A stretch of DNA of 44,143 bases, taken from assembly GCA_001778375.1 (NCBI GenBank), contig MFGV01000013.1, positions 1 to 44,143 of the forward strand. The letters run 5' to 3'. A program made the position numbers and the translations under genes. This document shows positions 1 to 44,143 of the stretch, piece by piece. A model generated the notes under the pieces. The model had not been told where the DNA came from, ran no database searches, and saw nothing but the letters and a program-made list of their open reading frames with translations. How positions within the stretch are numbered: position 1 is the stretch's first letter; every line of letters starts with the position of its first letter. This stretch comes from Candidatus Firestonebacteria bacterium RIFOXYD2_FULL_39_29. Its GTDB lineage: Bacteria; Oederibacteriota; D2-FULL-39-29.

Positions 1-59
1 AGCGACGTTCCTCCTTATAATTTTGTTCTCGTAAAACTTATTATACAGGATACGTCGCT
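1..59. repeat. Imperfect inverted repeat at the window edge
   Basis: The first 8 bases (AGCGACGT) are the exact reverse complement of positions 52-59, and the match continues imperfectly inward (TCCT against AGGA, TTATAAT against ATTATA). The fold would be a hairpin of about 60 nt. No T-run follows, so it is not a standard terminator. It may be a small palindromic element, and it may extend left of the window. Confidence 0.45.
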
Positions 60-158
60 GTTTTACTTCATACACATCTTTTGATTATAACTCTGGAGTA
101 AATTTAATGGAAGGCTATAAAGGAATAGAAATTAGAACTCCTTTGGAGGTAAAAGAAT

Positions 159-329
159 ATGATTGATAAAGAACCGAAATCAATGAAAGAAATTCATGAC
201 ATAAGAATTAAGCATTATGAGCAGAGAAAACACTTGTCCGACAAAGAAAAGATTGCATTGATAAATAATCGGGCAAAAGAAGCCATGGAAAAGTACGGTA
301 TAAAACCCAAAGAGTATTCCAAGGTTTAA
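159..329 (+). CDS. Small hypothetical protein (56 aa)
   Basis: A 56-codon frame opens with ATG at 159 and ends with TAA at 327-329. A clear Shine-Dalgarno (TTTGGAGG) lies about 8 nt upstream. The product is hydrophilic and rich in Lys, Glu and Ile, with no signal peptide or membrane segment, so it should be cytoplasmic. It is probably mostly helical; the segment around KEAMEKYGIKPKEYSK looks like an amphipathic helix followed by a short tail. A 19-codon frame (107-166) with its own GGAG overlaps the start and may couple translation or be chance. I do not recognise the family. Confidence 0.5.
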   Translation: MIDKEPKSMKEIHDIRIKHYEQRKHLSDKEKIALINNRAKEAMEKYGIKPKEYSKV

Positions 330-529
330 GTAAATATTATAACCATATACATTTGTTGCCTCTTTATTGTCAATTTCTCCAAGAATGGCGCGCGTTCTCC
401 TGGTCAAATGGGTAAAAGAAAAATATTTGCTTGTAGCCGACAAATCAAATAAAAATAGAATTACAAAAGGTCTGCAAAGTTTTTGTAAACATTTCATCCA
501 TACAAAAAAGCGCATACAGGTGGCTTAAT

Positions 530-1435
530 ATGAAAAGGGTATTTTCACTATTGCTTTTGATGGTTTTATTTGTTTCTTCCTATAAGGCAGGTGAAGAGGT
601 GAATTTTGATGATGTTAATTTATTTTTTGCAGATAAAAGTCTGCTCAAGTTATCCGTGTTTATGGATAAACTGGGGATAAAAAATACCAAATTTGGAAAT
701 ATTACTTTTTCAAGCGACGGAGAGAAGAGCTGGTATTATCAAAATTATTGCCAAAATCATTATTCGGAAGATAAAAGCCTCTTGGTTTTTGAAATGGCAG
801 AGGTTCCTATGCGTTGGACAAAAGTGTTTGCAATTTTCGAAAAAAAAGATACAAAATATATTCTAAAAGATTATATCGTAGGCAATGGTAAATATAAATT
901 ATCAGAGATTTCTTTTTACCCGTCAAAAACCAATGTCCCGGTTTTTTCAATTACCGGTAATTGGGGCGGGACAGGAACGCAAACAAGTGTTATCACATTT
1001 TATCAATACAAAAATGGTAAAGCGAATAAAGTGCTTGATTTTACAAGTGATAAAGAGAATAATACTTCGCGAATTTCGGATAAGTACACAGAAAAAATAT
1101 CATATTCAGATGCAGAAATACGAGTTGTTTATGATATTGAAATATCGTCTTTGATTGGTTTTTATGAATCCACATTTAAAGACCGGCCGTTTAGAATCCA
1201 AGTATTTAAAACAACAAGGCAAAATGTTTATAAGTGGAATCCTGCTGAACAAAAATATATATATGATACTGATTCCTCCCAGTTACCGGATAAGACAGGA
1301 AGTGGCCTGTCTCCAGATGCGGTATTTTACAAATACTTTAAAACGGAAATCAGAGAAGTTTTAAAAAACGGCGATAAATATCAGCGCGAATGGGTTGAAA
1401 AAATGTTTAAAGACATACCGAATCAGGATAGATAG
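530..1435 (+). CDS. Exported hypothetical protein (301 aa)
   Basis: The product begins with a Sec signal peptide (MKRVFSLLLLMVLFVSS, then a small-residue cleavage region) and lacks other hydrophobic segments, so it is probably periplasmic. The mature part is rich in beta-type sequence. Around residue 144 is NWGGTGTQTSVITFYQYKNG, a pattern seen in FG-GAP/VCBS-like export proteins, but a single instance does not define a family. The start at 530 has AGGTGG about 7 nt upstream. It stands alone; the next gene has its own promoter. I do not recognise the family and assign no function. Confidence 0.7.
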   Translation: MKRVFSLLLLMVLFVSSYKAGEEVNFDDVNLFFADKSLLKLSVFMDKLGIKNTKFGNITFSSDGEKSWYYQNYCQNHYSEDKSLLVFEMAEVPMRWTKVFAIFEKKDTKYILKDYIVGNGKYKLSEISFYPSKTNVPVFSITGNWGGTGTQTSVITFYQYKNGKANKVLDFTSDKENNTSRISDKYTEKISYSDAEIRVVYDIEISSLIGFYESTFKDRPFRIQVFKTTRQNVYKWNPAEQKYIYDTDSSQLPDKTGSGLSPDAVFYKYFKTEIREVLKNGDKYQREWVEKMFKDIPNQDR

Positions 1436-1495
1436 ATATTTTTTGGTTTCCCCTTCATTTCACAGCGCCTTCCTAGGATATTGTTTAAAGGCATC

Positions 1496-1524
1496 TTGAC
1501 AAGTCTATCTTCCCGCGGTATACT
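1496..1524 (+). promoter_or_regulatory. Sigma70-type promoter for the MORN-repeat gene
   Basis: A perfect -35 hexamer TTGACA (1496-1501) is followed after exactly 17 nt by TATACT (1519-1524), close to the TATAAT consensus. Transcription should start near 1531, giving an untranslated leader of about 140 nt before the ATG at 1674. Confidence 0.75.
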
Positions 1525-1561
1525 TAAACATCATCCCAGTAAGGCGTTATGCTTTGCTGGC

Positions 1562-1588
1562 CCCGAACTCTATGGGTTCGGGTTTTTT
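1562..1588 (+). terminator. Hairpin plus U-run inside the leader (possible attenuator)
   Basis: CCCGAAC (1562-1568) pairs perfectly with GTTCGGG (1576-1582) around a 7-nt loop and is followed directly by six T (1583-1588), the layout of an intrinsic terminator. It lies after the promoter at 1496-1524 and before the start codon at 1674. It could therefore end leader transcripts early unless an alternative fold forms, or simply be one stem of a larger leader structure. Confidence 0.6.
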
Positions 1589-1673
1589 AAAGGGGAATCC
1601 AAATGTCTCAAATCAGCGACCGTGCCGCAATATTAATATCAGCCAAGTTAACCGGTGGAGGGCTGTCTTAAAA
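1589..1673 (+). promoter_or_regulatory. Structured 5' leader, candidate riboswitch of unknown class
   Basis: Downstream of the U-run are AAAGGGGAATCC, GTGCCGCAA (1622-1630) and AGCCAAGTTAACCGG (1641-1655), leading into the ribosome site GGTGGAGG (1654-1661). The order GGGAA, then GCCGCAA, then an AGCC...ACCGG box next to the Shine-Dalgarno recalls the cobalamin riboswitch, but I could not draw all the conserved stems and the regulated gene is not a B12 gene. It is best treated as a leader of undetermined class that could mask the ribosome site. Confidence 0.3.
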
Positions 1674-2873
1674 ATGAAAAAAATAATAATAGCAAGTTTA
1701 TTACTATGTATAACCTCCAGTGCGGTTTTTCCGGAAGTTGTTAAGAAAACAACAAAGAAAAATGAAAAAGGTTTTACAAGGGAAGTTACTTATTACAACG
1801 GCGATCAGGAAATTGCAAAAGAGATAATTGACGAAAGTTGGAAGTCAACAGTAACAGGAAAAATTCCTGACGGTATTGTAAAAGAATATTATGAATCAGG
1901 GGAACTCTATATAGAGTGGAATTATAAAAATAACAAGAAAGATGGTCTATCTAAAGCATACTATAAAGATGGAAAAGTAAGCGGGGAGTGGAATTATAAA
2001 AACGGGGAGTCTAATGGTTTCTCGAAGTCATATTATGAAAATGGAACACTTAAGTATGAAAGTAGTTTCTCGGACGGAAAAAGAGACGGTTCAGATAAGG
2101 AATATTATAAGAATGGACAGCTTAAGCGGGAAGCAAATTATGCAAAGAATGAATTAGATGTTGTAAAAGCATATTTTAAAGACGGTAAAATAAGATCAAT
2201 CTCAACATATAAAAACGGGAATCCTTTTAACGACAAAATATACGATAAAAATGGTGAGCTTACAATGGATTCAGATTCGGGATACTTTCCGGTTAAAGCT
2301 ACAGAAAAAGAAAAAGCGGAAGGGGTAAATATTTTAAAGCAGTGGGTTAAAGAAAATACAATAACGATCAATCTTCCTGATTGGCCTACCAATGGTCCGG
2401 GATTGAAAGAAATAACTTCAGATGTAACAATTGCCGATATTAATAAAGCTATTAAAGATAAAGCAGAAGAGGAAGAAGAGGGAAAAGAGGAAAACACCTA
2501 TTTGTATGATGCAAAAAACGAAAGGGTAGAATTAAAAACTATTAGTCTTGGAAAAGGGACTCCATGCTTTGCATTTCTTGTTCAGCATGGACATGTTGGC
2601 TGGGATGGGGGACTTTGGAAGATAAACGAAAACAAAAGTTTGGAATTTGTTTTAGGTTTGGGCGGGTGGCATTCAGGGGTGTTTTTCATGGATATAGATA
2701 AAGATGGTGTACAAGAAATAATCAATACCGAATTAATGCTTTCTGCCGGAGGTCTTAATTTGCGTAAATATGGAATAGATTTAGGACATGCAGGCATGAC
2801 TAAGGTTTATAAATGGAAAAATAATAAATTCGAAATTATCGGCCGTATGTTCGACAATATTGACCCTAAATAG
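1674..2873 (+). CDS. Exported MORN-variant repeat protein (399 aa)
   Basis: The start chosen is ATG 1674, because the signal peptide (MKKIIIASLLLCITSSAVFPE) begins there; the in-frame ATG at 1554 lies inside the leader hairpin. Residues of about 60-185 carry tandem MORN_2-type repeats (patterns such as KEYYESGEL, KAYYKDGKV, KSYYENGTLKYES), as in the YwqK family, which form beta-strand ladders. The C-terminal half contains a calcium-loop-like DIDKDGVQEII of the FG-GAP/VCBS type. The protein should be periplasmic or surface exposed. Its molecular role is not known; the repeats suggest binding or scaffolding. It is monocistronic, with its own promoter and leader. Confidence 0.75.
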   Translation: MKKIIIASLLLCITSSAVFPEVVKKTTKKNEKGFTREVTYYNGDQEIAKEIIDESWKSTVTGKIPDGIVKEYYESGELYIEWNYKNNKKDGLSKAYYKDGKVSGEWNYKNGESNGFSKSYYENGTLKYESSFSDGKRDGSDKEYYKNGQLKREANYAKNELDVVKAYFKDGKIRSISTYKNGNPFNDKIYDKNGELTMDSDSGYFPVKATEKEKAEGVNILKQWVKENTITINLPDWPTNGPGLKEITSDVTIADINKAIKDKAEEEEEGKEENTYLYDAKNERVELKTISLGKGTPCFAFLVQHGHVGWDGGLWKINENKSLEFVLGLGGWHSGVFFMDIDKDGVQEIINTELMLSAGGLNLRKYGIDLGHAGMTKVYKWKNNKFEIIGRMFDNIDPK

Positions 2874-2915
2874 AGATTTTCCTTTCATTTTCCAACCCGT
2901 TCCTATGATATGAAA

Positions 2916-2945
2916 GTGACAAAATACCTCCTTTTATGCTATAAT
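2916..2945 (+). promoter_or_regulatory. Promoter upstream of gyrB
   Basis: GTGACA (2916-2921) and a perfect TATAAT (2940-2945) are 18 nt apart. The -10 is preceded by TGC, an extended -10 feature. Transcription should begin near 2952, leaving about 64 nt before the GTG start of gyrB. Confidence 0.65.
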
Positions 2946-3015
2946 GATACGTATTTTTATATGGGAAAATTAATAAATTAACTGATAATATCATAAGAAT
3001 CAGGAGGAATCATAA

Positions 3016-6188
<3,173 letters not shown>

Positions 6189-6211
6189 AAATAAAGCAAA
6201 GATTTGTTTCG

Positions 6212-6232
6212 TCCGCCAATTATTAGGGCGGA
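6212..6232 (+). terminator. TCCGCC/GGCGGA stem-loop after the ANTAR gene
   Basis: TCCGCC (6212-6217) pairs with GGCGGA (6227-6232) around 9 nt. A T-rich stretch follows only about 12 nt later, so it is a weak terminator at best. The same core recurs in other intergenic regions of this window. Confidence 0.4.
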
Positions 6233-6267
6233 TAGAGCTTCGAATTTGTTTTTAAGGGAGGCCTCAT

Positions 6268-7245
6268 ATGGTAATAGTTTTCAGGATTGTATTCATTTGT
6301 GTCAGTAGTTTGGTGGGATTTTTGATTGCTGACGGTTTTAACGTGCCGCAATACAAAGGAACGATTGTCGGAGTATTTTCCGGCATTGCAGTAGTTTTGT
6401 TGGATATTTTTTCCGGTAAAATATCCGTAAAAGACCTGTCTGCGCTCCTAATCGGACTGATACTAGGCCTTGTGGTTGCGGCTTTATTTGCCCATGGTTT
6501 TGCCCAGATCCCGGCTCTCCAGCAGCCCAAAAACGCTTATATTCCCTTAATTATCTATATTATCTGTATTTATTTTGGCATGGTTATGGCGCTTAAGAAA
6601 AAAGATGAGCTTCTCGGTTTCCGCTCTTTTGTCGGCGGAAAGGAAAAATCCGCGTATTCCAAGATACTTGATACCAGCGTTATCATAGACGGCAGAGTCG
6701 CGGATATCATAGAGCTCGGGTTTATGGACGGCGATATAATTATTCCCAAGTTTGTAGTGCTGGAACTCCAGATGATCGCGGATTCTCCGGATACGTTAAA
6801 AAGAAACAGGGGCCGCCGCGGGTTGGATATAGTCACAAGAATGCAAAAAGCCTCTCCATTTATCAGGATTACCGAGGAGGATTTCCCGGAGCTTCGTAAT
6901 GTGGATGAGAAATTGTTAAAGCTGGCGAAAAAAACAGGAGGGAAGGTTGTAACCAATGATTTTAATTTAAATAAAGTCGCCTCTGTGGAAAAAATAAAAG
7001 TTCTGAATATTAATGACCTTTCGAACGGCTTAAAGCCGCAGGTAATTCCCGGTGAGTACATGAGAGTAAAGATAATAAAGGAAGGCAAAGAAAACAACCA
7101 GGGAATAGCCTATCTTGAAGACGGCACGATGATAGTAGTGGACGGCGCGAAGAATGCCATAAACAAAGAGATAGATGTAATGATAACCAGTGCTATTCAA
7201 ACCTCCGCCGGAAGAATGATATTTGCAAAGAAAAGGGAAGACTAG
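6268..7245 (+). CDS. Membrane-anchored PIN/TRAM domain protein (YacL-like)
   Basis: This 325-aa protein has about four N-terminal transmembrane helices (residues 1-115). A PIN nuclease-like domain starts with ILDTSVIIDGR near residue 132 and includes an acidic VVTNDFNLNK segment, and the protein ends in a TRAM domain (from about residue 265, RVKIIKEGKENNQGIAYLED). The order matches the YacL family of PIN/TRAM proteins. The catalytic acidic residues seem present, suggesting an RNA-directed nuclease tethered to the inner face of the membrane; its substrate is unknown. The start has a strong GGGAGG. In many bacteria this gene sits just upstream of ispD, as here. Confidence 0.9.
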   Translation: MVIVFRIVFICVSSLVGFLIADGFNVPQYKGTIVGVFSGIAVVLLDIFSGKISVKDLSALLIGLILGLVVAALFAHGFAQIPALQQPKNAYIPLIIYIICIYFGMVMALKKKDELLGFRSFVGGKEKSAYSKILDTSVIIDGRVADIIELGFMDGDIIIPKFVVLELQMIADSPDTLKRNRGRRGLDIVTRMQKASPFIRITEEDFPELRNVDEKLLKLAKKTGGKVVTNDFNLNKVASVEKIKVLNINDLSNGLKPQVIPGEYMRVKIIKEGKENNQGIAYLEDGTMIVVDGAKNAINKEIDVMITSAIQTSAGRMIFAKKRED

Positions 7246-7252
7246 AAGAGAT

Positions 7253-7398
7253 ATTGACAATTTACGAATGACGAATGACGATTTTAGGTATACGGAAAAT
7301 AGCTTCCGTAATATTTAAAAAAATGAATAAGCAACAAATTGTATTTTCAAAAAATAATACCACATACAATTGTCAATCGTGAATCGTCAATTGTAAAT
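7253..7398. repeat. MITE-like inverted repeat between the PIN/TRAM gene and ispD
   Basis: The arms 7253-7283 and 7368-7398 are inverted and match at about 25 of 31 positions. Both are built from ACGAATGAC-like words. The interior holds a small hairpin (CGGAA..TTCCG, near 7293-7309). A smaller relative lies at 35992-36052. It encodes no protein and separates two genes usually found together, which suggests insertion. Confidence 0.5.
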
Positions 7399-7423
7399 GC
7401 TTTAGCAGGCAAGGGGAGAATGC

Positions 7424-8077
7424 ATGACAATCTCAGTGATCATCGTCGCTGCCGGCAGCAGCAAGCGGCTGGGCGGTAAAGTGAATAAACCTTATTTAAA
7501 TATTAAAGGGAAACCTGCGCTTTATTATTCTATAAAAACATTTTTATCATTGAATATGATCAAAGAGGTCCTTGTTGTCATCAGAGAAAAAGATGAAACA
7601 ATGTTCAGATCATTGTTAAATAAATATATATTTTTCGGCGTAAAATATACTTATGGCGGTAAGGAGAGAAAAGATTCCGTATTAAACGGGTTAAATGCTC
7701 TCGAAAATAAAAAGGGAATTGTTCTTATTCATGATGCCGCTCGGCCGTTTGTTTCAAAAGAACTGGTAAGCCGGGTAATAAAGGCGTCAGTAAAATACCG
7801 CGCGGCGATCCCTGTAATACCCGTAAAAGACACGGTTAAATATTCTAAAAACGGAACCTTTGTTGAAAAAACACTCAACCGGAATGAACTTTTTCTTGCG
7901 CAGACTCCCCAGGGGTTTGATTTTACTCTTCTTATGAAGTCCAATTTGAAAGCTCTCCTCAAAAAAACACCGATTACGGATGATGCTATGCTCATGGAAT
8001 CAGCCGGGGTTAAAACGGCGCTTGTAAAAGGCGATGAAAATAATATCAAAATTACGACTATAGAGGATCTTGCATAA
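7424..8077 (+). CDS. ispD: 2-C-methyl-D-erythritol 4-phosphate cytidylyltransferase
   Basis: IspD transfers CMP from CTP to methylerythritol phosphate, the third step of the MEP isoprenoid pathway, in the cytoplasm. The N-terminal nucleotide-binding signature is clear (AAGSSKRLGG, residues 9-18, then KPYL at 22-25). HDAARPFVS, QTPQGF and TDDAMLME are the expected family motifs. The length (217 aa) is slightly below the usual 225-235; the C-terminus stops soon after the ITTIEDLA segment, which does not affect the active site. A GGGGAG ribosome site precedes the ATG. ispF is not adjacent. The next gene follows after 12 nt. Confidence 0.95.
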   Translation: MTISVIIVAAGSSKRLGGKVNKPYLNIKGKPALYYSIKTFLSLNMIKEVLVVIREKDETMFRSLLNKYIFFGVKYTYGGKERKDSVLNGLNALENKKGIVLIHDAARPFVSKELVSRVIKASVKYRAAIPVIPVKDTVKYSKNGTFVEKTLNRNELFLAQTPQGFDFTLLMKSNLKALLKKTPITDDAMLMESAGVKTALVKGDENNIKITTIEDLA

Positions 8078-8089
8078 AACGGAGTTAAA

Positions 8090-8755
8090 ATGAAAGCATT
8101 GATGTCTCTGCTTCTGCTCCTTCCTATCTTATCAACCTGTCTTTCTTCCAAAGAATATATTTTTAATATTAATGAAAAAGGAACGGAGTATAAGAATTTT
8201 GTAAATATAAATAAGATCGAGAGCGGCTATTATTTAAAGAGTACCGTAAATAAGGAAGAAGAAAAAGATTCGGTTATGGAAGCAAAATTAAATAAGGATT
8301 TTGAAACTGTTGAATGGAAATTAAAGAATCCTAAGAAAAGTATTGATGTAATTGCCGTACGTGAAGGGAATATAATAATACTTACGGGAACTTTTAGCGG
8401 AAAAGAGAACAACAAAAAGGAAATATATATAGACAACCGGCCGTGGCATCAGATATTCCAGCTCGGGCTTATGAAATTCGCAATTTCGGAGACAAAAGAA
8501 AAAAGTATTGAGTTTTGGGGGCTTAGGCCTGACAACCCGGAAAGTTCCGGAGTTCTCGCGGCGTCAAAAGACAAGGTTGAGACCATAGAAGTAAACGGAA
8601 AGAAGATAGAAACTGCAAAGTTAAGAATAGGCCTTGCCGGCTGGCTTTCAATATTTTGGACCGGGGATTACTGGTTCCGGCTCTCTGACGGTCTTTATAT
8701 CATGGCAAAACCAACAGGTAATGTATCCGCGGTGCTTGTTGAAGAAAAAGAGTGA
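8090..8755 (+). CDS. Exported hypothetical protein, paralogue of 27480-28256 (221 aa)
   Basis: An N-terminal signal peptide (MKALMSLLLLLPILSTCLSS; the Cys could be a lipid site, but the lipobox is poor) precedes a roughly 200-aa domain. The domain is closely related to the gene at 27480: shared segments include LNKDFETVEWK, KENNKKEI, KSIEFW, and near the C-terminus WTGDYWFRLSDG. The pattern of short strands ending in a DG turn recalls DUF3108-type periplasmic proteins, but that link is weak. It probably acts in the periplasm. It lies 12 nt after ispD and may be co-transcribed with it. Function unknown. Confidence 0.7.
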   Translation: MKALMSLLLLLPILSTCLSSKEYIFNINEKGTEYKNFVNINKIESGYYLKSTVNKEEEKDSVMEAKLNKDFETVEWKLKNPKKSIDVIAVREGNIIILTGTFSGKENNKKEIYIDNRPWHQIFQLGLMKFAISETKEKSIEFWGLRPDNPESSGVLAASKDKVETIEVNGKKIETAKLRIGLAGWLSIFWTGDYWFRLSDGLYIMAKPTGNVSAVLVEEKE

Positions 8756-8806
8756 AAACCTCAATTGGATACTTGATAATTTCTGATTTTGCAATATTGT
8801 GAAAGA

Positions 8807-8868
8807 GGATAAAAGTCAATTGTTCTGGGAATTAGACCAGTACCCTTCCTGCCTTTAAATGATATAAT
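8807..8868 (+). promoter_or_regulatory. Shared promoter element, copy 1 (REC-AraC gene)
   Basis: GGATAAAAGTCAATT (8807-8821) is followed by a perfect TATAAT at 8863-8868, exactly 48 nt after the G of GTC. The -10 has an upstream TG (extended -10). The gene start at 8884 is only about 8 nt past the expected transcription start, so the leader is very short. Five other copies with the same spacing occur in this window. Confidence 0.65.
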
Positions 8869-8883
8869 TACCGCAGAGAGTAT

Positions 8884-9618
8884 ATGAAAAAAGATAAAAT
8901 ACTTTTAATAGATGATGATGAGATATTGAAGAAGGAATTTAAAGAATGCTTTTCCGAATATGAGTTTTTAGATGCTAAAAACGGAGAGCAGGCTTTAAAT
9001 ATTATTTCTAAACCGAACGAAATAGACCTGGTAATTCTTGACGTAAAAATGCCGGGGATAAACGGGCTTGAGGTCTTAAGGAAAATAAAGAAAAACGCTC
9101 CTGAAGTTCCTGTGATAATATTTACGGGATATGCTTCAAAGGAAGTAGTTCTTGAGTCGCTGAGAAATAGTGCCGACAACCTTATTGAAAAGCCGTTTGA
9201 TATAGAAAAGTCCAGAGATGTTATAGAAACGCTTCTTGCTAAGATAAAAAAAGAGCCGGAAGATGAGTCGCTGGATACCAAAGGTAAGATAAACAAGGCA
9301 AAAAAGTTTCTTGAAAAAAACTTCAGAAAGAAGACCGATCTTAAAGATGCGGCAAAAGTAGTAGCCCTGACCGCAAAATATTTAAGTATGGAGTACAAGA
9401 AGATAACAGGCGTGGGTTTTAGCGAACACAGGCAGCAGTTGAGGATTGATGAGGCAAAAGAAATGCTTAAAAACACGGGTTACAGCGTTGATCAGATATC
9501 TTACAAAGTAGGATATGAGAATTGTGAATCATTGATACGACCGTTTAAGAAAAGTACCGGCACCACCCCGGCTGAATACCGTAAAAGCAAAAATAAAGGC
9601 AAAAAAAAGAAACGCTAG
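8884..9618 (+). CDS. Response regulator with AraC-type DNA-binding domain
   Basis: This 244-aa protein has a receiver domain (residues 1-125; acidic pocket Asp10-Asp12, phosphoacceptor Asp53 in ILDVKMPG, conserved Lys in EKPFD). A linker follows, then an AraC/XylS double helix-turn-helix (about 140-237, with ISYKVGYENCESLIRPFKKSTGTTPAEYR as the usual second-helix region, given here only as landmarks at residues 204-231). The C-terminal tail is Lys-rich. It is the only protein in the window with a clear DNA-binding domain, which makes it the first candidate to read the shared promoter box. It has a copy of that box itself. No kinase is adjacent. Confidence 0.9.
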   Translation: MKKDKILLIDDDEILKKEFKECFSEYEFLDAKNGEQALNIISKPNEIDLVILDVKMPGINGLEVLRKIKKNAPEVPVIIFTGYASKEVVLESLRNSADNLIEKPFDIEKSRDVIETLLAKIKKEPEDESLDTKGKINKAKKFLEKNFRKKTDLKDAAKVVALTAKYLSMEYKKITGVGFSEHRQQLRIDEAKEMLKNTGYSVDQISYKVGYENCESLIRPFKKSTGTTPAEYRKSKNKGKKKKR

Positions 9619-9645
9619 TTTTAATAAATTTCAATTGAAAACATA

Positions 9646-9689
9646 TCTTGTATCAGTGGAATCCGATAGTTTTGTAATCAGTGAAATCG
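9646..9689. repeat. TTGTATCAGTG-type dispersed repeat, copy 1
   Basis: The segment holds two tandem variants of a TTGTAATCAGTGGAATC-like word (TTGTATCAGTGGAATC, then TTGTAATCAGTGAAATC). The same pair occurs at 13630-13672; partial forms occur at 27390-27433 and 41338-41420. All are intergenic. Function unknown. Confidence 0.5.
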
Positions 9690-9786
9690 CTTTTCACCGG
9701 GGGCTCATGCAATAATACTCAGTATTGGATGCAGCGGGAAAAAGTAGAACAAAGATCGTAAGTTTTCCAATATAGAGGAGCGCCGG

Positions 9787-10152
9787 GTGAAAAAATATAT
9801 TTTGATCGCGGACGATGATGTAGAATTAAATGAAGGGCTTGCAGAACTTCTTAAAGGTGAAGGTTACCTGGTTTGTTCGGTTAGCAACGGGGAAGAAGCA
9901 GTAAAGGAAGCAGGCAAGCAGCATTTTGATCTTATAGTTCTTGACTATAAAATGGAAAAAATGAACGGCAGAGAGACATTAATAGAATTAAAAAAAATTG
10001 CCCCTGAAGTAAAAGTAATATTCATAAGCGGTAACCCCTTTATTGAAAAAATAAAAGAAGAAAAAGAATTTTCCGGAAATATTATTTGCGCCCTGAGTAA
10101 GCCTTTTAGCATAGAAAAGTTCATAGCTTCCGTATCCGAAGCCTGCAAATAG
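9787..10152 (+). CDS. Stand-alone response regulator receiver protein
   Basis: The 121-aa product is a single CheY-like receiver domain: acidic residues Asp9-Asp11, phosphoacceptor Asp53 in LDYKMEKMNG, a Ser in place of the switch Thr (FISGN), and Lys in SKPF. There is no output domain, so it should act as a phosphate shuttle or by protein contact. The start is GTG 9787, placed after GAGGAG; the reading frame begins MKKYILIADDD. It is an orphan, with no kinase nearby. It follows the REC-AraC gene by 168 nt that hold a dispersed repeat. Confidence 0.88.
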   Translation: MKKYILIADDDVELNEGLAELLKGEGYLVCSVSNGEEAVKEAGKQHFDLIVLDYKMEKMNGRETLIELKKIAPEVKVIFISGNPFIEKIKEEKEFSGNIICALSKPFSIEKFIASVSEACK

Positions 10153-10167
10153 GTCAATCCTTTAATC

Positions 10168-10229
10168 GGATAAAAATCAACTCAAACAGGCATAACCTCC
10201 TTAATAAAATAATGAATATTTGTAATAAT
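10168..10229 (+). promoter_or_regulatory. Shared promoter element, copy 2 (DUF2934 gene)
   Basis: GGATAAAAATCAACT starts at 10168 and is followed by AACAGG and then CCTCCTTAAT at the -35 position. A TAATAAT stretch (10223-10229) lies at the same 48-nt offset as in the other copies. The -10 is the least consensus-like of the set, but the upstream box is well conserved. Confidence 0.55.
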
Positions 10230-10257
10230 AATACATAATTTAAAACAGGAGGATAAT

Positions 10258-10449
10258 ATGATAATAAAAAAAGCAGGTAAGCCGGTTTTGGTAAAAAATT
10301 CAATAAAGAAGCCGGAGATGCAGAAAGACGGAATAAATGAAGAAATAAGAAGGAAGGCGTATTATAAGTTTGAGAACAGCGGAAGGATCAATGGAAATGA
10401 CCGGCTTCATTGGTATGAAGCGGAAATTGAAGTAGCAGGAAATAAGTAG
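10258..10449 (+). CDS. DUF2934 family small protein (63 aa)
   Basis: The second half (residues 28-60) matches the DUF2934 pattern: EIRRKAYYKFENSGR, then a short loop and HWYEAEIEV, as in the usual IRxRAYELxExxGxxxGxxxxHWxxAExE form. The N-terminal third is basic, rich in Lys. The start has GGAGG at the right distance. The domain is common in small bacterial proteins, but I know of no demonstrated function. The same domain is found at the N-terminus of the OmpA protein at 26475. It sits behind a copy of the shared promoter box. Confidence 0.8.
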   Translation: MIIKKAGKPVLVKNSIKKPEMQKDGINEEIRRKAYYKFENSGRINGNDRLHWYEAEIEVAGNK

Positions 10450-10557
10450 GAAAAAATATTCTTTTCCTGTCGGCGAAATATTGTAAAATATATTCAAGTA
10501 TTAATATTTCTGTTTTTGGTTGCTGAACAGACAGGAGATGGTTTTTAAAGGATAAAT

Positions 10558-10935
10558 ATGCCTAAAAAAGTGATGATAGTAGATGACGATACAAGTTTTC
10601 TTGAAGAACTCGTTGAGATGATAAAAATGAGCGGTTACGATGTTATCTCTTCTGACAACAGCGCAGATGTCGTAAAGATCGTCAGAAAAGAAAAGCCCGA
10701 TGTAATTCTCATGGATTTAAAAATGGACGGTCTAAACGGTTTTCAACTTGTCATGATGCTTAAACATTATAAAGATATAAGTAATATTCCTGTAATAATA
10801 ATGACGGGACACTATAATGACGAAGTGGATGTTTGGCTGGAGAATTCTTTTGGCGTGCATAGGTTCATAAAAAAGCCTTTTAACCCGCTGGATGTAATAT
10901 CGAGGATAGAAGAAACAGTAGCAGCAAAAATATAA
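10558..10935 (+). CDS. Stand-alone response regulator receiver protein
   Basis: A 125-aa receiver domain with Asp9-Asp11, phosphoacceptor Asp53 in LMDLKMDGLNG, switch Thr in IIMTGH, and Lys in KKPFN. There is no output domain. The ATG is preceded by AGGAGATGG and AAAGGATAA. The downstream lipoprotein gene begins 13 nt after its stop, so the two are likely co-transcribed. It probably functions as a phosphotransfer or scaffold protein; the partner is not identifiable here. Confidence 0.88.
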   Translation: MPKKVMIVDDDTSFLEELVEMIKMSGYDVISSDNSADVVKIVRKEKPDVILMDLKMDGLNGFQLVMMLKHYKDISNIPVIIMTGHYNDEVDVWLENSFGVHRFIKKPFNPLDVISRIEETVAAKI

Positions 10936-10948
10936 CGGAGAAATAATC

Positions 10949-11536
10949 ATGATAAAGTCAAATTGTTACACCGGGATAATTACGGTATTCATTTTTTGTA
11001 TTATGCTCTTGTCTGCCTGCGCGCCAAGGAGCGGTTATTCCACTGAAATGCAGGTGAAAATAAGGGAAATGGAAGATAAATTAAAAAAATATTTGGACAA
11101 CGAAAAAATAGTCAAAGAAAATCTAAAAACTTTTGATACTTTTGATTTTGTCGTTTTCAGCAATCAGGAATGGGTCAGGCTTCACGAGAGTCATTCAAAA
11201 GATGTGATAGTAAATTGGCCCACCGGTCATCATACAAACGGCATCGAAAGACACATAAGCGACCTAAAGGAAATGTTTGTTTATTCTCCCGATACTAAAA
11301 TAAAAGTGCACCCGGTAAAATTCGGCTCCGGCGAATTTACCTGCGTTACCGGTGTTATGACGGGCGCGTTTACCAAGCCTTTGCCTGTAGGAAACGGTAA
11401 ATTCATTGAACCTACCGGTAAAAAGTTTTCTATTTCAATGTGCACCATCGGGCATTGGAAAAATGGTGTAATGATAGAAGAGTGGCTGTATTGGGATAGC
11501 GCGAGCTATATGCAGCAGATTGGACTGGCGAAATAG
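10949..11536 (+). CDS. SnoaL-like lipoprotein (195 aa)
   Basis: A lipoprotein signal peptide ends in a lipobox (LLSAC, Cys24). A roughly 140-aa SnoaL-like (NTF2-fold) domain follows, recognisable from VIVNWPTGHHTNGIERHISDL in the middle (residues 89-109, landmark only) and the end pattern IEEWLYWD..SYMQQIGL. SnoaL-like proteins share the fold of polyketide cyclases, but most bacterial members have unknown substrates; ligand binding is more likely than polyketide chemistry here. It should be anchored to a membrane on the periplasmic side. GGAG precedes the start. It is probably in one operon with the upstream receiver gene. Confidence 0.8.
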   Translation: MIKSNCYTGIITVFIFCIMLLSACAPRSGYSTEMQVKIREMEDKLKKYLDNEKIVKENLKTFDTFDFVVFSNQEWVRLHESHSKDVIVNWPTGHHTNGIERHISDLKEMFVYSPDTKIKVHPVKFGSGEFTCVTGVMTGAFTKPLPVGNGKFIEPTGKKFSISMCTIGHWKNGVMIEEWLYWDSASYMQQIGLAK

Positions 11537-11753
11537 ACTTTAAATATATTACAGCTGCAGGGATTGCTCTCCGGGTTGTTGTTTTTAAACAAAGAGCCAA
11601 AAATATTACCTTTCAAAAACTACAAGATTCTTTCACTTACTGTCTTTGCTTCTCCTGCTATTACCTGCTCCCCGGTGTTGTTTAACTTACTATATTATAT
11701 GGAAGTTAAGAAATCTGCGCATATGTGAATGCAAAATCAAAAGTTTTTAAAAG
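11537..11753. other. Intergenic stretch with no supported gene
   Basis: Together with the promoter element that follows, this is a gap of about 310 nt. I see no open frame with a ribosome site on either strand. An AT-rich run near 11690-11700 (ACTATATTATATGG) could hold a -10 but has no convincing -35. Confidence 0.5.
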
Positions 11754-11815
11754 GGGAAAAAGTCAATTTAGCAGGTAATCAGCCTCTACTATGTCCGACC
11801 GGTTAAGTATATAGT
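11754..11815 (+). promoter_or_regulatory. Shared promoter element, copy 3 (beta-barrel gene)
   Basis: GGGAAAAAGTCAATTTAGCA starts at 11754; TATAGT (11810-11815) lies 48 nt after the G of GTC. Between them is GCCTCTACTATG, which resembles the same interval of copy 4 (GCCCCTACATTG). The gene starts 34 nt after the -10. Confidence 0.65.
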
Positions 11816-11848
11816 TACTAAAGAATCTAGTTTCAAAGGAGAAATATT

Positions 11849-12535
11849 ATGAAGAATAAATGTTTTGACAGATCCAAAAGTAAAAGGAGAAGTATGAGAA
11901 AAAATGTGTTGGTTGTGGGGGCAATATTGGCGGTAGGTCTTTTAAGCGTAGTTTTTTCGGAAGAGCAGCCAAAAAATGCGGACAAGATAATAATAAAATA
12001 CGGATTGGATAATAATGGTTTTCAAAATTATCCGTCTACTCTTTCGGTTTCCGCCTTTCCTCTTGTTGGCGCGCAATCTCTAGGCGTTGATCTCGGTTCT
12101 TCCGTTCTGCTTGAAATACAACATCCCCTTTCTGATAAGTTAAGCGTAGGGCTTGGAGCTACATATAATATGAACAGGACCCTTCATAACACAACTGCTG
12201 AATTTAGTTTTTTACCGGTATATGCCACGGTATCTCTTTTTCCGATCGGAAGTATTGTAGGTCTTGCTCCCTATGCAAAAGTAGACTTAGGATACAATGT
12301 TTCTTATACAGGAAATGCTCAATATTTAGCGCCCGCGCCTTTTGTGACTACTTTAACGGGAGGGATGTATTGGGGTATAGGAGCCGGAGTAAAATTAGTT
12401 AATACAATATTTGCGGATATTATGTTTACCTCTTATTCGGGCACATATAAAGTTGCGCTTAATCCGCTTTCAACCGACGTGGCTATTTTATACACAAAAG
12501 TAAGCGTGAATGTAGGAATAGGTTTCGACCTGTAA
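11849..12535 (+). CDS. Outer-membrane beta-barrel protein (228 aa)
   Basis: The mature protein consists of alternating amphipathic strands with Gly-rich turns and ends in a typical barrel strand (VSVNVGIGFDL), so it is probably a small outer-membrane barrel. Two in-frame starts each have a ribosome site: ATG 11849 (AAGGAG upstream) and ATG 11894 (AAGGAG just before it). The second gives a normal signal peptide (MRKNVLVVGAILAVGLLSVV); the first adds 15 basic residues. The signal peptide closely resembles that of the propeller gene at 42448. The gene stands behind the shared promoter box. Function unknown. Confidence 0.75.
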   Translation: MKNKCFDRSKSKRRSMRKNVLVVGAILAVGLLSVVFSEEQPKNADKIIIKYGLDNNGFQNYPSTLSVSAFPLVGAQSLGVDLGSSVLLEIQHPLSDKLSVGLGATYNMNRTLHNTTAEFSFLPVYATVSLFPIGSIVGLAPYAKVDLGYNVSYTGNAQYLAPAPFVTTLTGGMYWGIGAGVKLVNTIFADIMFTSYSGTYKVALNPLSTDVAILYTKVSVNVGIGFDL

Positions 12536-12541
12536 AAGTGC

Positions 12542-12575
12542 CGGCGGCCTATCATGTAAAAAGGATAGACCGCCG
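12542..12575 (+). terminator. Stem-loop after the beta-barrel gene
   Basis: CGGCGG-C-CTATC (12542-12553) pairs with GATAG-A-CCGCCG (12564-12575), 11 base pairs with one mismatch and a 10-nt loop. There is no T-run, so it may protect the transcript end or act in factor-dependent termination rather than as an intrinsic terminator. Confidence 0.5.
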
Positions 12576-12604
12576 ATGTAATATGAAATTAAAAAGGAAA
12601 ATAT

Positions 12605-12964
12605 ATGAAAAAAATTCTATTCTTTTTTTCGGCGCTATCGGTCTTGATCCTTTTTTCGGGATGTTTAACCGGCTATCACACCGTGGTTGTAGTTTCTGAT
12701 TATGATGAAAGGTTCTGGCTTGAGGATCACTGGGTTTACAGGTTTTCTTATGGAGACCAGTTTGTTTACCGGCGCTGGTATAACGACAGATGGGAAGATG
12801 AAAGACGGGAAAGTTCCTTTTGGGGGAAAATAAAATGGGAGAGAGCGTCCCATAATGACAGAGATGACGGTCGAAGGTTCGAAAATGAACAGAACCGTGA
12901 AGAAAAAAAAGAGAAAAACTTAGGAATAAAACAGGAAAACAAGCATAAAGGCGGACACAAGTAA
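12605..12964 (+). CDS. Small lipoprotein (119 aa)
   Basis: A lipoprotein signal peptide with lipobox LFSGC (Cys20) is followed by an aromatic and charged region rich in Trp, Tyr, Arg and Asp (WLEDHWVYRFSYGDQ, then RRWYNDRWEDE), and a highly charged Lys/Glu/Asn tail. It should be membrane-anchored on the periplasmic side. AAGGAAAAT precedes the ATG. The aromatic part recalls small envelope-stress lipoproteins, but no family is certain. It belongs to a cluster of small envelope genes running to 14347. Confidence 0.7.
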   Translation: MKKILFFFSALSVLILFSGCLTGYHTVVVVSDYDERFWLEDHWVYRFSYGDQFVYRRWYNDRWEDERRESSFWGKIKWERASHNDRDDGRRFENEQNREEKKEKNLGIKQENKHKGGHK

Positions 12965-13013
12965 AGTTGTTTTTTGATTGCAGCCTGGCTGCAAGAGAAG
13001 AACAGGAGGCAGT

Positions 13014-13181
13014 ATGGGGATCAAAAGTAAAGAACATGAAATAAAAGATGCTCGGAAAATAGAAAAGCTAAAATCACGGGTAGATGAACTCCGGGAAGTG
13101 ATAAGAAAAGGCGCGGCGCATCTCTGGACTGACATCAGGAATAAATATAGTAAAGCGGTTTCGTTATTCAAAAAGAAATGA
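13014..13181 (+). CDS. Small charged helical protein (55 aa)
   Basis: ATG 13014 is chosen because a strong AGGAGG lies 7 nt before it; a longer frame from 12978 has no ribosome site. The product is mostly one charged helix with heptad-like spacing (IEKLKSRVDELREVIRKG), then HLWTDIRNKYSKAV and a Lys-rich end. It has no signal peptide and should be cytoplasmic. It looks like a small coiled-coil protein; the family is not recognised. A small hairpin (GCAGCCTGGCTGC) lies between the previous gene and its ribosome site. Confidence 0.65.
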   Translation: MGIKSKEHEIKDARKIEKLKSRVDELREVIRKGAAHLWTDIRNKYSKAVSLFKKK

Positions 13182-13241
13182 AAGAGATCCTTTAAGTTGA
13201 AGTATTAAAAATGCGGGAAAGAACTAAAAAGGAGGATTGAA

Positions 13242-13301
13242 ATGTTGACAACAACTGTAGTTATACTCCTGGTTCTCTGGGTGCTGGAAAGGAGGCTTTA
13301 A
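13242..13301 (+). pseudogene. Truncated tandem copy of the lmo0937-type gene (19 codons)
   Basis: This frame (MLTTTVVILLVLWVLERRL) is preceded by AGGAGG and aligns with the first 19 residues of the next gene (MLETVAIVLLILWVLGYVS). The two starts are exactly 60 nt apart and the DNA, including the ribosome site, is repeated. Its last codons contain the ribosome site of the next gene. It is either the remains of a tandem duplication or a leader peptide that couples translation; I cannot tell which. Confidence 0.5.
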
Positions 13302-13448
13302 ATGCTGGAAACAGTTGCCATTGTTCTTTTAATTCTCTGGGTTCTCGGATATGTAAGCAATTATACGTTGGGAGGATTTGTACATATTCTGCTTGTGATA
13401 GCAGTTATAGTTATTTTAGTAAGAATAATTAAATGGAAGAAAATATAG
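13302..13448 (+). CDS. lmo0937-family small membrane protein (48 aa)
   Basis: Two hydrophobic helices (residues 1-18 and 27-43) flank a short turn with GYVSNYTLGGFVHILLVI, the hallmark of the lmo0937-type family, and the protein ends in basic residues (RIIKWKKI). It should be an inner-membrane peptide. AAGGAGG precedes the ATG. Such genes often travel with DUF1328 and other stress-associated small membrane proteins, and one of those lies 750 nt downstream. The exact role is unknown. Confidence 0.8.
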   Translation: MLETVAIVLLILWVLGYVSNYTLGGFVHILLVIAVIVILVRIIKWKKI

Positions 13449-13694
13449 GAAAAGCAGCAAGGGAAGCAGGGGAAGAAAAAAAGCAAGAAAAGCAAGGGAA
13501 GGGGAGTTGAGGAAAGTCTAAATATCAGACAGTTATACTTTCTGAAATCTTTTAATCCGCCTCAGGAGGACACCTGGGCGGAAACAGAAAGTGAAGTGCA
13601 AAACCTGGTGAAGAGAAGAAAGAAAAGAATTTTGTATCAGTGAAATCCTAAAATTTTGCAATCAGTGGAATCTTTTTTAAAAAGGAGAAATAAA
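13449..13694. repeat. Repeat-rich intergenic region
   Basis: Immediately after the stop is a purine-rich tract of AGCAAGGGA-like units (13449-13505). Next comes GTTGAGGAAAGTCTAAATAT (13506-13525) and following bases, which resemble 39897-39943. A TCCGCC-type stem-loop (13556-13582, with an extra CAGG/CCTG stem) and a TTGTATCAGTG-type repeat (13630-13672) follow. No gene is visible. Confidence 0.55.
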
Positions 13695-14156
13695 ATGAAA
13701 AAAGTATTTTTTTTGGCGGTATTTTTTGTATGCGCGCTTCAAATGAATATGTTTGGACAAACACAGATGGGTAACAGGAATTTTGGTCTGGGATTGGAGT
13801 TTGGAGATTATCCGGGCGTTATAGCAAAACTTTGGCTGGCCGATAATAACGCGCTCAGCGCCGGGATAGGTTTTGGATCTTTTACCAGAGTGCATCTGGA
13901 TTATTTGTGGCATGATTTTAATGTTTTTAAAGTGAGCGAAGGAAGATTGCCGCTTTATTACGGTTTTGGCGGAATAATAAATACCTACCAGAATGCGAAC
14001 GCTAATTTTGGAATCAGGGGTACTTTCGGATTGTCCTATATTTTCAAGGAAAATAATTTTGATGTTTTCTTTGAACTGTCTCCAATTTTAAGATTTAACC
14101 CGGATAGCGGATTATTTCTTTCCGGCTCTGTAGGCGTCAGATATTTTTTCTTGTAG
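13695..14156 (+). CDS. Small outer-membrane beta-barrel protein (153 aa)
   Basis: ATG 13695 follows AAGGAG and starts a clear signal peptide ([22 protein letters not shown]); an upstream in-frame ATG at 13656 lies in the repeat and is rejected. The mature part has about eight amphipathic strands ([37 protein letters not shown]) and ends in [11 protein letters not shown], a typical final barrel strand with an aromatic C-terminus. This fits a small eight-stranded outer-membrane barrel. No specific family or function is assigned. Confidence 0.75.
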
Positions 14157-14191
14157 AAAAAGTTAAATTGTTTCATAGAAAAGGAGAGAAT

Positions 14192-14347
14192 ATGCTTTAC
14201 TGGGCTTTATTTTTCCTCGCAATCGCGCTTGTATCGGCGGTATTTGGCTTTACGACTATAGCAGGAGCTGCCTTTATGGCGGCAAAAATACTGTTTTTTA
14301 TTTTCATTATCCTGTTTGTGGTTTTTATTTTTTTCGGTTTTAAATAG
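14192..14347 (+). CDS. DUF1328 family small membrane protein (51 aa)
   Basis: The 51-residue product (starting [20 protein letters not shown]) is the typical DUF1328/YtjA peptide: two hydrophobic helices with a Gly/Ala-rich turn and a [15 protein letters not shown] second helix. It should be in the inner membrane. AAGGAGAG precedes the ATG. Family members are often induced by stress, but the mechanism is not known. It lies in the small-envelope-gene run between 12605 and 14424. Confidence 0.88.
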
Positions 14348-14364
14348 TTTTGGAGGGTGAAAAA

Positions 14365-14424
14365 ATGAAGAAGAAATTGGTGTTGTTATGGCTAGCTACT
14401 ATTCTTTTAAGAACATCCCGCTGA
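14365..14424 (+). pseudogene. Truncated signal-peptide remnant (19 codons)
   Basis: A frame with a good GGAGGG site encodes MKKKLVLLWLATILLRTSR and then stops. The first 15 residues look like a signal peptide, and the stop lies in a small hairpin (TCCCG at 14416-14420, CGGGA at 14425-14429). It is probably the 5' end of a lost exported gene, cut by whatever brought in the following sequence. A functional mini-peptide is possible but less likely. Confidence 0.35.
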
Positions 14425-14434
14425 CGGGAAAAAG

Positions 14435-14496
14435 GGATAAAAGTCAATTTAAACAGTAAGAGGCCCCTACATTGTCTCGGCGCATAAGTATATAGT
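14435..14496 (+). promoter_or_regulatory. Shared promoter element, copy 4 (propeller/PorV block)
   Basis: GGATAAAAGTCAATTTAAAC starts at 14435, and TATAGT (14491-14496) lies 48 nt after the G of GTC. GCCCCTACATTG sits in the -35 region. This is the only copy found ahead of the three propeller/PorV cassettes, so it could drive all of them. Confidence 0.65.
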
Positions 14497-14529
14497 TAAT
14501 TAGAGAATTCAATTTAGTAGGAGGAATTT

Positions 14530-17457
14530 ATGAAGAGGAAAGGTATGAATGCTAGATGGAATAAAAGGGGGCATATGAAATCTGTTTCAAAGTTCATCTG
14601 CCTGATTCTGTTGACGAATCTGATAGTATGTTTCACTGGAATAAGTTTCCTTACGGCGGGAGTAAGTATCCCATCAAAGGCCGCAGCTCTGAAAGAATCA
14701 GGGCAGGATAAGAAAATGGAAGCGGGAAAAAAGTCCAAGGCGGAAGAAGCCTATGGTAAGCTACCGTTGTGTTTTGAATCTAACCATGGGCAAACCGATG
14801 CGTCAGTAAAATTTCTCGCTAGGGGCAAAGGGTATACCCTGTTTTTAACTTCTACAGAAGCTGTGCTGGCGTTAAAAACGGCGGCAGGTTCAAAAGCAGA
14901 AGGACTTGATGTAGTGCGAATGAAACTTAAAGATGCCAATATCGATCCGGTGTTTCAAGGGATGGATCTCCTGTCAAGTCAAAGCAGCTATATGACCGGT
15001 AATGATCCGAAGAAATGGCAAACCAAAATCGAACAGTATTCCAAAGTGGAGATAAAGCAGATCTATCCGGGAATAAATATGGTCTATTACGGGAATAACG
15101 GGCAGTTAGAATATGATTTTGTAGTAGCGCCGGGAGCAAATCCCGGACTTATTAAAATGATCTTTAAGGGAGCCAAAAATCTCGAGCTGGATCAAAAGGG
15201 AAATTTGGTCCTAAATTTACAAGAGGGCAGGCTGGCTTTTAATGCACCGACACTCTACCAAAAGACAGGCAGTAAAAGAGATATTGTTGCCGGGCGTTTT
15301 GTTCTGTCAGGCAATGAACAAGTCAGTTTTGAAGTGGCCGCGTATGATAAGAAAAAAGAACTGGTGATCGATCCGACTCTCGCGTACTCGACTTATCTGG
15401 GTACGACCGTTGCAGACAGGGTGAACTCCATGTATGTGGACACTCTGGGCAATGTGTATTTAACCGGAGAAACGGCCGGTACCGGTTTTCCCGGAACTGC
15501 CGGGCATTATCAAAACTTTAATAAAGGCGGGGCTTATGATGCCTTTGTGTTAAAAATTAATCCGGCCGGAGCTGTTGAGTGGGGCACCTATTTAGGCGGC
15601 GGCGGAGTGGATGTTGGCAGATCCATTACAGTAAGCGGAACCGGGATTATTTATATCTGCGGCGCTACGACTTCAGCGGGCGCGGCGTTTCCTACTACAG
15701 TCATCCCGAGTGCTGCGTCTTACCAGGCTGTTAATAACGGCGGTACAGACGCGTTTCTTACGGCTATTGCAGCGAGCGGAAATTCTCTTGTGTACTCGAT
15801 GTTTATAGGCGGGGCAGGTGAAGAGTTTGCTTTTGGCGTCGCGGTAGACAGCACAAATAATGCGTATGTGACCGGAGGAACAACCTCTAATAATACGACA
15901 CTTCCGGTAACGGGCGGTTTTCAAGGAGATAACGCCGCCGGAGTTGGTGATACGCACGAAAATGCCTTTGTGGCGAAATTCAACTCCGCAGGTACAGTAC
16001 AGTTCTTTACCTATCTCGGAGGAACTACAATTGGAGGAGGCGGTACGGGAGAAGCGTTTGATCCCAGCCTCGGCGGAACACACGGCAATGCAATTGCTTT
16101 AGACAGTAGCAATAATATCTACGTGACCGGCAAAACAGTAGCCGGTTTTCCTATATATCCTTTAGGCACAGAGTTTCCGTATGTGGGAATAGCATATAAG
16201 ACGACAATCAGCGGAGCTCCGGATGCATTTGTATCTAAGATCAGCACAAACGGTGCCACTTTGCTCTATTCCACATATTTGGGCGGCAGCGGAATGGCGA
16301 TGGGATTTGCAATAAAGGTAGACAGCGTCGGCAATGTATATGTTGCAGGCGATAATGATTCCGATAATTTTCCTGAAGTGACCATAGATATGCCTAAGGT
16401 CGGACAAACGACTATAGCGGGCGGTCCCTTTGATTGCTTTATCATGAAGATGAAGTTAGATGCCGCCGGATCTTTGGACGGCGTGTATTGCACCTTTTTA
16501 GGCGGAAAAGCCTGGGATCATGTAAATGCGCTTGCGGTGGATTCTTTCGGTAATGCGTATGTGACCGGCAGAACAGCGTCTGATGATTTCGTCTCTATCT
16601 CTCCTGCGTCAATTAATACACCCTTAGACAGTGTGTATGGCGCGGTGGCAAAAGCTTTTGTGACAGTAATTGGTCCTGATGGCAGTACCCGTATTTTAAA
16701 TAGTTATATAGGAGGAGTCTCGGATCAGGAAGGAAGAGGGATTGGACTGGATGCCGAAAATAATATTTATGTTTCGGGCTGGACTACTTCCACCGACTTT
16801 CCTACTGCTATTCCTTTTTACGAAGCAAATAAAGGAACATATGACGGCTTTGTTATGAAGATCTCAGCCACCTCACCCGCTACTTTAGCGGCACCGGCAA
16901 TCACCGGTATAAATCCAAATGTCGGGCCCATTGCCGGAAACACAACAGTTACCATTACCGGCTCCGGTTTTTCCAATGTAGCTTTCGCGACCGGCGTTAA
17001 GTTCGGCAGCGTGAACGCTGCGAGTTATGTAGTAATTTCTGATACGAAGATTACGGCGAAGACGCCTGCGCATGCTGCGGGAATAGTGGATGTTGTGACT
17101 ACGAATACGGTAGGGTCATCTCCGGCTGTGACGGCAGATCGCTTTACATTCTTTGTCACGCCTGCGATAAGCTCCAGCGGCGACTTTGAACCTTTTATAT
17201 TTCCATCGCCGGTTACCGGGAGCACTGCCGGAATTGCCTATTACATGACAGGCTCCGGAACAGTAAAAATCAAGATTTACAATGAGGTCGGGAATATGGT
17301 GTCCTCGCTGGAAGAAATCAAATCGCTGGGCTCACAGGGTTCCACCCTCAATGTCAGCAATCTTGCGCCCGGGATCTATTTTCACATAGTGAGCATGACC
17401 TATGATGATGGAGGTATAAAAAAATACTCTAAACGTAAATTTGCGGTTACACGCTGA
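14530..17457 (+). CDS. Secreted SBBP seven-bladed propeller with type IX-like tail, cargo 1
   Basis: This 975-aa exported protein contains, in order: a signal peptide; a DUF7948-type N-terminal domain (about 75-275, from LPLCFESNHGQTD to KKELVIDPT); seven SBBP repeats (about 285-780, pattern YSTYLGG...D..GNVYLTG); an IPT/TIG Ig-like domain (about 795-885); and a roughly 85-aa tail (FIFPSPVTGS, IKIYNEVG, LAPGIYF, KRKFAV). The tail resembles the Por secretion C-terminal signal of type IX cargo. Seven blades make a closed propeller. Two starts are possible: ATG 14530 (AGGAGG) adds 15 basic residues before the signal peptide that starts at ATG 14575 (GGGGG). Only this copy has the DUF7948 domain. 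A PorV-like gene follows directly. Probably surface-exposed; the ligand is unknown. Confidence 0.88.
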   Translation: MKRKGMNARWNKRGHMKSVSKFICLILLTNLIVCFTGISFLTAGVSIPSKAAALKESGQDKKMEAGKKSKAEEAYGKLPLCFESNHGQTDASVKFLARGKGYTLFLTSTEAVLALKTAAGSKAEGLDVVRMKLKDANIDPVFQGMDLLSSQSSYMTGNDPKKWQTKIEQYSKVEIKQIYPGINMVYYGNNGQLEYDFVVAPGANPGLIKMIFKGAKNLELDQKGNLVLNLQEGRLAFNAPTLYQKTGSKRDIVAGRFVLSGNEQVSFEVAAYDKKKELVIDPTLAYSTYLGTTVADRVNSMYVDTLGNVYLTGETAGTGFPGTAGHYQNFNKGGAYDAFVLKINPAGAVEWGTYLGGGGVDVGRSITVSGTGIIYICGATTSAGAAFPTTVIPSAASYQAVNNGGTDAFLTAIAASGNSLVYSMFIGGAGEEFAFGVAVDSTNNAYVTGGTTSNNTTLPVTGGFQGDNAAGVGDTHENAFVAKFNSAGTVQFFTYLGGTTIGGGGTGEAFDPSLGGTHGNAIALDSSNNIYVTGKTVAGFPIYPLGTEFPYVGIAYKTTISGAPDAFVSKISTNGATLLYSTYLGGSGMAMGFAIKVDSVGNVYVAGDNDSDNFPEVTIDMPKVGQTTIAGGPFDCFIMKMKLDAAGSLDGVYCTFLGGKAWDHVNALAVDSFGNAYVTGRTASDDFVSISPASINTPLDSVYGAVAKAFVTVIGPDGSTRILNSYIGGVSDQEGRGIGLDAENNIYVSGWTTSTDFPTAIPFYEANKGTYDGFVMKISATSPATLAAPAITGINPNVGPIAGNTTVTITGSGFSNVAFATGVKFGSVNAASYVVISDTKITAKTPAHAAGIVDVVTTNTVGSSPAVTADRFTFFVTPAISSSGDFEPFIFPSPVTGSTAGIAYYMTGSGTVKIKIYNEVGNMVSSLEEIKSLGSQGSTLNVSNLAPGIYFHIVSMTYDDGGIKKYSKRKFAVTR

Positions 17458-17492
17458 TAGTTTAATAAAATAAAAAATTGGAGGTTAAATAT

Positions 17493-18446
17493 ATGAAGAT
17501 TGAAAATGTTAAGCGGATAGGAATGGGAATTTTGTCCGTTATTTTGCTAAGCAGTCTGTCCCGGGCTGCGGAAAGTAGTCTGGCTATGCCCTCGACTCAA
17601 GAGGGCGGTACGGCCCGCGCCATGTCCATGGGGTCTGCAGTTGTAGGGCTGCCTCAGGGGTCGGCATCCTTGTTTTGGAATCCGGCAGCGCTGGCAACTT
17701 TAAATGACATGGAGCTGGGACTGCACCACAACAGCGGCCTTGGTGAATCCACACAGGAGACTGTTGTTTTTGGTTTGCCTATGGTTTTACTGGGCGGCTT
17801 CGCAGCTTCCTTGAATTATGTGGATAACGGAATCTTTGAAGGAAGAGACAGTATCGGAAATCCGACCGGTAATTATACTGCCGGAAGCTTGGGAATAAAC
17901 CTGGGCTGGGGCAAACAATGGTTGCCCCGTTTTTCTGCCGGAGCAGTGGTAAAGTATAATCAGCAAACTCTGGGCAGCCAGACATATTCCGCTTTTGCGG
18001 TGGATCTGGGGCTTTTATGGAACCCGTTTAACCATTTAAATCTGGGCCTGACTTATAGCAATCTGGGCACTGTGGTGGCAGGCAGTCTTCTGGATTCCGT
18101 CTGGCGAGTGGGGGCTTCCTATGACGTGGACAAGAATCTTCTTGTGGCCGTTTCTACCGATCTGAAACTCGGCGGGTTTAACCGCCTGCAGATGGGCGCC
18201 GAATATTATATTATTCCTGACGTGGCAGTTAGAGCCGGATATATTCATAACTTTACAGAGTATAAGCTTGACGGCTTAACCGGGTTGACCGCGGGTCTAG
18301 GTGTCGGAATAGTCAAGAACATGGTTTTTGATTATGCTTTCGTTCCTTATGGAGATCTGGGGAACTCTCACCGCTTAAGCATAACCTATAAATTTGCGGA
18401 TGCGGTAAAAACTGAACCTGTTCAGTCAACAACGAAGGAGAAGTAA
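17493..18446 (+). CDS. PorV/PorQ-family outer-membrane protein, partner 1
   Basis: The start at ATG 17493 follows TTGGAGG; a frame extending to 17478 has no ribosome site. A signal peptide (MKIENVKRIGMGILSVILLS, cleavage near SRAAE) is followed by the PorV/UPF0164 hallmark: GGTARAMSMGSA, then SLFWNPAAL. The rest is a 14-strand-type barrel (FadL-like fold) ending before a short polar tail. In Bacteroidota PorV carries type IX cargo at the outer membrane. Here it lies directly downstream of a cargo-like gene, suggesting a dedicated partner. Related proteins are at 20678 and 24881. PorV function outside Bacteroidota is inferred. Confidence 0.88.
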   Translation: MKIENVKRIGMGILSVILLSSLSRAAESSLAMPSTQEGGTARAMSMGSAVVGLPQGSASLFWNPAALATLNDMELGLHHNSGLGESTQETVVFGLPMVLLGGFAASLNYVDNGIFEGRDSIGNPTGNYTAGSLGINLGWGKQWLPRFSAGAVVKYNQQTLGSQTYSAFAVDLGLLWNPFNHLNLGLTYSNLGTVVAGSLLDSVWRVGASYDVDKNLLVAVSTDLKLGGFNRLQMGAEYYIIPDVAVRAGYIHNFTEYKLDGLTGLTAGLGVGIVKNMVFDYAFVPYGDLGNSHRLSITYKFADAVKTEPVQSTTKEK

Positions 18447-18497
18447 TATGTTTAGATCTAATTACGAATGTAAACAATTAACTAAGGAGGTTAAGAT

Positions 18498-20642
18498 ATG
18501 AAATCTATTTTAAAGATAAGCTTTCTGATTTTGTTGATGAATTTAGTGATGTACTCTGCGGAAATAAAGTACTCGACTTATCTGGGTACGACCGTGGCAG
18601 ACCGGGTGAACGCCATGTATGTGGACGCCTCGGGGAATGTGTATCTGACGGGAGAAACGACCGGAGACGGATTTCCGGGCACCGGCGCGCATTATCAAAA
18701 CTTCAATAAAGGCGGAGCTTATGATGCCTTTGTGCTGAAAATTAATCCGGCCGGAGCTGTTGAGTGGGGCACCTATTTAGGCGGCGGTGGAGTAGATGTC
18801 GGCAGTTCCATTGCGGTAAGCCAAACCGGGATTATTTACGTATGCGGTTCTACGACTTCAGCGGGCGTGGCGTTTCCTAATACAGTCATCCCGAGCGCGA
18901 CGTCTTATCAGGCCGTTAATAACGGCGGGACGGACGCGTTTCTTACGGCTATTGCAGCGAACGGAAATTCTCTTGTGTACTCAATGTTTATAGGCGGGGC
19001 GGGGGAAGAATTTGCGTTCGGCGTTGCGGTAGACAGTACAAATAATGCTTATGTGACCGGAGGAACAACCTCGAATAATACGACACTTCCGGTAACGGGC
19101 GGTTTTCAAGGAGACAATGCTTCGGGAACAGGTGATACGCATGAAAACGCTTTTGTGGCGAAGTTTAACTCTGCAGGTACGGTGCAATTCTTTACGTATC
19201 TCGGCGGAACAACAGTCGGAGGGGCGGGTACCGGGGAGGCATTTGATCGCAGCCTCGGCGGAACACACGGCAATGCAATTGCTTTAGACAGTAACAATAA
19301 TATCTACGTGACCGGCAAAACAGTAGCCGGCTTTCCTATATATCCTTTAGGCACAGAGCTGCCGTATGTGGGAATAGCATATAAGACGACAATCAGCGGA
19401 GCACCGGATGCGTTTGTATCTAAGATCAGCACAAACGGTGCCACTCTGCTCTATTCCACATATTTGGGCGGAAGCGGAATGGCGATGGGTTTTTCCATCA
19501 AGTTAGACAGCGTCGGCAATGTATATGTTGCAGGCGATAATGATTCAGATAACTTTCCTGAAGTGACCATAGATATGCCGAAGGTCGGACAAACGACTAT
19601 AGCGGGCGGTCCCTTTGATTGCTTTATCATGAAGATGAAGTTAGATGCCGCCGGATCTTTAGACGGTGTGTATTGCACCTTTTTAGGCGGGAAAGCCGGG
19701 GATCATCTGAACGCGCTTGCGGTGGATTCACTTGGAAACGCATATGTGACCGGCAGAACAGCATCGGATGATTTTGTTTCTATCTCTCCTGCATCAATTA
19801 ATACACCCATAGACAGCGTTTATGGCGCGGTGGGAAAAGCTTTTGTGACAGTAATTGGTCCTGACGGAAGCACCCGTGTCCTAAATACCTACATAGGAGG
19901 AGTAACTGATCAGGAAGGAAGAGGGATTGGACTGGATGCTTCAAATAATATTTATGTGGCGGGTTGGACCACTTCTACTGCGGAGACTTTCCCGGTAGTT
20001 GTGCCGCTTTACGCTGCACTTAAAGGACCGGTTGACGGGTTTGTTATGAAGATTTCAGCTACAGCCGCCGTCCTTTCACCTGCGATTACCGGCTTAACTC
20101 CGATTCTTGGTCCCACAACAGGAAATACAACAGTTACCATTACCGGTTCCGGGTTTTCCGGCGTTGCTTTTGCGACCGGTGTTAAGTTCGGCACTTCAAA
20201 TGCTGCTAGTTACACAGTGATTTCTGATACGAAAATTGTAGCGAAGACGGCAGCACATGTTGCAGGAAGAGTAGACGTCGTGGTAACAAGCCCTCTCGGC
20301 TCATCTCCGGTTGTGGCGGCAGATCGCTACACGTACTTTCTTCTGCCTGAGAGCAGCAGTTCCGGCGATTGCGATCCCTATATCTTTCCTTCGCCTACCG
20401 AAGGGAGCACGGCAGGTTTTGTTTACTGCATGGTCAGCTCCGGAATTGTGAATATACGGGTTTACAACGAGATTGGGGTACTGGTAGCCAATCTGGAGGA
20501 AAGTAAGCAGGCCGGTCCTCAGGGTTCCACACTTAATGTTGATAGGCTGGCGACGGGGGTGTATTTCTATATTTTAAATATAACCTACGACGATGGAACT
20601 ACAAAGAAGAATCCTAAACGCAAATTTGCGGTTAATCATTAA
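18498..20642 (+). CDS. Secreted SBBP seven-bladed propeller with type IX-like tail, cargo 2
   Basis: At 714 aa this is cargo 1 without the DUF7948 domain. It has a short signal peptide (MKSILKISFLILLMNLVMYS), seven SBBP repeats (about 22-530), one IPT/TIG domain (about 545-630) and the type IX-like tail (PYIFPSPTEGS, IRVYNEIG, LATGVYFY, KRKFAV). The central blades are almost identical to cargo 1 (for example VGQTTIAGGPFDCFIMKMK in both), while the ends differ more. This fits recent duplication or gene conversion. GGAGG precedes the ATG, and the intergenic sequence is shared with that before cargo 3. It should be secreted and surface-bound. Confidence 0.9.
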   Translation: MKSILKISFLILLMNLVMYSAEIKYSTYLGTTVADRVNAMYVDASGNVYLTGETTGDGFPGTGAHYQNFNKGGAYDAFVLKINPAGAVEWGTYLGGGGVDVGSSIAVSQTGIIYVCGSTTSAGVAFPNTVIPSATSYQAVNNGGTDAFLTAIAANGNSLVYSMFIGGAGEEFAFGVAVDSTNNAYVTGGTTSNNTTLPVTGGFQGDNASGTGDTHENAFVAKFNSAGTVQFFTYLGGTTVGGAGTGEAFDRSLGGTHGNAIALDSNNNIYVTGKTVAGFPIYPLGTELPYVGIAYKTTISGAPDAFVSKISTNGATLLYSTYLGGSGMAMGFSIKLDSVGNVYVAGDNDSDNFPEVTIDMPKVGQTTIAGGPFDCFIMKMKLDAAGSLDGVYCTFLGGKAGDHLNALAVDSLGNAYVTGRTASDDFVSISPASINTPIDSVYGAVGKAFVTVIGPDGSTRVLNTYIGGVTDQEGRGIGLDASNNIYVAGWTTSTAETFPVVVPLYAALKGPVDGFVMKISATAAVLSPAITGLTPILGPTTGNTTVTITGSGFSGVAFATGVKFGTSNAASYTVISDTKIVAKTAAHVAGRVDVVVTSPLGSSPVVAADRYTYFLLPESSSSGDCDPYIFPSPTEGSTAGFVYCMVSSGIVNIRVYNEIGVLVANLEESKQAGPQGSTLNVDRLATGVYFYILNITYDDGTTKKNPKRKFAVNH

Positions 20643-20677
20643 AGAGAGATTTATGAAAAAATTCGGAGGTTAAAATT

Positions 20678-21640
20678 ATGAAGATTAAAAAGATTGAGCG
20701 GATAGGAATAGGAATTTTGTCCGTTGTTTTGCTGAGCAGTCTGTCCTGGGCTGCGGAAAATAATCTGGCTCTACCCTCGACTCAAGAGGGCGGTACGGCC
20801 CGCGCCATGTCTATGGGTTCTGCGGTTGTAGGTCTCCCGCAGGGGGCGGCATCTTTGTTTTGGAATCCGGCAGCACTGGGCGGTTTGAGTGAAACAGAAT
20901 TGGGCCTTCACCATAACAGCGGCTTGGGTGAATCCACACAGGAAACCGTTGTTTTCGGGATGCCTGTGAATTCTCTGGGCGGCTTTGCAGCTTCCTTGAA
21001 TTATGTGGACAACGGAACCTTTGAAGGAAGAGACAGCGTCGGAGATTTGACAGCTGATTACACTGCAGGAAACCTGGGCTTAAGCCTGGGTTGGGGTAAA
21101 TATTTGCTCCCCGGTATTTCTGCCGGTGTGGCGGTAAAATACAACAGGGAAAGTCTGGCTGCCTTTACATATCAGGCTATTTCTATGGATATAGGGTTTT
21201 TGTGGACTCCGGTTTCCAATCTATATCTGGGACTGACCTATGCAAATCTGGGAATCAAGGTATCCAGCGCTCTCAGCGATCTGGAATCGGTTTTGCGTTT
21301 CGGGGCTTCCTACGAAGTTATCAAAAATTTGATTGTTGCCGCCTCCAGCGAACTGAAAGCCGGTAACAGGTTTGATAATTTACAGGTAGGAGCTGAAGGT
21401 TTTATTGATCCCATGGTGGCGCTCCGCGCCGGATATGTGCATAACTTTACAGATTTCAAACTTGAAGGCTTAACCGGTTTTACTGCCGGTCTGGGTGTTG
21501 TAATATCTAAGAGCTTGAATTTTGATTATGCATTTGTTCCTTACGGTGAACTGGGAAACTCGCACCGCTTAAGTCTAACCTATAAATTTTTGGGTGATGA
21601 TAAAATTACTCCGGAAAAACCTGCATCGAAGGTCGAGTAA
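20678..21640 (+). CDS. PorV/PorQ-family outer-membrane protein, partner 2
   Basis: This 320-aa barrel is a close paralogue of the 17493 protein: signal peptide ending SSLSWAAE, GGTARAMSMGSAVVGLPQG, FWNPAAL, and GYVHNFTDFKLEGLTGFTAG near the end. GGAGG precedes the ATG. It follows cargo 2 by 35 nt and precedes cargo 3 by 52 nt, so the cassette order cargo-PorV-cargo-PorV is kept. It should form an outer-membrane barrel that accepts the adjacent cargo. The C-terminal 20 residues after the last strand are polar and vary most between the three paralogues. Confidence 0.88.
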   Translation: MKIKKIERIGIGILSVVLLSSLSWAAENNLALPSTQEGGTARAMSMGSAVVGLPQGAASLFWNPAALGGLSETELGLHHNSGLGESTQETVVFGMPVNSLGGFAASLNYVDNGTFEGRDSVGDLTADYTAGNLGLSLGWGKYLLPGISAGVAVKYNRESLAAFTYQAISMDIGFLWTPVSNLYLGLTYANLGIKVSSALSDLESVLRFGASYEVIKNLIVAASSELKAGNRFDNLQVGAEGFIDPMVALRAGYVHNFTDFKLEGLTGFTAGLGVVISKSLNFDYAFVPYGELGNSHRLSLTYKFLGDDKITPEKPASKVE

Positions 21641-21692
21641 TATGTTTAAAAAAAATGTCAAAAATAAACAATTAACTAAGGAGGTTTAAATT

Positions 21693-24600
21693 ATGAAATC
21701 AATTTTAAAAGTCATTCTGATTCTGTTAGCAAATATAATTGTAAGCACTGTCGGGATAACTCCTGCAGCAGCGGCAAGTATAATGTATTCGACATATCTC
21801 GGGGGGACTGTTGTAGACCGGGTGAACGCTATCGCGCTGGATAGTTCAAATAACGTTTATCTTGTCGGAAAAACGGTATCAACCGGTTTTCCGGGTGCTA
21901 CAGGAACCAGTTACCAGACCAACATCAGCGCGGGAACTGATGCATTTGTGACTAAGATCAGTTCGGGCGGTGTTCTTTCGTGGTCAACTTATCTGGGAGG
22001 CGACGCAATAGACATTGCGAATGCGGTTGCTGTTGATAATGCAGGTATTGTATATATCGCAGGCTCAACGACTTCGACGACCTTTCCAATGAAAAACGCG
22101 AATATTGGGACATACGTAGGATCAACAGATACTTTTGTAACGGCGGTTAGTGCCTCCGGCGCAGGGTTGGTTTATTCGACTTATCTGGGCGGGTCCGGCG
22201 TAGATATAGGTTATGGTATCGCTGTGAACGCAAGTACAGGGGCTGCCTATATAGTAGGAGATACCACAGCCAGCGCTCCTACGGCATTTGTGACAACAGA
22301 TAATCCGGATGGTTATGGTTCCGGCCTTCTTGCAAGAGGAGCAAGCGATATTTTTGTTGTTGAGTACAATCCGGCAGGAGGCCTCGCGCATGCTTGTTTA
22401 CTCGGAGGGACAACCTCGGATATTGGACGGGCAATTGCGATTGACGGCACCGGCAAGATTTACATAACCGGCCAGACGACGGCTACTTTTACCACAACAG
22501 CCGTTTGTTTTAAATCAAGTCCTACCGGGGCGACCGATGCATTTGTAGCGATACTCAGCGCTGACTTCGCTTCTTTACTTTATGGCACATATATAGGAGG
22601 CAACGGTAATGAAGATGCCTTCGGTATAGCGTTGGATCCCAGTCTCAATGTTTACATAGCGGGATATACAGATTCTACCGCTAACTTTCCCACAACGGGC
22701 TTTGGCAATATGGTTGGTCAGACGATAAAAGGGACCGGCGAGGATGCATTTGTTTTTAAGTTGAATGCGGGTTCTGCCGGTATAAGTGACGGTGTGTATG
22801 CCACTTTTATAGGCGGCGACGGTGTTGATAGAGCTACTGCGATTAAGGTAGATTCTTTGGGCAATGCCTATGTGATCGGGTATACCTTTTCTACTGCAAC
22901 GGGTTTTCCGCTTAATAATCCGATACTATCCCCGGACTTGAGCACAAGAACCGGATCGGAAATGGCTTTTGTGACTGTGATAGATCCTTCACCTGTAGCT
23001 GCTCAGCTTCCGGTGTTCTGTTCATATTTAGGAGGTTCCGACGGGGCCACTGTTACAGAAGGTTGGGGCATAGGTCTGGATAGTTCAAACAATATTTATG
23101 CGGTCGGATATACAACTTCGGCTCTTTTTCCCATTGTCAGCGAGCTCTATACTTATCAGGGCTCGGAAGACGGCTTTCTTACTAAGATTTCTGCGGTAGC
23201 AGCAAGTACAGTAGCAACACCGGTCATAACTCCTGCGGCCGGGTTGTATACAGGTTCAGTCACGGTAACAATTACAACCTCAACCTCGTTAGCAACTATA
23301 AGGTATACAACTGACGGATCAGCACCAAACGGATCCTCGGCAGTATACACAGTTCCTTTTGCACAGACGACAACCGCAACAATTGTGGCTTTTGCAATGA
23401 AGGGCGGAATGACGGACAGCGCGGCGACAGCGGCAACTGCATTTACGATACAGGTAGCAACGCCTGTGATAACACCTGCGGCCGGGTTGTATGCAGGTTC
23501 AGTCACGGTAACAATTACAACCTCAACCTCGTTAGCAACTATAAGGTATACAACTGACGGATCAGCACCAAACGGATCCTCGACAGTATACACAGTTCCT
23601 TTTGTACAGACGTCAACCGCAACAATTGTAGCTTTTGCAATGAAGGGCGGAATGACGAACAGTGCGGCGACAGCGGCAACTGCATTTACGATAGAGGGTT
23701 TAATACCTGTAATAACACCTGCCGCCGGTCAGTATACGGGCTCAGTGACAATAACTATGGCAACGGGAACTTCAGGAGCAACTATAAGATATACAACTGA
23801 CGGAACAGCTCCAAACGGATCCTCAACAGAATACACAGGCCCATTCGCGCAGACAACAACTGCTACAATTGTGGCTTTTACTACTAAAGGCGGAATAACA
23901 AGCAGTGCAACAGCGACGAGTGCGTTCACTATTTTATCGTCGATTATAAGTATTGACCCGGCCGGCGGCACCACCGACGGGGGTACAACAGTTACCATTA
24001 CCGGTTTAGGTTTCACCGGTACAACCGTAGTAACCCAAGTCAAGTTTGGTTCGCTGAATGCCACGAGTTTTATAGTGGATTCGAATACGCAAATTAGAGC
24101 GATAGCGCCTGCTCAAATAGAAGGCGCAGTGAACATTGTGGCGATGAGCTCTGTGGGTTCATCTCCAAGTGTGTCCGGCGATATCTACACATATTTTATC
24201 GCGGGAACCGTGCCGGTTATTACCAAACTTAATCCGGTCTATGGACCTTCTACAGGCGGTGCAACAGTTGTAATTACCGGTTCCGGTTTCACCGGAGTCA
24301 CCGGCGCCAACGGAGTTAAGTTCGGTAATTTGAATGCCGAGAGTTATGTAGTGAATTCTGATACGAAGATCACAGCGAAGACTAAGGCACATGCTGTAGG
24401 AGTAGTGGACGTTGTGGTAACAAATCAGACGGGATTGTCTTTGGTTATTTTGGCAGACCAGTATAATTACACTCTTACTGCGCCGGTAAGCGGCAGTACT
24501 TCATATGTATATCCGTCTCCAAGCACCGGCAGTACGGTAAATATCAATTATTTCATGGATGGTCCGGGAGTTGTTAAGATCCGGGTTTACAATGCGGTAG

Positions 24601-24767
24601 GCAGACTGGCAGACAGTCTGGAGGAAAGCAAACTTGACGGCGCGCAGTATTCCACTCTCAATATTGGTAATCTTGCGCCCGGGGTTTATTTCTACATTTT
24701 GAGCATGAACTACGATAACGGAGATACGAGCAAGTTTACAAAGCGCAAGTTTGTAGTTGTGCGTTAA
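21693..24767 (+). CDS. Secreted propeller with chitobiase-C-like and TIG domains, cargo 3
   Basis: The 1024-aa protein has a signal peptide and seven SBBP repeats (about 28-505). Next come three tandem chitobiase/beta-hexosaminidase C-terminal-like modules of 81 residues each (about 508-748; PVITPAAGLYTGSVTVTI, IRYTTDGSAPNGSS), then two IPT/TIG domains (about 750-930) and the type IX-like tail (YVYPSPSTGS, IRVYNAVG, LAPGVYFYIL, KRKFVV). The first two 81-residue modules are almost identical in DNA. No glycosidase catalytic domain is present, so these modules are probably stalk or carbohydrate-contact domains. It is more distant from cargos 1 and 2 and closer in blade sequence to cargo 4 (42448). 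A fused PorV-OmpA gene follows. Confidence 0.88.
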   Translation: MKSILKVILILLANIIVSTVGITPAAAASIMYSTYLGGTVVDRVNAIALDSSNNVYLVGKTVSTGFPGATGTSYQTNISAGTDAFVTKISSGGVLSWSTYLGGDAIDIANAVAVDNAGIVYIAGSTTSTTFPMKNANIGTYVGSTDTFVTAVSASGAGLVYSTYLGGSGVDIGYGIAVNASTGAAYIVGDTTASAPTAFVTTDNPDGYGSGLLARGASDIFVVEYNPAGGLAHACLLGGTTSDIGRAIAIDGTGKIYITGQTTATFTTTAVCFKSSPTGATDAFVAILSADFASLLYGTYIGGNGNEDAFGIALDPSLNVYIAGYTDSTANFPTTGFGNMVGQTIKGTGEDAFVFKLNAGSAGISDGVYATFIGGDGVDRATAIKVDSLGNAYVIGYTFSTATGFPLNNPILSPDLSTRTGSEMAFVTVIDPSPVAAQLPVFCSYLGGSDGATVTEGWGIGLDSSNNIYAVGYTTSALFPIVSELYTYQGSEDGFLTKISAVAASTVATPVITPAAGLYTGSVTVTITTSTSLATIRYTTDGSAPNGSSAVYTVPFAQTTTATIVAFAMKGGMTDSAATAATAFTIQVATPVITPAAGLYAGSVTVTITTSTSLATIRYTTDGSAPNGSSTVYTVPFVQTSTATIVAFAMKGGMTNSAATAATAFTIEGLIPVITPAAGQYTGSVTITMATGTSGATIRYTTDGTAPNGSSTEYTGPFAQTTTATIVAFTTKGGITSSATATSAFTILSSIISIDPAGGTTDGGTTVTITGLGFTGTTVVTQVKFGSLNATSFIVDSNTQIRAIAPAQIEGAVNIVAMSSVGSSPSVSGDIYTYFIAGTVPVITKLNPVYGPSTGGATVVITGSGFTGVTGANGVKFGNLNAESYVVNSDTKITAKTKAHAVGVVDVVVTNQTGLSLVILADQYNYTLTAPVSGSTSYVYPSPSTGSTVNINYFMDGPGVVKIRVYNAVGRLADSLEESKLDGAQYSTLNIGNLAPGVYFYILSMNYDNGDTSKFTKRKFVVVR
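23218..23937 (+). repeat. Three 243-bp in-frame tandem repeats
   Basis: The unit GCGGCCGGGTTGTAT begins at 23235 and 23478, and a diverged GCCGCCGGTCAGTAT at 23721, a constant 243-bp period. The first two copies differ at only a few positions. They encode the three chitobiase-C-like modules of cargo 3. Confidence 0.8.
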
Positions 24768-24779
24768 AAAAACTCAGTA

Positions 24780-24810
24780 GACTTGCCGGAAGAAAGTAAG
24801 CCGGCAAGTC
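24780..24810 (+). terminator. Perfect stem-loop between cargo 3 and PorV-OmpA
   Basis: GACTTGCCGG (24780-24789) and CCGGCAAGTC (24801-24810) are perfect complements around an 11-nt loop. There is no T-run. It may reduce expression of the downstream gene or stabilise the upstream message. The 113-nt gap is longer than the other cargo-PorV gaps. Confidence 0.55.
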
Positions 24811-24880
24811 CGCGGAGATTTGGCATCAAAGTAAGTTAAGGTGCCGGCATCCGGTAAAACTAAATTAGGAGGTAAAATAT

Positions 24881-26257
24881 ATGAAAATTAAAAATGTTGA
24901 AAGGATAGGAATCGGAATTTTGTCCGTTCTTTTTCTTAGCGGCCCGTCCTGGTCTGCGGAAAACAGCAGTCTGTCTATGCCTTTGACTAAAGAGGGCGGT
25001 ACGGCCCGAGCCATGTCTATGGGGTCTGCGGTTGTGGGAGTTTCCCAGGAATCGGCATCTTTGTTTTGGAACCCGGCAGGACTGGGCAGTTTAAAAGATA
25101 TGGAGCTGGGGCTACATCACAATAGCGGACTGGGTGAATCCACGCAGGAGACTCTTGTTTTCGGAATGCCTGTGGAATCTCTGGGCGGTTTTGCCGTTTC
25201 CTTGAACTATGTGGATAATGGAACCTTTGAAGGAAGAGACAGTGTAGGAAATATTACAGACAACTACTACGCAGGAAATTTAGGCATAAATCTGGGTTGG
25301 GGTAAGTACTGGCTTCCCGGCATTTCTGCCGGTTTAGTCCTGAAATACAACCGGCAAGCGCTTGCCAGCCAGGTATATTCCGCAATTGCTATGGATGTAG
25401 GATTTTTATGGAATCCGATTTCCAGCTTAAATGTGGGTCTGACCTATACAAATCTTGGAATCAAAGTATCAAGCGCAGCCAGTGATTTGGATTCAGTCTG
25501 GAGGGTTGGAGCTTCCTATAACGTGGACAAGAATATACTTTTGGCCGCTTCCAGTGAACTGAAACCTGGAATCGGGTTCGATAATCTGCAGGTAGGAGTT
25601 GAAGGCTACATTGATCCTATGGTGGCACTACGCGCCGGTTATGTGCATAACTTTACAGATTTCAAACTTGAAGGCTTAACTGGATTTACCGCCGGTCTCG
25701 GTATTGTAATATCTAAGAGCTTTAATTTTGATTATGCTTTCATTCCTTATGGAGAACTGGGCAACTCACACCGCTTAAGTTTAATCTATAAGTTCTTAAG
25801 TGAGGAAAAGATCCAGCCGGCGCCGAGGGCGAAGATGAAACTTAGAGTCCCCGTAATAGAACCGATTGTTATCCTTAAGACGGTTCCTATTATCGAAAAA
25901 CTTATCGTTCTTGATGATGCGCATTTTGAATGGGAGAAGGATACCCTTACTGAAGATGGAGTGAAGGTAGTAGCGGAGAATGCGAGAGTATTAAGAGAAA
26001 ATCCCGAAGTTAAAATCCGCATTGCCGGCTTTTCCTCTGCCGAAGGTACCCCGGAGTTTAACCAAACGTTGAGCGAAAAAAGGGCAAAGATAGTAAAGGA
26101 AATACTTATTAAAGAAGGCGGCATTGCTCCGGAAAGGATGGCTACGATCGGATATGGCGAAACAAGACCTGCAGTGTTTGAACCGATCCCAGAGCATGTT
26201 AATTCTGCGGAAGCAAAGGCCAATATGCGCGTTCTTTTTGAAATAATTGTAAAATAA
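24881..26257 (+). CDS. PorV-like barrel fused to OmpA peptidoglycan-binding domain
   Basis: Residues 1 to about 310 are a third PorV paralogue (signal peptide, GGTARAMSMGSAVVG, FWNPAGL, GYVHNFTDFKLEG). A short Pro-rich linker leads into an OmpA C-terminal domain (about 340-458; HFEWEKDTL, IAGFSSAEGT, LSEKRAKIV, IGYGETRPA, NMRVLFEIIVK). The other two PorV proteins here end where this linker begins. The fusion would tie a cargo-carrying outer-membrane barrel to peptidoglycan. The OmpA part is very similar to that of the next gene (26475), so it was probably copied from there. AGGAGG precedes the start. Confidence 0.88.
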   Translation: MKIKNVERIGIGILSVLFLSGPSWSAENSSLSMPLTKEGGTARAMSMGSAVVGVSQESASLFWNPAGLGSLKDMELGLHHNSGLGESTQETLVFGMPVESLGGFAVSLNYVDNGTFEGRDSVGNITDNYYAGNLGINLGWGKYWLPGISAGLVLKYNRQALASQVYSAIAMDVGFLWNPISSLNVGLTYTNLGIKVSSAASDLDSVWRVGASYNVDKNILLAASSELKPGIGFDNLQVGVEGYIDPMVALRAGYVHNFTDFKLEGLTGFTAGLGIVISKSFNFDYAFIPYGELGNSHRLSLIYKFLSEEKIQPAPRAKMKLRVPVIEPIVILKTVPIIEKLIVLDDAHFEWEKDTLTEDGVKVVAENARVLRENPEVKIRIAGFSSAEGTPEFNQTLSEKRAKIVKEILIKEGGIAPERMATIGYGETRPAVFEPIPEHVNSAEAKANMRVLFEIIVK

Positions 26258-26388
26258 GAAAAAGCAGAAAAGGAAGCAAGGACAGCAAAAACAGTAAGTA
26301 AAGCTAGGTAATCACAAAATCTGCCAATGCTTTGTTGCTGATGAAAAAAAGGATTTTGTATTCTTATCCGACTATGTTGGAAAAGGAA

Positions 26389-26450
26389 CCATGAACCATT
26401 CATACTTCAGGTTCATGGCCCTGCACCTGAGCATAGCGAATGGTACAGGG
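26389..26450 (+). repeat. Two adjacent stem-loops before the DUF2934-OmpA gene
   Basis: CCATGAACC (26389-26397) pairs with GGTTCATGG (26410-26418), and directly after it CCCTG (26419-26423) pairs with CAGGG (26446-26450). Within them GAATGGT also complements an earlier ACCATTC, so alternative pairings exist. They lie in the leader about 25 nt before the ribosome site and may affect translation. Confidence 0.5.
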
Positions 26451-26474
26451 TCATTCTTAACAAAAGAGGATAAA

Positions 26475-27149
26475 ATGACAGATAAAGAAATGATTGAAGA
26501 AAATACGGAAATAAAGAGCAAAGCGTATGAGCTTTATAAAAAACACGGTTTTAAAGACGGAAATGATTATGTTGACTGGCTTGAAGCGGAAAAACAAACG
26601 GGAGCGCACTCTTGGTTAAAGCGAAGAAAGCAGCTGCAAGATATTCTTATTGGTATTGTGGGAATATTATGCGGTATCGTAGTGATCCTTATTATCCTGT
26701 TGTTTCGGGACAGCCCGAAAATGGAGCTATCCGAAAAGAGTCTTTCTGATTTGAAGGTAATGATGCTTGTGCTTGATCAGAAACCGGATGAGAACGTAAT
26801 CGCCTTCGGGGATACGCATTTTGATTATAATAAGTCTGCTCTTGCCGGTGAAGCTAAGATGCTGCTGGACCGGGAAGTTAAGATTTTAAAAGAAAACCCT
26901 AAAATTAAGGTTCGTATGGCGGGATATACCTCCGCTGAAGGCACGGAAGAAAGTAATCAGAAATTAAGCGAAACAAGGGCAAATGTAGTCAGAAATTATC
27001 TGATTGAAAAAGGTGTTGCTCCCTCTAGAATAACGACAATAGGATATGGCAGGACTAAACCGGCATTGTATGAAGTTTCCCCGGGTAACAGTAACTCACC
27101 AGAAGCAAAAGCCAACATGAGAGTTCTTTTTGAAGTGGTTGTGAAGTAA
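26475..27149 (+). CDS. DUF2934-transmembrane-OmpA protein (224 aa)
   Basis: ATG 26475 follows AAGAGGAT; an upstream ATG at 26391 lies in the hairpins and is rejected. The order is: a DUF2934 domain (about 12-45; KAYELYKKHGFKDGNDYVDW), a basic stretch (WLKRRKQ), one transmembrane helix (about 56-78), and an OmpA-type peptidoglycan-binding domain (about 105-224; HFDYNKSAL, SAEGTEESNQKLSETRA, IGYGRTKPA). Basic residues before the helix put the DUF2934 part in the cytoplasm and the OmpA part in the periplasm. It could link a cytoplasmic partner to the cell wall. The OmpA part closely matches that of the preceding PorV fusion. Confidence 0.85.
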   Translation: MTDKEMIEENTEIKSKAYELYKKHGFKDGNDYVDWLEAEKQTGAHSWLKRRKQLQDILIGIVGILCGIVVILIILLFRDSPKMELSEKSLSDLKVMMLVLDQKPDENVIAFGDTHFDYNKSALAGEAKMLLDREVKILKENPKIKVRMAGYTSAEGTEESNQKLSETRANVVRNYLIEKGVAPSRITTIGYGRTKPALYEVSPGNSNSPEAKANMRVLFEVVVK

Positions 27150-27208
27150 GGCATAATGCAGAGGTTTTGACGTTTAGAAGGTTGGAGGTTTGGCAAAAAA
27201 TAATCTAA

Positions 27209-27356
27209 CAGGTTGCTGAAAAACTCAATATTTCGTTGTTTCTGTTATTTAATTTGTTCCTGCAAAAACAAAGTGCTTGTTTTAGCAGCAATTCTAACGA
27301 CACTGGATACCGGATCTGAGTCCGGCATGACAAAAAGTGAGTTTTTCAGCAACCTG
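27209..27356. mobile_element. 148-bp MITE with perfect 19-bp terminal inverted repeats
   Basis: The left end CAGGTTGCTGAAAAACTCA (27209-27227) is the exact reverse complement of 27338-27356. CTAA flanks both sides (27205-27208 and 27357-27360), consistent with a 4-bp target duplication. The interior has no gene but contains a CCGGA/TCCGG hairpin (27310-27325) inside a CACTGGATACCGG segment of a type common in bacterial intergenic repeats. No transposase is in the window, so it would be moved in trans. Confidence 0.8.
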
Positions 27357-27389
27357 CTAAAAGACGGAAGTCTGAGGACAGAGATTAAA

Positions 27390-27433
27390 GTAAGTGGAAT
27401 ACTAAAGTTTGTAATCTCATCAAAAGATCCGCT
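27390..27433. repeat. TTGTATCAGTG-type dispersed repeat, partial copy
   Basis: AAGTGGAATACTAAAG is followed by TTGTAATCTCATCAAAAGAT and CCGC. The second part recurs almost unchanged at 41396-41420. It follows the MITE directly. Confidence 0.45.
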
Positions 27434-27479
27434 TATTAATATATAGCTCCTCTAATTTGGATATAAAAACGGAGAGTGA

Positions 27480-28256
27480 ATGAGAAAAAAATTATTGATC
27501 GCGGGAGCACTGTTTTTTTCGGTCACGCTCATCGTCTGGTTCTTCGTTTCAAAGAAAATAGAACCTGTAACAGTGGTTGAAGAAAAAAATGTAGTTGAAG
27601 AAAAACCTATAGAGGCTGTAAAACCGCTGCTTACCGGATTATTTGCGGAACATATCTTTAATGTCAAAGAAAAAAAACAGGTGTACAAAAATGTTATAAA
27701 TATTCGTAAAGAAAATAATATTTATTATTTCAACGGTGTAGTGATAAAAAAAGGGGAAAAGAATATAGTAACCGAAGCAAAACTAAATACGGATTTTGAA
27801 ACGCTGGAATGGAAATTTACTGACCCTAAAAAGGGCATAAAAGTGGCTGCTGTGAGAAAAGGGAATAAGATAATCCTGACAGGGACCTTTGACAAAAAGG
27901 AAAACAACAAAAAAGAAATAAATATAGATGAACGTAAATGGCTGCAGATTTATCAGCTGGGGATGATGAGATTTGCCGTTAAGGAAACAAAGGGAAAAAG
28001 TATTGAGTTTTGGTCTCTTAATCCTGATGATCCGGGAAATGTCATGGTGCTTGCTGCCGTCAAAGAGAATCAGGAAACTATTGAATTAAACGGAAAAACA
28101 ATAAAAACAGCAAGGCTGAAAATATGCCTTGCCGGTTTTCTTTCGTTTTTTTGGACGGGAGATTATTGGTTCAGGCTCTCCGACGGTTTTTTTGTCAGAG
28201 CAAAGGTCAGCGGAGATATTTTTGTGGAATTAAAAGAAGAAAAACAGAAGAAGTAA
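27480..28256 (+). CDS. Membrane-anchored paralogue of the 8090 protein (258 aa)
   Basis: The N-terminus is a single hydrophobic helix (residues 5-23) that may be a signal anchor, followed by a Val/Glu-rich linker (about 25-45) and a roughly 205-aa periplasmic domain. That domain is clearly homologous to the 8090-8755 product (TDFETLEWKFTDPKKGIKV, KENNKKEINIDER, KSIEFWSLNPDDPG, WTGDYWFRLSDGFF). GGAG lies just before the ATG. It precedes the DUF1540-cheD-kinase genes at short distances and may be the first gene of that unit. Function unknown. Confidence 0.72.
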   Translation: MRKKLLIAGALFFSVTLIVWFFVSKKIEPVTVVEEKNVVEEKPIEAVKPLLTGLFAEHIFNVKEKKQVYKNVINIRKENNIYYFNGVVIKKGEKNIVTEAKLNTDFETLEWKFTDPKKGIKVAAVRKGNKIILTGTFDKKENNKKEINIDERKWLQIYQLGMMRFAVKETKGKSIEFWSLNPDDPGNVMVLAAVKENQETIELNGKTIKTARLKICLAGFLSFFWTGDYWFRLSDGFFVRAKVSGDIFVELKEEKQKK

Positions 28257-28299
28257 GTATATCTGCTTAAAATATTAATTGGTATTTCCCGGAGGGATT

Positions 28300-28590
28300 A
28301 TGAAGGAAACAATGATAAAGGATTGTATCTTTGAAAGTTGTTCTTATAATGAAAATAAAAAGTGTCAGGCGTCCACCGTGAACGTAGGGGATGGGAATCA
28401 TCCCAGGTGTGATACTTTTGTAGCGGGTAAAATTAAAGTAAAAGGCGGGGACTCGAAAACGGCGGGCAGAGTAGGAGTTTGCAAGGTTAAAAAATGCTCT
28501 CATAATGTTTCTCTTAGATGTACCGCAGGGGTTATTGATATGGGCTTTCATGAAAAACATCCTGATTGCTTGACTTTTTATGCGGAATAA
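28300..28590 (+). CDS. DUF1540 double-domain cysteine-rich protein (96 aa)
   Basis: Two DUF1540 modules are visible: CIFESCSYNENKKCQAS...RCDTF (from about residue 9) and CKVKKCSHNVSLRCTAG...DCLTF (from about 62), each with four Cys spaced as in this family. The Cys arrangement suggests a small metal-binding fold, though the metal and role are not established. There is no signal peptide, so it is cytoplasmic. ATG 28300 has GGAGGG; an earlier ATG at 28279 has none. It is followed by a second gene of the same kind after 9 nt. Confidence 0.82.
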   Translation: MKETMIKDCIFESCSYNENKKCQASTVNVGDGNHPRCDTFVAGKIKVKGGDSKTAGRVGVCKVKKCSHNVSLRCTAGVIDMGFHEKHPDCLTFYAE

Positions 28591-28599
28591 GATAAAAAA

Positions 28600-28935
28600 A
28601 TGATAAGAAAAGAAAAATCACAGGACAGATGTAAAGATCTTGCCGGATCTATTGTAAAAGCCTGCAAGGTGGAAAGTTGTTCTTTCAATAGAAATTCCAG
28701 GTGCCACGCGCTGGCTATTACCATAGGGGACGGCAGCCGTCCCAGGTGCGATACTTTTGTGCAGGAGAAGGCTGAGGGTGGAATCGAAACAGAAACCGTA
28801 GTGGGCGCCTGTAAAGTTGCAAGCTGCGGGCATAATAAAAATCTTATCTGCAAAGCGAATTTCATTGATATTATCTTCCGTAATAAATACCCGCACTGCA
28901 ATACTTTTCAAACAAAATATTTGCTGAAAGTTTAA
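28600..28935 (+). CDS. DUF1540 double-domain cysteine-rich protein, tandem paralogue (111 aa)
   Basis: Again two DUF1540 modules: CKVESCSFNRNSRCHALAIT (from about residue 22) with RCDTF, and CKVASCGHNKNLICKAN (from about 71) with HCNTF. It is a tandem duplicate of the 28300 gene with a longer N-terminus. The ribosome site is poor, but it starts 9 nt after the previous stop, so re-initiation is likely. It precedes cheD by 21 nt. Four similar modules in two adjacent proteins suggest an origin by repeated duplication. Confidence 0.8.
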   Translation: MIRKEKSQDRCKDLAGSIVKACKVESCSFNRNSRCHALAITIGDGSRPRCDTFVQEKAEGGIETETVVGACKVASCGHNKNLICKANFIDIIFRNKYPHCNTFQTKYLLKV

Positions 28936-28956
28936 ACAAAAACAAAAGGCAGGATT

Positions 28957-29442
28957 ATGAAAAATGTAATTGATGTTGTAACCGGGAAGGTAAAGGTTGG
29001 CAGGAATAATACAATATTGATGTCAAGCGCTATCGGCTCCTGTGTTGCCGTTGTTGCGATAGATATAGAAAATAAAATTGGCGGAATTGCCCATGTTATG
29101 CTTCCCGGAGCCGCGCCGGTTAAAAAGGGGATGAAAACAAAATATGCTTTTAATGCTCTTGATGCTTTATTCAAAAATATGCTTATAAAGGGGGCCGTCT
29201 TAAATAAAATGCGGGTATTTATTGTGGGCGGCGCCAGTATGCTGGGGTTAAAGAAAAGCAAAGTCGGAGAAGATAATACAATATCTATCATTAAATATTT
29301 AAAAGAAAAAAGAATCCGGCTGTATAAAAAAAATGTCGGAGGTAATAAAAGAATGAGCGTCAGACTGGATATTAATAAAAAGATAGTATCTTTTAGTGAA
29401 GGCGGCGGGCCAAATAAAATACTTTGGAGAGGATCTCTATGA
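28957..29442 (+). CDS. cheD: CheD-like receptor glutamine deamidase
   Basis: CheD deamidates glutamines in chemoreceptors, and in some species docks with CheC. The 161-aa protein has the active-site Cys29 (IGSCVAV), His46 in GIAHVMLP, and the downstream features GGASMLG, EDNTISI and VGGNKRMSVRLD. AAAAGGCAGG precedes the start. No receptor, CheA, CheC or CheR gene is in the window. The stop overlaps the start of the giant multi-PAS kinase by 4 nt, so the kinase or its signalling partners are likely functional neighbours. It may modify non-motility targets here; that is inference. Confidence 0.88.
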   Translation: MKNVIDVVTGKVKVGRNNTILMSSAIGSCVAVVAIDIENKIGGIAHVMLPGAAPVKKGMKTKYAFNALDALFKNMLIKGAVLNKMRVFIVGGASMLGLKKSKVGEDNTISIIKYLKEKRIRLYKKNVGGNKRMSVRLDINKKIVSFSEGGGPNKILWRGSL

Positions 29443-32400
29443 AAAGGAAAAACAGTAAACACAGTATTGATTTAGCCGGGCAAAAACTAATAGATGTCAG
29501 ACAACATCTGCAGGATGAAAGAGATTATTCCGAGTCAATTATTGAGACTATCAGAAAGCCGCTTTTAGTCTTGGATAAGGATTTAAGGGTGGTCTCTGCC
29601 GGCAGGGCATTTTATGATACCTTTAAAGTGAAAGAAAAAGAAACAGAAGGAAAACTGATCTATAAATTGGGAAACGGACAATGGAATATTCCTGCCTTAA
29701 AAGTGCTTTTATCCAATGTGCTTTCCAAGAAAAGCGTCTTTCAGGATTATGAAATAGACCATGAGTTTAAAACAATCGGTAAAAAGCATATGATCTTGAA
29801 CGGCAGGGAAATAAAAAGGGGAAACGGCAAGAGCCGCTTAATCCTCCTTGCGATAGAAGATGTGACGGAAAAAAGAAAAGCTATGGAGACAATTAAAGCG
29901 TCTAACCAGGAGTTAACAGCGGCTAATCAGGAACTTTCAGCTCTGGAACAGGAGTTAAGATCCTCCAATCAACAGCTGAGGGCTCATGAGCAGCAGCAAA
30001 CAGCTCTCGAGCAGCAGTTAAAATCGTCCAATCAGCAGCTAACAGCGCATGAGCAGCAGTTAAAATCATCCAACCAGCAGCTAATAGCGGCCGAACAGCA
30101 CCTTAAAGATGAAAGAGATTACTCTGAATCTATTATAGGGACTATTAGAAAACCGCTTTTGGTCTTAGATAAAGATTTAAGAGTGGTCTCTGCCGGCAGA
30201 GCATTTTATGATACCTTTAAGGTCAAAGAAAAAGAGACGGAAGGAAAACTGATCTATAAATTGGGAAACGGACAATGGAATATTCCCGCCTTGAAAGTCC
30301 TTTTATCCAATGTGCTGTCCAAGAAAAGTGTCTTTCAGGATTATGAAATAGATCATGAGTTTCGGACGATCGGTAAAAAGCATATGATCTTGAATGGACG
30401 GGAATTAAAAAGAGGGGACGGCAAGAATCGTTTGATCCTCCTTGCGATAGAAGATGTGACGGAAAAAAGAAAAGCAATTGAAACAATTAAAGCGTCTAAC
30501 CAGGAGTTGACAGCGGCTAATCAGGAACTTTCAGCCCTGGAACAGGAGTTAAGATCCTCCAATCAGCAATTAATAGCTCACGAGCAGCAGCAAAAAGATG
30601 AAAGAGACTATGCGGAATCTATTATAGGAACTATTAGAGAGCCGCTTTTGATATTAGATAAGAATTTAAGGGTGGTCTCTGCCAGTAGATCTTTTTATAA
30701 TACCTTTAAGGTCAAAGAAAAAGAAACGGAAAAAAAGCTGGTTTACGAACTGGGAAACGGACAATGGAACATTCCTGCGTTAAAAACACTGCTCACCAAT
30801 ATACTTCCCAAAAAAAGCGTTTTTCAAAGTTATGAAATAGAACATGAATTTACAACAATCGGTAAAAAGAATATGATATTAAATGCCAGAGAGTTGAAAA
30901 GAGAGGGCAGTGAAGACCGTTTGATCTTGCTTGCCATAGAAGATGTTACAGAAAAAAGAAAAGCAATGGAAATAATTAAAGCAGCCGAACAGCAGATAAA
31001 ATATGAAAGAGATTATTCCGAATCCATTATAGGAACTATCAGAGAGCCTATTCTGGTATTAGACAGGGATTTAAGGGTGGTTTCCGCAAACCGGGCTTTT
31101 TACGGTACCTTCAAGGTAAAAGAAAAAGAAACAGAAGGAAATCTGGTTTATGAACTGGGAAACGGGCAATGGAATATACCTGCGCTAAAAACCCTTCTCA
31201 CCAATATACTGCCTAAGAAAAATATCTTTCAAGGTTATGAAATAGAGCATGAGTTCAAAACGATCGGCAAAAAGAACATGATCCTGAATGCCAGAGAATT
31301 AAAAAGAGGGGGCAGCGAAAACCGCTTGATCCTTCTTGCGATAGAAGATGTTACAGAAAAGAGAAAAGCTGAGGAGATAATTAAAGCATCCAACCAGCAG
31401 TTATTGGGCGCTAACCAGCGTTTAACAGCGATAGAACAGCAGTTAAAAGATGAAAGAGATTATGCGGAATCGATAATTGGAACAATCAGGGGACTACTTT
31501 TAGTTTTAGATAAGGATTTAAGGGTGGTATCCGCCAGCAGATCCTTCTATGAAAAATTTAAGGTAAAAGAAAAAGAGACGGAAGGAAAACTGGTATACAA
31601 GCTTGGAAACGGACAATGGAATATTCCGGCGCTCAAAACACTATTAACTAATATTTTACCCAAAAAGAGCATATTTCAAGATTATGCAATAGAGCATGAA
31701 TTCAAAACAATCGGCAAAAAGAATATGATACTAAATGCCAGGGAACTGAAAAGGGAAAATGGCAAAAACCGCTTGATACTGCTTGCTATAGAAGATATTA
31801 CGGAAACAAGAAAAGCAATGGAAATAATTAAAGCAGCTGAACAGCAGATAAAGTATGAACGGGATTATGCCGAATCAATAATAGGAACCATCAGGGAGCC
31901 GCTTTTAATATTAGACAAGGACTTAAGGGTGGTATCCGCCAGCAGATCCTTCTATGACACGTTTAAGGTAAAAGAAAAAGAGACAGAAGGAAAACTGGTA
32001 TACAAACTTGGAAACGGACAGTGGAATATTCCGGCGTTAAAAACTCTTCTTACCAATATACTTCCTAAGAAAAACATTTTTCAGGGTTATGAAATAGAGC
32101 ATGAATTTAAAACGATCGGTAAAAAGAATATGATCCTGAATGCCCGGGAGTTAAAAAGGGCTGATGGTGAAAGCCGGTTAATCCTGCTTGCCATAGAAGA
32201 TGTGACGGAAAAAAGAAAAGCAGGAGAAAAAATTAAAGCAGCCGAGGAAGAACTAAAAGAGGAGAGAGATTATGCTGAATCTATAATTGGAACTGTCAGG
32301 GAATCCCTCTTGGTGTTAGACAAGGACTTAAGGGTGGTATCCGCCAGCAGATCTTTCTATGACAAATTTAAAGTAAAAGAAAAAGAGACAGAAGGAAAGC

Positions 32401-35400
32401 TGGTATACGAACTGGGAAACGGACAATGGGATATTCCTGCGCTTAAAATACTTCTTACCAATATCCTGCCCAATAAAAATATATTTCAAGGTTATGAAAT
32501 AGAGCATGAATTTAAAACAATCGGTAAAAAGAATATGATTCTAAACGCCCGGGAGTTAAAAAGGGCTGATGGTGAAAGCCGCTTGATTCTGCTTGCCATA
32601 GAAGATGTGACAGAAAAAAGAAAAGCAGAGGAAATAATTAAAGCAGCTAACCAGAAATTGACAACAGCCAACCGGGAATTAACCGCCGCGGAACAGCAAA
32701 TAAAATACGAAAGAGATTATTCTGAATCAATTATAGGAACGATGAGAGAGCCCCTTCTGGTATTAGACAAGGATTTGAGAGTGGTCTCCGCCAACCGGGC
32801 TTTTTATGGGACCTTTAAGGTCAAAGAAAAAGAGACAGAAGGAAATCTGGTATACGAACTGGGAAACGGACAATGGAATATTCCTGCGCTTAAAGTACTG
32901 CTTACCAATATCCTGCCCAAGAAAAGTATCTTTCAAAGTTATGAAATAGAACATGAATTCAAAACAATCGGTAAAAAGAATATGATCCTGAATGCCCGGG
33001 AATTAAAAAGGGGGGGCAGTGAAAACCGCTTGATCTTACTTGCCATAGAAGATGTGACAGAAAAAAGAAAAGCAGGGGAAATAATTAAAGCAGCTAATCA
33101 AAAATTGACAAACACCAACCAGGAGTTGACAGCTATTGAACTGGAACTAAGAGCGTCTAACCGGCAATTAACAGAGATCGAGGAACAGCTAAAGGACGAA
33201 AGAGACTATGCGGAGTCAATTATTGGAACCATAAGGGAGCCTCTTTTAGTATTGGATAAGGATTTAAGGGTTGTATCTGCCAGCAGGTCTTTTTATGATA
33301 CGTTCAAGGTAAAAGCTAAAGAAACGGAAGGAAATCTTGTTTATAAGCTGGGAAATGAGCAATGGAATATTCCTGCCCTTAGAATACTACTTACCAATAT
33401 CCTGCCCGAGAAGAGTGTTTTTCAGGATTACGAAGTTGAACATGAATTTAAAACAATAGGCAAAAAGAACATGATTTTGAATGCAAAAGAATTAAAAAGT
33501 GAAAATCACAAAAATCGCTTGATCCTGCTCGCGATAGAAGATGTGACGGAAAAAAGGAAAGCAGAGGAAAAAGTTAAGGCGGCGGAGGTAATTAAAGCAG
33601 CAAACGAACAACTGATAGCGGCTAATAAGCAGCTTATGTCTACGGAACAGCAGCTCCGGACGTTTAACGAGCAATTAAAAGCCGGCGCGCAAAAGCTGCA
33701 GGAATCAGAATTAAAATATAGAACTCTGTTTGAAACCAGTGTTGACGGAATATTGATAGCTGAAATTGAAACAAGGAAATTAGTATACGCAAATCCGTCA
33801 ATTTGTAAAATGCTGGGCTACACAAAAGAAGAATTGGAAAATATGAGTATAACTGACATATATCCTAAAGACAATAATGACAATCTGAAAAACAATATTT
33901 CAAAATTTGGTTCTCAGAAAGAAGGTGTGGCCTTAGAAGCGGATATTCCCTGCTTGAAAAAGAATACGGAAATAGTCTATGTCGACATCAATGTTACTGT
34001 CGCCTCAATAGACGGGAAAGAATGTAATGTAGGTTTCTTTAGAGATGTGGTTATACGCAAAAAAGCCCAGGACGATCTAATTAAAAGTGATAATAAATAT
34101 CAGTATTTGATTGAAAACTTAAATGAAGGTGTATGGGTTATTGACAGGGACAACCTTACTACTTTTACAAATGAAAGAATGGCTAAAATGCTGGGCTACG
34201 AAGCAATAGAAATGATAGGAAAGTCATTTTTTTCATTTATGGACGCTGTCGGAATAAAAATAGCTAAAGAAAATATGGAAAGGCAGAAAAACGGAATAAA
34301 AGAACAACATGATTTTGAATTTCAAAAAAAAGACGGCAAAAAGATGTTTGCTGTATTGGAAACCGCGCCGATACTTGATGATGGCGGAAAATATAACGGC
34401 TCAATTGCGGGAGTTATTGATATAACAGACAGAAAAAAGCTTGAAGAGCAGCTGCTGCAGTCGCAAAAGATGGAATCTGTAGGTATTCTTGCGGGCGGGA
34501 TTGCCCACGATTTTAATAACTTACTTACTGCAATTAAAGGATATTCTGAACTGGCAAAAGAAAGTACGGCTAAGGATAATCCGATATATGATGATTTAAA
34601 CGAAATATGTCTTGCTGCTGACAGGGCTGCTGACCTGACGAGACAGGTACTTCTTTTTAGCAGAAAACAGCCGTTAAATCCGATAAATCTGAATTTAAAC
34701 AGGATAATAGATAATATGTCAAAAATGCTAAACCGTATAATCGGCGAGGATATCAGCATAAAAACGGATTTGCAGTTAAACTTGTGGAATACTAACTCGG
34801 ATGAAACAAAGATGGAGCAAATCATTATGAATCTGACGATAAACGGCCGTGATGCAATGAATAAGGGCGGGGTACTGACCATAAAAACAGAGAATGTTAT
34901 AGTAAGTAAAGAGTATTCCATGAATATAGCAGAATCATACCCGGGTAAATTTGTTAAATTATCAATTCAGGATAACGGAATGGGAATAAACAAAGAAGTT
35001 CTTCAGCATATTTTTGAACCATATTTTACTACAAAAGGTCTCGGAAAGGGTACCGGGCTTGGTCTATCCGTAGTCTACGGTATAGTGAAACAACATAACG
35101 GCTGGATAAATGTTTATAGTGAACCGGACCGTGGGACTATGTTTACAATATATCTGCCTTCTTCTTCTTCGGAAAAAAAAGGGGAAATAATAAAAGAAAA
35201 ATATAATCCCGATGATCTTGTCGGACACGGAGAAAGAATTTTGGTTGTTGAAGATGAGGTTGCAATTAGAAAATATTCCAGCCGGGTCCTTTTAAATAAC
35301 GGTTATACTGTGTTTTTGGCAGGGGATGTTAATGAAGCTCTTACCATCTTTGAAAAAGAAAAAAACAATATAAAAATGGTTTTAAGCGATGTTGTACTGC

Positions 35401-35603
35401 CTGATGGGACCGGAATTGACCTGGTTAACCGGCTTCTTTTAGAAAAACCCGAATTCAAAGTTATTCTTTGCAGCGGTTATCTTGATGACAGGTCGCAGCA
35501 GCAGTTAATTCATGGAAAAGGCCACAAGTTCCTTCATAAACCGTTTCAGTTAAATGAACTGCTTGTTGCGGTAAAAGAAACTCTGGCAGAGGGAAGTAAG
35601 TAA
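29439..35603 (+). CDS. Giant hybrid histidine kinase with eleven PAS domains (2054 aa)
   Basis: ATG 29439 follows GGAGAGGA and overlaps the cheD stop; a TTG at 29424 is less likely. Nine near-identical PAS modules begin with ERDYxESII at residues 27, 225, 388, 523, 672, 807, 942, 1091 and 1254. Two different PAS domains follow (from about 1425 and 1550), then HisKA with His1690 (GGIAHDFNN), HATPase_c (NGRDAMNKGG, DNGMGI, GKGTGLGLS), and a receiver with Asp1984 (SDVVLPDGTG). There is no signal peptide or membrane helix, so it is cytoplasmic. The PAS modules are joined by Gln/Leu-rich coiled coils whose lengths differ by whole heptads. The kinase is complete and likely active; the ligand is unknown. 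Confidence 0.92.
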   Translation: MKRKNSKHSIDLAGQKLIDVRQHLQDERDYSESIIETIRKPLLVLDKDLRVVSAGRAFYDTFKVKEKETEGKLIYKLGNGQWNIPALKVLLSNVLSKKSVFQDYEIDHEFKTIGKKHMILNGREIKRGNGKSRLILLAIEDVTEKRKAMETIKASNQELTAANQELSALEQELRSSNQQLRAHEQQQTALEQQLKSSNQQLTAHEQQLKSSNQQLIAAEQHLKDERDYSESIIGTIRKPLLVLDKDLRVVSAGRAFYDTFKVKEKETEGKLIYKLGNGQWNIPALKVLLSNVLSKKSVFQDYEIDHEFRTIGKKHMILNGRELKRGDGKNRLILLAIEDVTEKRKAIETIKASNQELTAANQELSALEQELRSSNQQLIAHEQQQKDERDYAESIIGTIREPLLILDKNLRVVSASRSFYNTFKVKEKETEKKLVYELGNGQWNIPALKTLLTNILPKKSVFQSYEIEHEFTTIGKKNMILNARELKREGSEDRLILLAIEDVTEKRKAMEIIKAAEQQIKYERDYSESIIGTIREPILVLDRDLRVVSANRAFYGTFKVKEKETEGNLVYELGNGQWNIPALKTLLTNILPKKNIFQGYEIEHEFKTIGKKNMILNARELKRGGSENRLILLAIEDVTEKRKAEEIIKASNQQLLGANQRLTAIEQQLKDERDYAESIIGTIRGLLLVLDKDLRVVSASRSFYEKFKVKEKETEGKLVYKLGNGQWNIPALKTLLTNILPKKSIFQDYAIEHEFKTIGKKNMILNARELKRENGKNRLILLAIEDITETRKAMEIIKAAEQQIKYERDYAESIIGTIREPLLILDKDLRVVSASRSFYDTFKVKEKETEGKLVYKLGNGQWNIPALKTLLTNILPKKNIFQGYEIEHEFKTIGKKNMILNARELKRADGESRLILLAIEDVTEKRKAGEKIKAAEEELKEERDYAESIIGTVRESLLVLDKDLRVVSASRSFYDKFKVKEKETEGKLVYELGNGQWDIPALKILLTNILPNKNIFQGYEIEHEFKTIGKKNMILNARELKRADGESRLILLAIEDVTEKRKAEEIIKAANQKLTTANRELTAAEQQIKYERDYSESIIGTMREPLLVLDKDLRVVSANRAFYGTFKVKEKETEGNLVYELGNGQWNIPALKVLLTNILPKKSIFQSYEIEHEFKTIGKKNMILNARELKRGGSENRLILLAIEDVTEKRKAGEIIKAANQKLTNTNQELTAIELELRASNRQLTEIEEQLKDERDYAESIIGTIREPLLVLDKDLRVVSASRSFYDTFKVKAKETEGNLVYKLGNEQWNIPALRILLTNILPEKSVFQDYEVEHEFKTIGKKNMILNAKELKSENHKNRLILLAIEDVTEKRKAEEKVKAAEVIKAANEQLIAANKQLMSTEQQLRTFNEQLKAGAQKLQESELKYRTLFETSVDGILIAEIETRKLVYANPSICKMLGYTKEELENMSITDIYPKDNNDNLKNNISKFGSQKEGVALEADIPCLKKNTEIVYVDINVTVASIDGKECNVGFFRDVVIRKKAQDDLIKSDNKYQYLIENLNEGVWVIDRDNLTTFTNERMAKMLGYEAIEMIGKSFFSFMDAVGIKIAKENMERQKNGIKEQHDFEFQKKDGKKMFAVLETAPILDDGGKYNGSIAGVIDITDRKKLEEQLLQSQKMESVGILAGGIAHDFNNLLTAIKGYSELAKESTAKDNPIYDDLNEICLAADRAADLTRQVLLFSRKQPLNPINLNLNRIIDNMSKMLNRIIGEDISIKTDLQLNLWNTNSDETKMEQIIMNLTINGRDAMNKGGVLTIKTENVIVSKEYSMNIAESYPGKFVKLSIQDNGMGINKEVLQHIFEPYFTTKGLGKGTGLGLSVVYGIVKQHNGWINVYSEPDRGTMFTIYLPSSSSEKKGEIIKEKYNPDDLVGHGERILVVEDEVAIRKYSSRVLLNNGYTVFLAGDVNEALTIFEKEKNNIKMVLSDVVLPDGTGIDLVNRLLLEKPEFKVILCSGYLDDRSQQQLIHGKGHKFLHKPFQLNELLVAVKETLAEGSK
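29517..33595 (+). repeat. Nine tandem PAS-coding repeats
   Basis: Repeat starts are at 29517, 30111, 30600, 31005, 31452, 31857, 32262, 32709 and 33198. Spacings are 594, 489, 405, 447, 405, 405, 447 and 489 nt. The shortest, 405, is the basic unit; the others are longer by 42, 84 or 189 nt, always a multiple of 21. DNA similarity is high in segments such as GGAAACGGACAATGGAATAT, so the array can expand or contract by recombination. Confidence 0.85.
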
Positions 35604-35833
35604 AGCAGGTACAGTAAGAACAGTAAATGAAGCAAAAGAAGAAAAAAAGCCTGCGAGCCGGTTTTTGGGCGAGACAGTCCCCCGCGCTTGCGCAGTGAGA
35701 CCTCGACTGTGGTCGGGTCCGCCAGGCTTAAGGGCGGAAAGAAAGTAAACGCATAAGTCTGTGGTGGGTTAAAAAGCTTCTTCCTCTCCCACCCCAAAAC
35801 CCAGTTCCTGGAACCCGTCATTCATTCCAAATA
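35604..35833. repeat. Repeat-rich intergenic region after the kinase gene
   Basis: A purine-rich AGCAGG/AGCAAA tract (35604-35650) follows the stop. A TCCGCC (35718-35723)/GGCGGA (35733-35738) stem-loop and short GC-rich palindromes follow. I see no gene on either strand. The region continues into the promoter element at 35834. Confidence 0.5.
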
Positions 35834-35896
35834 GCGAAAAATGTCTATTAAACAGGCAAAGTGCATGTTAATTAGCTTGCTGATAAAGTATATACT
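35834..35896 (+). promoter_or_regulatory. Shared promoter element, copy 5 (receiver operon)
   Basis: GCGAAAAATGTCTATTAAAC starts at 35834, followed by AGGCAAAG. TATACT (35891-35896) lies 48 nt after the G of GTC. The 28 bases from AATAGCGAAAAA through AACAGGCAAAGT are almost identical to copy 6 near 41943. The first gene starts about 195 nt downstream, so the leader is long and carries the palindromes at 35967-36052. Confidence 0.65.
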
Positions 35897-35966
35897 TACA
35901 TAAGGAACAAGTATCCGCCGCTTGGCCCGCCTATTGGCGAGGTCTCGATTAAGGCGGACGAGATCT

Positions 35967-36052
35967 CTCCAAAGTTTTGCTTTGGAGGACAAATGACAAA
36001 GTACGAAGTCAATATATTGAGGATAATCTTCCTAATATTGTAATTTGTCATT
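35967..36052. repeat. Stem-loop and ACGAATGACAA-type inverted repeat in the receiver leader
   Basis: CTCCAAAG (35967-35974) pairs with CTTTGGAG (35980-35987). Next, AATGACAAAGTAC (35992-36004) and GTAATTTGTCATT (36040-36052) are inverted at 12 of 13 positions around a smaller AGGA/TCCT hairpin. The second part is related to the larger element at 7253-7398. Confidence 0.5.
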
Positions 36053-36091
36053 CGTAATTCATATAATTTTTTTTAGAGGAGGGAGCATATT

Positions 36092-36802
36092 ATGGAAGGC
36101 ACAATTTTGCTGGTGGATGATGAAGAGAGAAATTTGAAAATGTTGGAATCAATGCTTTTACCTGAGGGCTACAAAGTTCTGAAGGCAAGTAACGGGAAGG
36201 ACGCTCTTGAAATCTTAAAAAGCGAAAATGTACAGGCAGTTTTAACGGATATTATGATGCCCGGATTATCGGGGTTCGATGTTTTAAAAACAATCCGCGA
36301 GAATAAAGACCTGGCCACTCTCTCCGTTATAATTCTTACCTCCTTAACGGATAAAGAAGAAAGAATAAAGGGCCTGGAACTCGGCGCGGACGATTTTATT
36401 TCGAAACCTTTTGATCTGGATGAATTACGCGCCAAAATCAATACGCAGGTAAAATTGAATTTTTTGAGAATGCAGCTGAATGAAAGGGCAAAGCTTGTAA
36501 AGGTGATAAATAAAATAGAAGAAGGCGTAATAGTTGCCAATACTGATTTTGTACCCGTGAGTATGAATATGAAAGCCCGGGAATTTCTTGGCATAAAAGA
36601 AGCTCCCGTCAATATTTTGGCGTACTTAAAAGAAAAATATAATCAAGATATCGAGATCAGTGACGAAAGAATAAATATTGTTTTAAAACAGAAGATAAAC
36701 ACGGAGAATAATGTGCAACCGCTTTCTTTAACTATTGAAATGATAAAAGATGCTTCCGGCTCGGTTGATTCTTATATTTTTATATTTAAAATAATAAAAT
36801 AA
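36092..36802 (+). CDS. Receiver protein with PAS-like C-terminal domain (236 aa)
   Basis: A receiver domain (residues 1-120; Asp9-Asp10, phosphoacceptor Asp53 in LTDIMMPGLSG, switch Thr in IILTS, Lys in SKPFD) is followed by a short coiled coil and a PAS-like region (about 135-235; LVKVINKIEEGVIVANTDF, AREFLGI). No DNA-binding or enzymatic domain is seen. GAGGAGGGA precedes the ATG. It is the first gene of an apparent operon of five (36092-39874). It and the next gene are tandem duplicates over their full length. It may sense a signal and phosphorylation together. Confidence 0.87.
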   Translation: MEGTILLVDDEERNLKMLESMLLPEGYKVLKASNGKDALEILKSENVQAVLTDIMMPGLSGFDVLKTIRENKDLATLSVIILTSLTDKEERIKGLELGADDFISKPFDLDELRAKINTQVKLNFLRMQLNERAKLVKVINKIEEGVIVANTDFVPVSMNMKAREFLGIKEAPVNILAYLKEKYNQDIEISDERINIVLKQKINTENNVQPLSLTIEMIKDASGSVDSYIFIFKIIK

Positions 36803-36827
36803 CAAATCCTTCAGACGGTCGGTAAAT

Positions 36828-37529
36828 ATGAAAATTCTTATTGTGGATGATGAAGAAAAAGATCTAAAAATGCTGGAAGCTATGCTTTTACCTGAAGGTT
36901 ACGGGGTTGTAAAAGCCAAAAGCGGAGAAGAAGCTCTCCGGATTTTAAAGAGCGAAAATGTGCTGGTAGTTTTGCTGGATATTCTGATGCCGGGCTTGTC
37001 GGGATATGATGTTTTAAAAACAATTCGCGAGGACAAAAACCTGGATACCATGCCGGTTATAATTCTTACGGCCTTAACGAGCAAAGAAGAGCGTATAAAA
37101 GGTCTGGAGCTCGGAGCGGATGATTTTATTTCAAAACCATTAGCTATGGAAGAATTGCGCGCTAAAATTTACACACAGGTCAAATTAAAATATTTAAGAA
37201 GGCAGTTAACTGAAAGGGCAAAACTTTTAAAAGTGATAAATAAAATTGGTGAAGGGGTAATAGTCAGTGATAAGAAATTTGCTCCTGTGAATATAAATAT
37301 TAAAGCCGGAGAATTGCTGGGAATAAAAGCAGCTCCCGTAAATATCATGAACTATTTAAAAGATAATTATAATGAGGATATTCAGGTCAGCGAGGGAAGA
37401 AAAAATTATATTCTAAAACAAAAGCTTAATCTGGGTGATGCGATATTTCTTTCGTTAACAATTGATCCGATTAAAGATGTTTCCGGAGCGATTGATTCTT
37501 ACATTTTTATTTTTAAAAAAATAGAGTAA
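36828..37529 (+). CDS. Receiver protein with PAS-like C-terminal domain, tandem paralogue (233 aa)
   Basis: This protein aligns end to end with the 36092 product (MLLPEGYGVVKA, LELGADDFISKP, RAKLLKVINKIGEGVIVSD). The phosphoacceptor is Asp51 in LLDILMPGLSG; the Thr and Lys of the receiver are present. It starts 25 nt after the previous stop. The ribosome site is weak (GTCGGTAAAT), so translation may be coupled. The duplicates differ mostly in the C-terminal PAS-like part, which suggests different inputs or partners. Confidence 0.87.
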   Translation: MKILIVDDEEKDLKMLEAMLLPEGYGVVKAKSGEEALRILKSENVLVVLLDILMPGLSGYDVLKTIREDKNLDTMPVIILTALTSKEERIKGLELGADDFISKPLAMEELRAKIYTQVKLKYLRRQLTERAKLLKVINKIGEGVIVSDKKFAPVNINIKAGELLGIKAAPVNIMNYLKDNYNEDIQVSEGRKNYILKQKLNLGDAIFLSLTIDPIKDVSGAIDSYIFIFKKIE

Positions 37530-37550
37530 AGGATCATCGAGGTTTATAAT

Positions 37551-38600
37551 ATGAAAATTCTTATTGTGGATGATGAAGAGGCAAATGTTAAGCTGCTATC
37601 AGTAATCCTGTCCAGAAAAGGTTACGAAACATTAAAAGCCTACGATGGGGAATCTGCTTTGGCAATCGTCGGGAAGCAGGATGTTGATTTGATACTGCTC
37701 GATGTAATGATGCCCGGAATATCCGGTTTTGAAGTTGCAAAAAGAGTAAAAGCAATAAAGCAAATACCTATTATCATGGTTACCGGTTTAATGGACAGGG
37801 ATAAAATAATTGAAGGTTTTAAAAATGGGGCTGATGAGTTTTTATCAAAGCCCTATTTACAGGAAGAATTACTGCTGCGTATCGGGAATATTTTAAAAGT
37901 AAAGGAATATCAAAATAATCTTGAAGGCGTAGTGGAAGAAAGAACTAAAAGTTTAAAGGAAGCATTACGAAGATTAAATATCGTAAATAAAGAAGTAATG
38001 CACCGTTTGCTTGTTGCGGCGGAATATCGTGATGACAATACGGGAAAACACGTGGTGCGGGTGGGAGAATACAGCAGAATAATCGCGGAAGGCCTGGGGT
38101 TGGATAAGGAATATATTGAGTTGATACAACAAACGGCGCCCATGCATGATATAGGAAAAATCGGAGTTTCGGATCTGATCTTAAATAAACCTGACAAGCT
38201 TACATTCGAAGAGTTTGAAATAATGAAAACACATGTGATAATCGGAACGCGGATCATAGAAAAAGGCGAATCCCCTCTTATAGAGACTGCTTATGATATC
38301 ATACTGCATCATCATGAAAAATGGACCGGGCAGGGCTATCCAAATAGTAAAAAAGGAAAAGATATACCGCTTTCAGGCCGGATAGTTGCCTTAGCGGATG
38401 TTTTTGACGCCCTTACTTCCGCACGTCCTTATAAACCCGGTTTTGCCTGGGATAAATCGGTAAGTATCATTAAGGAAGAAAGAGAAAAACATTTTGATCC
38501 GGATGTAACGGATGCATTTTTAAATAATCAGGAAAAAATAAAAACTGTATATGATCAATATACCGACAATACACGAATTGAAAAAACTAATGTAGCCTGA
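37551..38600 (+). CDS. Response regulator with HD-GYP cyclic di-GMP phosphodiesterase domain
   Basis: The 349-aa protein has a receiver (phosphoacceptor Asp51 in LLDVMMPGISG), a coiled coil (about 115-150), and an HD-GYP domain (about 150-335). The domain keeps its metal and signature residues: HD at 199-200 in MHDIGKIG, HHHEKWTGQGYP at 253-264 with GYP at 262-264, and ADVFDALTS. Such RpfG-type proteins hydrolyse cyclic di-GMP when phosphorylated. No GGDEF protein is in the window. It starts 21 nt after the previous gene in the same operon. CGAGG lies upstream of the ATG. Confidence 0.93.
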   Translation: MKILIVDDEEANVKLLSVILSRKGYETLKAYDGESALAIVGKQDVDLILLDVMMPGISGFEVAKRVKAIKQIPIIMVTGLMDRDKIIEGFKNGADEFLSKPYLQEELLLRIGNILKVKEYQNNLEGVVEERTKSLKEALRRLNIVNKEVMHRLLVAAEYRDDNTGKHVVRVGEYSRIIAEGLGLDKEYIELIQQTAPMHDIGKIGVSDLILNKPDKLTFEEFEIMKTHVIIGTRIIEKGESPLIETAYDIILHHHEKWTGQGYPNSKKGKDIPLSGRIVALADVFDALTSARPYKPGFAWDKSVSIIKEEREKHFDPDVTDAFLNNQEKIKTVYDQYTDNTRIEKTNVA

Positions 38601-38639
38601 AAACGATTTATGAAATCTACAATCTGGAGGAAAATATAT

Positions 38640-39023
38640 ATGAAAAGTACCGTATTAGTAGTCGATGATGAAGAAAAAAACAGAAAACTTCTAAATAAAA
38701 TATTAAAAACAGCAGGATATAGTGTTTTAGAGGCAGAAAACGGGGAGAGAGCTCTCCGGATAATTCAAAGTAATACCGTTGATATTGTGCTGCTGGATAT
38801 TGTAATGCCGGGGATGGACGGATATGAAGTTTGTGACAGGATAAAAACAAATCCTTATACAAAAAATATTCCTATTATTATTTTGACGGGAAAGGGTATG
38901 GATGAGGGATTAGCCGGAGCCGCAAAGAAAAAAGCAAATTTTTATATTGTTAAACCTTATGATTATAAAGTGTTACTGGCTCAAATTGAAACAATGCTTA
39001 AAAAAAGCAAGGAGGGCAGATGA
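38640..39023 (+). CDS. Stand-alone response regulator receiver protein (127 aa)
   Basis: ATG 38640 follows CTGGAGG; an in-frame ATG at 38610 has no ribosome site. The product is a single receiver domain with Asp9-Asp10, phosphoacceptor Asp53 in LLDIVMPGMDG, Thr in IILTGK, and Lys in VKPYD. It has a short Lys-rich tail and no output domain. It is the fourth receiver in the operon, and its stop overlaps the start of the following exported-protein gene by 4 nt (ATGA). Confidence 0.88.
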   Translation: MKSTVLVVDDEEKNRKLLNKILKTAGYSVLEAENGERALRIIQSNTVDIVLLDIVMPGMDGYEVCDRIKTNPYTKNIPIIILTGKGMDEGLAGAAKKKANFYIVKPYDYKVLLAQIETMLKKSKEGR

Positions 39024-39874
39024 TCATTAAATATAGAAGAATAGCAATTTTGATTATTGCCTGCCTGTTTTTCAGCATAAACGGGTTTTGTCTGGGGGTA
39101 TCACCGGCAGTTGTTTGTATAAGCGGTGTAGAAATTGGAGAGGATAAAAACACCGGCTTTGACTATGTAGTAAGTAATGACGCGGAAAACGAACAGGAGT
39201 TCACTCTGGATGTAATTTTGCCTGTAATGCCGTCGGATGAATCTCTCAAAGGCTACAGCAAACTTCCCGATCTTTCCTGGCTTTATCTTGAAAAAACAAA
39301 TTTAATTATTCCCGCAAAAAGCACGGGAACAAGCAGAATTCATATAAAAATTCCGAGGAACGACAAATATTACAATCAGCATTGGGCAGTGTCTTGTCAT
39401 ATAGTACAAAAGGGAAATAGTTTTGTAAACGCGGCGGTTGCCCCGTTTATTATGATAGAAACCAGATCAAAGGAAAATCCGGCAGAAAGACCTTATGGTG
39501 AATTTGGAATTACTCCCGGCATTATTGGAGTTGAATTGCGGGATTTTAAAAATAAAAAAGTGAGTTTTAAAATTTATAATAACAGTGACAAGGATTGCGT
39601 GTATAAGATCAAAAGTTTCATTCCTGACGCGGAGTCTAAAAATGCAAAAATAAGCCCCTCTGATAATTTTGAATGGATAAATGAAGCAAAATGGATAAAA
39701 CCTGAAGTGGACAGTTTAAAAATACGCAAAGGAGAGGATAAAACAGTTGAAGTTGAGATAAAGTTACCTGAAGATTTTAAGATATCGGAAGGACAAAAAG
39801 GATTGGAGGTACTTATATTTATTGAATCAGATAAAAAAGAAAAAAGATTTGTCAGAGTATTGCTGGTCAAGTAA
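39020..39874 (+). CDS. Exported Ig-like hypothetical protein (284 aa)
   Basis: A signal peptide (RIAILIIACLFFSINGFCLG) is followed by two regions rich in beta strands (about 30-150 and 160-284). Phrases such as VVSNDAENEQEFTLDV and VSFKIYNNSDKDCVYKI are typical of Ig-like domains of the DUF916 or pilus-chaperone type, but no exact family is evident. It should be periplasmic. The start overlaps the receiver gene by 4 nt, so a periplasmic protein is translationally coupled to a signalling operon. That suggests it helps the envelope process this pathway controls (inference). Confidence 0.72.
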   Translation: MIIKYRRIAILIIACLFFSINGFCLGVSPAVVCISGVEIGEDKNTGFDYVVSNDAENEQEFTLDVILPVMPSDESLKGYSKLPDLSWLYLEKTNLIIPAKSTGTSRIHIKIPRNDKYYNQHWAVSCHIVQKGNSFVNAAVAPFIMIETRSKENPAERPYGEFGITPGIIGVELRDFKNKKVSFKIYNNSDKDCVYKIKSFIPDAESKNAKISPSDNFEWINEAKWIKPEVDSLKIRKGEDKTVEVEIKLPEDFKISEGQKGLEVLIFIESDKKEKRFVRVLLVK

Positions 39875-39896
39875 GCAGAAACAGCAAATAAAGCAA

Positions 39897-39953
39897 GTTG
39901 AGCGAAGTTTAAATATAGGACCATAAATCTTCGCGAAATCCGCCTAGGCGGAT
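39897..39953. repeat. Dispersed repeat and perfect palindrome
   Basis: GTTGAGCGAAGTTTAAATAT (39897-39916) and the following bases resemble 13506-13561. The end is a 16-bp perfect palindrome, ATCCGCCTAGGCGGAT (39938-39953), another member of the TCCGCC/GGCGGA family. Confidence 0.5.
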
Positions 39954-39977
39954 GAAGAAAGAAAAAAAGGAATTAAT

Positions 39978-41183
39978 ATGAGAATAATTTTTAAAATAAT
40001 AAATGTAGTATGCGCCCTCTTGACCTTTGCGGGGGTCAGCCTGGCAGGAGGTAAGCAGGAAATGTGGAGCAGGTCTTATCCACTGGAAGGTGCTAACTCG
40101 GAAATAGGCGGCGATATTAAAGTAGACAGCATAAAAAACAGCCTTTATATTACAGGGTTAAAATGTGTTAAAGAAGGTGTGAACATCCGCGGTCTTGTTG
40201 CTGTAAGAAAAATAGATCTTGAAGGTAAGGAGTTATGGAAACAGGTCTGTGATATCGGTGTTTATGGGCTTGATCAGACCGGTTGTATAGCTGTGGATAA
40301 TAAGAATAACGTATATATTGCAGGCTTCAGGTATATAGAAGGAAAAGGAAAGAATCTGTGGAGCAGGAAGTATGATCTTAAAGGCAATATTATTTGGGAC
40401 AATACCTATGAGAACCTTTATGACAGCAAGGATGCTGAATTCAAGGAACTTGCGTGTGATGCAAAAGGTAATATTTATGCGGTCGGGTATAAAAATACAG
40501 AGGAGCTTAAACGCGACCAGTGGCTTAGGAAATACGATCCGGACGGGCAGGAGCTTTGGAAAGTCATTTTCAGCGGGTCCGGGAGTAAGCTGGAAAAAGA
40601 ACAAGGCCTGGCTGTGGATCCGGAAGGTAATGCTTTTGTTGCAATTTATGAGAACGGGGAGAATTCTGAATATTTACTCAAAATAAATAAATATGACGTT
40701 AACGGCAGTATCTTAATATCAAAGCAGTACCGGGATAGCAGGGAAAAAAATCGCAGTGTTAATAAAATCGCAGTTGACAATGCCGGGAATATTTATATTA
40801 CAGGGACAGAATCGGTATTTTATCAGGGGAATAATGTTTTTGTCAGGAAGTTCGATGCTAAAGGTCTGGAACTTTGGACCAAGAGCTACCCGAATTTTGG
40901 TTATCAGCAATATACCGGCAGTAATATCATTATAGATAATGGTATGAATGTTTATGTTTCTGCGACAAGCGGCGGCGGCAAAGATGAAAAAAAATACAGC
41001 TGGATCTCCAAGCTGGATAAAGATGGTAATGAATTATGGACGACGGATTATTCCGGCTATTCTTACGGTGTAAAATTCGCCGTTCGTGAAGACGGTGCGT
41101 TTTATGTGCTCGGCACCGAAACCGATAAAAATAATAATTCAAACCTCTGGGTCAGAAAATATATTCAATATTCTGAAAAGTAA
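39978..41183 (+). CDS. Exported beta-propeller protein (401 aa)
   Basis: A signal peptide (MRIIFKIINVVCALLTFAG) precedes about seven repeats of a blade pattern (DNKNNVYIAGF, DAKGNIYAVGY, DPEGNAFVAIY, DNAGNIYITGT, with LWxxxY or LWSRKYD between them). The repeats are of the SBBP/NHL-like class but differ from the four SBBP cargo proteins, with more charged residues and no IPT domain or type IX-like tail. It is probably a soluble periplasmic or secreted propeller. AAAGGAATTA precedes the ATG. No neighbour gives its partner. Confidence 0.78.
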   Translation: MRIIFKIINVVCALLTFAGVSLAGGKQEMWSRSYPLEGANSEIGGDIKVDSIKNSLYITGLKCVKEGVNIRGLVAVRKIDLEGKELWKQVCDIGVYGLDQTGCIAVDNKNNVYIAGFRYIEGKGKNLWSRKYDLKGNIIWDNTYENLYDSKDAEFKELACDAKGNIYAVGYKNTEELKRDQWLRKYDPDGQELWKVIFSGSGSKLEKEQGLAVDPEGNAFVAIYENGENSEYLLKINKYDVNGSILISKQYRDSREKNRSVNKIAVDNAGNIYITGTESVFYQGNNVFVRKFDAKGLELWTKSYPNFGYQQYTGSNIIIDNGMNVYVSATSGGGKDEKKYSWISKLDKDGNELWTTDYSGYSYGVKFAVREDGAFYVLGTETDKNNNSNLWVRKYIQYSEK

Positions 41184-41464
41184 AATCCTTTTCAGTTTGA
41201 TAAATACGCGCGGAAAAAAGTTGGAATAATGTAGCTTTAGGTCATAGTATGTTTTAAATAGTTATGTATAATTTTAATTAAGGTAATGTCGCGTAGGATA
41301 ATAAAGTCACTCGGGAAAATGATTCAAAAAAAGCTTATCTTGTATCAGTGTCCACCTGTGGTGAGATCTCGCCAAGGGCGGAGAATCCGAAAGACTTGTA
41401 ATCTCATCAAAAGATCCGCCAAATATAACTGGCGGGAGCGGAATCGTTCTATAGGAGGAATAAA
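41184..41464. other. Intergenic region with a possible promoter and dispersed repeats
   Basis: GGAAAAAAGTTGG (41212-41224) is followed by TATAAT at 41267-41272. This resembles the shared promoter element but has a poor box and a spacing one base shorter. A TTGTATCAGTG-type repeat with extra inserts covers 41338-41420, and a TCCGCCA (41415-41421)/TGGCGGGA stem-loop overlaps its end. No gene is supported. Confidence 0.45.
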
Positions 41465-41827
41465 ATGAAAATATTTCCGGTATTGAGTTTGTTTTTCAGT
41501 CTTGTTTTGACAAGTTGTGCTACAGTAGCAAGAGAAGATATTCGCGAATTAAAGTTGTACGGTATGATAATCGATAATTTCTGTGCAGCCCAACATAAAG
41601 AGGATATAGATGAATTTTCCAAGACATATTCCAAAGATAAAGCTTTAAATTGCACGCTCGGGTATGCTTTTTACTCTACCTCAGGGATACGTGAATTTGA
41701 TTCAGAAAGCAACGAAAAGATAACCCGATATTTAAGAGACAAAAAAAGCGAGCTAAATGCGGGTATTAAATGTTATGAATTAAATAATAAACTGCATTTA
41801 GTAGAAATAATTATTCCTGAAAGATAA
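41465..41827 (+). CDS. Small lipoprotein (120 aa)
   Basis: The start has AGGAGG 8 nt upstream. A lipoprotein signal peptide ends in LTSC (Cys18). The mature part of about 100 residues is mixed alpha/beta, with two further Cys (in DNFCAAQH and ALNCTLGY) and one near the end (IKCYELNN). They could form a disulphide in the periplasm. No family is recognised. It should be membrane-anchored. Confidence 0.7.
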   Translation: MKIFPVLSLFFSLVLTSCATVAREDIRELKLYGMIIDNFCAAQHKEDIDEFSKTYSKDKALNCTLGYAFYSTSGIREFDSESNEKITRYLRDKKSELNAGIKCYELNNKLHLVEIIIPER

Positions 41828-41901
41828 TTTATTTTATTTCATCTGTTTTTGTTTTTTTCCTCGCACCAAGAACCTAGTACCCAGCTTGAGCGACAGCGAA
41901 A

Positions 41902-41923
41902 TCCGCCAACGCTTTGTGGCGGA
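41902..41923 (+). terminator. TCCGCCA/TGGCGGA stem-loop
   Basis: TCCGCCA (41902-41908) pairs with TGGCGGA (41917-41923) around 8 nt. There is no adjacent T-run. It lies between the lipoprotein gene and promoter copy 6 and could mark a transcript end. Confidence 0.4.
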
Positions 41924-41944
41924 ACCTATCGCTTATCCAAAATA

Positions 41945-42007
41945 GCGAAAAACGTCTATTAAACAGGCAAAGTACCCCTTATTTGTTTCCCAGCTAAAGT
42001 ATACACT
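41945..42007 (+). promoter_or_regulatory. Shared promoter element, copy 6 (receiver/propeller pair)
   Basis: GCGAAAAACGTCTATTAAAC starts at 41945, followed by AGGCAAAGT. TACACT (42002-42007), with the overlapping TATACA, lies 48 nt after the G of GTC. It is nearly identical to copy 5 over the upstream box. The receiver gene starts 50 nt downstream. Confidence 0.6.
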
Positions 42008-42056
42008 GACTTAGGATTTACTTTTACCCTAGTGAGCGTAAATTAACGAGGTGTCT

Positions 42057-42416
42057 ATGATATTAATAGTCGACGACGAACAGAATATTTGCAATATTTT
42101 AGCACGTTTTCTGAAAAAAGAAGGGTATGAGACGGAAATAGCAAAGATTGGTCTTGATGCGGTTACAATATTTAAAGAGAAGAAACCTTCGCTTGTACTT
42201 CTTGATATAAACCTTCCCGATATTGACGGAATAGAAGTCCTGAGAAAAATAAAAGAAATAGATAAAGGGGTCCCCGTTATTATGATTACCGCCTGCATGG
42301 ATTCGGAGCGCGTCGCTTTGACTTTTCGTCTTGGTGCTTGCGACTGTATTTATAAGCCGTTTGATTTTGATTATTTGAAAGTCACAATAAAGAGTTTACT
42401 TGGAAATAGAAGATGA
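42057..42416 (+). CDS. Stand-alone response regulator receiver protein (119 aa)
   Basis: ATG 42057 is preferred to the in-frame GTG at 42051, since ACGAGG is best placed for it and the product then begins MILIVDDEQN as in related proteins. It has acidic residues Asp6-Asp7, phosphoacceptor Asp50 in LLDINLPDIDG, switch Thr in IMITAC, and Lys in YKPFD. Two Cys (ITACMD, LGACDC) are unusual for a receiver and sit near the phosphorylation pocket. No output domain. The propeller gene begins 31 nt after its stop, so they probably share the promoter at 41945. Confidence 0.87.
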   Translation: MILIVDDEQNICNILARFLKKEGYETEIAKIGLDAVTIFKEKKPSLVLLDINLPDIDGIEVLRKIKEIDKGVPVIMITACMDSERVALTFRLGACDCIYKPFDFDYLKVTIKSLLGNRR

Positions 42417-42447
42417 TATTTTACACATTTGAAGTAAAGAGGATTAT

Positions 42448-44143
42448 ATGAAAAGAAATATTTTAGTTGTCGCAGCAATGTTGGCGGTTGGTCTTTCAAA
42501 TATGGTCTTTGCGTCAGGGCCTGCTTTGCTGTATTCCACCTACTTGGGAGGGTCTTTAGACGACCAGGTTAACGCTATTGCGGTGGATAGCGCGGGAAAT
42601 ATATATTTGGCGGGAAAAACATTTTCAACCGATTTTCCGTGCGGGACAGGAACTACTTTTAAAACCACCAAGGATGGCGCTGTTGGCGAGGATGCCTTCG
42701 TGACCAAGATAAGCGCGGCTGGAACTCTTTTATGGTCAATTTATCTTGGCGGGGACGGGATTGATATTGCAAATGGAATTGCCATTGATAGTTCCGAGGT
42801 TGTGTACATCTCAGGCTCTACAACTTCGACGACTTTTCCTACTGTCAGCCCGCATCAAGCAACAAAAGCAGGCGGAACAGATGTTTTTGTAACAGCAATT
42901 AGTGCCTCGGGCGCGGGATTGATTTACTCGACTTATCTCGGCAGTCCCGGAGAGGATGAAGGCAATGCAATAGCTGTGGATAGCGCAGGGTACGCCTATG
43001 TCACCGGATTTACCACCGCCAGTGCTGCTTTTACGATAACTGCCGATGTACATCCCAATACAAGAGGAGCGAGCGATGTTTTTGTGTCGAAGTTTACTCC
43101 CGCAGGAGTTCTTGAGCATTCTACTGTACTCGGGGGCACGACTGTGGATATCGGGCGGGCAATTGCAATTGACGGTTCCGATAATGTCTATATTGCCGGT
43201 CAATCGTTTCCCGGCGATCCTGCCTTTCCTACAAGTGCAGATGGTTTTAAACCCACAACTACCGGAACCTCCGATGCTTTTGTGTCAAAAATCAATGCAG
43301 CCTTCACAACTTTGGACTATTCAACATTTGTAGGCGGCAGCAATGATGAAGATGCCTGCGGCATAGCGTTGGATGGTACGAATCCGGCAACTCTCAATGT
43401 TTATATCGCGGGATATACAAATACTGCCGACGATACCACATTTCCTATAACAGGCTTTCCCCGACGGGTCGGTCAGCCAATCAGAAGCGCCGGCACAGAC
43501 GCATTTGTATTTAAACTGAAGATGAGTCACCTGGGGATTGATGATGGGATATACTCCGCTTATTTGGGCGGGGACAGTGATGATAGAGCCGCAGCAATCA
43601 AGGTTGATACCGCGGGCAATGCTTATGTGACCGGGTATACCACATCTACGGATTTTATAACGGTGAATCCGATTCAGGCCGGCGGTAATATCGGGGCGTC
43701 GATGGCTTTTGTAGCAGAGATAGGTTCCACCACCGTGAGTAATGACCCCCCTGTTTTCTCTACTTATTTAGGCGGGACTACTGCTCAAAAAGGAAGTAGT
43801 ATTGCGTTGGATAGTTCAGGAAATATCTACGCGGCAGGGTGGACGACTTCATCGAATTTTCCCACGGCCGGTACGTTTATGGCTCATGCCGGAGCTGCCG
43901 GAACATATGAAGGTTTTGTAACGAAGATTTCTGCAACAGTACCTTTACCGTCTGTAACCAATGTATCTCCAACTTTCGGAAGCACAGCCGGAAGTAACAC
44001 CGTAGTCATAACAGGAACAAGCTTCGCAAGTGTAACGGGAGCTGCAGGAGTGAAGTTTGGAGTTACAAATGCCTCAAGTTATGTTGTGAATTCAGATACA
44101 CAAATCACAGCAGTAGCGCCTTCGCATGTCTCGGGATTAATTG
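42448..44143 (+). CDS. Secreted SBBP seven-bladed propeller, cargo 4 (partial, runs off window)
   Basis: A frame without stops runs from ATG 42448 (AAAGAGG upstream) to the last base, 565 codons. It has a signal peptide (MKRNILVVAAMLAVGLSNMV) and seven SBBP repeats (about 30-490; LLYSTYLGGSLDDQ through PVFSTYLGGTTAQ). An IPT/TIG domain begins near residue 500 (VTNVSPTFGSTAGSNTVVI, VKFGVTNASSYVVNSDT) and is cut by the window end. The blades are closest to cargo 3 (GGDGIDIAN, DIGRAIAIDG, NDEDACGIALD). A type IX-like tail and a PorV gene would be expected beyond the edge. It follows a receiver gene closely. Confidence 0.88.
   Translation, partial: MKRNILVVAAMLAVGLSNMVFASGPALLYSTYLGGSLDDQVNAIAVDSAGNIYLAGKTFSTDFPCGTGTTFKTTKDGAVGEDAFVTKISAAGTLLWSIYLGGDGIDIANGIAIDSSEVVYISGSTTSTTFPTVSPHQATKAGGTDVFVTAISASGAGLIYSTYLGSPGEDEGNAIAVDSAGYAYVTGFTTASAAFTITADVHPNTRGASDVFVSKFTPAGVLEHSTVLGGTTVDIGRAIAIDGSDNVYIAGQSFPGDPAFPTSADGFKPTTTGTSDAFVSKINAAFTTLDYSTFVGGSNDEDACGIALDGTNPATLNVYIAGYTNTADDTTFPITGFPRRVGQPIRSAGTDAFVFKLKMSHLGIDDGIYSAYLGGDSDDRAAAIKVDTAGNAYVTGYTTSTDFITVNPIQAGGNIGASMAFVAEIGSTTVSNDPPVFSTYLGGTTAQKGSSIALDSSGNIYAAGWTTSSNFPTAGTFMAHAGAAGTYEGFVTKISATVPLPSVTNVSPTFGSTAGSNTVVITGTSFASVTGAAGVKFGVTNASSYVVNSDTQITAVAPSHVSGLI

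Follow-up and report, generated by a model that had tools for sequence, protein, structure and literature searches.

Could a single histidine kinase carry a long row of PAS domains of one family and hold all of them in the same rotational phase? This question is raised by a gene of Candidatus Firestonebacteria bacterium RIFOXYD2_FULL_39_29, contained in the 44,143-nucleotide stretch of DNA analyzed here (contig MFGV01000013.1, positions 1 to 44,143; hereafter, the window). The window is the whole source contig, and the genome (3.0 Mb in 93 contigs) is MAG-like. The kinase ORF starts with an ATG at 29439 and ends at 35603, giving 2054 aa, or 2059 aa if the upstream TTG at 29424 is used. Nine same-family PAS domains come first, Pfam places PAS_3, PAS_9, HisKA, HATPase_c and REC after them, and, since the last three occur on a single chain, the protein is a predicted hybrid histidine kinase, with autophosphorylation and phosphotransfer predicted from its domains. 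No transmembrane stretch was found in a scan of its sequence. The features around and downstream of the array are as follows.

28957-29442, + strand: CheD, chemoreceptor glutamine deamidase family (Pfam CheD, 1.3e-16); its stop overlaps the kinase start (ATGA)
29439-35603, + strand: predicted nine-PAS hybrid histidine kinase, 2054 aa (ORF reading, Pfam domains)
33783-34028, + strand: generic PAS, PAS_3 (Pfam)
34125-34430, + strand: generic PAS, PAS_9/PAS_4 (Pfam)
34488-34670, + strand: HisKA (Pfam)
34800-35162, + strand: HATPase_c (Pfam)
35238-35573, + strand: REC receiver domain (Pfam)
36092-38600, + strand: two REC proteins and a REC-HD-GYP protein, 3' of the kinase (Pfam)

Homologues of these two REC proteins and of the REC-HD-GYP protein also lie 3' of an eight-module orthologue of the array in a congener (G001), and they are possible candidates for the outputs of the kinase. 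Directly 3' of the congener's array lies a second hybrid kinase (PAS-PAS-HisKA-HATPase-REC; L009, 15629-17698), which shares 42% identity with the window kinase across 662 residues. Elsewhere, the window holds two large SBBP/TIG proteins with Por_Secre_tail (T9SS-type sorting) domains (14530-17457 and 21693-24767), the latter with an internal 243-bp tandem repeat at 23207-23879 (87% matches), and a MORN_2-repeat ORF (1554-2873) that adjoins gyrB.

How regular is the array? Core alignment resolved it into the following parts, all on the + strand; the comparison with the congener's modules (named B1-B8, against A1-A9 in the window) is marked where it was also used.

29517-29882, +: PAS module 1 (core alignment)
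29883-30110, +: linker 1, 76 aa, Gln/Leu heptads (TRF periods 42/63 nt)
30111-30476, +: PAS module 2, 96% aa identity with module 1, of which it is a lineage-specific duplicate (core alignment, congener)
30477-30599, +: linker 2, 41 aa (core alignment)
30600-30965, +: PAS module 3 (core alignment, congener)
30966-31004, +: linker 3, 13 aa; 20 aa in the congener, a one-heptad indel (congener)
31005-31370, +: PAS module 4, 100% aa identity with B3 (congener)
31371-31451, +: linker 4, 27 aa (core alignment, congener)
31452-31817, +: PAS module 5, 100% aa identity with B4 at 84% nt (congener)
31818-31856, +: linker 5, 13 aa (core alignment, congener)
31857-32222, +: PAS module 6, folded with AlphaFold2 (core alignment, AlphaFold2)
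32223-32261, +: linker 6, 13 aa (core alignment, congener)
32262-32627, +: PAS module 7 (core alignment, congener)
32628-32708, +: linker 7, 27 aa (core alignment, congener)
32709-33074, +: PAS module 8 (core alignment, congener)
33075-33197, +: linker 8, 41 aa (core alignment, congener)
33198-33563, +: PAS module 9 (core alignment, congener)
33564-33707, +: linker 9, 48 aa, leading to a different PAS, with a one-residue register slip kept in the congener (register reading)

The nine cores are each exactly 122 aa long without internal indels, and their spacings (198, 163, 135, 149, 135, 135, 149 and 163 residues in order) reproduce exactly the module number and the four spacings claimed in the first-pass annotation. 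That annotation had also called the modules near-identical, which is generous, as the cores share 79-96% identity in protein and 76-89% in DNA. Measured from A122 of one core to E1 of the next, the linkers are 76, 41, 13, 27, 13, 13, 27 and 41 aa long, with 48 aa then leading to the different PAS. Every length difference among the first eight is a multiple of 7, in agreement with the earlier claim that the excess over 135 always comes in sevens.

Repeated sequence in a MAG-like, 93-contig genome could make one suspect that misassembly created or distorted the nine-module array. However, the modules are 11-24% apart in DNA, and the longest exact repeat is 47 nt in the window kinase gene (36 nt in the congener's), repeats that assembly from short reads of ordinary length should resolve without collapse. 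Furthermore, the congener, in a separate record, has an independent array with the same spacing order and one module fewer. The short repeats and this matching layout rule out assembly collapse, and misassembly of any kind is extremely improbable.

The modules belong to the PAS family by profile as well as by predicted structure. Module 7 matches Pfam PAS_4 (3.5e-6), and AlphaFold2 gave one module (21 sequences) a PAS fold with pLDDT 82 and flanking helices at 2-25 and 130-147. Its best Foldseek matches are PAS/LOV domains, including DosP, FixL, BvgS, NifL and the LOV kinase YF1 (we take the match 4gcz to be YF1), while PDB sequence searches with the module returned no clear relative. In a three-module model the helices between PAS domains are unbroken, which is suggestive, but the pLDDT of 53 is too poor to measure rotation. 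The nine cores contain no Cys and thus no LOV flavin-adduct cysteine, and the F helix (NIPALKTLLTNILPKK) has no FixL/DosP-type proximal His; these missing motifs rule out LOV and FixL-type heme sensing, and other heme modes remain. Relatives of the module are found in CheB-CheR-PAS proteins (L048-L051), which identifies it as a CheBR-type PAS. One of these, L048, is encoded in the same genome, has a CheR match in its ORF and reads CheB-CheR-coil-PAS-PAS-kinase with the window's PAS family; similar proteins occur in relatives of the same order, and there are plasmid matches annotated as CheB.

Are the modules interchangeable copies, or does each position have an identity of its own? The congener's array has spacings of 184, 142, 149, 135, 135, 149 and 163 residues, and modules A3-A9 pair with B2-B8 at 95.9, 100, 100, 98.4, 95.1, 97.5 and 99.2% protein identity and 82-88% DNA identity. 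Between the two species, modules 3-9 have a dS of 0.8-2, near saturation, and a dN/dS of 0.000-0.023, which is below that of the kinase part (0.058); the A1/B1 pair is more changeable (0.040). Modules 3-9 vary among themselves at 36 columns; across these, agreement is 95.6% between orthologues, compared with 55.8% for other modules (permutation p 0.00015). These results show that each of positions 3-9 has its own conserved identity, with purifying selection on the modules, and that the array is old and its copies have not been homogenized. Concerted evolution is ruled out by the tree and by the position-specific residues, both of which pair orthologues. The exception is modules 1 and 2, which pair with each other and not with B1. 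The coil before module 2 (EQHLKD) repeats that before module 1 and B1, so the breakpoint of this duplication probably lies within heptads. Orthologous linkers in the two species are identical or differ by whole heptads only (13 versus 20; 76/41 versus 62). Change in the array between the two species is thus N-terminal, comprising this one duplication and some heptads of the first linkers, and the view of an array that expands and contracts finds little echo in seven modules that are positional orthologues.

The linkers also carry a hydrophobic register. Counting phases from T117 near the end of the core, strong hydrophobics (ILMVF) occupy 35 of the 37 phase-2 places over the eight same-family linkers and are rare at other phases, 44 of the 45 phase-0 places hold polar or charged residues, and I12 of the next module falls at phase 2 as well. 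These observations indicate that one heptad register is continuous from each core into the next and, taken together with the length differences of whole heptads, mark these segments as heptad-quantized coiled-coil linkers. Phase 2 could possibly pair with phase 5 (Ala/Leu/Ser) or phase 6 (Asn/Glu) to give two overlapping registers, which we mention as a lead; such registers have been described for PadC (PMC9587094). In the last linker, the leucines shift from phase 2 to phase 1 at KAAEVIK in both the window and the congener, whereas phase 2 runs unbroken through the linker of a single-module cousin (L053). A one-residue slip may thus mark the junction of the array with the kinase stalk. In YF1, activity depends on linker length with a 7-residue period, and a 7n+1 linker inverts the response (PMC6798134).

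Does the grid hold beyond the two species? We collected directly adjacent same-family PAS pairs from some 1,500 genome searches and a plasmid collection, and measured the distance from T117 at the end of one core to I12 at the start of the next, which cancels core indels. Relatives with off-grid linkers were sought, and none was found among these pairs: all 62, from 28 proteins of several phyla, lie at 30+7n (one of them, in L124, with a weak second domain). The distances are 23 (5 pairs), 30 (6), 37 (39), 44 (4), 51 (2), 58 (3), 79 (2) and 93 (1). Clustering at 60% identity sorts their linkers into 15 groups, and by sequence three broad types can be told apart. Since almost every one of the 39 pairs at a distance of 37 has the same type of linker, the cases that count as independent are nearer 10-15 than 62. 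The Gln-rich type is confined to the window's genus. The EAGLEKTRKELAVIKKSADE type has a distance of 37, with one 30 in L119 after the loss of exactly one heptad from a non-repetitive linker, and the alphaproteobacterial type, from Sinorhizobium, Rhizobium and Palleronia plasmids and with HWE-type kinases where annotated, is always at 23; neither has the look of 21-nt repeats. Same-family pairs with another PAS between them (4, 5, 2, 2 and 6 modulo 7) were set aside, as the inserted PAS differs in type. L053, from another genus (G004), has the same layout with a single module, and its 98-residue linker to the generic PAS, compared with 48 in the window, is longer by 7x7+1. The earlier statement that selection keeps the phase thus agrees with every adjacent same-family pair but does not extend to this generic-PAS junction, one residue off, so that beyond pairs of the same family the phase is not always strictly kept.

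Could the grid arise without any selection on phase, as a by-product of slippage or unequal exchange in 21-nt repeats that adds or removes in-frame heptads? Linker 1 indeed has a 21/42/63-nt tandem structure, the breakpoint of the module 1/2 duplication probably falls in coil heptads with a repeated EQHLKD flank, and the variable linkers are the repetitive ones. On the other hand, the grid holds at 23, 30 and 37 with unrelated, non-repetitive linkers in other phyla, including the one-heptad deletion, and the hydrophobic phase is kept even though synonymous sites are near saturation. If just three independent changes in length are counted, all from linkers that are not Gln-rich, the chance probability is about (1/7)^3 = 0.003; adding the Gln-rich lengths cuts this far lower, but those may share slippage as their cause. 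Slippage explains part of the grid in the Gln-rich class and is not alone sufficient overall, and we consider it unlikely to be the whole story. That 23, 30 and 37 turn up in distant lineages with unrelated linkers speaks for selection on phase, beyond slippage alone, and suggests that the rotational alignment of neighboring sensors is under selection.

What would such alignment serve? The best explanation of the anatomy, grid, register, orthology and purifying selection is, in our judgment, a phase-locked homodimeric rod of nine PAS domains on one continuous coil, with the grid kept by selection, that biases the C-terminal kinase unit; we think this probable, with considerable reserve. From it we infer dimerization, sensing, transmission along the coil and the outputs. 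On this view, the hybrid histidine kinase would be cytosolic and would have as its input a parallel rod of nine CheB-CheR-type PAS domains, joined by a single heptad-register coiled coil that would pass unbroken from the terminal helix of each core through the linker into the N-terminal helix of the next. Given such continuity, a length change other than 7n would rotate neighboring PAS domains, and selection would consequently hold the linkers on the 7-residue grid. Variants would be supplied by duplication or deletion of 21-nt heptad units, and whole modules by exchange between heptads. As the modules are position-specific and strongly conserved, they probably have different or graded jobs, for which different ligands or affinities, partner binding and mechanical roles are candidates. 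Each would bias the one shared coil and thereby the kinase/phosphatase balance of the PAS-PAS-HisKA-HATPase-REC unit, and the array could then be read, as first proposed, as a tunable stack of sensors. This raises the question of how a kinase over a thousand residues distant could receive a signal from module 1.

The array might instead be mainly a structural rod, a ruler or a docking scaffold that offers avidity for a partner, for example CheD or a response regulator. The ninefold repetition of a domain rich in invariant columns, the long coils and the coupling of the CheD gene to the kinase gene would all fit such a role. However, a mere spacer would not need module-specific residues conserved by position, and CheBR-type PAS domains elsewhere occupy the sensor position next to kinases, so that, of the two readings, we favor the phase-locked rod and consider a mainly structural role improbable.

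Why should a CheD gene run into the kinase gene? We take the Cys of GSCVAV and the His of AHVMLP to be the catalytic residues of CheD, and the window protein keeps both when aligned to T. maritima CheD (2F9Z_C). At three loci in two genera, a CheD gene either abuts or overlaps the gene of a kinase with window-type PAS: in the window (28957-29442), at the congener's second, three-module kinase, where it abuts (L010, 9334-9813), and at L053 (1213-1682). In each of these genomes, G000 (the window's), G001 and G004, it is the sole CheD. The G004 gene continues into the kinase: past a G-run, the C-terminal half of its CheD is read in the frame of the kinase. Within the family, CheD occurs in these three genomes with such a kinase and was not found in G002 or G003. 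G000 has one small chemosensory operon, CheW-CheY-CheA-MCP-CheC (L148, G000:C74), which adjoins two FliG-domain genes, one of them carrying TPR repeats. CheR does not occur separately in this genome and is matched only within the L048 fusion; in G004 (86% complete), no MCP or CheW was found. A functional relation between CheD and the kinase is plausible. The adjacency may also be a mere leftover of a chemotaxis cluster, since the CheD gene of G018 has CheA, CheW, MCP, CheR and CheB genes around it, with a tandem-PAS kinase nearby. The CheD of B. subtilis deamidates glutamines of receptors, although its main mode of action may be binding (PMC3513319). In the window kinase, CheD might deamidate or bind the Gln-rich heptads between the PAS domains and so reset the gain of the array, a reading that we hold to be quite doubtful; the linkers hold 8 MCP-like motifs compared with 1.3 in shuffles, a count based on a consensus motif that is inflated by heptad repetition and has little weight. 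If true, the link would bring chemoreceptor-style adaptation into a two-component kinase.

How does this kinase compare with known systems? A separate case of tandem same-family PAS is the seven-module array L089 (G976:C18), a 1420-aa ORF with fixed linkers. Like the four-module proteins L054 and L069, it shares with the window kinase the 7-residue grid and the position upstream of a kinase, but in all three the T117-I12 distance is fixed at 37 with LEKTRKEL-type sequence, without the window's variable Gln-rich heptads. The CheB-CheR-PAS fusions (L048 and L049-L051) share the PAS family, the polar heptad coil and a kinase after the PAS, and differ in having one module together with CheB and CheR domains, which the window kinase lacks. 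Poly-HAMP kinases and receptors place many relay units in series, which is alike in idea, but those units are HAMP four-helix units rather than PAS domains on coils. The S-helix (PMC1592074) is likewise a parallel coiled coil between signaling domains, including PAS, but has an ERT signature in its central heptad; this is absent from the window kinase linkers, which rules out S-helix membership. In the PadC phytochrome-diguanylate cyclases (PMC9587094), linker differences are multiples of seven in 54%, with 38% at -4 and some at +2, whereas none of the 62 pairs of the window's PAS family is off the grid. Heptad-quantized linkers in PAS kinases, including those between consecutive sensor modules, are already established (PMC6798134). 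YF1, FixL and BvgS share the PAS-helix-kinase layout, heptad-grid linkers and regular spacing of consecutive sensors (PMC6798134), but kinases of this type usually have one to a few different PAS domains, compared with nine of one family on variable, quantized linkers here. We found no earlier report of a nine-fold same-family PAS array in the literature searched, which covered few subscription papers; what appears to be new is this array, the strictness with which the grid holds across phyla, the conservation of each module according to its position and the coupling to CheD. With eight same-family junctions of four lengths, all in phase, and relatives that lengthen the series, the locus offers a natural experiment on coiled-coil phase. 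In engineered YF1, phase sets the polarity of the signal, and the window array allows that rule to be tested in nature.
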